NCBI GenBank assembly: GCA_001767455.1
Contig: MELC01000058.1
Span: 1 to 64,000, forward strand
Source: Acidobacteria bacterium RIFCSPLOWO2_12_FULL_66_21
GTDB taxonomy: Bacteria > Acidobacteriota > Vicinamibacteria > Vicinamibacterales > 2-12-FULL-66-21
Length of the DNA stretch: 64,000 nt
Direction: 5' to 3'
Shown: in pieces, positions 1 to 64,000 of the stretch
Layout of the letters: each line of letters begins with the position of its first letter
Position numbering within the stretch: the first letter of the stretch is position 1
The notes under the pieces: generated by a model
Database searches by the model: none
What the model was told of the DNA's origin: nothing
The model's input: only the letters and a program-made list of their open reading frames with translations
Made by a program: the position numbers and the translations under genes

Positions 1-1
1 C

Positions 2-175
2 GTCGACCTCACCCTCCTGACGGGCTTCCACGACGAGGCGCGATTCGTCTCCACCCTGGTCGAACGCTTCGAGCCGCGGATCGACCATGCCGCGGATTTC
101 GCCCGGGTGAATTCGACTCACCCTCCTCTTGCGCGATCGATTTGTGCCAGTTCGTCGAAGTGCGCGTTGTCGTGA
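2..175 (+). CDS. C-terminal end of an unidentified protein (partial, left edge)
   Basis: An open frame enters from the left edge and stops at 173-175. Up to about base 110 it reads like real coding sequence, with nearly every codon ending in G or C and a mixed acidic/hydrophobic composition (TLLTGFHDEARFVSTL, ERFEPRIDHAADFARV). The last 20 or so codons lose that bias, so the true end may be near base 110 or the frame may be damaged. I do not recognise the family. The opposite strand also has a plausible frame here, so strand assignment is uncertain. Confidence 0.35.
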   Translation, partial: VDLTLLTGFHDEARFVSTLVERFEPRIDHAADFARVNSTHPPLARSICASSSKCALS

Positions 176-452
176 GCGAGTTCAAGGCCATCCATGCGGC
201 AATACTGGAATACACGGCTGCGCTGGGTGAACGAACATTCTTCGCTGTGGCTGTGCGCGGCCGCGGTGAACAGTCCGCTGGGAATCGTTCCTCGGCCAGC
301 TTCATGGCCTGTGCGGAGTCCCCGCGCTGCGAGGCGCTTCCCAGCCTGCGACGAAGGCAGCCGAAATGCGTCAGCGGATCGCACTCTGCGACGTCGGCAG
401 GCGAAGCGATGTCCAGCCCCCACCGTCCGACCAGCCTGAGACCGTCAGCCAC
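118..452 (-). pseudogene. Possible frameshifted TPR-like remnant
   Basis: Two minus-strand frames together look protein-like. The first, from about 452 to 280, includes GDSAQAMKLAEERFPADC. The second, from about 285 to 118, includes HSHSEECSFTQRSRVFQYC and LELAHDNAHFDELAQID. The switch near 270-290 would need a frameshift. The alternating helical character recalls TPR proteins, but no family is assigned. It partly overlaps the 3' end of the HTH/FG-GAP gene. It could be noise; neither frame has the strong third-position GC bias of the sure genes here. Confidence 0.22.
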
Positions 453-1696
453 GACCGCTCAGGGCAGTCTTCCGCCGCGTGATCGATCGGACCGCGGCGC
501 TCGGCATCGCGGTGCCACTCCCAGTACGAGTCCGCGAACCGTGCCCGCACGTTCGTGAACTCAGGGCCGACGAATTCGTAAATCGTCGCCGGACCCAGCG
601 GTTGCCCCGCTTCCTTCACCCAGACCTGTGTGCGGTCACGCTCCACGAACACCGACGGAGGTTCGGCCGGGAACGCGATCGAGCGGCTCGCCTCGGTGCG
701 CGGAAAGGCGTAGTAGAAGAGCGGCCGCCCGGCCGGACACGTCCGGCACTCGAACTCCGAACCCGGCTGCTCCGGCGACGTGGCGGGACGCGCGGCGTCG
801 AGCACGGCCATGAAGTACTTCTGGTGCGAGTTGCTGATGCCCGTCACGAACAAGCGGCGTCCGTCGCTCGAGGCGCCGACGTCTGAAAGGTACCCGGCGT
901 TGACGAAGGCGAGCTCGGGGACGCCCCGTGCGTCGAACAGCAGCAGCATCGCGGGCCACCATGTGTGGTGATGGACCGCCCAGGCCACTCGCGCACCGCG
1001 CGCCAGTTGCACGACCGACACGGTCGTGGACATCCACGGCGCGACGTACTCTTCGGTCCCGAACTGCCACCGATCGGCCGGCGTGTGCGACCACGTCAAG
1101 CGGCCATCGTCGCTGAAGCAGTACAGCGTTGCCGCAGGCAGCCTGCGCCCGGGCCGCGTGACGTTGGCGGCCACGAGCACCTCGTTCCGACCGTCACCAT
1201 CGAGATCCGCCACGCGCCACCATCTGCCCGCTGTCGAAAACTCCACGGCGTCGGGCCCACGGAACGTCCAGAGGGTGCGCTCCGATCCGTCGATGGCTCG
1301 CAGTTCCCCGTTCTCGACGCGGATCTCGGCGATCGGCCCGGCAGGGCGCCGGGCCATCACGGCGGCAACCGTCACGAGCGCGAGAACGGCAACGCCCGCC
1401 GCCCACCAGTACATCCGGCGAGGAGGCGAATTCCTGACGAGAGACGCCTCCTCGGCTTCCGCCACGGCCTGCTGGCGATCGGACGGCGCGGCGGCGCCCG
1501 GGTCCTCCGGAGGGGCGTCCACAAGCCAGGCCGTCAATTCGTCGGCGTACGCCCACACGCGGCTCGGCCGTCGGCCCGGCACCCGGTGAACGGGCAGACC
1601 TCGCTCCTTCTCCCAGCGCATCACCGTGCGAACGTCCCGCTCCAGGTGTTGGGCGATGTCCTTCCAGGAGGTCAATCGCTTACGCGAGTCGCTCAC
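371..1696 (-). CDS. HTH-domain membrane protein with FG-GAP/VCBS-like repeats
   Basis: A 441-residue protein starting at a GTG (VSDSRKRLTSW); the open frame extends further upstream but that part is not protein-like. Residues 1-60 form a MerR/excisionase-like helix-turn-helix (LTSWKDIAQHLERDVRTV), the usual N-terminus of this acidobacterial family. One transmembrane segment lies at about residues 95-115. The remainder is a periplasmic beta-propeller-like region with a DLDGDGRNEVL calcium-binding FG-GAP signature. The arrangement suggests a membrane-anchored DNA-binding protein with an external sensing or scaffold domain, but the role is unknown. It diverges from the kelch/HYR gene across about 150 bp and could regulate it; that is inference from position only. 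Confidence 0.75.
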   Translation of the reverse strand: MSDSRKRLTSWKDIAQHLERDVRTVMRWEKERGLPVHRVPGRRPSRVWAYADELTAWLVDAPPEDPGAAAPSDRQQAVAEAEEASLVRNSPPRRMYWWAAGVAVLALVTVAAVMARRPAGPIAEIRVENGELRAIDGSERTLWTFRGPDAVEFSTAGRWWRVADLDGDGRNEVLVAANVTRPGRRLPAATLYCFSDDGRLTWSHTPADRWQFGTEEYVAPWMSTTVSVVQLARGARVAWAVHHHTWWPAMLLLFDARGVPELAFVNAGYLSDVGASSDGRRLFVTGISNSHQKYFMAVLDAARPATSPEQPGSEFECRTCPAGRPLFYYAFPRTEASRSIAFPAEPPSVFVERDRTQVWVKEAGQPLGPATIYEFVGPEFTNVRARFADSYWEWHRDAERRGPIDHAAEDCPERSWLTVSGWSDGGGWTSLRLPTSQSAIR

Positions 1697-1845
1697 GCGC
1701 CCATCTCCGTCGTGTTGTGTCGGCTTATGACTGTTGCGCAGTCTACCGTCGGTTTCTAACCTGTGCAATCGCGAACGGCGCCAGATCAGGCCGCCGCAAC
1801 CCGCTTTAACGAATCGCGCTTCACTTTCTGGCCCGGAGGTTGGAC

Positions 1846-4800
1846 ATGCGGACGCAGCCGTTTCTGACTCGCACATTCTGGTTGGCCCTCGTGACGACCG
1901 TAGCCCTCGTTCCCGGCGAGGCCTTCGTAGGGAGCAACCCTTGGAGCACGAAAGCGCCAATGCCGACGGCGCGGGTCCAACTTGCAGTCGCGGCGGGCGA
2001 TGGTGTTCTGTACGCCGTGGGCGGAGATCTCACGGGAGGCAGCGGCTCTCCACAATCCAGGCTCGAGGCCTATGACCCCCTGTCCGACAGTTGGACGCTC
2101 AAACCTCCAATGCCGACCCCGCGCAACTATCTTTCGGCGGCAGTGATCGACGGAATCCTGTACGCGGTCGGGGGGTTTTCCGGCAGCCCTGTAGCCGTCG
2201 TCGAAGCATACGATCCTCTCGCCAATACCTGGACGACGAAAGCACCGATGCCGGGGGCGCGCTACCACTTTGCCGTGGGCGTCGTGGGCGGGATCCTGTA
2301 TGCGGTGGGCGGCAATAACGGAAACGGGTGGGTGTCGACGGTCCAGGCCTACAATCCGCGAACGAACACCTGGACGAACAAGTCCGCCATGCCTACCGCC
2401 CGTGGCGGTCTCGCCGTGGGCGTGATCGACGGCATCCTCTACGCTATCGGCGGATACGGCGGCGGTTGCTGCAGCCTGGCAACTGTAGAGGCGTACGACC
2501 CCGCGAGCGACACGTGGGCGACGAAGGCCCAGTTGCCGTCAGGCCGGTCGAGCCTCGCCGCCGCCGTCCTCGGCAACAAGCTTTACGCTGTGGGTGGAGG
2601 CTCGAACGCGGGCCTGCTGGCGAGCGTCGACGTCTACGATCCCGCCAGTAATACGTGGACGGCGGACGCTCCGATGCCGACGCCTCGCGCCTACCTCGCT
2701 GCCGACACGCTCCATGGAGCGATCTACGCAGTCGGCGGTCAAGGCGCGAACGGCGTGCTCGCGACCACCGAGGCATTCGCGCCCGACAGAACGCCACCCA
2801 CACTGGCGTTACCGAACGAGCTCATTTTCGAAGCCACGTCGGCCGCGGGTGCGGTGGCGACCTACACGGCGTCTGCCCTGGACGATGTGGACGGCCCCGT
2901 CACGCCCGATTGCATCCCTGAGCCCGGCACCGTCTTACCGATCGGGCGCACCGACGTCGAGTGCACGGCGACCGACAGCAGCAACAACACCAGCACCGGC
3001 TACTTCTCCGTCATCGTGCGTGATACGACGCCTCCAGTTCTGACGCTGCCGGGCAGTATCGAGCGCCGCGCAACGGGCCCGTCCGGCGCTGTCGTCACCT
3101 ACACCGCATCAGCGACGGACCACGTGGACGGCACGGTGCCGCTGTCATGCGCGCAGGCGTCAGGCATGACCTTTTCAGTCGGAACCACGGACGTGATCTG
3201 CAGCGCACGCGACGCGGCCGGCAACACGGCAACAGGAGCGTTCACGGTGACCGTCCGGCAGGCGGTGACGCATTCCGTGACCGCGACGATTCCCGTGCCC
3301 GGGTCGCCGCGCCAAATCGGTGTTGATCCGAACAGCGGGTGGATCTACGTCGCCAACCACCATGCCAATAACGTGTCGGTGATCGACGGCGCGAGTGACA
3401 CGGTACGCGCCACGATCGCGCTTCCTCCCGGTGGTCCGGAGGGTCTCGCCGTCAACCGGGTCACGCGCCACGTGTATGTCTCGCATCATTCTTCGAACTC
3501 CGTGTCGGTGATCGATGCCGCCACGGATTCGTTCTCGTCGAGTTTCGGCGGCCTCAGCAACCCGATGGGAGCAGCGGTCAATCCCGCGACGAATCGTCTG
3601 TACGTTGGCAACACCGGGAGTGACGCAGTGTGGGTGTTCGACCTGACCACGAACACCGTGCTCGCCCAGATTGGCATCGGAGGTGATGCCTATGGCCTCG
3701 ACGTGGATAGCGCGAGAAATCTCATATACGCCCCGGTTGCAGGCACGGCGCGAGTCGCCGTAATCGACGGCTCGACCCTCGCGATCGTAACCACAATCCC
3801 GGTGGGTCTCGTCCCGCTGGATGTCGCGGTCGACGAGGCAGCGAGGCGTCTGTACGTGGCGAATCGCGATTCAAGTACCGTTTCGGTCGTTGACACGACA
3901 ACGAATGCGGTCATCGAAACCGTTCCCGTACCGTCGGGACCGTACGCGTTGGCGGTGAATGCTGTTCTGAACCTCGTTTACGTTGCGCAGTCTGGGGGAG
4001 CTTCGGTAGCCATCATCGATGGCACGACGAATACGGTCGTCGCGACGGTGCCTGTGGGTCTTGGCCCGGCACGGATTGAAGTGAATCCGCAGACGCACCG
4101 CACGTACGTCGCCAACACCGCGAGCAACACTATCTCCGTGATTGAGAGTGCGCCGCTCGACACGAGCGCACCGGTGCTCGACCTCCCGGATGACGTCGTG
4201 GCTGAAGCTACTGGTCCGAACGGCGCCTTTGTCTCGTTCGAGGTGAGCGCCAGCGACGACGCCGATTCAGCGCCGGTCGTCACATGCGCCCCAGGCTCAG
4301 GCAGTCTGTTCCCCATCGGGACCACGCCGGTGACCTGCACGGCGACGGACGAGTCGGGGAACAGCGCGGCCCGGGCGTTCACGGTGACAGTCGGCGACAC
4401 CACGCCCCCGAGCGCCGTCATCGTGAGCCCGACAACCGATGCGGTGTTCACGTCATCGGCGGTAACTGCGTCGGTGCAGGCGACAGACGCCGTCGGGGTC
4501 GCCGCGGTGACGATCAACGGCACGACAGCGTCGCTTGCGTCGGGCACGCCACAGACGGGCACCTGGGTGGCGTCGGTCGGCGTGACGGTCGCGGCGTCGA
4601 ACACGTTCAATGTGACGATCGCGGACACGGCGGGCAACAGCACGTCCGTGGGCCTGGTCGCCGACGGCGACGGCATCGCCGCGGCCATTGATAGAAACCT
4701 GTCGACAGACGCGGACGAGCCGCATGTGTACTCGAGCGAGTACGCGAAAGCGCCCTCGGATCCGTCGCGGGGGAGGATCGAAGCGCGGGGGAACTGGTTC

Positions 4801-6435
4801 GTTCGCATCGACGATGTCCCCGGCCTGCCGGTGCGCGGAAGCGTCGCGCCCATCGGGAACGAAGGCTATAGCCAGGCACGGATCTCGGCGTGTGGCGGTT
4901 CCCGCTACAAGGAAATCCGGTTCGACGCGGGCGGCGAAGCGGCCGAGTGGCGATGTGACTCGAACGGCACGCTGTATGTGAAGGCGGTGCAGGCCTCGCC
5001 GAGAATTGAGGTCTACAAGTACGGCTGCAGCCTCTTCACCGGATGCAGGGTGAAGTTTCTGGCGGGGCTCACGACCGGGCAGTCGATCAGCACGGGCAGC
5101 CCGTTCACCGCTGACCCTGGCAACACCGAACCGGTTACCGTGCTGCTGCTGGACGAGCACGATGTGCCGTTCGGGTCGTTCGCGCTGGATCCCGGCGAGA
5201 CGGTGGACGTCGAGGTCCAAGGTCCTCCCGGGAGCGAGGAGGTGATCGTCACAGTTCTCGCGGGAACGGTCGACGTCACGATCTCCGGCCTGACAGAGAC
5301 GCTTACGGCGGGCAATCCGCCCGCCACGTTCACGCACGACACCGTGGCGCCGATCATCACGGCGCCCGACGTGACGGTGGAGGCCACGTCCGAGAGCGGC
5401 GCGGTCGTCACCTTTGCGCCGGCGGTCACCGACGCGGTGGATCCCGCGCCGACCCGGAGCGCGACGCCGGCGTCCGGCAGCCAGTTCCCGTTGGGGACGA
5501 CGACGGTCACTGTCACGGCGGTGGATGCGGCCGGCAACCAGTCCAGCACAACCTTCGCCGTCATCGTCATCACTGCGGCGACCACGACGACCGTCTCGAC
5601 GACTCCGAATCCGTCCACGTACGGGCAGTCGGTCAACATCACGGCCGCGGTGATTCGGACGGGCGGCATCGCAACCGCGGGAACGGTCACATTCACCGAG
5701 GCCTCGAGCGTCCTGGCAGGACCGATCGCGCTCGACGCGAGCGGTCGGGCGGGCGTTGAGGTGACGATGCTCCCGGCGGGGAATCACACGATCGTCGCGG
5801 TATACAGCGGCGGCTCGATCTTCAACGCGAGCAGCGGCTCGACGGCACATGCCGTCACGAAGGCGGCGCTCACGGTCACGGCGGACAACCACACGCGGTT
5901 GGTCGGGGCGCCGAATCCGCCATTGACCGCCAGCTACGCGGGCTTCGTCAACGGCGACACGCCAGCTACGCTCGACGTCAGCCCGACACTGGCCACCACA
6001 GCGACGACAAACAGCGGGGCGGGGATCTACGCGATCGAGGTGAGTGGCGCCTCGGACGCGAATTACACGATCGGCTACCGAACCGGCACGCTCACCGTGA
6101 CGAACAGCCTGTGTCTCCTGTACGACCCGTCGAAACCCGCTCGCAGCGGGAGCACCATCCCGATCAAGCTGCAACTCTGCACCGTTGATGGAGGCAATCT
6201 GTCGTCGCCGGCCATCGCGCTGACGGCCCACGGCATCCGGTCGGTCGCGGGCCCGTCGACCGGCGTACACGATGCCGGGAATGCCAATCCCGGCGGGCAG
6301 TTCCGCTACGACGCGTCGCTTGGAGGCTACATCCTGAACCTGAAAGCGGGCGGGCTGCCGGCCGGAACGTATCGTCTGCTGTTCACCGCCAGCGGCGATC
6401 CGCTCGGGCACGACGTGGAGTTCAGGATTCGCTGA
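1846..6435 (+). CDS. Giant secreted kelch / HYR / YncE-propeller / Ig-like surface protein
   Basis: A 1529-residue exported protein. The ATG is chosen because GGAGG ends six bases upstream; a TTG two codons earlier is less likely. After a signal peptide (about residues 1-24) come six kelch blades (27-310; each has W..KAPMP..R and LYAVGG), two HYR domains (313-471), a seven-bladed YncE-like propeller (472-768, repeats of VIDGTTNTVVATVPVG type), a third HYR (770-850), an Ig-like domain (851-932), a stretch with no recognised domain (933-1165), a fourth HYR (1166-1243), a Big_3-like Ig domain (1244-1335), an MBG domain (1336-1420) and a C-terminal domain starting at PSKPARSGSTIPIK. It is likely extracellular and adhesive or carbohydrate-binding. 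A strong hairpin follows the stop. Confidence 0.9.
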   Translation: MRTQPFLTRTFWLALVTTVALVPGEAFVGSNPWSTKAPMPTARVQLAVAAGDGVLYAVGGDLTGGSGSPQSRLEAYDPLSDSWTLKPPMPTPRNYLSAAVIDGILYAVGGFSGSPVAVVEAYDPLANTWTTKAPMPGARYHFAVGVVGGILYAVGGNNGNGWVSTVQAYNPRTNTWTNKSAMPTARGGLAVGVIDGILYAIGGYGGGCCSLATVEAYDPASDTWATKAQLPSGRSSLAAAVLGNKLYAVGGGSNAGLLASVDVYDPASNTWTADAPMPTPRAYLAADTLHGAIYAVGGQGANGVLATTEAFAPDRTPPTLALPNELIFEATSAAGAVATYTASALDDVDGPVTPDCIPEPGTVLPIGRTDVECTATDSSNNTSTGYFSVIVRDTTPPVLTLPGSIERRATGPSGAVVTYTASATDHVDGTVPLSCAQASGMTFSVGTTDVICSARDAAGNTATGAFTVTVRQAVTHSVTATIPVPGSPRQIGVDPNSGWIYVANHHANNVSVIDGASDTVRATIALPPGGPEGLAVNRVTRHVYVSHHSSNSVSVIDAATDSFSSSFGGLSNPMGAAVNPATNRLYVGNTGSDAVWVFDLTTNTVLAQIGIGGDAYGLDVDSARNLIYAPVAGTARVAVIDGSTLAIVTTIPVGLVPLDVAVDEAARRLYVANRDSSTVSVVDTTTNAVIETVPVPSGPYALAVNAVLNLVYVAQSGGASVAIIDGTTNTVVATVPVGLGPARIEVNPQTHRTYVANTASNTISVIESAPLDTSAPVLDLPDDVVAEATGPNGAFVSFEVSASDDADSAPVVTCAPGSGSLFPIGTTPVTCTATDESGNSAARAFTVTVGDTTPPSAVIVSPTTDAVFTSSAVTASVQATDAVGVAAVTINGTTASLASGTPQTGTWVASVGVTVAASNTFNVTIADTAGNSTSVGLVADGDGIAAAIDRNLSTDADEPHVYSSEYAKAPSDPSRGRIEARGNWFVRIDDVPGLPVRGSVAPIGNEGYSQARISACGGSRYKEIRFDAGGEAAEWRCDSNGTLYVKAVQASPRIEVYKYGCSLFTGCRVKFLAGLTTGQSISTGSPFTADPGNTEPVTVLLLDEHDVPFGSFALDPGETVDVEVQGPPGSEEVIVTVLAGTVDVTISGLTETLTAGNPPATFTHDTVAPIITAPDVTVEATSESGAVVTFAPAVTDAVDPAPTRSATPASGSQFPLGTTTVTVTAVDAAGNQSSTTFAVIVITAATTTTVSTTPNPSTYGQSVNITAAVIRTGGIATAGTVTFTEASSVLAGPIALDASGRAGVEVTMLPAGNHTIVAVYSGGSIFNASSGSTAHAVTKAALTVTADNHTRLVGAPNPPLTASYAGFVNGDTPATLDVSPTLATTATTNSGAGIYAIEVSGASDANYTIGYRTGTLTVTNSLCLLYDPSKPARSGSTIPIKLQLCTVDGGNLSSPAIALTAHGIRSVAGPSTGVHDAGNANPGGQFRYDASLGGYILNLKAGGLPAGTYRLLFTASGDPLGHDVEFRIR

Positions 6436-6447
6436 ACGAGGAACTGC

Positions 6448-6474
6448 GGGCACCTGCGCGACGCGCAGGTGCCC
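6448..6474. terminator. Bidirectional hairpin terminator
   Basis: A perfect 11-bp stem (GGGCACCTGCG paired with CGCAGGTGCCC) closes a 5-base loop, 12 bases after the stop of the kelch/HYR gene. The converging lipoprotein gene ends at 6588, so the hairpin can serve both strands. There is no long T run, so it is an L-shaped or attenuator-like terminator. Confidence 0.7.
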
Positions 6475-6587
6475 GTCCTTGGCACGAATACATGAATGAG
6501 GCCGTTCGCGGCCGCCGCTACGGCTACGGTCCGCGCTCGGATGCCGCGAAGCTACTTCTACATAATAGACAACGATCCATGCAGCTG

Positions 6588-7276
6588 CTATTTGAGGCCG
6601 ATCTTGATCGGCACCTTCACGTTCTGCTCCCCCTCGGGCGTGGTCGCCTTGACCGTCAACGATGCCGAGAACGGCTGGTTCTGAGGCACCTTATAGAAGA
6701 CGCTCACGCTTCCCGCGCCGCCAGCCGGCACCGTGCCCCCGGACACGTTCGGCACGAGCGCCGGGTGATCGGACGTGTATGTCGTCGTCACCGGTCCAGA
6801 CGAGATGTTCTCGACGCGGAACGTGCAGACGTGCTCGTTGGTTGCGTTCCTGTCGACGTTCACATCCACTGAGGCCGGCGAGACCTTGATGAGGAGCAAC
6901 TCGGCAGGTGGTTCGGGGGGGGCGGAGCACGTGAGGACGGCAGTCCCCCGGCATTGGCATCGCCGACGTAAACTGCGCCCAGGGTGGCGGTGCCCGGCCC
7001 AGAGCATGTCGCGATGCCAGTCGTGCGGTTCACGTTGGCCACGTCGGTACCGAAGAGGACCTCCCATGTCACGGTGTTGGAGACGGAATTCCCGCCGGTG
7101 ACCGTGGCGACGAACTGCTGCGTCTCTCCGACCTGTCGTCCGGCGGTGCTCGGCGTGATCGTCACGAGCGGGATGCCCGCCGGAGAGACGAAAATGGGAC
7201 GATGGTCAGCATCGCAGCCGGTGAGCAGAACGATACCGGCACACACGATGGACCTGGCGAACAGGTTCGCTTTCAT
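6588..7276 (-). pseudogene. Big_2 Ig-like lipoprotein, split by a -1 frameshift in a homopolymer
   Basis: The start at 7276 follows AGAGGTG and encodes a lipoprotein signal ending LLTGC (Cys is the lipidation site). An Ig-like Big_2 domain follows (VTITPSTAGRQVGETQQF). The frame breaks at a C run (6945-6949, five C on the plus strand). One more base would restore a continuous protein through LTCSAPPEPPAEL and a second beta-sandwich-like half ending VPIKIGLK at 6588. The intact product would be about 230 residues. Because the lesion is one base in a homopolymer, a sequencing error is as likely as a real mutation. The function is unknown; it is a surface lipoprotein convergent with the kelch/HYR gene. 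Confidence 0.7.
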
Positions 7277-7319
7277 GGTTCACCTCTGAAGAAACAGGAG
7301 AACGGGTAACGGGAGGTCG

Positions 7320-9221
7320 TCAGCGCGACGACGAGGGAAAGCCGGAAATCATCCAGATCTCGCCGCGATCGCGTCCGAACTCGTACGCGAGGCGACGGCC
7401 GTCGGGACTCAGCCGCAGGTCGATCGGACGCACATCGTTGCTGAGGCCAGCGGCAGGATCCGCGGCGCCTCCGGAGATCCGGCGCATATCCATCACGAGC
7501 CGCGGCGGCCGCCCGTCGATCGGGACTTGCCAGACCCCGGCCGGACGATTCGCGGGCTCGTCATAGACAACCAGCGAGCGGCCGTCGGGCGCCCAGTTCA
7601 GGCCCCAGCGGTTGTTCATGACGCGGCCGAACGGTTGGTATACGCTGCGCGGCGTGCCGCCGCCAACCGGCGCGATCATCAGGTTATATTTCTTTTCGGG
7701 CATGTTCTCGTCGGTATACGCGAGCCATTTGCCGTCTGGCGAGACGACGATTCCCCGGCCCGGACCCACGCGCAGGACGTCCTTTTCGGATCCCGTCCGC
7801 AGGTCGCGAGCGACGATCGCATGCGGCTTGCTGACCGCCGCCAGCTCGACGGCCTTCCGATAGTAGAGCGTTGCGCCGTCGGGGCTCAGCGCGTAGAACG
7901 TCATCCCGTCGTTCACGTGCCCCTCGACCAGCACTGGCGTGAGCGTGGCCTGGCGCAGGTCGATCCTGTGAATGCCGTGTCGTCCCTGCGGATCCGACCC
8001 GAAGACGAGAATGCCCGCGTTGTCCGGCGTCCAGACCAGTTTTCGTGGATTGAACGACACCGGCATCGGGATCTGCCGCTGCACTTCGCCGGCGCCGTTC
8101 GTGATCTCGAGCTGTTGCCCCGTGCCTCCAGACTGGGCGAGGTAGGCGAGCAGCTTGCCGTCGCGCGACCAGACCGGATCGTGCGAGCGCGCGTGCGTCG
8201 GGTCGCTCACCGGAGTTGCTTCTGCGAGGGGTTGGCCGTTCACCAGATCGACCGGGCCGACCCGGATGCGCCGGCCTTCGACGCTGACGCCGTAAACGAA
8301 GCTGTTCTTCGTGAACCCGAGCGGCTGCACCTGCCAGACATCGGGCCGGACGAGTTGCGGCTGCCCGGCGGATCCGCCATCGGAGACCCTCAACGCCCAG
8401 ATGGCGCGCGTCTGGTTCGTGCTGGCGTGGTAGAGGATGCCGCTGCCGTCCGGAAGCCAGCCGAGCAGCCGCGCCGTGCCGGGTCCGGTGGCTGCGACCG
8501 TCTCACGACCGCCGATCGTCAGCACGCGAATCTCGCGCCCGATCTGCGGCTGCGCTTTGGGATAGTCATACGCGACGTGGCGGCCGTCGGGTGAAAACGC
8601 CGATACGAGCGGATGGCGCCAGTCGCTGGTCTTCAGCACGCGGAGCGAACCGTCCGCGGCGGACACGGTTGCGATCTGGCTGGACCGGTCGGCGAGGAAT
8701 GTGGTGACCAGGATCGAAGACCCGTCGCGCGACCAGTCTTCGACGCAGGCGTAGGTGAGCTCCGGCGCTTTCGACACCAGGATACGCATGTCGGATCCAT
8801 CCAGGCGGATCGTGCGCACTTCGTACCGCCGGATCTGATCGTTGAACCAGGTGTACGCGATGCGCTCGCCGTCCGGTGAAAAGACCGAGTGTTCGGCGAA
8901 ATCGCCGGACTTGCTCCACGGTCCCTTGTCGGTCACCCGGCGCATCTCACCGGTCTCGAGATCGCGAACCGCGAGGTCGCCGGTCCCCCAGTCGATTTCC
9001 GTGACGAGGCGTCCATCGGGCGAGGGCGCGCCGGCGTAGAAGTTCGGGTCCGCGCCGCTCCAGACACGCCGCGGCTCGAGCCGATCGACGCGCGCGATCG
9101 GCGGCGGCACGTCGGCGGCCGCGCCCGTATGAACGGCGCTCGCGTTGACCGACCGATCGCCGCATGCCGCCGCGAGCGCGAGCAGGGCCAGGAGTCCGAG
9201 TGAGCGCATGTGAATCCTCAT
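7320..9221 (-). CDS. TolB-like WD40/PD40 beta-propeller lipoprotein
   Basis: 633 residues from ATG 9221; an open frame continues upstream but is not coding-like. The N-terminus MRIHMRSLGLLALLALAAAC is a lipoprotein signal with Cys at the lipobox. The rest is a series of PD40/WD40-like blades with the typical PDGR motifs (SPDGRLVTEIDW, FSPDGERIAY, SPDGRHVAYDYP, SPDGKWLAYTD, SPDGRRLAYEFG). Such propellers resemble the periplasmic part of TolB and of acidobacterial kinases, but no kinase domain is attached. It is expected on the periplasmic face of a membrane as a protein-interaction scaffold. It follows the ntrBC-like genes on the same strand with a hairpin between. Confidence 0.82.
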   Translation of the reverse strand: MRIHMRSLGLLALLALAAACGDRSVNASAVHTGAAADVPPPIARVDRLEPRRVWSGADPNFYAGAPSPDGRLVTEIDWGTGDLAVRDLETGEMRRVTDKGPWSKSGDFAEHSVFSPDGERIAYTWFNDQIRRYEVRTIRLDGSDMRILVSKAPELTYACVEDWSRDGSSILVTTFLADRSSQIATVSAADGSLRVLKTSDWRHPLVSAFSPDGRHVAYDYPKAQPQIGREIRVLTIGGRETVAATGPGTARLLGWLPDGSGILYHASTNQTRAIWALRVSDGGSAGQPQLVRPDVWQVQPLGFTKNSFVYGVSVEGRRIRVGPVDLVNGQPLAEATPVSDPTHARSHDPVWSRDGKLLAYLAQSGGTGQQLEITNGAGEVQRQIPMPVSFNPRKLVWTPDNAGILVFGSDPQGRHGIHRIDLRQATLTPVLVEGHVNDGMTFYALSPDGATLYYRKAVELAAVSKPHAIVARDLRTGSEKDVLRVGPGRGIVVSPDGKWLAYTDENMPEKKYNLMIAPVGGGTPRSVYQPFGRVMNNRWGLNWAPDGRSLVVYDEPANRPAGVWQVPIDGRPPRLVMDMRRISGGAADPAAGLSNDVRPIDLRLSPDGRRLAYEFGRDRGEIWMISGFPSSSR

Positions 9222-9324
9222 GCCCGCCCCACTGCAGCCGTAGTGCCACGGCCTCGCAAAACCGCGAAGTGGCTGACAGCGAAGGACAACGCGCGTCGGC
9301 TGCACGCGCGGCCCGTGCACAGGA

Positions 9325-9361
9325 TGTAACGGATCGTGGCAAACGCCGCGGGCCCGTTACA
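9325..9361. terminator. Hairpin at the end of the histidine-kinase gene
   Basis: The 8-bp arms TGTAACGG (9325-9332) and CCGTTACA (9354-9361) are perfect inverted repeats separated by 21 bases. The kinase stop codon (TAA on the minus strand) lies inside one arm. It could end the ntrBC-like transcript before the TolB-like gene. There is no U-tract, so termination is inferred. Confidence 0.4.
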
Positions 9362-10983
9362 TCGACGGAGCCGCCGCGCGCGGCAGATCGACGGTCGCGA
9401 TGGCGCCGCGGCAGGACGACCCTTCGAGCGTGACCGACCCGCCATGCGCGTGCGCCAGTCGCGCCGCGATGGTGAGCCCCAGGCCCGTGCCGCCGGCGCG
9501 CGTCGTGAACAACGGTTCGAATGCCTGCCGCGCGACGTCTTCGCTGAGCCCGGCTCCCGTATCGATCACCCGGATGACGACATGGTCGTTCTCCGGCCGG
9601 CAGACGACGCGGATGTCGCCCCCTTCACGCACGGCGTCGACGGCGTTCAACAGAAGATTGAGAAACAGCTGCTCCAATGCCCCAACATCCCCGTGGACGA
9701 GCACCGGCGCGCCGTCCTCCGCGCTCAGCTCGATCTCCAGCGGACGCTTCGAGCTGCGCACGGCCACTGCAATCGCCGCCGCAAGAGGGGCCGTTACGTC
9801 GACCGGCGCAGTTCCCGCGCGCGCCACGCGCGTCGCGAGCAGCGCCGCGCCGACGCTGCGGTCGAGGCGCTCGATCTCGGCGAGGGCACGGCGCAGCGGG
9901 CGGAGCGCGCGCGAACCCTCCGGCATCCCCTCTTCGACGACCTGCAGATCGACGCGGATAGCAGTGAGCGGGTTGCGGACTTCGTGCGCGAGCGTGGCGG
10001 CGAATTCCCCGACGCGCGCGAGCGCGCGCTGCTCGGCCAGCGACTGCAGCGTCTGCCGGAGACTTGACGTCATGTGGTTGAAGGACCGCGCCACGCGCGC
10101 GACCTCGTCCGCGCCGCGGGCTTCGACCTGCCGGTCGAGCGCCACCCGCCGCCACCGCCTCAGCGGCGGACGCAAGACGGTGGAGCGATCGCGTCATGCC
10201 GGCAGTGAAGGCCGCCGCCAGGGCGATACCGCCCGCCGCGACGGCCACCAGTACCCACAGGCCGCGGCGCGACGCCTCGCGCAACGGATGCTCGAACGGG
10301 GTCAGCGGAGCAGCGCCGACGATCTCCAGCGCCGGTTCCGCCAGCGTTCGCCGCACCGCGAGCCACCGCTCGCCTCCCCATTCGAACACCGGCTGTCCTG
10401 CCTCGGGCCGATCGAACGGCAACGGCACGAGCGGCGCGCCCGTGGACGCGTCGAACACCCCCACGATTGTCCCGATGCTGCCCGGGCTGATCTGCCGCTG
10501 GCGGAACAACACGCTCATCGGCACGGTCGCCGACAGCCAACCGACCGACTCGCCGAGTGGCGACCGGTGCACCGGCACGATCATCGGAACGACCGGCGCG
10601 TTCTCTTCGACTGCGGCGCCCGCGCCCGAATCGAGAGCCCGCACCGGCGCCTGCGCGCGGTCGCGCACCATGACGGAGAAGAGAGCCGGCTGGATACCTG
10701 ACGGGCGCGGTAGCATGAGATCCGCGGGCGAACCGCCCGACAGCACCCTGCGGACCTCCGGTTCCGCCGCGATGTCGAGCAGCGCGCTGCGCTGTTCGAT
10801 CCATCGCTGCGCGATGTCGCGGGCCGCCTCCTCGATGGCATCCTGCACGCGCGACTCCAGCAGCTGCCGGCTGGACCGCTCGGCGCTGCGCGTGATCCAC
10901 AGGCCGGCGATCGCCAGCGGCAGCACCGCCACGAAGACGGTGACGACGAGGAGCCGGACGCGAAGCGACCGGGTCCAGCGCAT
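9357..10983 (-). pseudogene. NtrB-type sensor histidine kinase, interrupted by a frameshift
   Basis: The 5' part, from ATG 10983, encodes a first TM helix (LLVVTVFVAVLPLAIAGLW), a periplasmic sensor region, a second TM helix (VLVAVAAGGIALAAAFTAG) and the start of a HAMP domain. The frame is lost near 10140-10145, at the expected HAMP motif AVAAG-LDRQ, where one extra base is present. The next frame continues through HAMP, HisKA with the H-box AHEVRNPLTAIR, and an HATPase_c domain with N-box NLLLNAVDAV, DTGAGLS and GGTGLGLTI, ending at 9357. The combined length of about 540 residues is normal for the family. Its start overlaps the stop of the NtrC-like gene (TGATG), so the pair is translationally coupled. 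A one-base lesion may be an assembly error; if real, the regulator lacks its kinase. Confidence 0.8.
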
Positions 10984-12365
10984 CACTCGGTGTCATCCTC
11001 CTCGCGGGACGTTCGCCGCGACCGCGCGAACGGCTCGAGATCGTACTTCTCGATGAGGCGATCGAGGCGCGGCCGTGAGATCCGCAGCAGTGTGGCGGTC
11101 TTCGACTTGCGTCCGCCGGCCGCCTGCAGGACCCGCTTGATGTGCGCCCGTTCGGCCTCTTCGAGCGACGTCGCCCCGGCCCCCTCTTCGTCCTCGCGCT
11201 GTTGCGCCAGCTTCAGGTGCTCCGGCCGTATCACCTCGCCAGGCGCCGCAACCAGGGCGCGCTCGATGCAGTTCTCCAGCTCGCGCACGTTCCCGGGCCA
11301 GTCGTGGGCGCTGAGCATCGCCCGGGCCGCAGCATCGACGACAGGCGCCGGACGATTCATCGCCAGGCTCTTGCGGCCGAGCAGGTGCTCCACGAGCAGC
11401 GGGATGTCTCCGCGGCGGTTGCGGAGCGGCGGGACGGTGATCTCCAGGACGCGCAGCCGGTAGTACAGGTCCGCGCGGAACTCGCGCCGCTCGACGAGGT
11501 CCTCGAGGTCCTGGTGGGTCGCGGCGATGACGCGGGCCGTGGTCCGCTGGGGCCGGTCCGCTCCGACCGGGTAGTAATCTCCCTCCTGCAGGATTCGGAG
11601 GAGCTTGGCCTGGAACTCGCCCGGCGTGTCGCCGATCTCGTCGAGCAGAATCGTGCCGTCGCGCGCCTGCGCGAAACGGCCGGCGCGATCGCCGGTGGCG
11701 CCGGTGAACGCGCCACGCACGTGGCCGAACAGCTCCGACTCGAGCAGCGTCTCCGGGATCGCGGCGCAGTTGACGGCGATGAACGGACGTTCGGCGCGCG
11801 GGGACAGGGCGTGAATCGCGCGCGCGATCACCTCCTTCCCCGTGCCGCTTTCCCCGCGAATCAGGACCGTCGTGTTCGCGGCGGCCGCCTGGCCGATCAT
11901 CTTGAACACGTCGATCATCGCGGGATCGCGGCCGACGAGGCCGGCGCCCGACGCGGCGGCGGACTGCGGCGCCGGCGCGGCTCCCCGGCCGCGGCGCGCG
12001 GCGCGATCCGCGAACACGCGCGAGAGCGTCTCGCGCAGCCGGAACAGATCGAGCGGCTTGATGAGGAAATCGACGGCGCCGTCACGCATCGCCGCGGCAA
12101 CCGTCGGCAGATCCTCGTAGGCGGTCATCAGGAGGACGTCGGTGCCCGGCGAACGCTCGCGCACGATCCGGAGGAAGTCGAGCCCCGAGCGCCCGGGCAT
12201 CCGCACATCCGCGAGCGCGACGTCCGCCGCCTGCCCGGCGAGCAGTTCGAGCGCGGCGTCGACGTTCGCGGCCGTGCGTACCGTTACGAATTCCGACGCC
12301 AGCGCTTCCGACAGCGCCGTCCTGACGCGGGGATCGTCATCGACGATGAGAAGGCTGTCGCTCAC
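10983..12365 (-). CDS. NtrC-family sigma-54-dependent response regulator
   Basis: 460 residues from a GTG. Residues 1-120 are a receiver domain (LLIVDDDPR acidic pocket, ADVRMPG with the phospho-acceptor Asp, FLIKPLD with the conserved Lys). An AAA+ sigma-54 activator domain spans about 145-380 with Walker A GESGTGKE, the sigma-54 contact loop GAFTGA and Walker B ILLDEIGD. A Fis-type HTH is at the C-terminus (KSKTATLLRISRPRLDRLI). It therefore should activate sigma-54 promoters on phosphorylation by the coupled, frameshifted kinase. No -24/-12 promoter was clearly recognised nearby. It lies just downstream of two collapsed genes on the same strand. Confidence 0.92.
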   Translation of the reverse strand: MSDSLLIVDDDPRVRTALSEALASEFVTVRTAANVDAALELLAGQAADVALADVRMPGRSGLDFLRIVRERSPGTDVLLMTAYEDLPTVAAAMRDGAVDFLIKPLDLFRLRETLSRVFADRAARRGRGAAPAPQSAAASGAGLVGRDPAMIDVFKMIGQAAAANTTVLIRGESGTGKEVIARAIHALSPRAERPFIAVNCAAIPETLLESELFGHVRGAFTGATGDRAGRFAQARDGTILLDEIGDTPGEFQAKLLRILQEGDYYPVGADRPQRTTARVIAATHQDLEDLVERREFRADLYYRLRVLEITVPPLRNRRGDIPLLVEHLLGRKSLAMNRPAPVVDAAARAMLSAHDWPGNVRELENCIERALVAAPGEVIRPEHLKLAQQREDEEGAGATSLEEAERAHIKRVLQAAGGRKSKTATLLRISRPRLDRLIEKYDLEPFARSRRTSREEDDTE

Positions 12366-12377
12366 GTATGGCGGACG

Positions 12378-12520
12378 TCAGAACCCGCCGCGTCCGCGTC
12401 CTCCTCGTCCCGCAGAAGCGTCCGGGACGTCGATGTTGACCATGCGCCCGTCGACGAGACGTGGCAGATCCGCGTCGCCTCGGCGAACACACAGGCCCCG
12501 AATCGAATCCTGGATGTCAT
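12378..12520 (-). pseudogene. Collapsed gene, second of a tandem pair
   Basis: A clear start (ATG 12520 preceded by GGAGG with seven-base spacing) opens MTSRIRFGACVFAEA. This frame loses sense, while another frame of the same DNA carries a typical C-terminus (LPRLVDGRMVNIDV, then a Gly/Arg tail ending at 12378). The pattern is that of a gene that kept its first and last codons and lost the middle. Acidobacterial periplasmic amidohydrolases often occur in tandem and end in a similar strand, so I suspect an amidohydrolase, but too little remains for certainty. It ends 12 bases before the NtrC-like start. Confidence 0.45.
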
Positions 12521-12530
12521 GGCCGTCCTC

Positions 12531-13057
12531 CTACTGGCGGGCGATGCACTTCTGGTAAAGGGCAAGGTGCTTGTTGTCGGGCCCGACGTCCCTGCCGGCG
12601 ATCACGACGCGAGTCACCTGGCTCTTCGCCTCGAGCGGATCGCCTTTCGAGATGAACAGGTTGGCGTCCTTGTCCGCCTCCAGGCTGCCGACGCGGTCCG
12701 CAATCCCGAGGATCTCGGCCTTCACGGTGACAAAACACCGCTACGCGTAAGCTGGCGCCGTGCCAGGTGCCGAGCGGTGACATCGGCGCGTCGAAGAGCG
12801 CTATCGAGTCTGAGCGCCGCCGACGAGCGGGAATGCGGACAGAATCCGATTGTACACGCATGCCGCACCGCGGAGTGTCCAAACAGATGCAGACGGGCGG
12901 GACACGGCCCGCGTGATGCCGTCAACGTGCGTTCGGCTTCAGGCGATCGCTGGGGTGCTGCCGCGGCGGGCTGTCCCGGCGGGTGGAGGCGCAGCGGCGA
13001 TACAGACACGCACGACAGCGCGACTGCAACCGCGGCCGACAGCGCCTGGCCCCTCAT
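12531..13057 (-). pseudogene. Collapsed amidohydrolase (imidazolonepropionase-like) remnant
   Basis: The C-terminal 64 residues (12725 to the stop at 12531) are a typical end of the metal-dependent amidohydrolase superfamily: AEILGIADRVGSLEADKDAN followed by LFISKGDPLEAKSQVTRVVI and a NKHLALYQK tail. The catalytic barrel is absent. Upstream, ATG 13057 opens a signal-peptide-like sequence (MRGQALSAAVAVALSCVSV) that may be the original N-terminus. The bases between have no consistent frame. In the family this enzyme is over 400 residues, so several hundred codons are missing. Confidence 0.6.
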
Positions 13058-13142
13058 TGCGATTCCGAGGGACTCACGGGGCACGTCACGAACAAGAAGG
13101 GTGGCCTGGAACTCGTCGGGCAGCGCGAACTCCCCTCAGCAC

Positions 13143-14420
13143 CTATGTGCCGAAGCGCGGGTTCACGATCGCGCTGAAAATCGAGCCGAAGGTGTAGGTG
13201 AGGCTCAACCGGAAGTCGTAGTCGTACCCGCTTCGCAGCTGCCGCTGGCGCAGGAGGATCTCCTCCGGTGTCGCGCCCCTGCGCGGCAGCGAGATCTGGT
13301 CCCGGATCCGCGACGCGCTGCCTTCCGCGGAGATCGAAAGGCCCCGCGCGACCCGCCAGGAGATCTCCCCGTCAGCCTCGAGGCGGTACTTCCCGAGATC
13401 GTGCAGGTACTGTGAGAACTCCACGCTCGCCTGCAGCGAGCCCCATCGCTCGCGCTGGTCGAACGTCGTGGAGATCAGGTGCTTCCCGCGCGTTTCCTCG
13501 AGCCTCCCGAACAGCGTCTCCTCGTTGTACCGGGCGTGAACGGCTCCGAGCGCATAGATCGACCGCAGCTGCCGTTTGGTGTAGGCGGAGTACGGGAACA
13601 CGTTGAATTCAATGCCGGCGAGTCCCTCGACGCTCAGCGCGCTGTTGTCGAAGGTGGACGACCGGAGCTCGGCGCTGCCGCCGGCCGACCAGTGCTCTCC
13701 CAGCCCCTTGACGACGAGCGCGTTCAAGTCCCGCTCACGGCGGTCGACCGACACCGGATCCTCTTCGTCGAGATCGAACTCCTCCCGCCGGTGCTCGAAC
13801 GACGCGCCGAGCGTGATCTTCCAGTCCGGCGTGATCCGGTCGGCGCTGACCGATCCGCCGAACTCGAGCTCGCGACTGGACTCCTCCCCCTCGACGGAGG
13901 CTGATCCGCGGAGGCTGAAGACCCAGTTGTTCCAGCGGTCGCCGGCGACGGCGGGCCGCTGCTTCTCCGTGCCGAGCTCGACGCTCACTTCGAGCCGCTG
14001 CGGCACACCGCCGCGCGCGACGTAGTTCAACAGTCCGATCCTGAGCATGGTGGCGATCTGGCGCCGGATGACATCCTCGGAATCCGAGGTGGTCGTGACG
14101 GCCTTCATCGAGTGATCCACGCCCAGCAGACGACCCAGTCCCGTAAAGGCCGCCGTGTACTCCCGCCCTCCGGCGCCGGTCTCGATGCTGGTGATGAGGA
14201 CGTGGACGTCCGCCTCGTTTCGGTCGCGGACGTAATCGACGAAGACGACGTCGGACCGGAGAAAGTCCTGGTAGCAGCTGCTGCAGTCGAGAAACACTTT
14301 CAGCTGCGCCGCGGCGGGCCGAGCGGCGGCGACAGGAGGCTCCTGGGCACCTGCTGGAAGGGGCGCGACACCCACGAGGCACGTCGCGGCAACCACGAAT
14401 ACAGGAAGCCTGGTGTGCAT
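13143..14420 (-). CDS. Outer-membrane beta-barrel protein with N-terminal domain of unknown function
   Basis: 425 residues from ATG 14420. A signal peptide (MHTRLPVFVVAATCLVGVAP to about residue 25) is followed by an N-terminal globular region with a CSSCYQ motif (residues 46-51) and a part rich in alternating strands from about residue 150 to the C-terminus. The end YTFGSIFSAIVNPRFGT is a reasonable barrel end, although the last residue is not the usual Phe. The strand pattern (SLRGSASVEGEESS, ITLGASFEHRREEF, GSLQASVEFSQYL) resembles DUF481-like salt-induced barrels. The function is unknown; outer-membrane location is inferred. Confidence 0.78.
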   Translation of the reverse strand: MHTRLPVFVVAATCLVGVAPLPAGAQEPPVAAARPAAAQLKVFLDCSSCYQDFLRSDVVFVDYVRDRNEADVHVLITSIETGAGGREYTAAFTGLGRLLGVDHSMKAVTTTSDSEDVIRRQIATMLRIGLLNYVARGGVPQRLEVSVELGTEKQRPAVAGDRWNNWVFSLRGSASVEGEESSRELEFGGSVSADRITPDWKITLGASFEHRREEFDLDEEDPVSVDRRERDLNALVVKGLGEHWSAGGSAELRSSTFDNSALSVEGLAGIEFNVFPYSAYTKRQLRSIYALGAVHARYNEETLFGRLEETRGKHLISTTFDQRERWGSLQASVEFSQYLHDLGKYRLEADGEISWRVARGLSISAEGSASRIRDQISLPRRGATPEEILLRQRQLRSGYDYDFRLSLTYTFGSIFSAIVNPRFGT

Positions 14421-14584
14421 GACCAGGGCATCTTAGCTTGACTGGTCTTCCTGGAGCTGCTGCGATTTCCGCGCCTCTGCTGATCTGCTTGCGGCGGCTG
14501 GGCCGCGTGCGAATCGTACCGTGCCCTCCACAGAATCAACCCGGACTTCAGCGCGGGCGACGATCCGTCCGTGCGAGACGCGAG

Positions 14585-14750
14585 CTAGTGTCCCGTCCCC
14601 GTGGATCGTGGCATCAATCCCGGAGCGCGGCGCCTGGCTGGCAAGGCGCGACGACCGAGAATACTGGGTGTATTTGAGGAAGGAGCAACGCAGCCAGACG
14701 GAATGCCCCGCCCGGGAGTTATGTCACGAACCACGGGGACGGGACACTAG
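14585..14750. mobile_element. MITE/REP-like element with about 30-bp terminal inverted repeats
   Basis: A perfect 20-bp inverted repeat (begins CTAGTGTCCCGTCC at 14585; its complement ends at 14750) extends with a few mismatches to about 30 bp per arm. Each end carries CTAG at its edge. The 166-bp unit has no coding capacity. It sits in a region of gene fragments with no transposase beside it, so it would be a non-autonomous element, or a REP unit moved by a transposase elsewhere. Confidence 0.6.
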
Positions 14751-14751
14751 A

Positions 14752-14900
14752 GCCGGGCCGCGGCTCACCGCCAGGCTCGGGAAACCGACGGTGGCGTCGG
14801 CCTCTTCCTCGACGCGCATCGACTTCCAGGCCACTCCGTCCGTCGAGACGCTGACGTCGATCCCGCCGGCGCCGACCGCGAAGGCCACGCCGAATTGGAC
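14752..14900 (-). pseudogene. Fragment of a BNR/galactose-binding-like secreted protein
   Basis: A minus-strand frame reads VAFAVGAGGIDVSVSTDGVA then WKSMRVEEEADATVGFPSLA. The DVSVSTDGVAW part resembles an Asp-box or discoidin-like module. There is no start, and the frame stops inside the MITE-like element. It is a remnant only. Confidence 0.35.
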
Positions 14901-15207
14901 AACGCGTTCGGCGGCGCGGCGCTCTTCAAGAACATGCTCAACACGGGCAACGCGCTGGTGACCGGCGAGCACTTCACCGCGCGTGACTGTTCGGCCGACG
15001 CACAACGGCCCGGTCGTATTGAGTGTCGGCGCGGAGGACGAGTGGTCCGGCGTCGCCTCGATCTCGCCCGTCGCGCTCGTGTTGACGAGTGAGGGTGCCG
15101 CCGTGCGCGGCAGCGCCACCGCCGTCGATGAAGCCGGCAACACGGCAACGGTCGAGTCGTTCGCCGTGCAGATCGACCTCACACCACCGACGATCGCGTT
15201 CACCTAG
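14892..15207 (+). pseudogene. C-terminal fragments of an Ig-like surface protein
   Basis: One frame (14892-14988) reads LDNAFGGAALFKNMLNTGNA followed by LVTGEHFTARD. After a frameshift near 14988 another frame gives the end of an Ig-like/HYR-related domain (WSGVASISPVALVLTSEG, then GSATAVDEAGNTATV) and stops at 15205-15207. Domains of this sort occur in tandem in large secreted proteins such as the one at 1846-6435. There is no start or signal peptide, so this is debris of a larger gene. Confidence 0.5.
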
Positions 15208-15273
15208 GAAGCCGTAGGGCGCTGGCCGGCTGAGCGCGGGACAGGAGGCCTGAAATCCGTCCCGCGCGGGATC

Positions 15274-15936
15274 CTACTGCTCCCACGTGAGCATCATCTC
15301 GATCGTCCCCTTGTCCTTGTAGGCCTTTTCCGCCAGCTTCACCCAGTCTTCGGACACGGTCGCTTTGATGCCGCTCTCGAGGTCGAACCCCGTCGCGGCG
15401 ACGAAGCGCCCCTGCGTCAGAATGATCGCGAGGTGGTCCATGTCGTTGACGATCGCGCTGACGGGACTCTCCTGTTCCGCCTGGTTCTCGGGCTGTTCGA
15501 CGCTGAAGTCGAACGTCATCTTCAGCGTCATCCGGCGGCCATCCGCGGCCAGGTTCACCGCCGCCGCGCCAGGCACGTCGCCGAACAAGCGCGTCATCAC
15601 ACGCTCGATGGAGTGGAACTTCGCGTCCGTGACGACGAGGAACGGCGCTTCGTCACGAAGGACCCTGGTGCGGACGGGCCCCATCGGGTCCATGGCCTCG
15701 AGCGCGAGGGCGACGCCGTGGCGTCCCGCCGACGCCGCGGTGATGTAGGTCTGTTCCTCGGACGTCCGCTTCGCCGCGTCCCCTTCGTCGGAGTACACGT
15801 TGTTCTCGGCGACGATCCACGTCACCGCGCCGTCCGGCGACAGACACAAGGTGTGGGTCGTGTCCTTCTGCAGACAGCCCGCCGCGAGCATCGCCACCCC
15901 CGCCACGATCGAAAACCCCGCATGTTTGCTGGTCAT
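15274..15936 (-). CDS. Lipoprotein of unknown function
   Basis: 220 residues. Two ATGs lie in tandem; the second (15936) is preferred because GGAGG is five bases upstream of it and only two from the first. The N-terminus MTSKHAGFSIVAGVAMLAAG followed by Cys is a lipoprotein signal. The remainder is a soluble periplasmic domain with no family I recognise. It diverges from the ECF sigma gene with 63 bp between start codons, so it is a candidate target or partner of that sigma factor. Confidence 0.78.
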   Translation of the reverse strand: MTSKHAGFSIVAGVAMLAAGCLQKDTTHTLCLSPDGAVTWIVAENNVYSDEGDAAKRTSEEQTYITAASAGRHGVALALEAMDPMGPVRTRVLRDEAPFLVVTDAKFHSIERVMTRLFGDVPGAAAVNLAADGRRMTLKMTFDFSVEQPENQAEQESPVSAIVNDMDHLAIILTQGRFVAATGFDLESGIKATVSEDWVKLAEKAYKDKGTIEMMLTWEQ

Positions 15937-15960
15937 CATTGCCTCCTGCCCTATAGACGG

Positions 15961-15999
15961 CATCGGCGGAGGGAACCGAACGTGGTAACGTTTCGGCCC
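15961..15999 (+). promoter_or_regulatory. Upstream region of the sigma gene, duplicated at 19909-19947
   Basis: The 39 bases before the sigma ATG match, without gaps and at most positions, the 39 bases before the truncated second sigma copy. The best conserved block contains GGAACCG followed by ACGTGGTAA. GGAAC is a usual -35 element for ECF promoters, but the spacing to a -10 was not established. It may be an autoregulated ECF promoter that also acts on the divergent lipoprotein gene. Confidence 0.4.
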
Positions 16000-16581
16000 A
16001 TGGAGGCCCCGGCGACGGTCGATTTGCTGCGGCAGGCGAAAGCCGGATCGCCAGACGCGCTCAACCGTCTGTACGAGCGGTGCGCCGGCCGCCTGCTGTC
16101 GTACATCCGTCTTCGCATGGGACAGCCCCTGCGCGCGCGGCTCGAGTCGCGCGACATCCTCCAGGCGACCTTCCTCAAGTCGCTGACGCACCTCGATCAG
16201 CTCGAGGGCAGCGAGACCGGATCGCTGATGGCGTGGCTCGCGCGGATCGCGGAGAACGAGATCCGCGATCGCGCGGATTTCGAGGGGCGCCAGCGGCGGG
16301 ATGCCGCGCGCGAGGTGCCGATCGACGACGACGCGGCGTTTCGCGCGTCGGCGCATTCGGCGCTGTCGGAGGTGATCCTCGACGAGGAGGCGCTGCAGCT
16401 CGAACGCGCGCTCGAGGCGTTGTCGCCCGCGCACCGCGAGATCATCCTGCTGCGGAAATTCGAGGAACTGTCGTTCGCCGAGATCGGCGGCCGGCTCGGG
16501 AAGTCCGAAGATGCGTGCCGGATGCTGCTCGCGCGCGCGATGACGGCGCTCACGCTGAAGCTGTCGGAGACGGCCGGATGA
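16000..16581 (+). CDS. ECF-family RNA polymerase sigma factor
   Basis: 193 residues from ATG 16000. Region 2 is at about residues 8-80 (LYERCAGRLLSYIRLRM, RDILQATFLKSLTHLDQL) and region 4 at about 130-185 (LSPAHREIILLRKFEELSFA, EIGGRLGKSEDACRMLLARA). It belongs with the ECF sigma factors that are usually paired with a Ser/Thr kinase in Planctomycetes and Acidobacteria. Its stop overlaps the start of a kinase remnant (ATGA), so it was once followed by a translationally coupled kinase. The kinase is now truncated, and the intact homologous kinase sits 3.4 kb away behind a collapsed second sigma copy. No anti-sigma gene is adjacent. Confidence 0.92.
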   Translation: MEAPATVDLLRQAKAGSPDALNRLYERCAGRLLSYIRLRMGQPLRARLESRDILQATFLKSLTHLDQLEGSETGSLMAWLARIAENEIRDRADFEGRQRRDAAREVPIDDDAAFRASAHSALSEVILDEEALQLERALEALSPAHREIILLRKFEELSFAEIGGRLGKSEDACRMLLARAMTALTLKLSETAG

Positions 16582-16658
16582 GCAGCACGACCGCGGAACT
16601 CGAGGCACGCGTCGCGCGGTTCATCGAGCACCACGTGCTCCATGGCCCGCGGTGCTGA
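16578..16658 (+). pseudogene. Truncated N-terminus of a Ser/Thr kinase (26 codons)
   Basis: The ATG overlaps the sigma stop and opens MSSTTAELEARVARFIEHHV, almost identical to the N-terminus of the intact kinase at 20009. DNA similarity between the copies ends near 16653, and a stop follows at once (HGPRC). It is the stump of the first kinase copy of a duplicated sigma/kinase module. Confidence 0.8.
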
Positions 16659-16782
16659 ATCGCAAGTGCCTTCACGGCGGCAGACAGGTCCCCGAAGCGC
16701 GTGGCCGGATGGCCGCGCGCCTGGCAGGGCGCCGCGCAGCCTCAGAACATGCGCTCGATCTCTGGGAGGAGGCGCGGGAGCG

Positions 16783-17070
16783 TCAGCAGCCGGGCAGGCT
16801 GCCGCACACCCCATTTGTTGCAACCCCGGCGTGGCAATTCCGGATGCACAGCGCGTATTCCTTGCCGACCCCGCCGTCGCGCGGGTGGCTGAAATTAGTG
16901 CCGCAGCAGTCAAGGCAGATCTGGACGCACGCGGACTTAGTGTTGTCGGCGGCCAGGCCCAGCGACGCGAGCACGACAGCGATCAGGCCGCCGCCAATCA
17001 GGCGGAAGGCCTGCCGGCGCGGCAGGTCCGCGGCCGCGTCCTTGGCGAGCTTGTCGAATCGATCTCCCAT
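16783..17070 (-). CDS. Secreted Cys-rich small protein with Tat-type signal
   Basis: 95 residues from ATG 17070, preceded by AAGGAG. A polar N-terminal extension (MGDRFDKLAKDAAADLP) leads to a twin-arginine motif (RRQAFRL) and a hydrophobic segment (IGGGLIAVVLASLGLAA, about residues 25-41), as in Tat substrates. The mature part has eight cysteines in about 50 residues (ACVQICLDCC, ALCIRNCHAG, VCGSLPGC), enough for four disulfides or a metal site. The gene starts 20 bp after a MauD-like thioredoxin on the same strand, so the two are probably one operon with the thioredoxin acting on the cysteines. No family is assigned; methylamine dehydrogenase light chain, matured by MauD, has a similar architecture but no sequence match is claimed. 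Confidence 0.75.
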   Translation of the reverse strand: MGDRFDKLAKDAAADLPRRQAFRLIGGGLIAVVLASLGLAADNTKSACVQICLDCCGTNFSHPRDGGVGKEYALCIRNCHAGVATNGVCGSLPGC

Positions 17071-17090
17071 TGGACTGTTCTCCTTTGCGG

Positions 17091-17732
17091 TTAGTGTCCG
17101 GAAGCACGCGCCGCGGTTCCCGTCGATGCCAGCGCGAGAATCGCGTCCATACCCAGGGCAACGTTGGCAGCAATGCGGCCCTGTTCGTCGATCAGATACG
17201 CAATGGGCGTCGCGAACTTGGCGTACGCCCGGGAGAGCTGCCACTGCTCCTGGAGGGCCACCGGAAACGTCAGCCGATGCTCCGCAACCTTGCGCCGGTT
17301 GCGATCGGGGTCCCCCCGGCTCACCATCACGACGCTCACGTCCAGCGTCTCTCTCGAGAGCCGCTCGAGTTTCGGCGCGAGCAGGTTGCACGGCCCGCAG
17401 TCCGGATCGGAAAACACGAGCAGCACGCGGCGCCCCACGTAATCGCTGAGCGAAAGTTCGCCGCCATCGAGCCGAGGCAACGTGAACGCCGGAGCCGCCG
17501 TGCCTGGCGTCAAGCCGTTCCGGTTGATGCGGCTGCCGGCCAGCGAACGATCCCCGAACGGACGCGGGCCCGGGTGTTCACCGCCGGCGGCGAGTTTTTC
17601 GATCTCGGCTTCGAGCGCTTCAACCCGCAGAAGCGTCCGGCCGTTCTGGCGGAGGAGCTGATAGACGAGCCACGCGACGAGCGCCAGAGCCGCCCACGCG
17701 AGCACAAGGAAAATGCCGACGAGGCCCGCCAC
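17091..17732 (-). CDS. Membrane-anchored thioredoxin-like protein (MauD/redoxin type)
   Basis: 213 residues from GTG 17732, the only usual start in the frame. An N-terminal TM helix (LVGIFLVLAWAALALVAWLV) and a short coiled coil (LLRVEALEAEIEKLAAG) precede an AhpC/TSA-type redoxin domain (about residues 72-200). The active site is SDPDCGPCNLLAPKL, a CxxC with the usual position after strand 1, followed by the cis-Pro region TPIAYLIDEQG. The active domain should lie in the periplasm, as in MauD. It is likely a dithiol/disulfide enzyme for the Cys-rich protein encoded next. No MauE-like electron donor is visible nearby. Confidence 0.85.
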   Translation of the reverse strand: MAGLVGIFLVLAWAALALVAWLVYQLLRQNGRTLLRVEALEAEIEKLAAGGEHPGPRPFGDRSLAGSRINRNGLTPGTAAPAFTLPRLDGGELSLSDYVGRRVLLVFSDPDCGPCNLLAPKLERLSRETLDVSVVMVSRGDPDRNRRKVAEHRLTFPVALQEQWQLSRAYAKFATPIAYLIDEQGRIAANVALGMDAILALASTGTAARASGH

Positions 17733-17821
17733 GAAAGTGGTGCTCGAGGCGATCAGGCCCAGACGGCTTTGGTCATCACGTGTCGGGATCCAGGAAGATG
17801 CATGGTGACTCGCCTAGCCTA

Positions 17822-19507
17822 CTACAAAATGATGCTGCCCCAGACGATGTTCGTGCCCCACACGATGTTGTCGGAGTCGTACTCCGTGCCCCACACGATG
17901 TTGTCGGAGTCGGAGTCCGTGCCCCACACGATGTTCTGCGTCCACGCCAACTGGTTCGTGTAGATGGCGGTGGTGCCCCACACGATGTTGGTGCCCCACA
18001 CGATGTTCTGCGCCCACAACAGCGTCTCGCCGGCAATCGTGGTCGACTGTGAGACGCCCGTCGCGAGCCACCACGACCCGACGGGCGTGGCCGTGTCGAT
18101 CGCCCGCCCGAGGTCGATGGCGCCCGCCGCGTTGAGCGCGCCAGCGCCCTGCGTCAGCGTGTCGTACGCCGCGCCGGTCGCGTCGTGCATGCGGAACGCG
18201 GTGAACTGCATGATGGCCTTGACGGCGTTCGGCGTCAGCGACGGACGCGCCGGATAGCCATTGGCGGTGCGGCTCGCTTCGAGCAGCAGCGCGACTGCGC
18301 CGCTCGCCACGCCCGCCGCCATGCTGGTCCCGCTGAGGCGAAGGTGCCCGGAGTCGACCCGGACCGCCGGGTACGTCTTGTAGAGATAACTCCTCAAGCT
18401 GCCGTCGGAAACCAGGCGGTGGCCGTCGGCCAGGATGTCCGGCTTCGCCATGCCGTCGTACCACGTCGGCCCGCGCGAGCTGTAGGGCGCCGGAATGTCG
18501 TCGCCGCGCCCGACCGTACCCTGATCCTCGAACGCGCCGGCCGTGAGCGACGACGGCGCGTTGCCGGGCGACGTGACGCCCGCATATCCCGGCTGCCCCG
18601 TCGCCGGATTGACGCCGAAGTTGCCGGCCGAGGTGACGACCACGATCCCGGCGCGGGCGGCCGCCTCGACGGCCTGCACGAGCGGGTCGGTCGCTGCCGA
18701 TTCGTAAATCGGATGGCCGAGCGAGAGGTTGATGACGTCGATGCCGAGCGCTTGCCTGTTCACGGTCGCGAACGTGAGCGCCTTGATGACGTCGCTCGTC
18801 TTCCCGGACCCCTTGCCGTCGAGCACCTTCATCACGATCAGGCGCGCCGCGGGCGCCACACCCTGGTACTGGCTGGCGACGGCGCCGCTGCTGCCGATCA
18901 GGCCCGCGACGTGCGTCCCGTGGCCGTAGTCGTCATACGCCCCGGCGTAGCTGCCGCCCGCGTTGACGAAGTCGTAGAAGGCCGGAATCCGGCCATCGAA
19001 GTCCTTCGACGGCGTGATGCCCGAATCGAGAATCGCGATGCCGATGCCTTTGCCGGTCGGACTCGCGGAGGTCAGGCCCAACGTCTCGCGCAGCACGTCG
19101 GTGCCGGAGCCGCCCGAGCTGGGGGCGGCGAAGGCCGAGACCGGCGAATTGATCGACACCGAGGCGATGGCCTCGTCGGCCGCCATCGCGTCGAACTGGG
19201 CCGGCGACACGCGGATCGTCAGCGCATCGAGCGTGGCGTGCTCCGCTTCGACGACGCCGCCGCTGGCCTTCAACCGATCACGGACCGCGGCGCGCTGGCC
19301 GGGGCTGGTCCGGACGATGACGCTGAGCGGGGTCGTCGAATCCGTGAGCCGCACCGCGTTGAGGGCACGATCGAGTTTTTTGAGAGCGCCCTGGCCCGCC
19401 GCCCACGAGGTGCCTGGAAGCCAGAGAGTGGCGAGAACCAGAACGAGTGCGGCCACGCGAACCGGAACTCGACTGGAAGAGCTGGGGAGTGTCTTACATG
19501 AAAGCAT
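17822..19507 (-). CDS. Secreted S8 subtilisin-like protease with C-terminal NIVWG repeats
   Basis: 561 residues from ATG 19507; a TTG six codons upstream is the alternative. After a signal peptide (to about residue 37) comes an inhibitor-like prodomain and an S8 catalytic domain with Asp161 (AILDSGI), His196 (GHGTHVAG) and Ser395 (GTSMAAG), so the triad is intact. The last 70 residues hold six NIVWG units (for example QNIVWGTNIVWGT and SDSDNIVWGTEYDSDNIVWG) encoded by near-identical DNA. Such tails are typical of acidobacterial subtilases; a sorting or anchoring role is only a guess. The protease, thioredoxin and Cys-rich protein lie in the same direction and may be coordinated. Confidence 0.92.
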   Translation of the reverse strand: MLSCKTLPSSSSRVPVRVAALVLVLATLWLPGTSWAAGQGALKKLDRALNAVRLTDSTTPLSVIVRTSPGQRAAVRDRLKASGGVVEAEHATLDALTIRVSPAQFDAMAADEAIASVSINSPVSAFAAPSSGGSGTDVLRETLGLTSASPTGKGIGIAILDSGITPSKDFDGRIPAFYDFVNAGGSYAGAYDDYGHGTHVAGLIGSSGAVASQYQGVAPAARLIVMKVLDGKGSGKTSDVIKALTFATVNRQALGIDVINLSLGHPIYESAATDPLVQAVEAAARAGIVVVTSAGNFGVNPATGQPGYAGVTSPGNAPSSLTAGAFEDQGTVGRGDDIPAPYSSRGPTWYDGMAKPDILADGHRLVSDGSLRSYLYKTYPAVRVDSGHLRLSGTSMAAGVASGAVALLLEASRTANGYPARPSLTPNAVKAIMQFTAFRMHDATGAAYDTLTQGAGALNAAGAIDLGRAIDTATPVGSWWLATGVSQSTTIAGETLLWAQNIVWGTNIVWGTTAIYTNQLAWTQNIVWGTDSDSDNIVWGTEYDSDNIVWGTNIVWGSIIL

Positions 19508-19740
19508 TTGTGAAAGGCTCAGCAATTCGCGGGCCGACTTTGCCGAGCTTGAGACAATTCGCGTTAAGTTCTTTATTAACTATACTTACGGGCTTGACTG
19601 AGACTGGACCGCTCGCACAGTTCTTGGATCGTCTGTGCCAGACTTAGACACGTCGATGGGCCCGAACGGCCTTCTGTGGGCGGTTCGGCCTGACAGGTCA
19701 ATGACTTGACCGATGGTGTTCCAGAATAGACCACGAAATA
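19508..19740 (-). promoter_or_regulatory. Structured leader upstream of the subtilase gene
   Basis: About 230 bp without a gene, with three small inverted repeats: GCACAG/CTGTGC (19615-19638), CCGAAC/GTTCGG (19662-19688) and the palindrome GGTCAA-TGAC-TTGACC (19696-19711). An AT-rich stretch at 19565-19590 includes a possible -10 TATAGT on the minus strand. The palindrome could be an operator and the hairpins a 5' leader. No known riboswitch class was recognised. Confidence 0.35.
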
Positions 19741-19947
19741 CCGAAATGGAGCACTCGCAGCATGGAGCGGCGGGACACATGGAACCTCCTCGTACCCCCG
19801 GCGGATTGTCCTTTCGCCTGGTTCATCCAGTCCTCGGAGATCGAGCGCGAGCGCGACGCGCCGGCGCCCCCCGGCGTGGTGGTGGTGTCCTCCTGCTCGC
19901 ATAGGCGTCATCGGCGTGCGGAACCGTACGTGGTAAGGTTGCCGCCC

Positions 19948-20011
19948 ATGGAGGCCGCCGCGCACGCGCGATGACGGCGCTGACGCTGACGCTGTCGGAG
20001 ATCGCGCGATG
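19948..20011 (+). pseudogene. Collapsed second ECF sigma gene
   Basis: ATG 19948 opens MEAAAHAR and stops. From 19971 the DNA matches the last codons of the intact sigma gene (end of region 4) but out of frame. Compared with the intact copy, 517 bp between start and tail are missing. The upstream 39 bp also match. The remnant ends, as in the intact copy, by overlapping the kinase ATG. Confidence 0.75.
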
Positions 20012-22342
20012 AGCAGCACGACCTCGGAACTGGAGGCACGCTTCGCGCGGTTCGTCGAGCATCACGTGCTCCACGGCACGCGGCTGCCGATGGAACAGCT
20101 CTGCGGCGACCGCCCGGACCTCGCGCATCCCCTCGAGGCGCTCATCCGCCGGTACCTGTCGATCACGGCGAGGCTGGACAGCGACAGTGTGGGCCCGGCC
20201 TTTCAGGCCGGGCGCCACGACAGCGACGCGACATCCACGGCTGGGCGTTTACCTTACGTCGAGGGCTTCCAGACCATCGAGCGGATTGGCACCGGCGGCA
20301 TGGGCGAGGTCTACAAGCTCAAGGACCTGCGCCTCGATCGCACCGTCGCGGCCAAGGTCATTCGACGGGATGCCCCGGCCATCCGCGCGGACATGGCCTC
20401 GTTCCTGAGCGAGGCGCGCGCGCTCGCGCTCTTCTCGGACCGACGCATCGTCCAGGTGTTCGAGTTCCGGCCGGACGCCGACCCTCCGGTCATCATCATG
20501 GAGTTTGTGGACGGCTTCGAGCTGGGGAAGCTTGCGCCGTCGCTCGAGTTCGCGCAGCGCGCGCGCATCATGGTCGAGATCTGCGAGGCGGCGCACCACG
20601 CCCACACGCTCGGCCTCCAGCATCGCGACCTGAAGCCGTCGAATATCATGCTCGACGCGAGGCTCTCGCCGCGCATCCTGGATTTCGGCCTGAGCTCCGG
20701 CGATCCGGCGCGAGGCCACCTCAAAGGAACACTTCCCTACGTCGCCCCCGAGCAGCTGGATCCGTCGCGGCCGATCGACGCACGGACCGACGTGTATGCC
20801 CTTGGCGTGATCTTCTACGAGATGCTGGCCGGCCGGCCGCCCTATGCCGGTGAGGACGGTGCGGTGATCGACAGCATTCGCCGCGGGCGGCCGCGGCTGC
20901 CCGTGGAGGTGGACGCGAGGGTGCCGGAGCCGCTCCAGGCGATCGCGCTGACCGCCATGGAAGCGGATCCGGCCGCGCGGTTCCAGTCCGCGTCCGACAT
21001 GGCGGCGGACCTGCGCCGGCACCTGGACGGCCGCCCGATCCTCGCGCGGCCTTCTCTGTACGCCTCCACCCTCGGATCGCGCGTCGAGCCGCATCTCGAT
21101 CACATCGGCGAATGGCTGCGGCTGCGGCTCATCTACCCGCACGAGGCGGATCGGCTGCGCGGCGCGTATCGCGCGCTCGAGGCGCGGGAGGACGACTGGA
21201 TCGTCGAGAGCCGCGTGCTCTCGTACACGCAGATCGCGCTCTACCTCGGGGCGTTCCTGCTGTTCTGCGGGAGCATCTTCTATTTCTTCGCCGCCCGCGT
21301 GTACGACAAGGTCCAGGGAGTCGCGGCGCCGGCCGCCGTGCTCGGGCTGCCGTTCATCGGACTCAATGCGGCGGCGCACCTCCTCTACCGCAAGGACCAC
21401 AAGGCGGTCGCGGTCGCGTTCTATCTCGCGGCCGTCGTGCTGCTGCCGCTGTTCCTGCTCATCGTGTTCTACGAGACGAACCTGCTCGTCGCCGCGCCCG
21501 ATGCGGCCGGCCAGCTCTTCTCCCGCGACATCGTGTCGAACCGGCAGTTGCAGGTCACCACGTTCGTGGCGTGCGGCTGGTGCGCGTGGCTCGCGCTCCG
21601 GACGAGGACCATCGCGCTCAGCACCGTGTTCACGCTGCTCGCGCTGACGGCCGCGCTCGCCATAATCTCGGATTTCGGCCTGCGGACGTGGTGGGACGAC
21701 AGCCAGTGGGACAAGCTGTCGCTGCACCTCCTCCCCCTGGTCTTCGGCTACGCGGCGATCGGGATCGCCGCCGAACGGTCCAACCGGCCGTGGCTGAGCC
21801 GTCCCGCCTTCCTCGGCGGCGCCGTGCTGCTCGTCGTCCTGCTCGAGCTGCTCGCGCTCAACGGGAAGATGTTCGAGTATCTCGGAGGATTGTCACTGAC
21901 CTCACTTCAGCCGGCGCAGGTCAGCGACCCGCAGTTGCTGAACACCATCGCGGCCATGACGGTCAACGGGGTGGTGTTCTATCTGGTCGCCGTCGTGCTC
22001 CATCAGCGGGCATCAGAGGTGGTGAGACCGTCGGCGCAACTGCTCTTCACGATCGCGCCCTTCGCGATGCTTCACCCGATCGGGTACCTGGTGCGGACGG
22101 CGGAGTACGCGCGGGGTTTCGACTGGGCGTACCTCGCCGTTGCGGGTGCGATCGTGATGCTCAGCGAGAAGCGGCAACGCCGGAGCTTCTACTATGCGGG
22201 GCTGCTGAACCTCGGGCTCGCCCTGTATTTCATCGCCGAACGCCGCCACTGGTTCGATCGGCCTGCCTGGGCGATCGCGATTGTGGCCGCGGGCCTCGTA
22301 ACACTGGGCGTCGGCTTCGCCCTGGACCGCCGCCGCGGATAA
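20009..22342 (+). CDS. Ser/Thr protein kinase with C-terminal multi-pass membrane domain
   Basis: 777 residues. After an N-terminal helical region (1-80) comes a PknB-type kinase domain (about 87-345) with glycine loop GTGGMG (94-99), Lys116 (AAKVI), catalytic HRDLKPSN (205-212), DFG (225-227) and the APE-like sequence APEQLD. From about residue 395 there are some ten TM helices (IALYLGAFLLFCGSIFYFFA, FYLAAVVLLPLFLLIVFY, LTLGVGFAL at the end), with a DUF2157-like look. It should signal in the cytoplasm from the membrane. Its sigma partner is the collapsed remnant just upstream; the nearest intact sigma is at 16000, so the working pair may now be encoded apart. Confidence 0.92.
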   Translation: MSSTTSELEARFARFVEHHVLHGTRLPMEQLCGDRPDLAHPLEALIRRYLSITARLDSDSVGPAFQAGRHDSDATSTAGRLPYVEGFQTIERIGTGGMGEVYKLKDLRLDRTVAAKVIRRDAPAIRADMASFLSEARALALFSDRRIVQVFEFRPDADPPVIIMEFVDGFELGKLAPSLEFAQRARIMVEICEAAHHAHTLGLQHRDLKPSNIMLDARLSPRILDFGLSSGDPARGHLKGTLPYVAPEQLDPSRPIDARTDVYALGVIFYEMLAGRPPYAGEDGAVIDSIRRGRPRLPVEVDARVPEPLQAIALTAMEADPAARFQSASDMAADLRRHLDGRPILARPSLYASTLGSRVEPHLDHIGEWLRLRLIYPHEADRLRGAYRALEAREDDWIVESRVLSYTQIALYLGAFLLFCGSIFYFFAARVYDKVQGVAAPAAVLGLPFIGLNAAAHLLYRKDHKAVAVAFYLAAVVLLPLFLLIVFYETNLLVAAPDAAGQLFSRDIVSNRQLQVTTFVACGWCAWLALRTRTIALSTVFTLLALTAALAIISDFGLRTWWDDSQWDKLSLHLLPLVFGYAAIGIAAERSNRPWLSRPAFLGGAVLLVVLLELLALNGKMFEYLGGLSLTSLQPAQVSDPQLLNTIAAMTVNGVVFYLVAVVLHQRASEVVRPSAQLLFTIAPFAMLHPIGYLVRTAEYARGFDWAYLAVAGAIVMLSEKRQRRSFYYAGLLNLGLALYFIAERRHWFDRPAWAIAIVAAGLVTLGVGFALDRRRG

Positions 22343-22371
22343 CCTCCACTGAAGCACACGGATGGATTCAA

Positions 22372-22436
22372 ACCACGGAAGAACACAGAAGAACACTGTT
22401 TGGGAATTCACCACGGAAGAACACAGAAGAACACTT
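22372..22436. repeat. Direct repeat of 26 bp between kinase and TerB genes
   Basis: Two copies (22372-22397 and 22410-22435) of a unit that begins ACCACGGAAGAACACAGA. Degenerate copies of the same motif occur at about 40190-40245. It is a simple A-rich intergenic repeat with no coding role. Confidence 0.75.
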
Positions 22437-22956
22437 AGCCCTGCTCCCGGGGCTTGAATACGCTCAGGTGCTTGAGATGGCCGGTGCGCACGGCAATGTA
22501 TTCCGAGTGCTCGATCTTCAGCTCGTTCGCGATGCGGCGGATCTCGTTGTCCTCGGCGGTGAGGATGGACTCGTCGCTCGACGAGACGGCGAACAGGCAG
22601 TCGATGAGCGCGAGCTTCTGCTCGTGCGTGGCGATCCGATCGAACTCGCGCGTGACGAGGAAATCGTCGGTGCCGCCCGATCGGGTGGCGAGCGCGCGCG
22701 TAATCTGGACGATCAGTCCGGCCACCTCGATGGGGAGGTCGGCGCGCAGCGCGACCAGCCGCTCCATCTCGCGCGCCTCGCCGTCGGTGACCTCGTGGTC
22801 GGCGCGCGCCGCGCGCGTCAGGATGTAGGCGAAACAGGCGACGTAGTGCGCGCGATCGGGCTCGAGACCGCCGAGCGCCTGCTCGATCTCGGCCAGGGGA
22901 CCGCGGTCCTCAGGCTCCTGTTGGCGCTCCAGCCCGAGCCAGCTCCAGATTGACAT
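22435..22956 (-). CDS. TerB-family protein
   Basis: 173 residues; MSIWSWLGLE start. The region at about 25-150 is the all-helical TerB fold with its acidic motifs (RAARADHEVTDGEAREMERL in the first half, and a second repeat with SSSDESILTAEDNEIRRIAN). TerB proteins are linked with tellurite resistance and stress responses and bind divalent metal through such acids. No other ter gene is near. It lies on the opposite strand to the kinase and is followed in the same direction by nothing closely spaced; the zinc-ribbon regulator is upstream on the same strand by 9 bp, so the two probably form an operon. Confidence 0.82.
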   Translation of the reverse strand: MSIWSWLGLERQQEPEDRGPLAEIEQALGGLEPDRAHYVACFAYILTRAARADHEVTDGEAREMERLVALRADLPIEVAGLIVQITRALATRSGGTDDFLVTREFDRIATHEQKLALIDCLFAVSSSDESILTAEDNEIRRIANELKIEHSEYIAVRTGHLKHLSVFKPREQG

Positions 22957-22965
22957 CGCGCCAGT

Positions 22966-23253
22966 TTATTCCGGTTCGTCGCGAACGATGCTGATCATCG
23001 GCTCGTAGAGGCGCGTCCCCCAGCATTCGGGGCACTTGCCGGGCTTGGACAGCTTTTCCTCGCCGAAGGTGAAGCCGCAGGCTTTGCACCGCGCGGGAAT
23101 GATGCTGACGATATGGCCGGCCGCCCTCGCCGAGCGGATGAGATGTCGCAGATCGTCCTCGACGTCCGCCCGCCGCAGCCCCAGCTCACGCGCTATGGAT
23201 GAGACGCTGCGCGGCTCGGTCAGCATCTCCTGCAGGGCTTTGCGAAAAGCCAT
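22966..23253 (-). CDS. HTH plus zinc-ribbon predicted transcriptional regulator (COG3357-like)
   Basis: 95 residues from ATG 23253 (MAFRKALQEML); the frame is open further upstream but poorly coding. The N-terminal half is a winged-helix-like HTH (SVSSIARELGLRRADVEDDL). The C-terminal half is a four-Cys zinc ribbon (CKACGF and CPECWG). This layout matches a small ArsR-like regulator family. It lies directly before the TerB gene and diverges from the receiver-domain gene at 23409. Confidence 0.8.
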   Translation of the reverse strand: MAFRKALQEMLTEPRSVSSIARELGLRRADVEDDLRHLIRSARAAGHIVSIIPARCKACGFTFGEEKLSKPGKCPECWGTRLYEPMISIVRDEPE

Positions 23254-23408
23254 CGCCTCAACTGTATATCGCCCGCTCCAATTCGCTCCATCCCTTATTG
23301 CGGCCCCGCTCTTGCACATGGGCCGTACGCTCCCCAGAGCCGGTGACTCCCGTGTATCGAGCGCCGAAGGTCATCCCCTTGCTGTAGCTTTTTGCGACGC
23401 TTGCCTTA

Positions 23409-24068
23409 GTGAGTAGTGTCGTTCGCGTTGCGCGAAGTCCCCACGGCTGGTGGGAGGTTCGAGGAATCGACGGGCAGGTCATCGTCCGTTACGTTTCTGA
23501 ATTCCAGGCGTGGGAAGCAGGACGTGCCGCGGCCATTCGGCAGGGAGCGGATCTCGTCATCCAACAGAGCGAAGGCGGGAACCGATACGAGATGTTCGAT
23601 GTGGCATCCGGAACCTTGAGGGCGCTGCCGGAAATCAACGAAGGAGCTGCCGAAGGCGTCGCGTCGCCGCGCTGGCTGATCCTCCTCGTGGACGATCTTC
23701 TCGACGCGCGCGAGCTCTACGCGCAGTACCTCACCTACGCCGGTTTCAGCGTCGTCACCGCGATCAACGGACACGAGGCCGTCCGGCTCGCGGAGCTGTT
23801 GCATCCCGATTTGATCCTGATGGACATCAGGCTGCCCGGGATGGACGGCCTCGAGGCGACGTCCGACCTGAAGGCCAACCCTGCCGTGGCCGACATCCCC
23901 GTCGTCGCCATCACCGCGGACGAGTCCGAGGAGGTGCGCGAGCGGGCGCAGCGGGTCGGCTGCAGCGCGTTCATCTCGAAGCCGGCGCTGCCCGACGCGG
24001 TCGCGCGGTCGATCGTCGCGATTCTCTCCGGCGAGCAGCGGCTCGACAGCAGCACGGACGGCGGGTAA
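23409..24068 (+). CDS. Response-regulator receiver protein with N-terminal DUF2188-like domain
   Basis: 219 residues from a GTG with no strong ribosome site. Residues 1-60 (GWWEVRGIDGQVIVRYVSEF) resemble the small DUF2188-type fold. A receiver domain at about 89-208 has the acidic pair LLVDDLL, phospho-acceptor Asp in LILMDIRLPGMDG, Thr in VVAITADES and Lys in FISKPAL. There is no output domain, so it may work by protein contact like CheY. No kinase gene is adjacent. Confidence 0.85.
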   Translation: MSSVVRVARSPHGWWEVRGIDGQVIVRYVSEFQAWEAGRAAAIRQGADLVIQQSEGGNRYEMFDVASGTLRALPEINEGAAEGVASPRWLILLVDDLLDARELYAQYLTYAGFSVVTAINGHEAVRLAELLHPDLILMDIRLPGMDGLEATSDLKANPAVADIPVVAITADESEEVRERAQRVGCSAFISKPALPDAVARSIVAILSGEQRLDSSTDGG

Positions 24069-24083
24069 CGGCGTTCCAGCGAG

Positions 24084-24155
24084 TCGGTGAATTGGTGAAA
24101 TCGGTGAATTGGTGAACGACCCCACAATTCACTAATTCACGAATTCACGAATTCA
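24084..24155. repeat. Tandem GGTGAATT-type repeat with inverted second half
   Basis: About four units of the type TCGGTGAATTGGTGAA are followed by units of the complementary type (AATTCACTAATTCACGAA), so the stretch can fold into a long hairpin. The 3' end overlaps the end of the RibD-like gene, whose stop codon is inside the repeat. The same repeat occurs at 30519-30618 and as a short trace at 53606-53624. Confidence 0.75.
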
Positions 24156-25000
24156 GGGGCCCTGACCGCGAAATGCTCGAACAGGAACGGATGATCCGGG
24201 CTCGTGCTTCGTTTGCGCACGAGCGGATCCACCGAAGGACCGCGCGCGCCGACGTAGAACGGCGTGTCCGGCTCGCCCGCCACGCGCTCCGTCGTCGTCA
24301 GCAGCAGATCGTCGACGAGACCGGCATCGATCAGCGACGTCGCGGTGTTTCGCCCGCCCACCGCCGACACGTTCACGATGCCGAATTCGGAGCGGAGGAT
24401 CTCGAGCGGCCGGCGCGGCGTGCCATCGTCCATGGTGAGGATCGTCATCCATGGCCTCCGAGCGCGCGCGGGCTCGAGCAGCCCGCGGCCGTCGGGCGTC
24501 GTGATGAACACCACCGGGACCTCGGACACGTTGCAGGCAAGCGTGCCCTCGACGTCGAACCGGCCGGCGGTGACGATCACCTGTATGGGATGGCGCGGCA
24601 GGCCCAGCTCGTTGCGCAGCTCGACGAGCTCCGGATGCCAGACCGAGAAGAACACGTCCGGTCCCGTCGCGGTCTTCGCGCCGGCCATCACCGCGCCCGC
24701 CGCGACACGCGACACCCCCTCGTAGATGACGTGCTGGTCCACAGGGCCGCCCCCAAGGTCCCCGGGATCGAGCGCCTCCGTGTTCCCGTCGTGCGACCGG
24801 ACGAAAACGAGCGACACCGCCGGAAGCGGCGCGGGACGTTCGGCGAGCCGAAACCAGCCGTCGTACAGCCGGCGCGTCCAGTCGTTGCCGATCGATCTCC
24901 ATCCGCACCGGCCTGGGAAGTCCTCGAGCGTGCGCAGCGGATCGAGCGGCGCGGTGGCCGCCTCGTGTCGCTTCCGCGCCGCAAACTCCGCGAAGGACAT
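24137..25000 (-). CDS. RibD C-terminal / dihydrofolate-reductase-like reductase
   Basis: 287 residues from ATG 25000. A RibD_C (DHFR-like) Rossmann domain covers about residues 60-275: PAVSLVFVRSHDG strand, VMAGAKTATGPDVFF, a central IQVIVTAGRFDVE strand and the glycine-rich SAVGGRNTATSLIDAGLVDD near the end. RibD_C enzymes use NAD(P)H to reduce the ribosylamino-pyrimidine of riboflavin synthesis or related substrates. There is no deaminase domain and no rib genes nearby, so it is probably a stand-alone reductase of unknown substrate. Its last codons are supplied by the intergenic repeat. Confidence 0.82.
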   Translation of the reverse strand: MSFAEFAARKRHEAATAPLDPLRTLEDFPGRCGWRSIGNDWTRRLYDGWFRLAERPAPLPAVSLVFVRSHDGNTEALDPGDLGGGPVDQHVIYEGVSRVAAGAVMAGAKTATGPDVFFSVWHPELVELRNELGLPRHPIQVIVTAGRFDVEGTLACNVSEVPVVFITTPDGRGLLEPARARRPWMTILTMDDGTPRRPLEILRSEFGIVNVSAVGGRNTATSLIDAGLVDDLLLTTTERVAGEPDTPFYVGARGPSVDPLVRKRSTSPDHPFLFEHFAVRAPEFVNS

Positions 25001-25007
25001 CCCCGCG

Positions 25008-26948
25008 CTATCCGGCGGGCTTCAGGAGGAGGAATCCCAGTGGCGGTACGACGAGGCGCAGCGAGTCCGCGTGGCCGTGCGACGCGATGGGCTCGGTGAA
25101 CACCACGCCCGCGTTTCCGACGTTGCCTCCGCCGTACAGCTCCGAGTCGCTGTTGACGAGCTCGACATACGAGCCCGCCGCGGGCACGCCGATCCGGTAG
25201 CCCTCGCGCGGAACCGGCGTGAAATTGAGCACCGCCACGACGAACGCCCCGCCGCGGCCGCGCCGGATGAACGACACGACGCTGTTCTCGTTGTCGTTGC
25301 AGTCAATCCACGAGAAGCCCGAGCCGTCGAAATCGACCTCGAAGAGCACCGGCTCCGACGAGTAGACGTGGTTCAGATCCCGCACGAGCCTGCGGATGCC
25401 GCCGTGCAGCGGCTCGTCGAGCAGGTGCCAGTCGAGGCTTCGATCGTGGTTCCACTCGCGCGGCTGACCGAATTCGTCCCCCATGAACATCAGCTTCTTG
25501 CCCGGGTGCGCGTACATGAACCCGTAGAGCGCACGAAGCGTTGCGGCTCTCTGCCAGGCGTCGCCCGGAATCTTGCCGTAGAGGGACCCTTTGCCGTGGA
25601 CGACCTCGTCGTGCGAGAAGGGCAGGATGAAGTTCTCGGTGAAGGCGTACAGCAGCGAGAAGGTCAGGTGATTGTGGTGCCAGCGGCGGTGGATCGGATC
25701 CTGGCGCATGTATTCCAGGATGTCGTTCATCCACCCCATGTTCCACTTGTAGGTGAAGCCGAGGCCGCCGACATACGCCGGACGGCTGACCGACGGCCAG
25801 GCGGTCGACTCCTCCGCGACGGTAATGGTGCCCGGCAGCTCGCCGTGCGTGAGCGTGTTCAGCTCGCGGATGAAATCGATCGCCTCCAGGTTCTCGCGCC
25901 CGCCGAACTTGTTCGGCACCCATTCTCCATGCTCGCGCGAGTAGTCGAGATACAGCATCGAGGCCACCGCGTCGACGCGCAAGCCGTCGGCGTGGAACTC
26001 GTGCAGCCAATAGAGCGCGTTGGCGAGCAGGAAGCAGCGGACCTCGTTGCGCCCGTAGTTGAAGATCAACGTGCCCCAGTCGTAGTGCTCCCCTTGTCGC
26101 GGATCCTCGTGCTCGAAGAGCGCGGTTCCGTCGAACCGGGCGAGCCCGTGCGCGTCCTTGGGAAAATGTCCGGGCACCCAGTCGAGCAGCACGCCGATGC
26201 CGGCGCGGTGGCAGGCGTCCACGAAGGCCTTGAAGTCCCTCGGCGACCCGAAGCGGCTCGTCGGCGCGAAGAACCCCGTCACCTGGTAGCCCCACGACCC
26301 GGAGAACGGGTGCTCCATGACAGGCAGCAGCTCGATGTGCGTGTAGCCCATCTCCTTGACGTAGGGGATGAGCCGTTCCGCCAGCTCCGCATACGTCAGA
26401 TAGCGATCGTTTTCGTGCGGCACGCGCGCCCACGAGCCCAGGTGCACTTCGTAGATCGCGAGCGGCCGCTCGAGCCACGAGCCGGCCGCCTGGCGCGCGC
26501 CGATCCACTCGGCGTCGCCCCATTCGTAGTCCGGACTGCAGATGACGGAGGCCGAGAGCGGCGGCACCTCGAATGCGAAGCCGAAGGGATCGACCTTCAG
26601 CAGCAGCTCCCCGTTCTTCGTGTGCAGCTCGAATTTGTAGCGCTCGCCGGCCTGCGCGGCCGGGACGAAGATCTCCCACACACCGCTCGTCCCGAGCGAC
26701 CGCATCGGATGCGCGCGGCCGTCCCACCCGTTGAAGTCCCCCACCGCGCTGACCCGCTCGGCGTTGGGGGCCCACACGGCGAAATGCACGCCGGCGGTGT
26801 CGCCGACGCGCATCGGATGCGCGCCCAGCTTCTCGTAGATGCGTGTGTGACGCCCCTCGCCGAACAGATACAGGTCGTAGTCGGTCAGCACGTGGCCGTG
26901 TCGCGACCGATCGTCGAGTTCCCGCCTCGACCCGGCGGGGCGCGTCAT
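25008..26948 (-). CDS. glgB: 1,4-alpha-glucan branching enzyme
   Basis: 646 residues from ATG 26948, which overlaps the stop of the upstream glutaredoxin gene (ATGA). It has an N-terminal CBM48 domain ([20 protein letters not shown]), a GH13 catalytic barrel with the standard regions ([23 protein letters not shown] with the nucleophile Asp; TVAEEST with the acid/base Glu; [13 protein letters not shown]) and a C-terminal beta domain. It forms the alpha-1,6 branches of glycogen. No other glycogen gene is in the window; the coupling with a glutaredoxin is unusual. Confidence 0.95.
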
Positions 26949-27505
26949 TGTCCCTCCGCCGGGACTTCGGCGGCGCGGGGGGCGATCGACCGTGAGGCCA
27001 GCCACGTCCGGCGGTGCACTTCGTCGGGGCGATCGCCGGGTCCATCGAGCGAGGTCACCCGCAAGGACTGATACAGCGGACACCAGCCGCTCACGCCCGA
27101 GAGGGCGACGATGACCCCCGCGACCCGGAGTGGCGCGCGGGTGGACCGCGGCGCGCGGCCCGCGGCGAAGATCAGCGCGGCGCCGCCGAGCGTCCGCAGC
27201 ACGCGCTCGAAGTCGCCGACATTCTGCACGCCGAGCCGCTCGTCGGCGGCGGCGTCGGTCAGCATGTTCATCTCGACGAGCGCGCCGGTCAGCGTGTCGT
27301 TGTCGGGCTCGACGAGCGCCTGCCCTCCGAGACCGAGATCGATTGTCGGCGTCCGCCGCTTGCCGCCGTTCAACGCAACCGCGCGCTCGAGCGCGTCGAG
27401 GTCGTCGTCGATGTTCAGGTAGCGGTGCGCCACGCCCAGTCGCCGGAGGAGACGTCGCGACCGTCGCGTGTCCTCGCACCAATCGGCGCCATACACAATG
27501 ATCAT
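26945..27505 (-). CDS. Glutaredoxin-like domain fused to a DUF2892-type membrane segment
   Basis: 186 residues ([20 protein letters not shown]). The N-terminal 80 residues are glutaredoxin-like: WCEDT at the active-site position keeps the first Cys only, and TPTIDLG supplies the cis-Pro. The middle part (about 85-145: [47 protein letters not shown]) is a DUF2892/YgaP-like inner-membrane segment. The tail is polar. It may be a monothiol reductase anchored at the membrane. Its stop overlaps the start of glgB, so the two are co-translated. Confidence 0.85.
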
Positions 27506-27542
27506 GTCAGTCGATAGTCCAACGTCTCTGTTCTTACACGCT

Positions 27543-27566
27543 GTAGCGCAGCCCTTCAGGGCTGCC
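27543..27566. repeat. REP-like palindrome (single copy)
   Basis: A 24-bp unit starting GTAGCGCAG with the perfect palindrome GCAGCCCT-TC-AGGGCTGC. Seven more copies or variants lie in the clusters at 36568-36895 and 51168-51269. Confidence 0.8.
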
Positions 27567-27574
27567 TTCTCAGG

Positions 27575-28150
27575 TCACAGCGCCACCAGCAAGGCGGCGC
27601 CCGTCAGCGCAAGCGCGACGAGCAGGAGCCAGGGCGCGGTCGACGCGGCCGCGCTCTGCGATTCTCCGCTGCCATCGGCGGCGCTCCACGCGGAGATCCC
27701 CTGCCATCCTGCAAACGCACAGCCAAGCGCACCGAACGCGCACGCCCATCCGGCGCCAAGCAGCGAACGCGGAACGCCCGCGCGCATCCCGGGAAGCCAC
27801 ACGGCAAGCGCTGCCGAAAGCATCCACGCGGCGATCGCCATCGCGGCAATGAGCCGCAGATGTCCCACCGCCCGTTCCGCGGCCTGTCGCCGAAGCTCGG
27901 CACGAAGCGCCTGCTCCGCGCGGCGCCGCTCGGCGTCAACCTGCTCGCGTTCCAGATCCGTCCGCGCGCGGTCGCGATCGAAAGCCTCCTTCAGCGCGGC
28001 CACGACGACGCCCGCCAGCCGGGCCTCGAGCGGTCCGCCGGCGCCGGTGGTCGCCTCCAGGTCGGTTCCGGCGCCTCGACGGATTCGCCCGGTGACCTGC
28101 GCCAGGCTGCTGACCGCGTCGAGAACGCGCATCCACTGCGCCATGCCCAT
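27575..28150 (-). CDS. Membrane protein with coiled coil, unknown function
   Basis: 191 residues from ATG 28150 (MGMAQWMRVLDAVSSLAQVT). A soluble N-terminal part leads to a charged coiled coil at about 55-95 (RARTDLEREQVDAERRRAEQ) and three TM helices (LIAAMAIAAWMLSAALAVWL, WACAFGALGCAFAGW, PWLLLVALALTGAALLVAL). I do not recognise a family. It diverges from the S46 peptidase. Confidence 0.68.
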   Translation of the reverse strand: MGMAQWMRVLDAVSSLAQVTGRIRRGAGTDLEATTGAGGPLEARLAGVVVAALKEAFDRDRARTDLEREQVDAERRRAEQALRAELRRQAAERAVGHLRLIAAMAIAAWMLSAALAVWLPGMRAGVPRSLLGAGWACAFGALGCAFAGWQGISAWSAADGSGESQSAAASTAPWLLLVALALTGAALLVAL

Positions 28151-28415
28151 CTCCTGAGCTTATGGACATTACGCCAGGTCAATCAAGCACAACCAAACTT
28201 GATTGGCGGGGCCCCCTGCACCCCGCCAAGCTCGTCGCTCGCGGGGACCCCTTCGCCCCGCGCCGCTCCTCGCCCCGCGCCGCGTGCGCTTTGCCAAAGG
28301 CACCCGGTTTGACCTACGATGCGAGTGTCTTCCCAGGCTTTCCCGACAACCGTCTATTCGTGTGCAGGCGGAGCCCCGTCTGTCTCCGCCGGCCGTTTAT
28401 TTCGAGGCAATCTTC
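28151..28415. other. Divergent intergenic region, 265 bp
   Basis: It lies between the membrane protein (minus) and the S46 peptidase (plus). One inverted repeat (GGCGGGG at 28205, CCCCGCC at 28221) is visible. An open frame runs through it into the peptidase but has no signal peptide or coding bias. No promoter was clear. Confidence 0.5.
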
Positions 28416-30518
28416 ATGAGAATGAAACGATTCATTCCGCTGATCGGCCTGCTGGCCGCTCTCACCGCGTACACCGTCGTCCCGCGCGCCGAGGAAGGAT
28501 TCTGGCCGTACAACAGCATCCCCAAGGCCGCCATCAAGGCCAAGTACAAGTTCGTCGTCACCGACGCGTGGCTGAACCACCTGCAGCTCGCGACGGTGCG
28601 CTTCGGCGGGGGCACCGGATCGATCGTGTCGCCGCAGGGCCTCGTGCTGACCAACCATCACATCGGCCTCAGCACGCTGCAGCGCCTCAGCACGCCCGAG
28701 AAGGACTACGTGAAGAACGGGTTCTACGCACCGGCCTTCGCGGACGAGCTGAAGGTGCCCGGCATGACACTGAGCGTGCTGCAGAGTATTGAAGACGTCA
28801 CGGACAAGGTGAACAACGCGGCGGTCGCTTCGGCGACGACGCCGCAGGCGGCTGCAGCGGCCAGGCAGAAGAACGTCGCGGCGCTGCAAGGGGAGCCGCA
28901 GAGCGGCAAGCAGGTCGTCGCGCTCTACGCGGGAGCCGTGTACAACCTCTATACCTACAAGGTCTTCACTGATGTGCGCCTGGTGTTCGGCGTCGAGTAC
29001 CAGACGGGCTTCTACGGCGGCGATCCGGACAACTTCACGTATCCGCGCTACAACCTCGACGTGTCGATGTTCCGGCTGTACGAGAACGACAAGCCGGCGG
29101 TGACACCGAACTACCTGAGATGGTCGCCCGCGGGAAGCAAGGAGGGGGAACTCGTCTTCACGACGGGCCACCCGGGCTCCACGCAGCGTCTGAACACCGT
29201 CGCGCACCTCAAGTACCGCCGCGATCTGGCGCTGCCGTTCAGCGTCGCCAGCAACGAAACGCGCGAAACGGCGATCAAGAAGTGGGCGGCGCTCGGACCC
29301 GACAACGTCCGCCAGACGACCACGGAGTTGTTCGGCGTGCAGAACAGCCTGAAGTCGCAGCGCGGCCAGTTGAAGGCCCTCCAGGACGAGACGATCATGG
29401 CGCGGAAAGAGGCGGCCGAGAAGCGGCTGCGCGCGGAGCTGGCGAAGAACGCCGACAAGCAGAGGGAACTCGGCGACGCGTGGGACACGATCGAGAAGTC
29501 GGTGGCGGTGGCGCGCGAGCTGGACGCCGACCGCAACTTCATCGTCAATGCGGCAGGATTGAACTCGACGCTGTTCTCGCAGGCCAGGGCTCTTGTCCGT
29601 GCGGCGTACTCTCCCGCTCCGGCCGAGGGACGTGGGGCCGCCGGGCGCGGCGGGGCCGGCGGACGTGGCGGTCAGGCAGCGCCCGGAGGCCGCGGCGGTG
29701 CCCAGGCGGCGATCAACCCGGCCCGCGAGAAGCTGAATCTGACCGAATCGCTCACCTTCATGCAGAAGTACCTCGGGGCGAACCACCCGATCGTCAAGCG
29801 GATCCTCGGCGACAAGACGCCGGAGGCGCGGGCGACGGAACTCGTCGAAAAGACGAGGATCACGGACACCGAGATTCGCACGCTGCTCCAGGCGGGCGGC
29901 AAGGCGACCATCGACGCGTCCACCGACCCGATGATCGTGCTGGCGCGCTCGCTCGAAGCCGATGCGCAGGCGATCACCAAGCGGCTCGACACCGAGGTCA
30001 CCAGCGTGCAGGCGGCGGCGTATCCGAAGATCGGGCAGGCCGTGTTTGCGGTCGATGGACCGAAGGCGTACCCCGATGCCACGGGGACGCTGCGCCTGTC
30101 GTACGGCACGGTGAAGAGCTACATGGAGGACGGGAAACGGGTCGCGCCGTACACGACCCTCGCGGGCATCTTCGAGCGCTCGGCCCGGCACAACGGCCAG
30201 CCGCCCTTCGACCTGGCGCCGAGCTGGACCGCGGCGAAGGACGCGCTCGATCCGAAAGTTGCCTTCGATTTCGTCAGCACGAACGACATCGTCGGCGGCA
30301 ACAGCGGGTCGGCCGTGGTGAACAAGAAGGGAGAGCTCGTCGGGCTGATCTTCGACGGCAACATCCAGTCGCTGTCGGGCTACGTCATCTACGAAGAAGA
30401 GATCAACCGCGCGGTGTCGGTGGATTCGCGCGCGATCGTCGAGGCGCTCCGGAAGATCTACAAGGCGACGGCGATCGCCGACGAGATCGCCACGCGGCGT
30501 CCCGTGGGGACCAAGTAA
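28416..30518 (+). CDS. S46 family dipeptidyl peptidase
   Basis: 700 residues from ATG 28416, chosen because the signal peptide starts there (MRMKRFIPLIGLLAALTAYT, cleavage near residue 25). It has the chymotrypsin-like S46 fold: His81/82 in LVLTNHHIG, Asp203/205 in GGDPDNFTYPRY and nucleophile Ser630 in IVGGNSGSAV. S46 enzymes are periplasmic and take dipeptides from peptide N-termini (DPP7/DPP11 group). A Gly/Arg-rich insert at about 405-432 (GRGAAGRGGAGGRGG) breaks the helical domain and is typical of this phylum's exported enzymes. The length is normal for the family. Confidence 0.94.
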   Translation: MRMKRFIPLIGLLAALTAYTVVPRAEEGFWPYNSIPKAAIKAKYKFVVTDAWLNHLQLATVRFGGGTGSIVSPQGLVLTNHHIGLSTLQRLSTPEKDYVKNGFYAPAFADELKVPGMTLSVLQSIEDVTDKVNNAAVASATTPQAAAAARQKNVAALQGEPQSGKQVVALYAGAVYNLYTYKVFTDVRLVFGVEYQTGFYGGDPDNFTYPRYNLDVSMFRLYENDKPAVTPNYLRWSPAGSKEGELVFTTGHPGSTQRLNTVAHLKYRRDLALPFSVASNETRETAIKKWAALGPDNVRQTTTELFGVQNSLKSQRGQLKALQDETIMARKEAAEKRLRAELAKNADKQRELGDAWDTIEKSVAVARELDADRNFIVNAAGLNSTLFSQARALVRAAYSPAPAEGRGAAGRGGAGGRGGQAAPGGRGGAQAAINPAREKLNLTESLTFMQKYLGANHPIVKRILGDKTPEARATELVEKTRITDTEIRTLLQAGGKATIDASTDPMIVLARSLEADAQAITKRLDTEVTSVQAAAYPKIGQAVFAVDGPKAYPDATGTLRLSYGTVKSYMEDGKRVAPYTTLAGIFERSARHNGQPPFDLAPSWTAAKDALDPKVAFDFVSTNDIVGGNSGSAVVNKKGELVGLIFDGNIQSLSGYVIYEEEINRAVSVDSRAIVEALRKIYKATAIADEIATRRPVGTK

Positions 30519-30618
30519 TTAGTGAGTTGGTGAATTGGTGAGTTGGTGAGTTGGTGAGTTGGTGAGTTGGTGAATTGAACATGGTCGTGAATTCACTAAT
30601 TCACTAATTCACTAATTC
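30519..30618. repeat. Tandem GAGTTGGTGA repeat with inverted AATTCACT units
   Basis: Seven or so tandem 10-mers (GTGAGTTGGT type) are followed after a short spacer by four AATTCACT units in the complementary sense, giving a long potential hairpin after the S46 stop. The stop codon of the small zinc-ribbon gene on the other strand lies inside. It is related to 24084-24155. Confidence 0.85.
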
Positions 30619-30770
30619 GCCGATTTCTCTGTGTCCCGTGCGGAGACAGCCGGGACCTGGCCGCAGCATCCGGCGGCCATGCACTCGTCGCACAGCTTCT
30701 GCCCGCACAACGCGCAGTGGTCGAACAGGTCAGCTCCCGACGGGCCGGCTCCACAGCGGGCACATTGCAT
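30612..30770 (-). CDS. Small Cys-rich zinc-ribbon protein (52 residues)
   Basis: ATG 30770 opens a 52-codon frame with eight or nine cysteines arranged as zinc-binding pairs: MQCARCGAG, FDHCALCGQKLCDECM and AAGCCGQV. GAGAG lies just upstream of the ATG. The stop (TAG) is in the intergenic repeat. Double zinc-ribbon proteins of this size are usually nucleic-acid or protein-binding accessory factors; no role can be named. It lies between the S46 peptidase and the P-type ATPase. Confidence 0.6.
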   Translation of the reverse strand: MQCARCGAGPSGADLFDHCALCGQKLCDECMAAGCCGQVPAVSARDTEKSAN

Positions 30771-30787
30771 ACTCTCAGCTTAGCACC

Positions 30788-30893
30788 AGCTATCAGCTAT
30801 CAGCTTTCAGCTTTCGGCGGGACAAGCCTTGCAGCTGACAGCTGACAGCTGACAGCTGACAGCTGATGGCTGATGGCTGATGGCTGACGGCTG
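30788..30893. repeat. Tandem 7-bp repeat (AGCTGAC / AGCTATC types)
   Basis: Four units of CAGCTAT/CAGCTTT type, a short spacer, then about nine units of AGCTGAC and GGCTGAT type. The two halves are roughly complementary, so the block can form a hairpin upstream of the small zinc-ribbon gene and after the P-type ATPase. Confidence 0.85.
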
Positions 30894-30911
30894 CCTGGGA
30901 AGGGGTTGTCT

Positions 30912-33722
<2,811 letters not shown>

Positions 33723-33749
33723 CCTGATCGTAGATCGAGTGAGGGAATA

Positions 33750-35879
33750 ATGTTACGAAGACACATGCTCCGCTGGGCCGTGACCATCGTTGGCGGCGTG
33801 GCCACGGTGACGCTCGCTGCTCAGACGCCGCAGCGCAGCGCGGTCCGCCGGCCGGCCACGGCGGCGCCCGTGTTGCGGCCGCCCGCCGTGCCGCTCGTCG
33901 CGCACGATCCGTACTTCTCCATCTGGTCGCCCGCCGACCGGCTGACGGACGCGCCGACGGTGCACTGGACGGGCCGCCCGCACCCGATGACGTCACTCAT
34001 TCGCGTCGACGGCGACACGGCCCGGTTGATGGGCGCGGCGCCGGCCAACATGGCCGCGCTGCCGCAAACCTCCGTGACAGTCCGGCCGACGCACACGGCC
34101 TACACGTTCGCGAACGCGCGCGTCAAAGTGACGCTGACGTTCATGACGCCGTCGCTGCCCTCGGATCTCGATGTGTTGTCGCGGCCCGTCACCTACATCA
34201 CCTGGGACGTCGCGTCGGCGGACGGCAAGCCGCACCAGGTGCAGATCTATTTCGACTGCGCCGCCGACATCGCCGTGAACACCACCGATCAAACCGTGCA
34301 ACTGGACTATCCGAAGGTGGACGGCCTGGCGGTCGCCCGCGTCGGGACGACGGACCAGCCGGTGCTCGCCCGCCGTGGAGACGACGTGCGGATCGACTGG
34401 GGATACGGCTATCTCGCCGCGCCTGCCGGCGCCGGCGCAATCGTGACCGGCGGGAGCGGCGGACGGCTGCGCGGCGCCTTCAACAACAGCGGCACGATTC
34501 CCGCCCCTGGCGAGCCGATCGCGCCGGCTCCCGCGTCCGCGGGGCGGCACACGATGGCCGCCGCCTGGGATCTCGGCGCCGTGGGAGCGCAGGCCGCGAC
34601 GCGCTATGCGATGCTCGCGTACGACGACGTCAAGTCGATTCGATACTTCTCGAACGATCTGGCCGCCTACTGGCGCCGCAACGGCGCGACGATGGAAACG
34701 ACGCTCGCCGCGGCCGCCCGCGATCGCGACGCGCTCGAAGTCAGGACCCGGGCGTTCGATGCAGAGCTGCAGCACGATCTCGAGGCGGCCGGGGGCGCGA
34801 AGTATGCCGCCATCGCGATGCTGGCGTACCGGCAGACGCTGGCCGCCACCAAGCTCGTCGCCGACGCCACCGGACAGCCGCTGCTCTTTCCGAAGGAGAA
34901 CTTCAGCAACGGCTGCATCGCGACCGTTGACGTCATCTACCCGATGGCGCCGGAATTCCTACTCTTCGGCCCGGTGCTCGCGAAGGCGCTGGTCGTCTCG
35001 AATCTCGACTATGCAAGCTCGCCGCGCTGGAAGTTTCCGTTCGCGCCGCACGACCTCGGCACCTATCCGCACGCGACCGGGCAGGTGTACGGGGGCGGCG
35101 AGCGGACGGAAGTGAACCAGATGCCGGTCGAGGAAACCGGCAACATGCTGATCCTCGTCGCCGCGATCGCGAAGATGGAAGGGAACGCCGACTTTGCGGG
35201 TCGCTACTGGCCGGTGCTGACGAAGTGGGCCGAGTACCTGCGCGACAAGGGCTTCGATCCGGAGAACCAGCTGTCCACGGACGACTTCGCGGGTCATCTC
35301 GCGCACAACGTCAACTTGTCGGCCAAGGCGATCGTCGCGCTCGGCGCCTTCGCGCAGTTGGCCGCCCTGCGCGGCGACACTGCGGTCGCCGCCGAGTACC
35401 GGACGCTCGCTGAGCAGTTCGCCGGGCGGTGGGCCAAGGAGGCGGATGCCGGCGACCATTTCCGCCTGGCCTTCGATCAGCCCGACACGTGGAGCCAGAA
35501 GTACAACCTCGTGTGGGATCGCGTGCTTGGTCTCCACCTCTTCCCCGCCGCCGTCGCGACGAAAGAGATGGCGTTCTATCGACGGGTGCAGGGGCGCTAC
35601 GGCCTCCCGCTGGACAACCGGCGCCTGTACACGAAGCTCGACTGGATCACATGGACCGCGACGCTGACGGGATCGCGCCGTGACTTCGAGGCGCTCGTCG
35701 CGCCGGTGTTCGACTTCCTGAACGCGACGCCGCACCGCGTGCCGATGACCGACTGGTACTGGACGCACGACGCGACGAAGACCGGATTTCAGGCGCGCTC
35801 GGTCGTCGGCGGCGTGTTCCTGCGGCTGCTCTACGACGAGAGCGTGTGGAAGAAGTGGAGAGAAGCGGGGAAACGCTGA
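33750..35879 (+). CDS. Secreted glutaminase-A-like protein (DUF5127/DUF4965/DUF1793)
   Basis: 709 residues from ATG 33750 with signal peptide (MLRRHMLRWAVTIVGGVATV to about residue 24). The order is a DUF5127-type beta domain (VPLVAHDPYFSIWSPADRL, TGRPHPMTSLIRVDG), then DUF4965 and DUF1793 alpha-toroid parts (GQPLLFPKENFSNGCIATVD, PEFLLFGPVLAKA, DDFAGHLAHNVNLSAKAIVA, YNLVWDRVLGL). This is the fungal/bacterial glutaminase A family; in bacteria the substrate is often unclear. It should act outside the cytoplasm. Confidence 0.92.
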   Translation: MLRRHMLRWAVTIVGGVATVTLAAQTPQRSAVRRPATAAPVLRPPAVPLVAHDPYFSIWSPADRLTDAPTVHWTGRPHPMTSLIRVDGDTARLMGAAPANMAALPQTSVTVRPTHTAYTFANARVKVTLTFMTPSLPSDLDVLSRPVTYITWDVASADGKPHQVQIYFDCAADIAVNTTDQTVQLDYPKVDGLAVARVGTTDQPVLARRGDDVRIDWGYGYLAAPAGAGAIVTGGSGGRLRGAFNNSGTIPAPGEPIAPAPASAGRHTMAAAWDLGAVGAQAATRYAMLAYDDVKSIRYFSNDLAAYWRRNGATMETTLAAAARDRDALEVRTRAFDAELQHDLEAAGGAKYAAIAMLAYRQTLAATKLVADATGQPLLFPKENFSNGCIATVDVIYPMAPEFLLFGPVLAKALVVSNLDYASSPRWKFPFAPHDLGTYPHATGQVYGGGERTEVNQMPVEETGNMLILVAAIAKMEGNADFAGRYWPVLTKWAEYLRDKGFDPENQLSTDDFAGHLAHNVNLSAKAIVALGAFAQLAALRGDTAVAAEYRTLAEQFAGRWAKEADAGDHFRLAFDQPDTWSQKYNLVWDRVLGLHLFPAAVATKEMAFYRRVQGRYGLPLDNRRLYTKLDWITWTATLTGSRRDFEALVAPVFDFLNATPHRVPMTDWYWTHDATKTGFQARSVVGGVFLRLLYDESVWKKWREAGKR

Positions 35880-35929
35880 AGAACCGTGACCACTGTCGCG
35901 GGGTTCGATCGTTTTGAGGTCCGCTTTCG

Positions 35930-36024
35930 CCTCTCCTTGACACATCGGAGCTGAGTCCGACGTAGTAGCGATCCGGCACGCGCTTGCTGCGGAGGATGTA
36001 CACGAAGCGTTTATGCAGCGCCAC
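35930..36024 (-). pseudogene. N-terminal stump of a GIY-YIG nuclease
   Basis: Reads MALHKRFVYILRSKRVPDRY then YVGLSSDVSRR, the YIL...YYVG signature of small GIY-YIG (UPF0213-type) proteins. The usual continuation (about 60 more residues with conserved Arg and Glu) is missing and the frame turns into unrelated sequence. It is a truncated remnant. Confidence 0.65.
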
Positions 36025-36292
36025 GCTCGCTGCTTAGCACACGACGAGCCAGGACAGTTCAGTCGATTTGCCCAGGAAAAGGAAACAACGACTTCGTCGC
36101 ATAGCAGTTCCTGCAGAGTCGTATCAACGACGGAGTGCAGGAATTGTCCGCCTACGCGGCTTGCACCGCTTCGGCGTGACAGCCTTCGCTGTCAGTTGGC
36201 GCGGGTGGGGAATGAGGCTCGGCAGACGGCATGCAATCCAGTGCAGTCTGCCGAGCCGAGCCGAAGCTCCGCGCGAAGCGCGGAGCGAAGGC
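36025..36292. other. Non-coding stretch before tRNA-Ser
   Basis: Nothing protein-like is visible. One inverted repeat, TCGGCAGAC (about 36220) with GTCTGCCGA (about 36245), could form a hairpin. On the minus strand this lies downstream of the tRNA and may take part in its termination. Confidence 0.4.
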
Positions 36293-36383
36293 TGGCGGAG
36301 AGGGAGGGATTCGAACCCCCGTGCCGGTTACCCGACAAGACGCTTTCGAGGCGCCCCCGTTACGACCACTTCGGTACCTCTCC
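36293..36383 (-). tRNA. tRNA-Ser (anticodon CGA)
   Basis: Read on the minus strand: acceptor arm GGAGAGG pairs with CCTCTCC, followed by G and an encoded CCA (36293-36295). The anticodon stem GGCGC/GCGTC encloses the loop CTCGAAA, anticodon CGA. The long variable arm and the TTCGAATCC T-loop are typical of class II tRNA-Ser. tadA lies 540 bp away. Confidence 0.95.
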
Positions 36384-36400
36384 GTTTCTTACTTCGCTCG

Positions 36401-36895
36401 GTGGGGCCCCTTCTTCCCTTCCCCACCTCCCGCCTTCGCCGGTCCGACATCTGCCGGCTTCGGCGAGGCAAGCTGCTGCGCGCGAGTAAGCGAAGGCCTG
36501 CCGCGCCGTAGCGCCGCCCGCGGCGCGAAGGTGGGCCCTCGCTTGCGGCCGCAGGCGCTGTCGTTCCGGCAGGGCTAAAGCCCTGCGCTACAGAATGTGG
36601 AGCCCCTTCTTCCCTTCCCCACCTCCCGCCTTCGCCGGTTCGACATCTGCCGGCTTCGGCGAGGCAAGCTGCTGCGCGCGAGTAAGCGAAGGCCTGCCGC
36701 GCCGTAGCGCCGCCCGCGGCGCGAAGGTGGGCCCTCGCTTGCGGCCGCAGGCGCTTTCGTTCCGGCAGGGCTAAAGCCCTGCGCTACAGAATGTGGAGCA
36801 CCCTCCCCACCCTCGCTGCGCGCTCCGGCAGGGCTAAAGCCCTGCGCTACGACGTCCGTATCCTGCGTCCCGTAGCGCAGCCCTTCAGGGCTGCC
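36401..36895. repeat. 196-bp tandem direct repeat plus REP-like palindromes
   Basis: Two nearly identical 196-bp units (36401-36596 and 36597-36792) differ at only a few bases; a partial third begins at 36793. Each unit ends in a REP-like palindrome (GGCAGGGCT-AA-AGCCCTGC, then GCTAC). Two more palindromes follow at 36827-36850 and, inverted, 36872-36895. No gene is contained. This spans most of the gap between tRNA-Ser and tadA. Confidence 0.88.
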
Positions 36896-36925
36896 ACGCG
36901 AGGGCGCGACCTTCTATTGTACCCG

Positions 36926-37411
36926 CTACGCCCCGTCCTGCGTCCGGCGGTCGCGAAAAAAGGCCTGGATCAAGTCGCGGCACCGCTCTTCGAGCACCCC
37001 GCCCTGTGCCGCGATGCGGTGGTTGAGCGACGGGTGCTCGTGCGCCCGCATCGCGGATTCGATCGCGCCGGCCTTGGGCTCCGGGGCACCGTACACGAGC
37101 CTGGCGATGCGCGCGTGGATCATCGCGCCGACGCACATCTGGCAGGGCTCGATGGTCACGTAGAGCGTCGCGCCGGTCAGCCGGTAGTTGCCCACCGACA
37201 TTCCCGCGGCCCGAAGCGCCACGATTTCGGCGTGCGCTGTGGGGTCGTGCGACGAGACGGGCTGGTTGAAACCGCCGCCGACGAGCTTCCCCTCGAGCAC
37301 CACGACCGCGCCGACCGGCACTTCGCCCGCTCGCAGACCCTCGCGCGCCTGCACGAGCGCCCGCTCCATCCACAACTCGTCCGATGCAGCCGCGAACTCG
37401 TCCGTGGGCAT
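36926..37411 (-). CDS. tadA: tRNA-specific adenosine deaminase
   Basis: 161 residues from ATG 37411 (MPTDEFAAASDELWMERAL); an in-frame ATG at 37426 is an alternative and neither has a clear ribosome site. It has the full cytidine/deoxycytidylate deaminase fold with the zinc site HAEI (His and catalytic Glu) and PCQMC, and the TadA-specific NYRLTGATLYVTIEP and SLNHRI. It converts the wobble A34 of tRNA-Arg(ACG) to inosine. It follows the GH3 gene on the same strand by 57 bp. Confidence 0.95.
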   Translation of the reverse strand: MPTDEFAAASDELWMERALVQAREGLRAGEVPVGAVVVLEGKLVGGGFNQPVSSHDPTAHAEIVALRAAGMSVGNYRLTGATLYVTIEPCQMCVGAMIHARIARLVYGAPEPKAGAIESAMRAHEHPSLNHRIAAQGGVLEERCRDLIQAFFRDRRTQDGA

Positions 37412-37468
37412 CCGTAAATTGTACATGCGAGGACGGTGGTGGGTGCTGGGTGCTGCCCCGGAAGCGGC

Positions 37469-40120
37469 TCAGCGCGGGAGGCGCTTGGCGTAACCGGAAA
37501 GTTCGACCGTTGCGGTGAGGATTTCCGCGGCGCGCACACCTTTGATCCCGGGCTGCCCGCCTCCAACCGAGACGATGACGCGCCCCGGTTCGATCGTGCG
37601 CTCGCCGTTCTCGCGCAGCGACGACAGGTCCCTGTCCGACAACGTGAAGCGCACGGTCCTTCGTTCTCCCGGCCGCAGCAGGATCCGCGTGAAGCCTTTC
37701 AGCGATCGAAGCGGGCCGGATGAACCTGCGTCGCGCGCGACGTACACCTGCACGACCTCGTCGGCAACGACACCGCCGCTGTTCTCAACGTCGATCGCGA
37801 GGTGGAGTGACTCGTCGGTCGCAATTCCGCGGGGCACCTGCAGGTTCGAGTACTGGAAGGTGGAATAGCTCAGACCGTAGCCAAACGGGTAAAGCGGCTG
37901 GCCGGTGAAGTACCGGTACGTCCGTCCCTTCATCGCGTAGTCATCGAACGGCGGCAGTTGATCCGTCGATCGATAGAAGGTGACCGGCAGGCGTCCACCC
38001 GGACTGACACGACCGAACAGGACGTCCGCGACAGCGGTCCCGCCGGACTGTCCCGGATACCACGCTTCCAGAATCGCCGGCACGTGCTCGTCCGCCCAGT
38101 TCACGGCGACCGCGCTGCCGTTCAGCAGTACCAGCACGACGGGCTTCGCTCCCGCCGCTTCGACAATCGCCTTCAGCAGCGGCTCCTGACCGTCGGGAAG
38201 ATCGAGTCGGGTGCGATCGCCGCCTTTGAACCCCTCGACCGCGACGGACATCTCCTCGCCCTCGAGCTCCGACGACAACCCGAGCACCACGATGACGGCG
38301 TCTGCCGCCCGTGCGGCGTCCAGCGCCGCGCCTCGCTCGTCCGGCCGCACCCCGGGGACCTGCCACAACAGCCTGCCGACGGCATCGTACTTTTCGTGCT
38401 CGTATTCGATGCGGATCGGATACTTCACGCCCTCACGCAGCGTCACGCGCCCCGTCCTCAGCGACGGCTCGTGATCGCTGCGGCCGTAGGCGATCTGCTT
38501 GTTGTCGATCAGGACGCGAAACGAGGTCGCCCCGCGGAATCCCAGCGTGTAGACGCCCGTCGCCGGCGCAGTGAGTTCGCCCGTCCAGCGCACGCTGAAG
38601 ATCTCGCCGAGACCATCGACTGGAAGACGATCCGCCCAATCGAAGTCCACCACTTGCTCCGCTCGCGTGGCAACCGGCGCGCCGTCGAAGTGGCCGCGAT
38701 AGTAGGCTGCCGTAAGCGACAACGCGGATGCCGGAACGGGGACCAGGTCTGGCAGGCCGGGCGCCAGGGGACCGCCGCGGGCATAAAAAACTTTCGTGGA
38801 CGGGCCGGCCGCGGCTTCAATCCCGCGCCGAATCGTTACCGGACTGACGGGCGTGCCGTTGTAGTTCCCCAGCAGCACGTCCACGTCGTCGGCATTGGCT
38901 CCGATAACGGCGATCGTGCCGAGGCCCTTCCGCAAGGGCAGCGTGCCGCCGTCGTTCTTGAGCAGCACGATGGATTTTCGCGCGGCCTCCAGCGCGAGCG
39001 CCTGGTGCGCCGGAGAGTTCACGACGGCCTCGTATGTCAGCGTCGTGAACGGCACACGAGCGGGCGGGTCGTAGACGCCGAGCCGCATCTGCGCCTGCAA
39101 CAGGCGCCGAAGCGCGATATCGACGTCACGTTCGGTGATTGAACCGGCGCGGACGCCGTCCGCAAGAGTCAGGAACGCGTCGGGAGATCCAGCCGACCAC
39201 GACCCGCTTCCGCACTCGAGGTCCGTGCCAGACCGGAGCGCCAGCGCGGCAGCCTCGACGTCGGTCGCGCGCGTCTTGTGGCCCTGGTAAATGTCCTGCA
39301 CCGCCCCGCAATCGGAAACCACATAGCCCGTGAAGCCCCACTCGCCGCGCAGAATCGTCCCGAGGAGCTCGTTGTTGGCGCACGCGGGAACGCCGCGCAC
39401 GCTGTTGTACGCGCACATGACCGATCCGGCCTTGCCGTCGACGACGGCGGCGCGGAACGCGGCCAGGTACGTCTCGAAAAGATCGACGTCGCTCACTTTC
39501 ACGTTGACCGTGTGGCGCGTGGACTCAGGTCCGCTGTGCACCGCAAAGTGCTTCGGCGTCGCGATCGTCTTCAGATACCGCGGGTCGTCGCCCTGCATAC
39601 CCTTGACGAAGGCCACGCCCATCGCACCGGTGAGGAACGGGTCTTCTCCGTACGTCTCCTGTCCCCGTCCCCAGCGCGGGTCGCGGAAGATATTGATGTT
39701 GGGCGACCAGAACGTGAGCCCCTGATACAAGTGGCGATCGCCCCGGCTGATCCAGCGGTTGTTCATCGCGCGCGCTTCGTCGGCAATCGCCGTGGCCACG
39801 CGGTGCATCAGGTCCGCGTCCCACGTCGCCGCCAGCCCGATCGCCTGCGGGAACACCGTGGCCCTCCCGGTGCGCGCGACGCCGTGCAGCCCTTCGTTCC
39901 ACCACGGAAACGCCGGGATGCCGAGCCGCTCGACGGGCGCCGCGCGCTCGATCATCAGGCTGACCTTCTCGTCGAGCGTGAGGCGGCCGATCAGATCGTC
40001 GATGCGCTGCTCGATCGGCAGGTCGGGGTTGCGGAACGGCAGCGCCCCTTGCGTCTGGGCGCTGCCACGAAGCAGCGCGAGGGCCGCGAACACAACCACG
40101 AGTATGCCTGGTCGCCTCAT
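37469..40120 (-). CDS. Glycoside hydrolase family 3 (beta-glucosidase/xylosidase) with PA14 domain
   Basis: 883 residues from ATG 40120 with GGAGG nine bases upstream; signal peptide to about residue 24. The GH3 N-terminal barrel (40-320) has the substrate motif PKHFAVHSG (189-197) and nucleophile Asp270 in GYVVSDCGAV. A GH3 C-terminal sandwich (380-700) is interrupted by a PA14-like carbohydrate-binding domain (about 470-610: VRWTGELTAPATGVYTLGFR). A fibronectin-III-like domain ends the protein. Sequence around WWNEGLHGVAR resembles the xylosidase-type subgroup. It acts on plant-type oligosaccharides in the periplasm or outside. Confidence 0.95.
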   Translation of the reverse strand: MRRPGILVVVFAALALLRGSAQTQGALPFRNPDLPIEQRIDDLIGRLTLDEKVSLMIERAAPVERLGIPAFPWWNEGLHGVARTGRATVFPQAIGLAATWDADLMHRVATAIADEARAMNNRWISRGDRHLYQGLTFWSPNINIFRDPRWGRGQETYGEDPFLTGAMGVAFVKGMQGDDPRYLKTIATPKHFAVHSGPESTRHTVNVKVSDVDLFETYLAAFRAAVVDGKAGSVMCAYNSVRGVPACANNELLGTILRGEWGFTGYVVSDCGAVQDIYQGHKTRATDVEAAALALRSGTDLECGSGSWSAGSPDAFLTLADGVRAGSITERDVDIALRRLLQAQMRLGVYDPPARVPFTTLTYEAVVNSPAHQALALEAARKSIVLLKNDGGTLPLRKGLGTIAVIGANADDVDVLLGNYNGTPVSPVTIRRGIEAAAGPSTKVFYARGGPLAPGLPDLVPVPASALSLTAAYYRGHFDGAPVATRAEQVVDFDWADRLPVDGLGEIFSVRWTGELTAPATGVYTLGFRGATSFRVLIDNKQIAYGRSDHEPSLRTGRVTLREGVKYPIRIEYEHEKYDAVGRLLWQVPGVRPDERGAALDAARAADAVIVVLGLSSELEGEEMSVAVEGFKGGDRTRLDLPDGQEPLLKAIVEAAGAKPVVLVLLNGSAVAVNWADEHVPAILEAWYPGQSGGTAVADVLFGRVSPGGRLPVTFYRSTDQLPPFDDYAMKGRTYRYFTGQPLYPFGYGLSYSTFQYSNLQVPRGIATDESLHLAIDVENSGGVVADEVVQVYVARDAGSSGPLRSLKGFTRILLRPGERRTVRFTLSDRDLSSLRENGERTIEPGRVIVSVGGGQPGIKGVRAAEILTATVELSGYAKRLPR

Positions 40121-40311
40121 CGCGCATTTCCTCCCGCGCTGCAAGCGCGCGACTGGGGCGCATTGTAACGCAGCCGTGCAACGCAGCCAGACCACCGGAA
40201 AAACACGGAAGTCTTCACCACTGAAGAACACGGAAGCACACCGAGAAATGAGACCGAAGAGATTTGCCGTGTTCTTCTGTGGGCAGGCTGCGGAGCTAAG
40301 ATTGACGAGTC

Positions 40312-41496
40312 ATGCGCGCATTCCTGTGGTTCGTGTTGTCAGCTGGGCTTGTTCTCGCACCGCCCTCAGTTTCCTCATCTCGATCGGCGGACCAGGTCGA
40401 GCTGGTGCGCGTGCCGAACGGCGGACTCCAGCCTGACATCGCGGTCGACCGTGACGGTGTCGTGCATGCCGTCTATCTCGCCGGAGAACCGGGTGCGGCG
40501 GACGTCTTCTACGGGCGGTCGTCTGACGGCGGGCGGACGTTCTCTGCCGCCATGCGCGTGAACAGCCAGGACGGCAGCGCGATCGCGACGGGCACGATCC
40601 GCGGAGCGCAGATCGCGATCGGCCGGAACGGCCGCGTGCACATCGCATGGAATGGATCCGGTCAGGCGCTGCCGAAACCGCCGGTCAATCCAAAAACGAA
40701 GCGCGCGGGCGCGCCGATGTTGTACGCGCGCTTGAATGCTGCCGGCACAGCGTTCGAGCCCCAGCGCAACCTGATTTCGAAGACGACGAATCTTGATGGC
40801 GGCGGGTCGATCGCCGCGGATTCCGCAGGCGGCGTCTATGTCGCGTGGCACGGCCATCCTGCCAGTGGCGAGGGTGGCGAAGAAGCCAGAAGCGTGTGGC
40901 TTGCGCGCTCCGCCGACGATGGCGCCACGTTCGAGAGCGAACGGCCGGTGTCGGACGCGTCGACGGGCGTGTGCGCGTGTTGTAGGTTGCGCATCTCCGC
41001 CACCGCGCACGGCGAATTGCAGCTCCTCTACCGATCGGCGACCAACCTTGTTCATCGGGACATGTACTCGCTGGTGTCGCGCGACCGGGGCCGCACCTTC
41101 AACGGCGCGCGGCTTCACGCGTGGGAGATCGGCGCCTGTCCCATGACGAGTTCGTCCATCGTGGCCGGGGATCGCGTGATGCGCGCCTGGGAAACGGATG
41201 GGCAGGTGTACTTCAATTCCGGAGAGACCGCCGATCCGCCGACGTCGCCCGATCTGCCGGCAGGCGGCGGGCCGCCACATCGGAAGCACCCCCGCCTCGC
41301 GGTGAATTCACGCGGCGCGGTGCTGGTCGTGTGGACAGAGGGAACCTCGTGGGGCCGCGGCGGATCGGTGGCCTGGCAGATGTTCGAGCCTGACGGCCGG
41401 CCCACGGCCATCAAGGGTGTTCAGGCCGGGCTTCCGACGTGGAGTTTCGCGGCCGTCGTGGCCAGACCCGACGGGGGGTTCAGAATCCTGTACTGA
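40312..41496 (+). CDS. Secreted BNR/Asp-box (sialidase-fold) protein
   Basis: 394 residues from ATG 40312; signal peptide MRAFLWFVLSAGLVLAPPSV. Several Asp-box motifs (SSDGGRTFSAAM, SADDGATFESE, SRDRGRTFNGA) indicate a six-bladed sialidase-like propeller. A pair of adjacent cysteines (VCACCRLRIS) could form a vicinal disulfide or bind metal. No catalytic Arg triad can be assigned by eye, so glycosidase activity is not claimed. The end PDGGFRILY is repeated, damaged, 400 bp downstream, a sign of a lost tandem copy. Confidence 0.85.
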   Translation: MRAFLWFVLSAGLVLAPPSVSSSRSADQVELVRVPNGGLQPDIAVDRDGVVHAVYLAGEPGAADVFYGRSSDGGRTFSAAMRVNSQDGSAIATGTIRGAQIAIGRNGRVHIAWNGSGQALPKPPVNPKTKRAGAPMLYARLNAAGTAFEPQRNLISKTTNLDGGGSIAADSAGGVYVAWHGHPASGEGGEEARSVWLARSADDGATFESERPVSDASTGVCACCRLRISATAHGELQLLYRSATNLVHRDMYSLVSRDRGRTFNGARLHAWEIGACPMTSSSIVAGDRVMRAWETDGQVYFNSGETADPPTSPDLPAGGGPPHRKHPRLAVNSRGAVLVVWTEGTSWGRGGSVAWQMFEPDGRPTAIKGVQAGLPTWSFAAVVARPDGGFRILY

Positions 41497-41559
41497 TTCT
41501 GGAGCACCTGCGACCGAGATGACGCGCGAAACGCAATCCTCGATCGTGGTACGCACTCG

Positions 41560-41787
41560 TCAAGAAGGACGCGCACGGGCGAGGAGGGCTTCTTTCGCTT
41601 GTTCCAGGGCGGCGACCGCCTGTTCTTTCGAGACGGTCGGGAAGTCCTCGAGGAACTCCGAAAGGGGCTGACCGGCTTCGAGATAGTCGATTAGCGTCTG
41701 GAACGGCACGCGCGTGCCGGCGAAGACCGGCGTCCCGCTCATGATTTCCGGATCGCTATGCACGACGGGTTTCTCGATTGTCGCCAT
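41560..41787 (-). CDS. DUF433 family protein (VapB-like antitoxin type)
   Basis: 75 residues from ATG 41787, preceded by AAAGGA. It has the DUF433 HTH signature: DPEIMSGTPVFAGTRVPFQT, LIDYLEAGQPLSEFLEDFP and VSKEQAVAALEQAKEAL. DUF433 genes are usually paired with a PIN-like toxin (DUF5615). No toxin frame is found on either side, so it is an orphan. It lies in the debris between the BNR gene and the PadR cluster. Confidence 0.88.
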   Translation of the reverse strand: MATIEKPVVHSDPEIMSGTPVFAGTRVPFQTLIDYLEAGQPLSEFLEDFPTVSKEQAVAALEQAKEALLARARPS

Positions 41788-41847
41788 TCCTTTCAACGGG
41801 TCTGCCTTCAAGAATACACCTTCCCCGGGGTGGTGCCCATAGCTGCG

Positions 41848-41895
41848 CGCCGCCGTTGTCGCACGGCGGATGGAGGGTTCAGGATTCTCTACTGA
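41848..41895 (+). pseudogene. 3' remnant of a second BNR gene
   Basis: The DNA reads LRAAVVA then, after a one-base shift, ADGGFRILY and stop. This matches the end of the BNR gene (FAAVVARPDGGFRILY). It shows that a tandem copy once ended here. Confidence 0.6.
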
Positions 41896-42506
41896 CGCGG
41901 TCGAACCGCAAAGTAGTGGCGCCTGAGGAGGCGTTCGGCCCCAAGGCTGCCAGCGTAGAACCCGGCGACTATCAGGAACGACTCGGCCGCGTCCAGGGGA
42001 CCGCGGATTGGATCGGCCAGCCACACGTCGACATATCCTCTAATCACCACCCAGTACGCCAGCCACAGAAGAAAGAACGCGCTGAAGGTTGCCCGGAGGA
42101 CCGGTCCGCGCCCGCTCGACACGGAACCCATCGTGAACCCGACGATCCCGCTGACGGTCACCTCGAACACGGCCCGCAGTGTCCATCCGAGCCCCACCAT
42201 TCGAGGAGCCGAGGCCAATTCCAGTTGCAGCCAGTGAAAGAACGGCCGGGCGGTCAGCCGAATGACGGCAACGGAGAGCGCTGCCGCGCCAACTGTCGAG
42301 ATGAGTCTCGGGCGCGCCATGAGGCTGCGCACGTTGCGGAAGACCTCACGTGTGTACCAAGCGCGCGCGTGACGCGGCCCGAGCCGCCGCACGCGCTGGT
42401 GAAACTCCTCGATTAGGTCTCCGTGGATCTGCGTGAAGTCAGGCTCGCCTGAAAACAGGGTCAAGAGCAATGATGCGGTCCTGGGCGGCTTGACGGAATC
42501 AGGCAT
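41889..42506 (-). CDS. Permease-prefix-domain membrane protein
   Basis: 205 residues. The N-terminal part (SLLLTLFSGEPDFTQIHGDL, EEFHQRVRRLGPRHARAWY) is the permease prefix domain found at the start of acidobacterial FtsX/MacB-type permeases. It is followed by about four TM helices (TVGAAALSVAVIRLTA, AVFEVTVSGIVGFTMG, FFLLWLAYWVVIRGY, FLIVAGFYAGSLG). Here the prefix stands alone between PadR and a damaged permease. It overlaps the PadR gene by 8 bp, so they are one operon. The end overlaps the BNR remnant on the other strand by a few bases. Confidence 0.82.
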   Translation of the reverse strand: MPDSVKPPRTASLLLTLFSGEPDFTQIHGDLIEEFHQRVRRLGPRHARAWYTREVFRNVRSLMARPRLISTVGAAALSVAVIRLTARPFFHWLQLELASAPRMVGLGWTLRAVFEVTVSGIVGFTMGSVSSGRGPVLRATFSAFFLLWLAYWVVIRGYVDVWLADPIRGPLDAAESFLIVAGFYAGSLGAERLLRRHYFAVRPRQ

Positions 42507-42837
42507 GACCCTTCCCTTCCTTCATGTTCAATCCCGTCGATAACCCCTGCACCGCGCGCTGCGCATCGTTGAACGCGCGCAATCCCGCCGCGGTCACCCG
42601 ATAGAAGCGCTTCGCCCTGCCGCCGCGTTCGGCCGTCGGCTCTCCCAGCCAGGATTCGACAAAGCCCTTGCGCTCGAGCCGCTCGAGCGCCGTGTAGATG
42701 GCGCCGCTCGCGACGTCCCTGTGCGCACGGTCCAGGAGTTCCTGACGAATGGACAAGCCGTAGGCCCCCTCCCGCAGCCGCACCACGGCCAGCAGCAGCA
42801 GAGATTCGAACCCCCCTAAGAGCCGCCTCCCGGTCAT
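42499..42837 (-). CDS. PadR-family transcriptional regulator
   Basis: 112 residues from ATG 42837. It shows a complete PadR winged helix (LLLLAVVRLREGAYGLSIRQ, VASGAIYTALERLERKGFVE, GGRAKRFYRVTAAGLRAF). In this phylum PadR proteins precede permease operons and repress them. The gene has a near-consensus sigma-70 promoter that would give an almost leaderless mRNA, with a small palindrome over the -10. Confidence 0.93.
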   Translation of the reverse strand: MTGRRLLGGFESLLLLAVVRLREGAYGLSIRQELLDRAHRDVASGAIYTALERLERKGFVESWLGEPTAERGGRAKRFYRVTAAGLRAFNDAQRAVQGLSTGLNMKEGKGHA

Positions 42838-42846
42838 TTGTAATGC

Positions 42847-42875
42847 ATTGTAGTTTTAATCGAGAGCCAAGTCAA
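42847..42875 (-). promoter_or_regulatory. Sigma-70 promoter of the PadR gene with possible operator
   Basis: On the minus strand TTGACT (42875-42870), 17-bp spacer and TACAAT (42852-42847). The ATG lies 9 bases after the -10, so the expected transcript starts 2-3 bases before the start codon. The 8-bp palindrome AATGCATT overlaps the -10 and could bind PadR. Confidence 0.65.
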
Positions 42876-42908
42876 GATGCCGCGCGAATCGGTTGGCGCC
42901 GCCAGCGC

Positions 42909-44860
42909 TCAGTTCTTCAACAGGACCTTCGGGTCGATGCGTGAGGCCTGGTGCGCGGGATGCCACGACGCCAGCAGCGCGGTGACCGTGATGACGAGGG
43001 CGACCAGCGCGAGCGTCGCAGGGTCGGTGGCGCTGACGCCGAACAACTGCGACTGCGCCCAGCGTGAGACGGCAACCGCGCCGCCGATCCCGATCGCGGC
43101 GCCTGGCAGCGCAAGTCGAAGCGACGACTCCAGGACCATACGGTTAATCCGCCGGCCGTCGGCGCCGAGCGCCATCCGAATCCCGATTTCGCGCGCGCGA
43201 TTCGCCACCAGGAATGCCATCAGCCCGTAGATGCCGGCCGCCGCAACGATGAACGCGAGCAGGCCGAAGCCGGTGATCACACGTGTGGCAAGGAGGCGAT
43301 CGGCGAACTCGGTCGCGTACTGGTCGTCGGCGAACTCGACCTTCAGGATGTTGCGCTGGTCGACCGCCCGGACGGTCTGGTAGAGGTCGGCAGCGCGCGA
43401 ACGCGAATCGACGCGCGCCGTCACGGTGAGAAACCCGTACGACGGCCCGCCGAAACTGCTGCGCGGCGTGGGAGTCGCGGACGCGATCGGCCGTGGCGGG
43501 GGCGGCTGCCGCAACGAGTACTTCTGAACGTCCTCACGTAGAGGACACTGCCCACGAGCAGCATCACCGCCAGGCCAACTTGCGCCACTGTGAGCGCCCG
43601 GCGGCCCACCGCTCCGCCGCGCCCGCCGGCGCCCGACTGGCCTTCCATCTTGAGCAGATCCAGCAGGTCGGCGCGCCAGACGAATGCCACGACGGGCAGC
43701 CACGCGAGGATCCACGTCAGTCCGGCGAAGACGGCCATGAACAGGAGAGCTCGTTGATCCAGATCAATCGGATTCGGACTGCCCGTGAGCGACCGTGGCA
43801 GCTGACGCACGAGCACGCCGGTGCCCAGATTCGCGAGCACGCCGGCCACAGAGGCGGCCGCGCCTACCAGGCAAATACCCTCGGCCAGCGCCGTTCGGAC
43901 GAGCGCGGCTCGAGGGGCGCCGACCGCAAGCTGAATCGCGCAGGTCTTCGCACGGCCGAGCGCGCCGGCCAGTTCGAGGCTCGCCGTGTTCGCGCACGCG
44001 ATCAGGAGCAGGGTCAGAGCGGCGCCGACGAGGACGAACAGCATCCGGCGCTGTTCCGCGACGGCCCGTGCGCTTCTGAGCGGCACCGGCACGGCAACGA
44101 CGCCGGGCCGTGCGCCCGCCGCCGCGAGCACCGCCGCGCTTCGAAGCGGCATCACTTGTGAGAGCTGCTCCCACGAGACGCCCGGCGCGATGCGCGCGAT
44201 GAGCGAGATCCCGAAGTTGCGCGCGAGCGGCCCCCGGGGATCGAACACGCGCCAGATGCGCTGACTGCCGTCGGGAAAGCGGAAGGACGCGGGCATGACG
44301 CCCACAACGAAAAGCGGTTCCGCGGTCGTCTCGATCGTCCGGCCGACCGCGATGGAGGGATCGCCGAAACGCTGCCTGGCGATCGACTCCGAGATCAGCA
44401 CCGCCTGGACGTCCGTCTGCCGCTCGTCGCCGGCGACGAAGCCGCGGCCCCAGCGGGGACGGACGCCGAGCATCTCGATCAGGCCAACGGTGATGTCGGC
44501 GGCGGGCACGAGTTCCGGCTCGCCGCTCCCGCTCAGAAAAATGACTTTGTAGAGGTGGCCGTGGACGCCCGTGAAGAGATCGGTCTGTTTTCGCCATTCG
44601 TCCAGGACGGCTGATGACCCGAATCCCCCGCCGGGCCGCCCCGTTCCTGCGTCCCGCGTCTCGAAGTTGATGAGACGGTCCGCGTTCGGATAGGACACGC
44701 GCCTGAAGACGAGCGAGTCCGCAGCCGAGAAGACGATCGTGTTGGCGGCCAGCCCGACGGCAAGCAGGGCGACGGTCAGCCCGGCGCGCCATCCTCGCGC
44801 GCGCACGTTGCGCCATGCCCAGTGCAGCTCCGTCCCCCATCCCTCGACCAGCCGGCCCAT
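42909..44860 (-). pseudogene. FtsX/MacB-type ABC permease with internal deletion
   Basis: ATG 44860 follows GGAGG. The 5' part has the first TM helix (AGLTVALLAVGLAANTIVFS), a MacB periplasmic core domain (LVFRRVSYPNADRLINFE, GDPSIAVGRTIE) and the FtsX bundle (ALTLLLIACANTASLELAGA), reaching VGLAVMLLVGSVLYVRTF. There, near 43530, the frame changes and resumes at VQKYSLRQPPPPRP, which belongs to the second half of the second periplasmic domain, and continues through the last FtsX bundle to 42909. Family members are about 800 residues; roughly 200 are missing. The protein is unlikely to work. No ATPase gene is adjacent. Confidence 0.82.
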
Positions 44861-44959
44861 GACGACCTCCGCAGACGCGTATTATGCCCTTGTGACGGCG
44901 CGACCGCGGCCATCGTTGGACTAATCGGATGAGCAGCATCTGTGAAGCCCCCCGGTCTG

Positions 44960-44988
44960 TTGACATAGCCAAGTATTCTGGCTAAGTT
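44960..44988 (+). promoter_or_regulatory. Sigma-70 promoter of the toxin-antitoxin operon with internal palindrome
   Basis: TTGACA (44960-44965), 17-bp spacer, TAAGTT (44983-44988). The spacer carries the inverted repeat AGCCA-N7-TGGCT (44967-44983), well placed for autorepression by the antitoxin. The GTG start is 7 bases after the -10, so the mRNA would be leaderless. Confidence 0.75.
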
Positions 44989-44995
44989 AGATCCT

Positions 44996-45238
44996 GTGAA
45001 ACGCGTGAAGATTGGCCAGTTCCGCGACCGGGCGAGCGAGCTCATTCGACGCGCGGCCGGCGGAGAGACCGTCGTCATTCTCAACCGCGATCGTGAAGTG
45101 GCGAAGATCGTGCCGATCACCGCCGAGACCAACCGCGCGGCGGGCCTGGTCGGCTGCCTCGCCGGCACCGCGGACGTCCGGGGAGACATCGAGGCGCCGA
45201 TCGCGACCTCCGGTGCGTGGTTTCGGAAGCTTCCGTGA
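44996..45238 (+). CDS. Type II antitoxin (Phd/YefM-VapB type)
   Basis: 80 residues from GTG 44996; a second GTG at 45005 gives VKIGQFRDRASELI and is possible. The sequence RASELIRRAAGGETVVILNR, REVAKIVPI is the Phd/YefM N-terminal DNA-binding fold. The C-terminal 35 residues would wrap the toxin. The stop overlaps the toxin start (GTGA). It is expected to repress its own promoter. Confidence 0.88.
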   Translation: MKRVKIGQFRDRASELIRRAAGGETVVILNRDREVAKIVPITAETNRAAGLVGCLAGTADVRGDIEAPIATSGAWFRKLP

Positions 45239-45642
45239 AATACCTGCTGGACACGCAGGCGTGGATCTGGTCCGTGCTCGACCATCCGCGGCTGAGCCGG
45301 CGCGCCCGCACGGCGTTGCGGACGATCGCCGCGCAGGAGCGTGTCGGCATTGCCGCGATCTCGTTGAAAGAAGCCGCCTGGCACCTCGCCCACGGGCGAA
45401 TCGTGGTGAACGAGGATTTCGGACCGTGGCCGCTGTGGCTGCGACAGGCGGCCTCATCGCCGCAGCTTGACGTGCTTCCGCTCACCGCCGATGTGGCGAT
45501 CGAGTCAGCGCACCTTGGCGACACGTTCCCGCCCGACCCGGCCGATTGCCTGATTGCGGCCACCGCGCGCGTCCACGACCTGACCCTCATCACCTCCGAC
45601 CGGTTTATCCGCAAGAGCGGCGCGGTACGTACGCTCTGGTAA
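45235..45642 (+). CDS. PIN-domain toxin (VapC-like)
   Basis: 135 residues from GTG 45235, overlapping the antitoxin stop by four bases; an earlier in-frame GTG (45217) is less likely. PIN-domain acids are visible: Asp in LLDTQAWIW, Glu in SLKEAAWHL, Asp in FPPDPADCLIAATA and the last Asp in LTLITSDRFI. The family cleaves RNA, commonly tRNA. It converges on the GHKL ATPase gene. Confidence 0.92.
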   Translation: MKYLLDTQAWIWSVLDHPRLSRRARTALRTIAAQERVGIAAISLKEAAWHLAHGRIVVNEDFGPWPLWLRQAASSPQLDVLPLTADVAIESAHLGDTFPPDPADCLIAATARVHDLTLITSDRFIRKSGAVRTLW

Positions 45643-45681
45643 CACGCCGCCTTGGCGTTCGAACACGAAATGAGCAGCGCG

Positions 45682-47331
45682 CTACCGTCGCGTCCGTCCT
45701 CGTGCTCTCGGCGTTGCGCCGTGGGCGCCGCCCCAGTGCGCGAGGAACTGCGTGATGAACCCGTGCTCATCCGCCGGGCCAACGGCCAGCGGCGCCAGCG
45801 CGAGCGCCACGGTCAGCGCGATGTGATAGCCCGAGGACCGTGAGGCCATGGCCCGCACGTAGGCCGGATGCGCCTCGTTGATCCAGATGGTGCTTTCCAT
45901 CAGGCGCCCGAGTTCGGTGTCGGCCGGGCGCGATTCGAACTGCACGAGCAATCCGTACCGGGCGGGACGGCGGCGACCCGCGATCGTCGCGAGCGTGCCG
46001 ATGATGGCCGGCGGCCTGGCGCCCTCGCCATCGCTCCCGCCGGACGCGGGCGGCGCGGGCCTTTCCGAGGGTCCGCGTTGACCTTCGGGTGGTGATTCCG
46101 TCAGATCCTCCGCCGGCGAGACCTCTTCAACGGCCGGCTCGCCGCTCCCCGGCGGGGGCGGCGCGGACGGACGCTCCCCGTCCTCGTCGCCCGAAACATC
46201 CGCGAAGAGCGGCGCAGGCACCCGCTCGCTGCCACGCCCCGGAAGTGGCAGACGCTTCTGCCCGCCGGGACGCCGATCGACGAGCGTCCGGAGCAGCGGG
46301 AACTCCTCGGCGAGATCCTCGAGCACGCGCTCGAGATCGCGCTCGAGCCGCACGCTGCGCGCCCGCGGCTCAGCGTCGCGTGCGTCCCCCCACACGTCCA
46401 GTTGGCGCGAGACGACTTCCTGGATCGCCTTGCGGTACGCGAGATACATCGCGCCGCGCGGGCCGGACCGGACGAAGTCGTTCTTGCTGAGCGTCAGGCA
46501 GGAGGCCAGATCGGGCGCCTCGATGAGCCCGCCGACCCGCGGGCTGGATGCCGGCGTCACGCCGAGCCAGTCCCACCCGCGCTTGATCACCTTGCCGAAG
46601 GTGCTGATGGCAATCCCCTGACGATCCTCGGGCAGCGGCAGACGGTACCGCTCGAGCACCGCGACGGCCGAGGGCAACCGCTTGCGCCCGAGGCGGATGG
46701 GAATCGTGACGCGCTCGCGATCCGAGATCGCGGCGCGCGCGAGTGCCCGCCCGTCCACGGCGAACACGATGCCCTGCGAATAATGCCGGCGCAGGAGGCT
46801 GTCGAAAGCGGAATCGAGCAACGGCTCGAAATGGCGCCGGAGGGCCTCTTCGAGGTACCCGGCGTCGAGCAGGGGCGACAGCGGATTGCCGAGGCGAAGC
46901 CGTACGGCTGTGCCGCGCGGCCCGGTCAGGCCGGGCGGCGCGATCCACTTCCAGGGCGCCCGGTAGCGCGTCGCGAGACGCCAGGCGGTCGCCACGTGGC
47001 TGGCGCCGCGGCGCGTTTCCGTGATGACCTCATCCGCCACGAGCAACCCCAGCTTGATCCCGACGCCGGCAAACCCGATCCCCTCGCCGCGCGACTTCGT
47101 GCTCGCCGCCACGTCGTGATACCGCGCCAGCTCCCGCCGTTGCATCCCGCGCCCGTCGTCGACGACGGTGATCGTCGCGGCCGCCGGATCGGGCCGGAGC
47201 TCGATGCGCGTGGCGCCGGAGTCCAGCGCGTTGGCCGCGATTTCGGTCAGGATGGTCTCTTCGAGCGCGCCGGTGTACGCGTCGCGGAGGTCTTCGAGCA
47301 GGTGCTGGAGGTCGACGCGCGTTTCGCCCAT
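45682..47331 (-). CDS. GHKL (Hsp90/MutL/MORC-like) ATPase of unknown function
   Basis: 549 residues. The Bergerat ATP-binding fold occupies the N-terminus: N-box LTEIAANALDSGAT, G1 VVDDGRGM, G2 GEGIGFAGVGIKLG and a later strand RGTAVRLRL. There is no HisKA domain, so it is not a sensor kinase. The middle region has a second alpha/beta domain (GIAISTFGKVIKRGWDWLG), then a Pro/Glu-rich linker (about 375-445) and a helical C-terminus. MORC-like or DNA-repair-type roles are conceivable. It is monocistronic in this window, convergent with the PIN toxin. Confidence 0.82.
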   Translation of the reverse strand: MGETRVDLQHLLEDLRDAYTGALEETILTEIAANALDSGATRIELRPDPAAATITVVDDGRGMQRRELARYHDVAASTKSRGEGIGFAGVGIKLGLLVADEVITETRRGASHVATAWRLATRYRAPWKWIAPPGLTGPRGTAVRLRLGNPLSPLLDAGYLEEALRRHFEPLLDSAFDSLLRRHYSQGIVFAVDGRALARAAISDRERVTIPIRLGRKRLPSAVAVLERYRLPLPEDRQGIAISTFGKVIKRGWDWLGVTPASSPRVGGLIEAPDLASCLTLSKNDFVRSGPRGAMYLAYRKAIQEVVSRQLDVWGDARDAEPRARSVRLERDLERVLEDLAEEFPLLRTLVDRRPGGQKRLPLPGRGSERVPAPLFADVSGDEDGERPSAPPPPGSGEPAVEEVSPAEDLTESPPEGQRGPSERPAPPASGGSDGEGARPPAIIGTLATIAGRRRPARYGLLVQFESRPADTELGRLMESTIWINEAHPAYVRAMASRSSGYHIALTVALALAPLAVGPADEHGFITQFLAHWGGAHGATPRARGRTRR

Positions 47332-47440
47332 CGCGGCATCTTAATGCACTCTCACCCGTCGGGGCCCCGAATGGGGTAATGTCGTCGCATCTGTTCGCGC
47401 TGGCGTGGCGCTTCTTCACGATCGGGCATTCCCGCGAGAA

Positions 47441-47626
47441 CACTCACGCGGAGGTACGAAGATCGCGGAGACGCACGGAGGCGTAGCCGGTCCCGCCGCG
47501 CTTCGCGCGGTGAGGCCAGAGGCTGCCTCGGCCGGCGCGGGACCGGCTGCGTCACCGTGCGGTCCCAGCTGCGAATCACCGAATCGCCTCCGCGCGTCTC
47601 CGTGTCTTCCGCGACTCCGTGTGAGC
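47441..47626. repeat. Large imperfect palindrome in the gap between GHKL and egtD
   Basis: About 41-bp arms (47442-47483 beginning ACTCACGCGGAGG; 47585-47625 ending GTGTGAG) are largely complementary. Inside is a perfect 11-bp inverted repeat GCCGGTCCCGC / GCGGGACCGGC (47486-47496, 47537-47547). There is no coding potential. The nested form suggests a mobile palindromic unit. It fills most of the 300-bp gap. Confidence 0.7.
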
Positions 47627-47644
47627 GGTGTCCCGTGCTCTCTC

Positions 47645-48643
47645 TTACACCGCCTCAGCGAGCGTCAGCGCGAAGCGGTCCGCGGGATCGAGCCACTGTG
47701 ATGTGGTCCGAAAACCCGTGGCCTCGATCATGCGCGCGATCTGCTCCGGCTCGTACTTGTACGAGCTCTCGGTCCAAATCGCTTCACCCTCGTCGAACCG
47801 CAGGTCGAGCTGCGCGGCCCCGACATGCACCTGCTGCGCCGACCGTGCGACGAGATGCATCTCGACGCGCGACTCAGCGGCGTTCCACACGGCGCGGTGA
47901 GCGAACCGCTCCACCGCGAAATCCGCGGCGAGCTCGCGGTTGATCCGGACGAGCAGATTGCGGTTGAACGCCGCGGTCACGCCCAACGGATCGTCGTAGG
48001 CCAGCAGCAGCTCGCGTTCGGGCTTGACGAGGTCGGCGCCGACGAGCAGCAGGTCTCCCCCCGCCAGGGTGCCGCGCAGGCCGCGCATGAACGCGTCGGC
48101 GGCCGGCGGATCGAAGTTGCCGATGTTCGATCCGAGAAACAGGACGAGCGTCCGCCCCGATCCGGAGATGGCGCGCGTCGCCTCGCGCAGGCCCTCCTCG
48201 TACGACAGCCGATGGGCCGACGCTCGCACGCCGTCGAGCGGCGCCAGGACGCGCGACGAGAGCTCGAGCGCGCTCGCGGACAAATCCACCAGGTGAACGT
48301 CCAGCCCGCCCGCTCGGCGGCCGCCCGCCTCCAGGATCGTCTTCAACTTCTCGCCGCTGCCCGATCCGAGCTCGACGATGGCGGAGAGCGGATCGAGGTG
48401 ACGAAGGATCGCGTCGCCGTGCGCCGCCAGGAGGGCGTGCTCACTGCGCGTGATGCGGTACCACGGCAGCCGGCAGATGGCTTCGAACAGCGCCGAGCCC
48501 AGCTCGTCGTAGAAATACCGCGACGGGAGCTGCCGCGGCGTCTGCGTGAGGTAGTACTGGACGTCGGCTACGAACTGCGCGAGCGAAGCGTCGGCCGCGC
48601 TCGGACGGCGCTTCTCGTTCGACCGGTCGGTTCGAATGTCCAT
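47645..48643 (-). CDS. egtD: L-histidine N-alpha-methyltransferase (ergothioneine biosynthesis)
   Basis: 332 residues from ATG 48643, which overlaps the egtB stop (TGATG). It has the EgtD/DUF2260 methyltransferase fold: SRYFYDELGSALFEAICRLP near the N-terminus, SAM motif IVELGSGSGEKLKTIL, VDLSASAL and LFLGSNIGNFDP. EgtD makes hercynine from histidine and three SAM. It is translationally coupled with EgtB, the next enzyme of the path. Confidence 0.96.
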   Translation of the reverse strand: MDIRTDRSNEKRRPSAADASLAQFVADVQYYLTQTPRQLPSRYFYDELGSALFEAICRLPWYRITRSEHALLAAHGDAILRHLDPLSAIVELGSGSGEKLKTILEAGGRRAGGLDVHLVDLSASALELSSRVLAPLDGVRASAHRLSYEEGLREATRAISGSGRTLVLFLGSNIGNFDPPAADAFMRGLRGTLAGGDLLLVGADLVKPERELLLAYDDPLGVTAAFNRNLLVRINRELAADFAVERFAHRAVWNAAESRVEMHLVARSAQQVHVGAAQLDLRFDEGEAIWTESSYKYEPEQIARMIEATGFRTTSQWLDPADRFALTLAEAV

Positions 48644-49956
48644 CAGCCGCGATCTTTTGCCAGGCGGAACGACGCGTACACGTACGGATATCGAGGACGG
48701 AACCAATTGCGGAAGGTGGGACGCAGCAGCTCGCGCGCGGTCGCGGGCGAGCCTCCTTTCATCACGACGTGATCGCCGTCGAAGAAATCCGCCGAATACT
48801 CCGGGTACGACGCCATCGGGCGGAAGCCGGGAAACGGCGCGAAGGTCGTGCTCGTCCACTCCCAGCCGTTTCCGACGAGGTCGTCGATGCCCCAGGCGCT
48901 TCGGCCGGCCGGATGGCTGCCGGCCGGCTCGGGATCCCAGCTCGAGAAATCAAATGCCCCGTGGATTGATGCGGGCTCGGCGTCACCCCATGGATGCAGC
49001 CGCTCGGCGCCCTCGGGTGTGCCGAACGCGGCGCGCTGAAATTCACCCTCGCTCGGCAGCCGTGCGCCCCGCCATCGCGCAAAGGCGCTCGCTTCGGCGT
49101 AGCTTACGTAGGCGGGCCACGCGAGGGGCAACGGGATCAACTCGAACATGCCGCGCCAGAACCAGTCTCCGTCGTGGAGCTCCCAGAACAGAGGATGTGC
49201 GATCCGCTCGCTTCGGGTCCATTCCCAATCCTCAGGACGCCACCACTCGGGATTCGAGTACCCGCCGGCGTCCACAAACTCGAGGAACACGGCGTTGGTC
49301 ACGTTGTGACGCTCGATCGAAAAGGCGGGAACGTCCTGCCGGGACTTCCCGAACTCGTTGTCCCATCCGAACGGGATCGCGCCGCGGTCCACGCCAAGCG
49401 TCGCGCAGCCGGCGGCGACGTCAATCCACTCGGCGGCGGGCGCCGATCCGTCCACGCGCGGCGCGTAGTCAGGCCGGCGCTTCTGATCGAATGCGAGTCG
49501 ATGCCACATGTACAGCAGCGTCTCCTGGTGCATCGCCTCGTGCTCAAGGATGGCGTGGACCGCTTCAGCACCGTCGAGCAGTGGATGGCCGGCGCGACAC
49601 AGCTCCTCGTGCTCGAGCGCGGCGATCACCGCGCGATCCGCTTCCGCGGCGAATGCCTGCACCTCGGCCCTGTCGGGCCACTCGTCGCGCGGATTGCGCA
49701 CCGGCGCTCCGGGCTCCGCCGGATCGATCCCGCGCGCGAACAGGCGCTCGAGCCGCGCGTCGATGCCGGGGCGCCCGAGCGCGCGCTTGACGAGCGTGTT
49801 GAAGCTGAACGCAGGCAGGTGACCCTCGTAGAACACGATGGGATGCCGCAGCGCGATGGGCTGGCTGTAATACGCGTCCTCGACGAGCAGGTCGAAGATC
49901 GCGCGCGATCGCGCGCGGTTGCGGCGGTACCGGGACAGGAAGGCGTCTCGATCCAT
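48643..49956 (-). CDS. egtB: Ergothioneine biosynthesis sulfoxide synthase
   Basis: 437 residues from ATG 49956. A DinB-like N-terminal domain has the iron-binding triad HEAMHQETLLY (HxxxHxE) plus an earlier His. A C-terminal FGE-sulfatase domain follows (VPAFSIERHNVTNAVFLEFV, ARLPSEGEFQRAAFG, VGNGWEWTSTTF, HVVMKGGS, RPTFRNWFRPRYPYV). EgtB joins hercynine to (gamma-glutamyl)cysteine by C-S bond formation. No EgtA, EgtC or EgtE is in the window, so the sulfur donor could be cysteine directly, as in EgtB variants of other bacteria. Confidence 0.95.
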   Translation of the reverse strand: MDRDAFLSRYRRNRARSRAIFDLLVEDAYYSQPIALRHPIVFYEGHLPAFSFNTLVKRALGRPGIDARLERLFARGIDPAEPGAPVRNPRDEWPDRAEVQAFAAEADRAVIAALEHEELCRAGHPLLDGAEAVHAILEHEAMHQETLLYMWHRLAFDQKRRPDYAPRVDGSAPAAEWIDVAAGCATLGVDRGAIPFGWDNEFGKSRQDVPAFSIERHNVTNAVFLEFVDAGGYSNPEWWRPEDWEWTRSERIAHPLFWELHDGDWFWRGMFELIPLPLAWPAYVSYAEASAFARWRGARLPSEGEFQRAAFGTPEGAERLHPWGDAEPASIHGAFDFSSWDPEPAGSHPAGRSAWGIDDLVGNGWEWTSTTFAPFPGFRPMASYPEYSADFFDGDHVVMKGGSPATARELLRPTFRNWFRPRYPYVYASFRLAKDRG

Positions 49957-49969
49957 CACGGGCTAGTCC

Positions 49970-50866
49970 CTATCGTTCGAGCGCGGCGCGGTTCCACTGC
50001 CCCAGCGTGGCGGCCGCGCCGTAGGTGCTGCTGATGAAGTCGCCGATGGCCGCGTCGGGAGACGCCGCCGTCCGGACGGCATCGTACGGGAGGATGAACT
50101 CTCCGAGCTCGCGGTGATAGTAGGCGGCATCCGGACGCACGCGCGCGTCCTTCAGACCCGACGGCTCCGGCACGGCGTACGCGTAGAACGCCGGCTCGAG
50201 GATCGGCCCGCTGCCCGGCCAGAAGCCGTGGCTGATCACCTCGTGCGAGTACGCGTCGCGCATGAAGGCGGGGCCCTCGCGCGGAGGCGCGGGCCTGCCG
50301 GAAAAGCGGGTCACCGCGAAGTCGAAGCTGCCCCAGAAGAAATGCGCGGGGCTGGACTTGCCGACGAACCCGCATCGCGACTTCGTGAATACACGTTCGA
50401 TCTGGACGAGCACGCGCCAGAAACGGGTCGCGGCGGCCGGATCGTACGACTGGTGTCCGGTGTCCTCGTCGAAGCGGATGGGCGAGGGAATCTCGACCGG
50501 CACCGGCCAAATCCGCGACGGCAGCGACATGTCGCGCAGCGTGGAGGTCACCTCTCGATAGAAATCCGCGACCGACCGCCGCGCGAGCTGCACGGAACGC
50601 ACGCCACCGTCGGACCTGCGTATCCATAGATGGTGATCGATGAAATCGAACTCCATCGCGAACGACCGATCGCCCGCGGCGAGCGGACCGGTCGACAAGC
50701 CGCGCGGGGTGACGCGGAACGCGATCGCCCAGCAGTGGTTGAGCGGCGGCGCCGAAGCGAGCGCCACCTTGCCCACAATCTGGGTCCACATATGCAGCGT
50801 CGCGTACGTGTCCTTCCACTCGTCGTACGGCAGCGCCGGCCAGAGCGGGTCGGCCATCATGGCCAT
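49970..50866 (-). CDS. DUF5996 family protein
   Basis: 298 residues from ATG 50866 (GAAGG upstream; ATGs at 50860 and 50857 are alternatives). The family signature is strong: WPALPYDEWKDTYATLHMWT, VTPRGLSTGPL, HFFWGSFDFAVTRFSGR, YSHEVISHGFWPGSG and the end LGQWNRAALER. The biochemical function is unknown. It lies 13 bp before egtB on the same strand, so it is in the ergothioneine operon. It diverges from the UBP zinc-finger gene with only 14 bp between starts. Confidence 0.92.
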   Translation of the reverse strand: MAMMADPLWPALPYDEWKDTYATLHMWTQIVGKVALASAPPLNHCWAIAFRVTPRGLSTGPLAAGDRSFAMEFDFIDHHLWIRRSDGGVRSVQLARRSVADFYREVTSTLRDMSLPSRIWPVPVEIPSPIRFDEDTGHQSYDPAAATRFWRVLVQIERVFTKSRCGFVGKSSPAHFFWGSFDFAVTRFSGRPAPPREGPAFMRDAYSHEVISHGFWPGSGPILEPAFYAYAVPEPSGLKDARVRPDAAYYHRELGEFILPYDAVRTAASPDAAIGDFISSTYGAAATLGQWNRAALER

Positions 50867-50880
50867 GATACCTTCAGGAC

Positions 50881-51144
50881 ATGCCGAACGCATGCGCGCA
50901 CATCGACGCAATCGGCGAGGTGAAACCGGGACGGCGCGAGTGCGAGGAATGCGTGAAAATCGCCGCGCGTTGGGTGCATCTTCGTACGTGCCAGACCTGC
51001 GGGGCGACGCTGTGCTGCGACTCGTCTCCGAACCGCCACGCCAGCGGCCACGCCCGCGCCAGCGGCCATCCCGTCGTCGCGTCGGCTGAGCCGGGTGAGC
51101 GCTGGCTCTATTGTTTCGCGGACGACACATTCGCTGAATACTAG
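50881..51144 (+). CDS. UBP-type zinc-finger protein
   Basis: 87 residues from ATG 50881. Conserved Cys/His residues fit the UBP zinc finger: CAHIDA, CEECVK, CQTCGATLCCDSS, then HASGH and HP. In bacteria this small module stands alone and its partner is unknown. The DNA encoding HASGHARASGHP is a short tandem duplication. Confidence 0.9.
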   Translation: MPNACAHIDAIGEVKPGRRECEECVKIAARWVHLRTCQTCGATLCCDSSPNRHASGHARASGHPVVASAEPGERWLYCFADDTFAEY

Positions 51145-51167
51145 AGCTGCTTTGGAGACCGCGAACG

Positions 51168-51269
51168 ACAGCCCTGAAGGGCTGCGCTACAGGTGCTTCT
51201 CCGCGGCTCCCGTAGCGCAGGCCTTCAGGCCTGCCGACGGCCGCGGGCAGCCCTAAAGGGCTGCGCTAC
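51168..51269. repeat. Cluster of three REP-like palindromes
   Basis: Units at 51168-51190, 51212-51235 and 51246-51269, alternately oriented, with the core GCAGCCCT-GA-AGGGCTGC or variants (GGCCTTCAGGCC). They lie after the UBP gene and the convergent osmoprotectant transporter, so they may act as a bidirectional terminator. Confidence 0.85.
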
Positions 51270-51297
51270 ACGTATTCCTTACGCTGCCATTGAGACG

Positions 51298-52830
51298 TCA
51301 CGAGCGCGGGATCCGGTCCAGGAACCGCGCCGCCACGTCCCGCACGTCGCGGTGGCCGAGGTCCACGGCCGCGTTCATCTCGCGCATGTCGCGATCGGAA
51401 ATGTGCCCGGCGAGCCGCGCGAGCGCCCGGCCGATCGCCGGATGGGCCAGGAGCGATGCGGTGCGCGCGACCGGCACCGCATCGTACGGCGGGAAATAGC
51501 GGCGGTTGTCCTCCAGCGCCGTCAGGTGCAGGGCCTCGATCATGGCGCTCGTGGCATCCCCCGCGATCACATCCACCTGCCCGTCCGCCAGCGCGCGATA
51601 GATGAGCGAGAGGTCCATCGACCGCGGCGGCGCGCCGAAGCCCAGTCCATACGCGCGAACGAGCCCCGGATACCCGTCGTCGCGCTGCAGGAATTCGTAG
51701 CCGAACCCAGGCGTCCAGCGGCCCGCCACCGACTGCAGATCGTCGATCGTGCGGAGCCCGAGCGCCTGCGCGTCGCCGCCGCGCACGAGGATCGCGAAGG
51801 TGTTGTTGAAGCCGAGCGCGCCGGTCACGGTCAACCCGTCCCGCGCGTAAAGCGCACGCGCGCGCTCGTAGGCCTGGCGGGACTCGTGCGGCACCGCTTC
51901 ATGAAAGACCGCGGTGACCGCGGTCCCTGTGTACTCCACATATACGTCGAGGTCGCCGCTGCGGATGCCGCGATCGCAGACGAACGTCCCGCCGAGATTC
52001 AGCTTGCGGACGACCCGCACGCCCCCTTCGGCTTCGATGGCTTGCGCGACGATCTCGCCGAGGATCACCTGCTCCGTGAAGTTCTTCGAGCCGACGACCA
52101 CGGTCGCCACGGTCGTGCGCGCGTAGGCCACGCTGGCGACGAGAACGACCAGCAGTCCGGCCGCCGCAGCGGTCTGCACGAGGCCCCTGGTCGTCGCGCG
52201 TCCACGGGCGACGCGCCGCTCCAGCCACGCGAGCAGCCCGTCGGCGACGAGCGCAAGCGCCGCGGCGGGGATCGCTCCCGCGAGGATCGTGGTGGTGTCC
52301 ACCATCGACAGACCCCGGAAGATGTACTCGCCCAGTCCTCCCGCGCCGATGGCGGCCGCAATCGTCGCGGTCCCGACGCCGATCACCGTGGCCACCCGAA
52401 TGCCGGCAATGATGGACGGCAGGGCGAGCGGAAACTGCACGAGCCACAGCAACTGACGCGGCGTCATCCCCATCGCGACACCAGCCTCGACCACGGCTGG
52501 ATCGATCGTGCGGATGCCGGTCACGGTCGTGCGCACGATCGGCAAGAGGGCGTAAATCGTGAGGGCCACGAGCGCCGTGCGGGATCCGATCCCGCCGATG
52601 AACGGGATCGGCAGCAGGAACCCCAGCAACGCGAGGCTCGGAACGGTCTGCGCGGCGCTGACGGCGACGAGCAGCGCACGCCCGAGATGCGGCCGCCGCG
52701 CGGACAGCACCCCGGCGGGCACGCCGAGCGCGATCGCGGCCAGCGTCGAGACGAGGACGAGCATGACGTGCTGCTCGAGGAGTCCCGTCGCTTCGGCCCG
52801 GTGCGCCAGCCAGAATCTGAGGACGGCCAT
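51298..52830 (-). CDS. Osmoprotectant ABC transporter permease fused to substrate-binding domain (OpuBB/BC type)
   Basis: 510 residues from ATG 52830, overlapping the ATPase stop (TGATG). Residues 1-210 form a BPD-type permease with five or six TM helices and the EAA-like loop GVAMGMTPRQLLWLVQFPLA. A short linker with one TM leads to an OpuAC substrate-binding domain (VVVGSKNFTEQVILGEIVAQ, DVYVEYTGTAVTAV, LGFNNTFAILVRG, DVIAGDATSAMI). Such fusions import glycine betaine, choline or carnitine. The aromatic cage cannot be assigned by eye, so the substrate stays open. Confidence 0.95.
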   Translation of the reverse strand: MAVLRFWLAHRAEATGLLEQHVMLVLVSTLAAIALGVPAGVLSARRPHLGRALLVAVSAAQTVPSLALLGFLLPIPFIGGIGSRTALVALTIYALLPIVRTTVTGIRTIDPAVVEAGVAMGMTPRQLLWLVQFPLALPSIIAGIRVATVIGVGTATIAAAIGAGGLGEYIFRGLSMVDTTTILAGAIPAAALALVADGLLAWLERRVARGRATTRGLVQTAAAAGLLVVLVASVAYARTTVATVVVGSKNFTEQVILGEIVAQAIEAEGGVRVVRKLNLGGTFVCDRGIRSGDLDVYVEYTGTAVTAVFHEAVPHESRQAYERARALYARDGLTVTGALGFNNTFAILVRGGDAQALGLRTIDDLQSVAGRWTPGFGYEFLQRDDGYPGLVRAYGLGFGAPPRSMDLSLIYRALADGQVDVIAGDATSAMIEALHLTALEDNRRYFPPYDAVPVARTASLLAHPAIGRALARLAGHISDRDMREMNAAVDLGHRDVRDVAARFLDRIPRS

Positions 52831-53579
52831 CACCGCGACCCCGGAGCTGGAAGGGGCGGCAGCGCGTCGATCAGCGCCCGCACGCGCGGGTCGGCGGACG
52901 AGGCGACCCGCGACGGCGTGTCGTAGACGACCAGCTCGCCGCCGTCGATGACCCCCACCCGCTGGCCGAGCGCAAACGCCTCGGCGATGTCATGCGTCAC
53001 GACGATCACCGTCGTGTGGAGCCGATCCTGAAGCCGGACGAACTCGCGGCGGACTTCGGCGCGCGTCACCGGATCGAGCGCGCCGAACGGCTCGTCCATC
53101 AGCAGGATCGGCGGATCGATGGCGAGGGCCCGCGCCACGCCAACCCTCTGGCGCTGACCGCCGGACAGTTCGCGTGGACGGCGGGCGGCGTAGATGGGCG
53201 GCGGCAACCCGACGAGATCGAGCAGTTCGTGGGCGCGCGCCCTCGCGCGTGCGGCGGGCCATCGCTCCAGGCGCGGCACGACCGACACGTTTTCCTCGAC
53301 GGTCATGTGCGGAAAAAGACCGACGTCCTGGAACACGTAGCCGATGCGCCGCCGGAGTCGAATGCCATCCCACTCGCGCGTGTCGCGTCCTTCGACGATG
53401 ACGGCGCCGGCGGTCGGGAGCAGCAGCCGGTTGACGAGTTTCAGGAGCGTCGTCTTTCCCGCGCCGCTGCGGCCGACGAGCGCCACCATCTGCCCTGCCT
53501 CAATCGACAGGCGCAGACCGGACAGGATCGGCGGACCTCCCGCGTGCCGGAATCCGACGTTCTCGAACTGGACGAGCAC
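52830..53579 (-). CDS. Osmoprotectant ABC transporter ATP-binding protein (OpuBA type)
   Basis: 249 residues from GTG 53579. Walker A GRSGAGKTTLL, Q-loop YVFQDVGLFP, signature LSGGQRQRVGVARAL, Walker B ILLMDEPFGALDP and H-loop VVTHDIAEA are complete. There is no C-terminal CBS domain, as in the shorter OpuBA forms. It is coupled with the permease/binding fusion downstream. Confidence 0.95.
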   Translation of the reverse strand: MLVQFENVGFRHAGGPPILSGLRLSIEAGQMVALVGRSGAGKTTLLKLVNRLLLPTAGAVIVEGRDTREWDGIRLRRRIGYVFQDVGLFPHMTVEENVSVVPRLERWPAARARARAHELLDLVGLPPPIYAARRPRELSGGQRQRVGVARALAIDPPILLMDEPFGALDPVTRAEVRREFVRLQDRLHTTVIVVTHDIAEAFALGQRVGVIDGGELVVYDTPSRVASSADPRVRALIDALPPLPAPGSR

Positions 53580-53700
53580 CTCGACGTCAGGATATCAGGG
53601 AAGAAACTCACTAATTCACTACTTCGCGGGACGCCCGGGCTCAGGCCGCGAGTGCGGCGCGCATGAGCCGGCCGAATCGGCCGCCCTCCCACACTCTCGG

Positions 53701-53913
53701 TCACCGCCGGAACGGCCGGTTATCGAGGTATCGCGAACCGGCCGCGTGCCGCCCGATGTTCCACACTTCCCCGCATCGGCAACAGCGCCAGTACGCGTCG
53801 GCGCTGACCACTTTGCTTGTGGTTTTCAGGTCCCGTGACCCGCAAGCGGGGCAGCGCTCGGGGGAGACCGCAGTATCCGGCTTCGTCCGGTCGCTCATAT
53901 TACCCACGCTCAT
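53701..53913 (-). CDS. Small zinc-ribbon protein
   Basis: 70 residues from ATG 53913 (a second ATG at 53898 gives MSDRTK). Four cysteines in two pairs (CPACGS and CCRCGEVW) plus aromatic residues between them form a rubredoxin- or transposase-type zinc ribbon. The end RHAAGSRYLDNRPFRR is basic and may bind nucleic acid. The role is unknown. It diverges from the M50-like gene. Confidence 0.72.
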   Translation of the reverse strand: MSVGNMSDRTKPDTAVSPERCPACGSRDLKTTSKVVSADAYWRCCRCGEVWNIGRHAAGSRYLDNRPFRR

Positions 53914-54097
53914 ACATAAAGCTCCATTCTGACAGTGTCGAGGCGCCCGAGATCCCCTGGCTCCGCGATTCGGATGGCTTTCCCCGCCGGTTTTCCGCTA
54001 TACCTCAGCTTGCAGCAATCGCAGGCGCGTGTCTGTGCATTTCCGCACAGGGCACCGAATGCGCCGAAAGTCACGCGCCGGAATTCGACGATCGACG

Positions 54098-54778
54098 ATG
54101 AGAGGTTCCGCGAGAGTTCTGGCTATCAGCATCGCCGCCACCGCGGTCCTGTACGCCGTGCCGGGCGGCCGGACGCTGGCTTGGCCGCTGGTGCTCATCT
54201 CAACGCTGGCGCACGAGCTCGGCCACGGGTTCGCGGCGGCCATCCTCGGCGGGCACTTCGAATCGCTCGCCATCTACGCCGATGCCGGGGGCGTCGCGCG
54301 CTGGAGTGGGGCATTCGGGCGCGCCGGGGTGGCCACGGTTGCCGCCGCGGGGCTCGTCGGCCCGGCGGTCGCGGCGTTCCTGCTGCTCTCCCTTGGACGA
54401 CGCGCGCGCGGCGCGCGAACGCTCCTCGTGATCCTCGGCGCCGGACTGCTCCTCGTCGCGCTGCTCCTCGTGCGCAACGCCTTCGGGTTCTGGTTCACGG
54501 TGACACTGGCAACGGCGTGCCTCGTCGTCGCGCTTCGCGCGCCGCGGTTGTCGCAGGGGTTCGTGGTCTTTCTCGCCGTGCAGCTCGCGCTCGCGGTGTA
54601 CTCGCGCGGCGACTACCTCTTCACGAAGACCGCCGTCACCGCGGTGGGAGGCGGACCATCCGACGTCGCCGTCATCGCCGGTGCGCTCTTTCTTCCCTAT
54701 TGGTTCTGGGGCGCGATGTGCGCCGGTCTGTCGGTCGTCGTGCTCTGGGCCGGCGCCAAGCTGTTCTTCCGGCCCTGA
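54098..54778 (+). CDS. M50-type membrane zinc metallopeptidase
   Basis: 226 residues from ATG 54098 (MRGSARVLAISIAATAVLYA); the frame is open further up but not coding-like. Helix 2 carries the zinc site HELGHG. Five or six TM helices follow with NAFGFWFTVTL and, near the end, FLPYWFWGAMCAGLSVVVLW. The family (peptidase_M50B-like) includes intramembrane proteases, but the LDG-type second motif is not obvious, so the activity is probable only. Confidence 0.85.
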   Translation: MRGSARVLAISIAATAVLYAVPGGRTLAWPLVLISTLAHELGHGFAAAILGGHFESLAIYADAGGVARWSGAFGRAGVATVAAAGLVGPAVAAFLLLSLGRRARGARTLLVILGAGLLLVALLLVRNAFGFWFTVTLATACLVVALRAPRLSQGFVVFLAVQLALAVYSRGDYLFTKTAVTAVGGGPSDVAVIAGALFLPYWFWGAMCAGLSVVVLWAGAKLFFRP

Positions 54779-54790
54779 CGACGCCGGACT

Positions 54791-55723
54791 TCAGTGATAG
54801 TGCGCGTCCATTTCGCCGGCGCGAATGGCGACGGGAAGGGTGTTGGCCTTCGACGGCACCGGGCAGTTGTAGTGATCGGAGAACGCGCACGCCGGGTTGT
54901 AGGCCGCGTTGAAATCCAGCAGATAGAGCCCGTTCGAAAGCTTCTTCAGGTCCACGTATCGGCCGAGGCCGTACGTGTCCTTGCCGCTGGTGGCATCGCG
55001 GAAAAAGACCGAGAGGTCGTCCTCGCCGGTGCCTGGTTCCAGCAGGCGGACGGCCTCCAGCCGGTAGGGTCGTCCGCCGACGAGGAAATCGCACCAGCCG
55101 ATCCGCAGCGCGCGCCGCTGGTTGCCCCGCGTGGACATCACGATGATGGTGTCCGGTTCCGGGTTTGTCGTCAGGGGAAGCTCGAAGCGGTACGACAGAT
55201 CGACCGGAAAGTACTTCAGCCCCTTGTACTCCTTGAAGTGCGGGCTCCCGGGGTCGAACACGATGATGGCGGGAAACCCCTGGTGCGAGAGCCGCAGCGA
55301 CAGGCGACCGAGTCCGATCGTCGACGGACCAACGGTCGCGTCGCGCACATCCTGGTCCTTCACCGTGAACGACGCGGAAGGATCGGTCGCCTGGACGCGG
55401 AACGCGTCTCCCTCGACGGTGACGCGCAGGTGACGGGCGGCGACGCCGGAGGCGTCCACGCGCACGTCGTTGTCGGCCGCGCTTCCCACGGTGAGCGCAC
55501 GGCTCGACCCGAAGTCCTTGCGCGCAACCGCCGCGAGATACGACGCCGGATCGTGCTGTAGCCACGCCTGCGCCTGCGCCCGGTCCTTCTCGATCTGCGC
55601 CGTGACCCTCGCGGCCTCCGCCTTCGACAGCCTTACCGGCCCCGTCGGCCCCGCGCTGGCGCTCAGCGCGGCCGTCACGCCTGCCAGCAGCGCGCAGCTC
55701 CATCGACCGCTTCTTGTCGGCAT
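54791..55723 (-). CDS. DUF1684 family secreted protein
   Basis: 310 residues from ATG 55723; a signal peptide (MPTRSGRWSCALLAGVTAAL) is followed by the DUF1684 domain over nearly the whole length: DPASYLAAVARKDFG, LKYFPVDLSYRFEL, IGWCDFLVGGRPYRLEAVRL, VFFRDATSGKDTYGLGRYVD and LLDFNAAYNPACAFSDHYNC followed by PVPSKAN. The conserved Gly, Arg and C-terminal NP-C-S-YNCP set is complete. The function of the family is unknown. It converges on the M50-like gene. Confidence 0.93.
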   Translation of the reverse strand: MPTRSGRWSCALLAGVTAALSASAGPTGPVRLSKAEAARVTAQIEKDRAQAQAWLQHDPASYLAAVARKDFGSSRALTVGSAADNDVRVDASGVAARHLRVTVEGDAFRVQATDPSASFTVKDQDVRDATVGPSTIGLGRLSLRLSHQGFPAIIVFDPGSPHFKEYKGLKYFPVDLSYRFELPLTTNPEPDTIIVMSTRGNQRRALRIGWCDFLVGGRPYRLEAVRLLEPGTGEDDLSVFFRDATSGKDTYGLGRYVDLKKLSNGLYLLDFNAAYNPACAFSDHYNCPVPSKANTLPVAIRAGEMDAHYH

Positions 55724-55789
55724 CTGGATCTCCTGTCACGTAGCTTAGCAGCGCCGCAGGCTTCCCGCTGGCCGGGTCGGCAGAAACAG

Positions 55790-55875
55790 AACAGGAGAAA
55801 GGAAGAAAGGGAGGGGATCTCCGTGTCTCCGTGTGAAGGTTCGCCAAAAGGCTCCCCTTCTTTCCTCCTCCTGTT
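55790..55875. repeat. Long imperfect hairpin between DUF1684 and DUF5661
   Basis: Arms of 21-22 bp (55790-55811, AACAGGAGAAAGG type; 55855-55875, CCTCCTCCTGTT type) are complementary with few mismatches. The loop contains CTCCGTGTCTCCGTGTGAA, a motif also present in the palindrome at 47585-47625. It is a dispersed intergenic element. Confidence 0.65.
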
Positions 55876-55957
55876 GATTGCCGTCGAGATCGCAGCGGAA
55901 CGCCTTTCGTGTACAACTACAACGAAGGAAGAAGGGCCCAGGAGAGCGAGGCAAGTC

Positions 55958-56233
55958 ATGGCCGAGAAGCGCCGGATCACTGCGGACGAAGCTAGACAGG
56001 TTGGAGCCACTCTCGGAGTCGATTGGGCCAGGATCGATCTCGAGCAGTTCCGTCGCGGGCTCGAAGTCGAGCTCGAGCACGGCGCCCGGGATCCGGAGAC
56101 GAACGTCACGAACGATGACCTTTCCCTGACCGGAAAGATCGCCTGGGCGCATTTGAAGGAATTCCGGGACTACTACACGCGTCTGGACAGGCTCGAAACC
56201 GAAGCCGACGCCTATTGGTCCTCGCGACGGTAG
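55958..56233 (+). CDS. DUF5661 family protein
   Basis: 91 residues from ATG 55958; upstream codons in the same frame are not conserved-looking. The family pattern is clear: ITADEARQVGATLGVDWARI, FRRGLEVELEHGARDPETNV, TNDDLSLTGKIAWAHLKEF and DYYTRLDRLE. It is a small, helical, charged cytoplasmic protein of unknown role. Confidence 0.9.
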   Translation: MAEKRRITADEARQVGATLGVDWARIDLEQFRRGLEVELEHGARDPETNVTNDDLSLTGKIAWAHLKEFRDYYTRLDRLETEADAYWSSRR

Positions 56234-56303
56234 ACGCGAGACGCCGGCCTCAGACTCCAGGTCAGCCCCGAGCTGAAGACCGACGGTCGCGTAGAATCAA
56301 GAG

Positions 56304-56807
56304 GTGACGCGCGAGTCGATCGTTCGCGGCGTGGGGCTCATTGGGGCGGTCGTATACGCCGCGGCAATCGGTTGGCTGTACGCCAGTCAACCCCAGACCG
56401 TCGCCCAGGTCACCGGCGGCTTCGCCTCGATCGTCGGCGCGTACAGCATCGACGAGCAGGCCTTCGCGGACGGCCTCCGGTTCTTCAACCGCGACCAGTT
56501 CGTCGAGGCCCGGGCGGCGTTCGCCCGCGCGGATCCGGCCGAGCGCGGCGCGCGCACCCAGTACTACATCGCGTACTCGTACTACCGTCAGGGCTGGGGC
56601 CGTCTCCATAATGACGACGCCCTGTTTGCGAAAGGGCTTGCGACGATCGACAAAGCGATCGCGCTGGCGCCGCGAGAGCGCCTCGTCGTGGACGATCCAG
56701 GCCTTCAGATACACTCGGCCGACGAGCTCCGTGCGGAGCTTCAGCGCGGGATGACGCACGAGTTGTCCGACTGGAACCCGCTTCGCGTCTTCAGGACACG
56801 CAAATGA
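56304..56807 (+). CDS. Membrane-anchored TPR-like protein
   Basis: 167 residues from GTG 56304. One TM segment (VGLIGAVVYAAAIGWLYAS) is followed by TPR-like helices (FADGLRFFNRDQFVEARAAF, GARTQYYIAYSYYRQGWG, ALFAKGLATIDKAIALAPRE). The stop overlaps the next start (ATGA), so it is an operon with the following membrane protein. The function is unknown. Confidence 0.75.
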   Translation: MTRESIVRGVGLIGAVVYAAAIGWLYASQPQTVAQVTGGFASIVGAYSIDEQAFADGLRFFNRDQFVEARAAFARADPAERGARTQYYIAYSYYRQGWGRLHNDDALFAKGLATIDKAIALAPRERLVVDDPGLQIHSADELRAELQRGMTHELSDWNPLRVFRTRK

Positions 56808-57442
56808 GCGCGGTCCGCGAAGCCGTCGTGCTCCCGGCGATCTTCCTGACCGTCGCGCTCGTCGGGGGCCTCCAGATCGACGCGCGGGTGGCGCTGGTGC
56901 CGCCCTCGCTGTTCTCGCTCGTGCTCGCCACGCTGCTCTTCGCGGCCCTGATTCGCGGCGGCGTGGTCGCTCCAGATCGCCTGCTTCATTCCTCCCGGTC
57001 CGCGCTCCAGAACGCCAACGGCGCTGTCGTGCTGGTGTCGGCCTTCGTGGCCGCGGCGCAGATCCTCTCGATGGTGATCCCGCGGAGCGGGCTGCCGCTG
57101 TTCTTCGCCGACCTGTTCCTGCTGGTGCTGCTCGTCAACGCGCTCGTCAGCGTGCGCGACCGCGTGCACCTGCTGCGGAGCCTGGCGGTGATGCTGGGAT
57201 CCGCGCTCCTGCTCAAATTCGTATTGCTCGCCTCGTTGTCGGCGCCCGCGGATAGCCGCACGGCTCGGCTGCTGTTCGCGCTGTTCGACGCGGCGACGTT
57301 CGGCTCGATTGCGCAGGAGGCCCAGGCGCCGGCTGCCGGGTACGTGGCGTTCGCGGCCGTCGCGCTGTTCCTGATCGGCGTCTCGCTGCTGCCCGCGCCG
57401 CCGCAGGTCCGCACGCACACCGCGCTCAGTCGCCGCGATTGA
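56804..57442 (+). CDS. Multi-pass membrane protein, unknown function
   Basis: 212 residues from ATG 56804. Five or six TM helices are visible (VLPAIFLTVALVGGLQI, ALVPPSLFSLVLATLLFAAL, GAVVLVSAFVAAAQIL, LPLFFADLFLLVLLVNALVS, SLAVMLGSALLLKFVLLASL, GYVAFAAVALFLIGVSLLPA). It is coupled to the TPR-like protein and has no recognised family. Confidence 0.75.
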   Translation: MSAVREAVVLPAIFLTVALVGGLQIDARVALVPPSLFSLVLATLLFAALIRGGVVAPDRLLHSSRSALQNANGAVVLVSAFVAAAQILSMVIPRSGLPLFFADLFLLVLLVNALVSVRDRVHLLRSLAVMLGSALLLKFVLLASLSAPADSRTARLLFALFDAATFGSIAQEAQAPAAGYVAFAAVALFLIGVSLLPAPPQVRTHTALSRRD

Positions 57443-57454
57443 CCGCAGGCCCGA

Positions 57455-57484
57455 CCCTGACGACAAGTTCAGGGACTGTTCAGG
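57455..57484 (+). promoter_or_regulatory. Putative response-regulator binding element upstream of the two-component operon
   Basis: A 30-bp element matching 22 of 30 positions with 59711-59740. Both contain the inverted repeat CCTGA-N8-TCAGG and the direct repeat TTCAG-N6-TTCAG (11-bp period, one helical turn), the usual form of OmpR-family sites. A possible -10 (TGTAAC) lies 20 bases after the last TTCAG. Confidence 0.62.
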
Positions 57485-57591
57485 CTCGGCGCCCTTCGAT
57501 TCGTGTAACCTCGAAGAGGCATGTGCGGGATCGTGACCGGCCCGCCGATCGCCGCCTGGGTTGAACGTGGGTCGAAGCGGCGCGGTGGACG

Positions 57592-58275
57592 ATGCGTATT
57601 CTCATCATCGAAGACGATCCGAAAGTCGCTGGCGCCGTGAAAGCCGGTCTGACGGCCGAAGGATACGAAGTCGTCCTCTCGAGAACCGGAGAGGATGGCT
57701 TCTTTCGCGTCACAACCGAACCCTACGACCTGATCGTCCTCGATCTCGGTTTGCCGGGGCGCGGCGGTCTCGAGATTCTGGCCGGTCTTCGAGGTCGTGG
57801 TCTGGGCCTTCCCGTCCTCGTCCTGACGGCACGGGACGGCATCGAGGATCGCGTGCTGGGTCTGGACACGGGCGCCGATGATTACCTGGTCAAGCCGTTC
57901 GCCTTCGCCGAACTGCTCGCCCGGGTGCGAGCCCTCCTGCGGCGTGGGCGGCCCGAGGATGCCCTCCGCGTGCGGCTCGCGGACCTCGAGGTGGATCCGA
58001 TCACCAGGACGGCGCGGCGGGGCGACCTGCCGATCGACCTCACGGCGCGTGAGTTCGAGCTGCTCGACTATCTGCTCCGGCACCAGGGGCAGATTGTGTC
58101 GCGGGAGATGCTCGCCCGGGACGTCTGGAAGGAACCGTCCCGGGGAACGCCCATCGACAACGTGATCGACGTGCATATTGCGCGGCTCCGCAAGAAAGTC
58201 GATCAAGGCGCGGATGCCCGGTTGATCCATACGATCCGAGGCGTGGGGTTCCTCATGAGCGAGGGTGAGCCGTGA
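57592..58275 (+). CDS. OmpR/PhoB-family response regulator
   Basis: 227 residues from ATG 57592. The receiver domain has ILIIEDDPK, phospho-acceptor Asp in LIVLDLGLPG, Thr in VLVLTARDG and Lys in YLVKPFAF. The C-terminal winged helix has LTAREFELLDYLLRHQGQIV, IDNVIDVHIARLRKKVD and IHTIRGVGFLM. It is coupled to the kinase gene by a GTGA overlap. The 30-bp element lies 108 bp before its start and before the cytochrome gene, so it probably controls both. Confidence 0.95.
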   Translation: MRILIIEDDPKVAGAVKAGLTAEGYEVVLSRTGEDGFFRVTTEPYDLIVLDLGLPGRGGLEILAGLRGRGLGLPVLVLTARDGIEDRVLGLDTGADDYLVKPFAFAELLARVRALLRRGRPEDALRVRLADLEVDPITRTARRGDLPIDLTAREFELLDYLLRHQGQIVSREMLARDVWKEPSRGTPIDNVIDVHIARLRKKVDQGADARLIHTIRGVGFLMSEGEP

Positions 58276-59690
58276 TCCGGCCGCGTCTCCGAACGAGACT
58301 CACGCTCTGGTTCGCCGCGTCGATTCTGCTCATCCTCCTTCCGTTTCTGGGCGGCATTCTCGTGCTGGAGTCGCGATCGATGCGCGCGGCGCTGGACCAC
58401 CATCTCGGCGAGGACCTGGAGGTGGCCTCCGAAATGATCGTGCTCCACGGATCCGAGGTCCGCTGGCGAACCGAGTCCGACCGGGATGCCGGCTACAACG
58501 CGGGCCCGCAGCGCTGGGTCGAGGTGTATGCGCGCGATGGCCGCCCGCTGTTTCTTCGCGGGGTACCGAAGCAGCAGGCAATCAGGGCCACCCTGCCGCC
58601 GCCTTCTCCCGACAGCGTCGGGTATCGCACGCTGCGGACTCCAGCGGGTGCCTATGTGCGCACGCTGACGGCGGACCGATCACTCGGACCGGTAGACGTA
58701 CGGATGCGCGTCGCACGCGCAGAGGACGACCTTCGGGACGACGTGCGGCAACTCGGTCTGCTGTTCGCGATCGGCGCGCCCCTCGCCGTACTGGCCGCGG
58801 CTGTTGCGGGTTATGTGATTTCCGGCGGGGCGCTGACGCCCCTCGCCCATATGGCCGACCGGGCCCGCTCGATCAGCGCAGAGCATCTGTCGGAGCGGCT
58901 CCCGGTCGAGAACGCGCGCGACGAGCTGGGCCAGCTCGCCACTGTCTTCAACGAGACGTTCGCGCGCCTCGAGGACTCGTTCCGACGCCTGAGACAATTC
59001 AGCGCGGATGCCTCCCACGAGCTGCGCACGCCGCTCACGGCCATCCGCAGCGTGGGGGAGGTAGGCCTGCGCGAGGCGAGGGATCCCCCGGCGTATCGGG
59101 AGATTATCGGCAGCATGCTCGAGGAAGCCGACCGGCTCGCACGCGTCGTCGACACGCTGCTCACCCTCTCACGTTGGGAGAGCGGACATGTACGCCCAAA
59201 CTCCGAACATGTGGATCTACGGCTCCTGGTGGGAGAGGTCAGCGGACAGTTGACGGTGCTGGCAGAAGATCGTGGCGTGGCGATCGAGACCGATCTGAAC
59301 CGACCCCTCATGGTATCGGTGGATCCGGTCATGGTGCGACAGGCCGTGGTCAACGTCCTGGACAATGCGATCAAGTTCACGCGCGAACACGGTCGAGTCC
59401 GGATATCCGCGGAATCGAGCGAACAGGAGCACCGGCTCGTGATCGACGATGAAGGGCCCGGCATCCCCGTCGAGCACCGGCACCGGGTACTCGAGCGCTT
59501 CTACCGAATCGACGGCGGGCGGGATCGGGACTCTGGAGGGGCCGGTCTCGGGCTTGCCATCGTCCAGCGCGCGATGACGGCCAATCGCGGTCACGTCACG
59601 ATCGAGACGAATCGCGCAGGCGGTGCGCGGGTCGTGCTGGGCCTGCCACGCAGCGACTCCCCGATGACGCCGTCGCGAGCGACGACATAG
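58272..59690 (+). CDS. Sensor histidine kinase
   Basis: 472 residues from GTG 58272. TM1 (LTLWFAASILLILLPFLGGI), a periplasmic sensor of about 130 residues, TM2 (LLFAIGAPLAVLAAAVAGYV), HAMP (about 190-245), HisKA with SADASHELRTPLTAIR (phospho-acceptor His) and HATPase_c with NVLDNAIKFT, DEGPGIP and GGAGLGLAIV. The periplasmic sensor has no PAS or heme motif that I can see, so the signal is unknown. It is paired with the OmpR-type regulator. Confidence 0.95.
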   Translation: MIRPRLRTRLTLWFAASILLILLPFLGGILVLESRSMRAALDHHLGEDLEVASEMIVLHGSEVRWRTESDRDAGYNAGPQRWVEVYARDGRPLFLRGVPKQQAIRATLPPPSPDSVGYRTLRTPAGAYVRTLTADRSLGPVDVRMRVARAEDDLRDDVRQLGLLFAIGAPLAVLAAAVAGYVISGGALTPLAHMADRARSISAEHLSERLPVENARDELGQLATVFNETFARLEDSFRRLRQFSADASHELRTPLTAIRSVGEVGLREARDPPAYREIIGSMLEEADRLARVVDTLLTLSRWESGHVRPNSEHVDLRLLVGEVSGQLTVLAEDRGVAIETDLNRPLMVSVDPVMVRQAVVNVLDNAIKFTREHGRVRISAESSEQEHRLVIDDEGPGIPVEHRHRVLERFYRIDGGRDRDSGGAGLGLAIVQRAMTANRGHVTIETNRAGGARVVLGLPRSDSPMTPSRATT

Positions 59691-59710
59691 ATCCCCGCGC
59701 CCTCCACGAA

Positions 59711-59740
59711 TCCTGAACACGAATTCAGGAACTCTTCAGT
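59711..59740 (+). promoter_or_regulatory. Putative response-regulator binding element upstream of the cytochrome operon
   Basis: The partner of 57455-57484: inverted repeat TCCTGA-N8-TCAGGA and direct repeat TTCAG-GAACTC-TTCAG. A possible -10 (TACACT, 59762-59767) lies 22 bases after the last TTCAG, so the site overlaps the -35 position, as for class II activators of the OmpR family. No good -35 hexamer is present, which fits activator dependence. Confidence 0.62.
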
Positions 59741-59854
59741 TCCATCCCCCGGCGCGGCCTCTACACTCGTTCTGTTTTTGTCCGCCCGTGAACGCGGTCC
59801 GCCGATCGGCGCGGCCGCGGGATCGACGCGGTGGTTCATTCAGGAGTTGCCATC

Positions 59855-60772
59855 ATGTCAGGACATCGCTGGACGTGGCTCGCGGGCGCTACCGCGGCGC
59901 TCGTGGTCGCGCTCGGATGGAGCGTGGCGACGGCGAAAGTGAAAAAGCCGATCGACTGGGTTGCGCTCAACCCGGCGTTCGCAGGTGCGACGTTCGTCAA
60001 CGATACGGAGACCTGCCGAACCTGTCACGACGACACCATGACGCCGTACGCCGAGACGAAACACGCCAGGGCCTTCGCCGTGAATCCACCGGCGGGAACG
60101 GGCGAGTGCGAGAGCTGCCACGGCCCGCGCAGCAAGCACGTGGAAAACCCCACGGCGGAACTGAAGATCGACCCCGCGTCACGCGCGCGGACGACGGTCT
60201 GCCTGCAGTGCCACGAAGGCGGCGCGCGCCTGGGGTGGAAGGCCGGCGCCCACCAATCCAATGACGTGACCTGCTCGTCCTGTCACTCGGTGATGGCCAA
60301 GAAGAGCGCGAAGGGGCTGCTCGTGAAAGCGACGCTCGGCGACACCTGCTATCAGTGCCATGCCGAGGTGCGGGCCGACGGCAACAAGATGTCGCACCAT
60401 CCGGTCCGCGAAGGCCGCATGGATTGCGCGAGCTGCCACAATGCCCACGGAGCGACGCCGGGCCTCCTGGTGAAGAACACGCTCAACGAGACCTGCTACA
60501 CCTGCCACGCGGAAAAGCGCGGGCCGTACCTGTGGGAGCACGCGCCCGTCCGCGAAAGCTGCGCGAACTGTCATACGCCCCACGGTTCGAACCAACGGAA
60601 CCTCCTCACCGCCAAGGATTCATTCCTGTGTTTGAGCTGCCACTCGTACGGCGGGCACATCAATCTGCCCCGCTACAACCGGACCAGCAACCCATACGGG
60701 AATGGATGCTCGAATTGCCACGTGAGCACGCACGGCTCCAATCACCCATCCGGCGCAAAGCTCACGCGATAG
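59855..60772 (+). CDS. Decaheme c-type cytochrome, DmsE/MtrA family
   Basis: 305 residues from ATG 59855 (AGGAG eight bases upstream). A signal peptide (MSGHRWTWLAGATAALVVAL) is followed by ten CxxCH heme sites: CRTCH, CESCH, CLQCH, CSSCH, CYQCH, CASCH, CYTCH, CANCH, CLSCH and CSNCH. Length and heme count match MtrA/DmsE/PioA, the periplasmic half of an outer-membrane electron conduit. It is followed at 11 bp by the MtrB/PioB-type barrel, its structural partner. No extracellular MtrC-like cytochrome is in the window. The direction of electron flow (metal reduction or oxidation) cannot be read from the sequence. Confidence 0.95.
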   Translation: MSGHRWTWLAGATAALVVALGWSVATAKVKKPIDWVALNPAFAGATFVNDTETCRTCHDDTMTPYAETKHARAFAVNPPAGTGECESCHGPRSKHVENPTAELKIDPASRARTTVCLQCHEGGARLGWKAGAHQSNDVTCSSCHSVMAKKSAKGLLVKATLGDTCYQCHAEVRADGNKMSHHPVREGRMDCASCHNAHGATPGLLVKNTLNETCYTCHAEKRGPYLWEHAPVRESCANCHTPHGSNQRNLLTAKDSFLCLSCHSYGGHINLPRYNRTSNPYGNGCSNCHVSTHGSNHPSGAKLTR

Positions 60773-60783
60773 AGGAGGTCGCC

Positions 60784-63234
60784 ATGAAAAAGCTGATAAC
60801 GCTGGCGGCGGCCCTCTGGGCTGCCCCGGTTCTCGCGCAGACGCAGGCCACCCCGGCCCCGACGCCGGCCGTCCAGACCTCCGGCAGCATCGTGTCGGGG
60901 GTGCAGCAGGTCGACAACACGACGAACTCGAGCAAGCTGACGGAGTATCGGGACCTGCAGGACAGTTTCTATGTTCCGGCGCTCACCTTCGGCGCGCGGC
61001 ACCAGCGCACGGGCGTGTTCTTCGATCTGAGCGGTGCCAACGTCAGCCGCGCCGATCAGACGATTCTCGCGAGCGCAGGCCGGCCCGGCGCGTGGAATGC
61101 TCAGGTGAGTTGGATCGGTGTGCCTCACAACTACAGCAACAGGGCAGTGACGCCGTACATCCGTCGCGGCCCGGGGCTGTTCGAGGTGCCGGCCACGGTT
61201 CCGATTACCTTCAAGAAGCTCGGCACGGGTTCCGCCGACACGCCCGGGGTCCTGGCGAGCGACGAGCTCATCGCCGCGTATCAGCGCGCGTTCCTGACCC
61301 CTACGCCACTCGGCACACAGACGAACACCGGTCACGCCGGCCTCACGTGGTCGGGTTCGGACGCCGTCTCGCTCGGGATTGCGTACGATTTGCGCGACAA
61401 GTCAGGACTGAAGCCCACGTTCGGGCCCATCGGCGATCGGCCGCCGCGGACCCTCAACATCCAGCTCACCGAGCCGGTCGACTATCGGACCAACGACCTG
61501 ACGCTTTCGGCGGAGCACCACGGCGGCGCTTATCAGGTTCGCGCGGAGTACTTGTTCTCGGACTTCGCAAACCGGATCGACACCCTCCAGTGGGAGAACG
61601 TGTACGCGACGCCGGCAGCCGGCGCCACGTATGACGTGTGGGATCGGGCCGTCTCCGCGTATGGCGTGCGGCCGCTTCCGCCCGACAATCGCTATCACCA
61701 TGCGTCCGTGACGTTCGGAGGCGACCTGCCGGGGAGCAGCCGGGTCACGGCGACGGCAGCCTACGGCCGGATGGAACAGAACGAAACACTGGTGCCGTAC
61801 AGCTACAACAGCGATCAACTGGCGGTGAAGTCGCTGCCGCGCAGCACGGCCGACGCGCTGATCGACACGTTGAACTTCACGGCTGATTACGTGGTGTCGC
61901 CGGCGCCGGGCGTCAACGTGCGGGCCTTCTACCGCCGGTACGATCTGAACAACGACACCCCTTCGAGCCAGTGGCAATACGTGACCTCGGACACGAGCAA
62001 TCTGAACGGCAACGTCAGCTACGCGAACAAGCGGGTGAACCTCCCCTACGCGTGGGATCGGCAGAACATGGGCGCCGAGGCGACGTGGAGGCTGCCGCGC
62101 CGGAGCACTCTGACGTTCGGCTACGAGCACGAAGGGATCGGGCGGGAACACCGGGAAGCCGACACGGCCGAAGATATCTTCCGCGCCGCGTGGCGGACCC
62201 GAGCCGCACAGTGGATCTCGTTCGACGCTCGCTTCGTGCAGGGCGTGCGCGACGGCGGCGTGTACGAGAACGCGGTCACGAAGGCAGGCTACTGGTATTC
62301 CCCAAGTGACGCGAACGACAACAACAACCCCGCCCTGACCTTCGACAACCATCCGGACATGCGGCGCTTCGACGTGTCGGATCGCCTGCGCCGGCAGGTC
62401 GACGTCAAGGTCAACCTGACTCCACGCGACATCGTGGCGGTGTCGGCGTACGTCCGGTATCGAATGGACGACTTCGACTCGAACGTCGTGGCGTCGCAGC
62501 CGCTCCTTGGCAGCGGCCTGTCCGATCAGGCGGCGACGACCCCCGGCGATCAGCTTGGCCGGCTGAAGGATGCGCGCACGCGCTATGGAATCGACGCGTT
62601 CGTGCAGCCCGGACCGCGAGTGTCGCTCAATGCGTTCCTGAACTTCGACAAGGGCACCGCGCTCGAACGCTCGATCGAGTTCAACGAGAACAACAAGGCC
62701 AATCCGAGCGCCGTCGCCGTGGCCGAGCTCGGGCCCTGGACGCGCGCGAGCAGTCAGTGGACGGCCGATTTCGACGACCGCACCTGGAGTGCCGGGCTCG
62801 GCGCCGCGCTGCAAATCGTGCCCGAGCGCCTGGCGTTCAACGCGGACTACACCCTGTCTCTCACGAGATTCGACATTACGTATGGCGGATACGGGACCGC
62901 GAATTTCGACGGGACGCCGTTTCCGGCGACCCATCAGTTCGCATTCTCGTCACCTCCGACCGTGCGCGAGGATCTGCACGTGCTGAACCTGCGCGTCGAG
63001 GTGCCGCTGAAGACCGTGATGCTCGTCGCGGGATACAGCTACGAGAAGTACTCGCTGCTCGACTGGCAGCAGAGCCCCAGCGCACCGTGGGTCGAGTCGG
63101 TGGGCGCCGACACGCTCCTCCGCGACACCTCGCGGTCGTACCAGTGGGGCAACCGCCTGTTCAATCTGGGCACGTACCTCGCGCCGGGCTACGGCGCGCA
63201 CATCGGCTTCGTGGGGTTCAGGTACCGTTTCTGA
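60784..63234 (+). CDS. MtrB/PioB family decaheme-associated outer-membrane protein
   Basis: 816 residues from ATG 60784, preceded by GGAGG. The signal peptide MKKLITLAAALWAAPVLAQ is clear. The remainder is a large barrel of many amphipathic strands (DSFYVPALTFGARHQRTGVF, SWIGVPHNYSNRA, DLTLSAEHHGGAYQVRAEYL, RSTLTFGYEHEGIGREH) and ends in the outer-membrane sorting signal GFVGFRYRF. It carries the family features of MtrB/PioB, a 26-strand-type sheath around the decaheme cytochrome. The N-terminal CxxC of Shewanella MtrB is absent. It forms an operon with the cytochrome. Confidence 0.93.
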   Translation: MKKLITLAAALWAAPVLAQTQATPAPTPAVQTSGSIVSGVQQVDNTTNSSKLTEYRDLQDSFYVPALTFGARHQRTGVFFDLSGANVSRADQTILASAGRPGAWNAQVSWIGVPHNYSNRAVTPYIRRGPGLFEVPATVPITFKKLGTGSADTPGVLASDELIAAYQRAFLTPTPLGTQTNTGHAGLTWSGSDAVSLGIAYDLRDKSGLKPTFGPIGDRPPRTLNIQLTEPVDYRTNDLTLSAEHHGGAYQVRAEYLFSDFANRIDTLQWENVYATPAAGATYDVWDRAVSAYGVRPLPPDNRYHHASVTFGGDLPGSSRVTATAAYGRMEQNETLVPYSYNSDQLAVKSLPRSTADALIDTLNFTADYVVSPAPGVNVRAFYRRYDLNNDTPSSQWQYVTSDTSNLNGNVSYANKRVNLPYAWDRQNMGAEATWRLPRRSTLTFGYEHEGIGREHREADTAEDIFRAAWRTRAAQWISFDARFVQGVRDGGVYENAVTKAGYWYSPSDANDNNNPALTFDNHPDMRRFDVSDRLRRQVDVKVNLTPRDIVAVSAYVRYRMDDFDSNVVASQPLLGSGLSDQAATTPGDQLGRLKDARTRYGIDAFVQPGPRVSLNAFLNFDKGTALERSIEFNENNKANPSAVAVAELGPWTRASSQWTADFDDRTWSAGLGAALQIVPERLAFNADYTLSLTRFDITYGGYGTANFDGTPFPATHQFAFSSPPTVREDLHVLNLRVEVPLKTVMLVAGYSYEKYSLLDWQQSPSAPWVESVGADTLLRDTSRSYQWGNRLFNLGTYLAPGYGAHIGFVGFRYRF

Positions 63235-63312
63235 GGCTCAGTACCGAAACGCGTACTGCAGTTTGACGTGCTGGGCTAGCTCGGGGCTAGCTCAGCTCGC
63301 GCTGTGGGGCGG

Positions 63313-63999
63313 CTAGAACATGAACACCTGGCCCTGTACGACCAGTTGTGTTCGATCTTTGGCGTTGGTCTTCGTCAGGCGTGCGACGCCCGCTTTGATG
63401 TTGAACCGGTGGCCTTCGGCCCAGTACGAGAGGCCACCGGTCACCTTGGTCTCGTCGGCGAGGCCTGCCGCGACGACCTGCCTGGACGTCCACTGCAGGA
63501 ACGGTCCCGCCTTCGCCGCCTTGTGGAACCAGCCCGCCTCGACGAACCACACGTCCTGCTTCGGCAGTTGCGCGAACGTCGCACCGCCGTCGTACCGGAC
63601 GTAGTTCACCTGAGCCGTCACGTTCTGACGTCCGGCCGCAATCGGATGGTCCACGTAGACATCGACTGAACCCGCCGAGTAGTCATCCTGATGGTCCACA
63701 CTCGCTCCGACGCTCACCACTTTCTTCTCGCCGAGATACGTGCCGCCATAGAAGATGCCGGTCTCTGCTTCGAGCGGATACCAGACGGCGCGGACGGCGT
63801 ACCGCAGGGGCGCCGTCGCACCCACGCCTCTGGCGCCGTTGAACACGCCCGCCCGGAACTCGAGGTGGTTCTTCGCCACATAGCCGCGCGCCTGCACGCC
63901 GTAGTCGCGGCCGACGCGTGAGTTGGTCGGATCCGAGTGCGTGAAGGCGAAGGCGCCATAGTCGACGCCGAGCAGGTTCGCGGCCGACTGGGTGGAGTG
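63313..63999 (-). CDS. Outer-membrane porin-like protein (partial, right edge)
   Basis: The last 228 residues; the frame is open to the window edge and no start is seen. Barrel strands typical of OprP/porin-type proteins appear (YGVQARGYVAKNHLEFRAGV, VSVGASVDHQDDYSAGSVDV, NVTAQVNYVRYDGGATFA, LSYWAEGHRFNIKAGVA) and the end RTQLVVQGQVFMF has the terminal Phe of outer-membrane proteins. It converges on the MtrB-like gene, so it is not in the same transcript. Substrate unknown. Confidence 0.85.
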   Translation of the reverse strand, partial: HSTQSAANLLGVDYGAFAFTHSDPTNSRVGRDYGVQARGYVAKNHLEFRAGVFNGARGVGATAPLRYAVRAVWYPLEAETGIFYGGTYLGEKKVVSVGASVDHQDDYSAGSVDVYVDHPIAAGRQNVTAQVNYVRYDGGATFAQLPKQDVWFVEAGWFHKAAKAGPFLQWTSRQVVAAGLADETKVTGGLSYWAEGHRFNIKAGVARLTKTNAKDRTQLVVQGQVFMF

Positions 64000-64000
64000 C

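Follow-up and report, generated by a model that had tools for sequence, protein, structure and literature searches.

The locus and its two partial copies

The window (the whole 64-kb stretch of DNA that was analysed) is part of a 94.5-kb contig of a soil-type bacterium, whose draft genome comprises 6.48 Mb in 91 contigs with an estimated contamination of 2.6%. It holds two partial copies of a module consisting of an ECF sigma factor gene and a membrane Ser/Thr kinase gene, along with a lipoprotein gene and three further genes between the copies:

15274-15939, minus strand: lipoprotein gene (221 aa), conserved module partner and predicted sigma target
15956-15982, minus strand: ECF-type promoter CGTTCGGTT-N12-GCCGTC, directed toward the lipoprotein gene (from the sequence and relatives)
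15986-15991, plus strand: TANNNT -10-like box (TAACGT), whose first T lies 14 nt upstream of the sigma ATG (near-leaderless start)
16000-16581, plus strand: copy 1 ECF sigma, 193 aa, intact (ORF and domain search)
16530-16652, plus strand: sigma-tail/kinase-head segment of copy 1, 89% identical to 19961-20083
16578-16658, plus strand: copy 1 kinase stub of 26 codons, ATGA overlap with the sigma stop
16783-17070, minus strand: small Cys-rich protein, 95 aa (homologues adjoin the thioredoxin gene in order-mates)
17091-17732, minus strand: thioredoxin-like (AhpC-TSA/MauD-like) protein (domain search and relatives)
17822-19525, minus strand: subtilase (S8) with C-terminal NIVWGT repeats, start codon uncertain (Peptidase_S8, 1.2e-43)
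19824-19885, minus strand: probable lipoprotein-gene scrap bordering copy 2 on its left, a weak match (local alignment to 15681-15742)
19904-19930, minus strand: decayed ECF-type promoter of copy 2, scoring 12/15 and not followed by a lipoprotein gene
19934-19939, plus strand: copy 2 TANNNT box (TAAGGT), located 14 nt upstream of the residual sigma ATG
19948-19974, plus strand: residual sigma start, mini-ORF MEAAAHAR and stop
19961-20083, plus strand: sigma-tail/kinase-head segment of copy 2, 89% identical to 16530-16652
19971-20012, plus strand: residual sigma tail, mini-ORF MTALTLTLSEIAR and stop, ATGA overlap at each end
20009-22342, plus strand: copy 2 membrane Ser/Thr kinase, 777 aa, full, DUF2157-like multi-TM C-terminus

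Copy 1 had been described as an intact ECF sigma followed by 26 codons of its kinase, and open reading frames and domains bear this out. The sigma protein carries Sigma70_r2 and Sigma70_r4 above the cut-offs and no other domain, as expected of an ECF (group 4 sigma-70) factor; among family models it matches the planctomycete sigma subfamily TIGR02984 best, with a score below the cut-off of that model. The stub translates as MSSTTAELEARVARFIEHHVLHGPRC before its stop codon, and an alignment against shuffles detected no decayed kinase sequence past it (P = 0.16). The loss of 517 bp from the sigma gene of copy 2 next to a full kinase was likewise found: from sigma start to junction, copy 1 spans 578 bp, against 61 bp for copy 2. 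In the domain search the kinase matched Pkinase (3.3e-39), and all catalytic motifs of a Hanks-type kinase are present (glycine loop, AAKVI, HRDLKPSN, DFG and APEQ).

According to genome-wide searches, the genome contains a single full sigma of the module type, with a runner-up match only 34% identical, and a single full kinase. The two halves thus add up to the gene set of one module, as originally predicted, and two independent paralogous modules were ruled out because the genome has no other close copy. With open frames and intact domains, sigma and kinase are presumptively a functional pair, judged by sequence only. They lie about 3.4 kb apart, separated by the predicted trio of Cys-rich, thioredoxin-like and subtilase genes, all on the minus strand. 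Two repeats of another kind were also seen in the window: an inverted repeat of 39 nt (14585-14623 / 14712-14750, 90% complementary, 88 nt apart) that resembles the ends of small mobile elements, and, directly after the kinase gene, two identical 26-nt repeats ACCACGGAAGAACACAGAAGAACACT (22372-22397 / 22410-22435).

The deletion in copy 2 is out of frame, so that translation from the ATG at 19948 gives MEAAAHAR and then meets a TGA. This TGA shares bases with an ATG that once encoded a Met of the sigma, and the second mini-ORF, MTALTLTLSEIAR, ends at a TGA that overlaps the kinase ATG, which is preceded by GGAG. Given the TANNNT box and the GGAG, expression of the copy 2 kinase is plausible; together with the chain of ATG-TGA/ATG-TGA/ATG they would allow the kinase still to be made from its own start. 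The two ATGA-linked mini-ORFs could still couple ribosomes into the kinase gene, and the coupling chain presumably works. An out-of-frame TGA (ATGAC) is also found in the sigma tail of copy 1, and therefore every deletion entering that frame would run into this stop. The relay of mini-ORFs may thus be either selected or lucky.

The lipoprotein gene and the ECF-type promoter

The promoters and junctions of the two copies had been considered alike. This was correct for the junctions, which are ATGA in both copies, and for the TANNNT box, but the ECF-type element runs in the reverse direction and has decayed at copy 2. Judged from the sequence, the element that both copies have in common in the direction of the genes is the TANNNT box and not the ECF-type promoter. 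In most relatives, too, a TANNNT box is found 14-17 nt upstream of the sigma start, and the pattern has been reported for leaderless genes and found in Acidobacteria by survey (PMC3160421). Sigma-70 consensus promoters and Rfam families were also searched for, with none found of either.

Homologues of the lipoprotein gene adjoin sigma or kinase in eight relative loci and occur in three arrangements: six relatives have it divergent, L021 has it downstream of the kinase and L023 upstream of the sigma. Across the loci the ECF-type site reads CGTTCGGTT-N11/12-GCCGTC and lies upstream of the linked lipoprotein gene in 10/10 loci, where it scores 13-15 out of 15; shuffles equalled the observed score in at most 1/200 cases. 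Because the divergent loci supplied the motif, its fair tests are L021, L023 and L027. The site in L027 precedes an unlike lipoprotein-type gene ahead of the sigma. There (genome G018, L027 7310-8000) a perfect site stands before a lipoprotein-type gene without detectable similarity to the usual one, i.e. the same promoter with a different output gene.

The site at 15956-15982 is the sole perfect one in the 6.48-Mb genome, and in the carriers G085, G086, G089 and G018 the sole site within one mismatch sits at the module. A further site with one mismatch in the window's genome, on contig C90, was rejected as it lies inside the coding sequence of an unrelated kinase and not in a promoter region. 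Sites with two mismatches number 54 in the window's genome, compared to 18 for a reversed control pattern. From this distribution we infer that this sigma uses CGTTCGGTT-N11/12-GCCGTC as its target promoter; by promoter search its target set may be a single gene. We also considered the upstream block as an autoregulatory ECF promoter of the sigma gene and rejected it, since its boxes keep their mutual spacing (11-12) and not their spacing to sigma, and go with the lipoprotein gene where that gene is moved.

The promoter is intact only where the lipoprotein gene survives. At copy 2 the CGTC of the -10-type box is gone, and the left edge of copy 2 is probably a scrap of the lipoprotein gene, a weak match whose alignment score was reached by at most 1/500 shuffles. 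The original prediction raised the question whether the sigma at 16000 recognises the promoter at 19909. This is unlikely because the ECF-type element at 19904-19930 is reversed and decayed.

Relatives, polarity of decay and the origin of the split

In our class survey of 193 genomes, which counts in the window's genome, a module-type kinase occurs in six genomes and a module-type sigma in seven, again including the window's own. The 11 family-mates of this genome lack both genes. The 12 family genomes include no second species of the same genus, and the intermediate steps are therefore unseen. A separate sequence collection yielded eight module loci, and most of the titled relatives are Acidobacteria MAGs. 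Sigma and kinase are adjacent in nine relative loci, which are all the relatives with both genes visible, and in most relatives the sigma stop overlaps the kinase start (ATGA or GTGA). A comparison with relatives had been proposed to distinguish an ancestral single from a double module. The adjacency in nine loci points to a single coupled operon as the ancestral state and to the arrangement in the window as derived. In two draft relatives the sigma frame is broken or shifted near its end: L024 stops early and L027 continues in the kinase frame, due to either sequencing errors or real decay. The L024 contig, which carries the same lipoprotein-sigma-kinase module, is labelled Gemmatimonadetes, pointing to a transfer between phyla or to a mis-binned contig.

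A common origin of the two copies, which would be contradicted by unrelated copies, is well supported. Apart from the sigma-tail/kinase-head segments, a direct repeat pair links 15953-16014 to 19901-19962 with 82% identity, and the similarity of the repeats is far above chance. The junction DNA of the copies is identical at 106/120 positions (88%), compared to 84/108 for the best relative against either copy (at most about 78% over at least 90 aligned bases). The copies are closer to each other than to any relative, and thus the duplication belongs to this lineage. Stub and full kinase differ before the break at four amino acids (A/S at 6, V/F at 12, I/V at 16 and P/T at 24); at these positions the relatives match the full kinase or, failing that, differ from the stub. 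This indicates that the stub is decaying and the kinase is not, and at all four positions it is the stub that seems to hold the derived residue. Polarised changes are few, since only about 185 bp show clear homology.

The three genes between the copies have a history of their own. Subtilase, thioredoxin-like and Cys-rich genes occur together in four order-mates (G064, G122, G125 and G142), the latter two genes also in G132, and the subtilase is 69% identical to its homologue in G064. The module was not found in these five genomes and the cassette was not found in the other module carriers; among the 193 class genomes the two co-occur only in the window's genome. The cassette is present in other families and was not found in the 11 family-mates. 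In the window (16783-19525) as in L065, L066, L067 and L068, the cassette combines an S8 protease bearing C-terminal NIVWGT-type repeats, a MauD-like thioredoxin and a small Cys-rich protein whose N-terminus is RRxAF (Tat-like), and it might encode a secreted, disulfide-rich product and its maturation enzymes.

Overall, we consider it quite probable that an ancestral lipoprotein/sigma-kinase module was partly duplicated, that its copies underwent reciprocal loss, and that the remaining genes form a predicted kinase-sigma-lipoprotein circuit. The duplication, the orthology, the losses and the conservation of the promoter are read directly from the sequences. The ancestor would have had one module with a lipoprotein gene, its ECF-type promoter and an operon in which sigma and kinase overlap by ATGA. 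A segment starting within the lipoprotein gene and extending to kinase codon 26 would have been duplicated in this lineage, and a pre-existing subtilase-thioredoxin-Cys cassette would have ended up between the copies. Copy 1 would then have lost the kinase past the stub and copy 2 the lipoprotein gene, a good ECF-type promoter and the greater part of the sigma, such that sigma and kinase each persisted as a single intact copy. In the predicted circuit, the membrane kinase would sense a signal and phosphorylate or otherwise license the now unlinked sigma, which in turn would transcribe the lipoprotein gene via its ECF-type promoter. Their linkage suggests that the kinase acts on the sigma, an interaction that may or may not have outlasted the unlinking.

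How the copies became separated allows a sub-variant to which we give somewhat less than an even chance, namely single-crossover integration, into an intact operon, of a DNA that carried the cassette and a diverged homologue of part of the module, from the middle of the lipoprotein gene to kinase codon 26. This would have created the flanking repeats at once, with the sigma deletion following later. It accounts for copy 1 being whole at the left and cut at the right and copy 2 showing the opposite pattern, for the position of the cassette between the two and for a divergence of 11-18% between the copies, and it agrees with a cassette known from other families but not from the 11 family-mates. 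However, no integrase, plasmid or phage gene was seen between the copies, and the replacement changes all fall in the stub, as in decay rather than in two constrained lineages. Tandem duplication followed by insertion yields the same map, which fits both routes.

A rewired circuit, as opposed to a mere leftover, is a more doubtful proposal: the deletion might have freed the kinase from the sigma operon, with the TANNNT start and the mini-ORF relay feeding the kinase, sensor and sigma on separate transcripts, and the one-target lipoprotein output kept. We regard it as improbable that the contig is a chimera joining two strains or two loci while the real operon is intact. The draft state and estimated contamination of the assembly and breakpoints within repeated sequence would be compatible with it, but a second close sigma or kinase copy is absent elsewhere in the assembly, the changes in stub and promoter are polarised as decay, a divergence of 11% is high for k-mer collapse, and GC is even across the joins except for a dip at 19500-19999. 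Finally, the trio had been proposed as cargo or regulon of the pair, and its conservation without the module in four order-mates argues for cargo; that it is a regulon recruited beside the pair is very improbable despite its location between the copies and the decayed copy 2 site facing the subtilase, as no intact ECF-type site lies near the trio.

Relation to known systems

The partial duplication with reciprocal loss shows an operon caught breaking into two loci with both genes intact, a step that is usually inferred from end states. The comparison with relatives further predicts that a very small ECF circuit exists in Acidobacteriota, in which a kinase-linked sigma serves, by promoter search, a single lipoprotein gene through a defined promoter; target and promoter thereby become directly testable.

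The ECF43 sigmas are associated with Ser/Thr kinases, as in EcfP/PknT of Vibrio parahaemolyticus and EcfK/PknS of Xanthomonas citri, and the acidic DAED/DxxD of their region 2.2 is typically replaced by uncharged residues, for which a phospho-Thr substitutes (PMC8999054, PMC13147305). Similarly, the sigma described here is encoded with a membrane Hanks-type kinase, adjacent in relatives, and no anti-sigma was recognised among the conserved neighbours of the module. In contrast to ECF43, its 2.2 motif ESRDILQA/S keeps both acidic positions, in the window and in all relative loci, and we therefore do not file the module under ECF43. Its kinase also differs by the DUF2157-like multi-TM tail, and the pair is split in the window. 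Kinase linkage along with a DAED-like acidic motif is shared with ECF59, ECF61, ECF62 and ECF217 (PMC8999054), from which the module differs in its Acidobacteriota-like host.

The fate of the copies resembles the duplication-degeneration-complementation model (PMC2213666) in that the duplicates lost complementary parts and jointly keep the ancestral set. Unlike in that model, whole operon genes and not subfunctions within one gene were lost, for which reciprocal loss of redundant parts is the better description. In conclusion, the split locus is an evolutionary fossil of ordinary duplication with reciprocal loss and not a new kind of system: the module is of a known kind, a kinase-linked ECF sigma, in an unusual split state.
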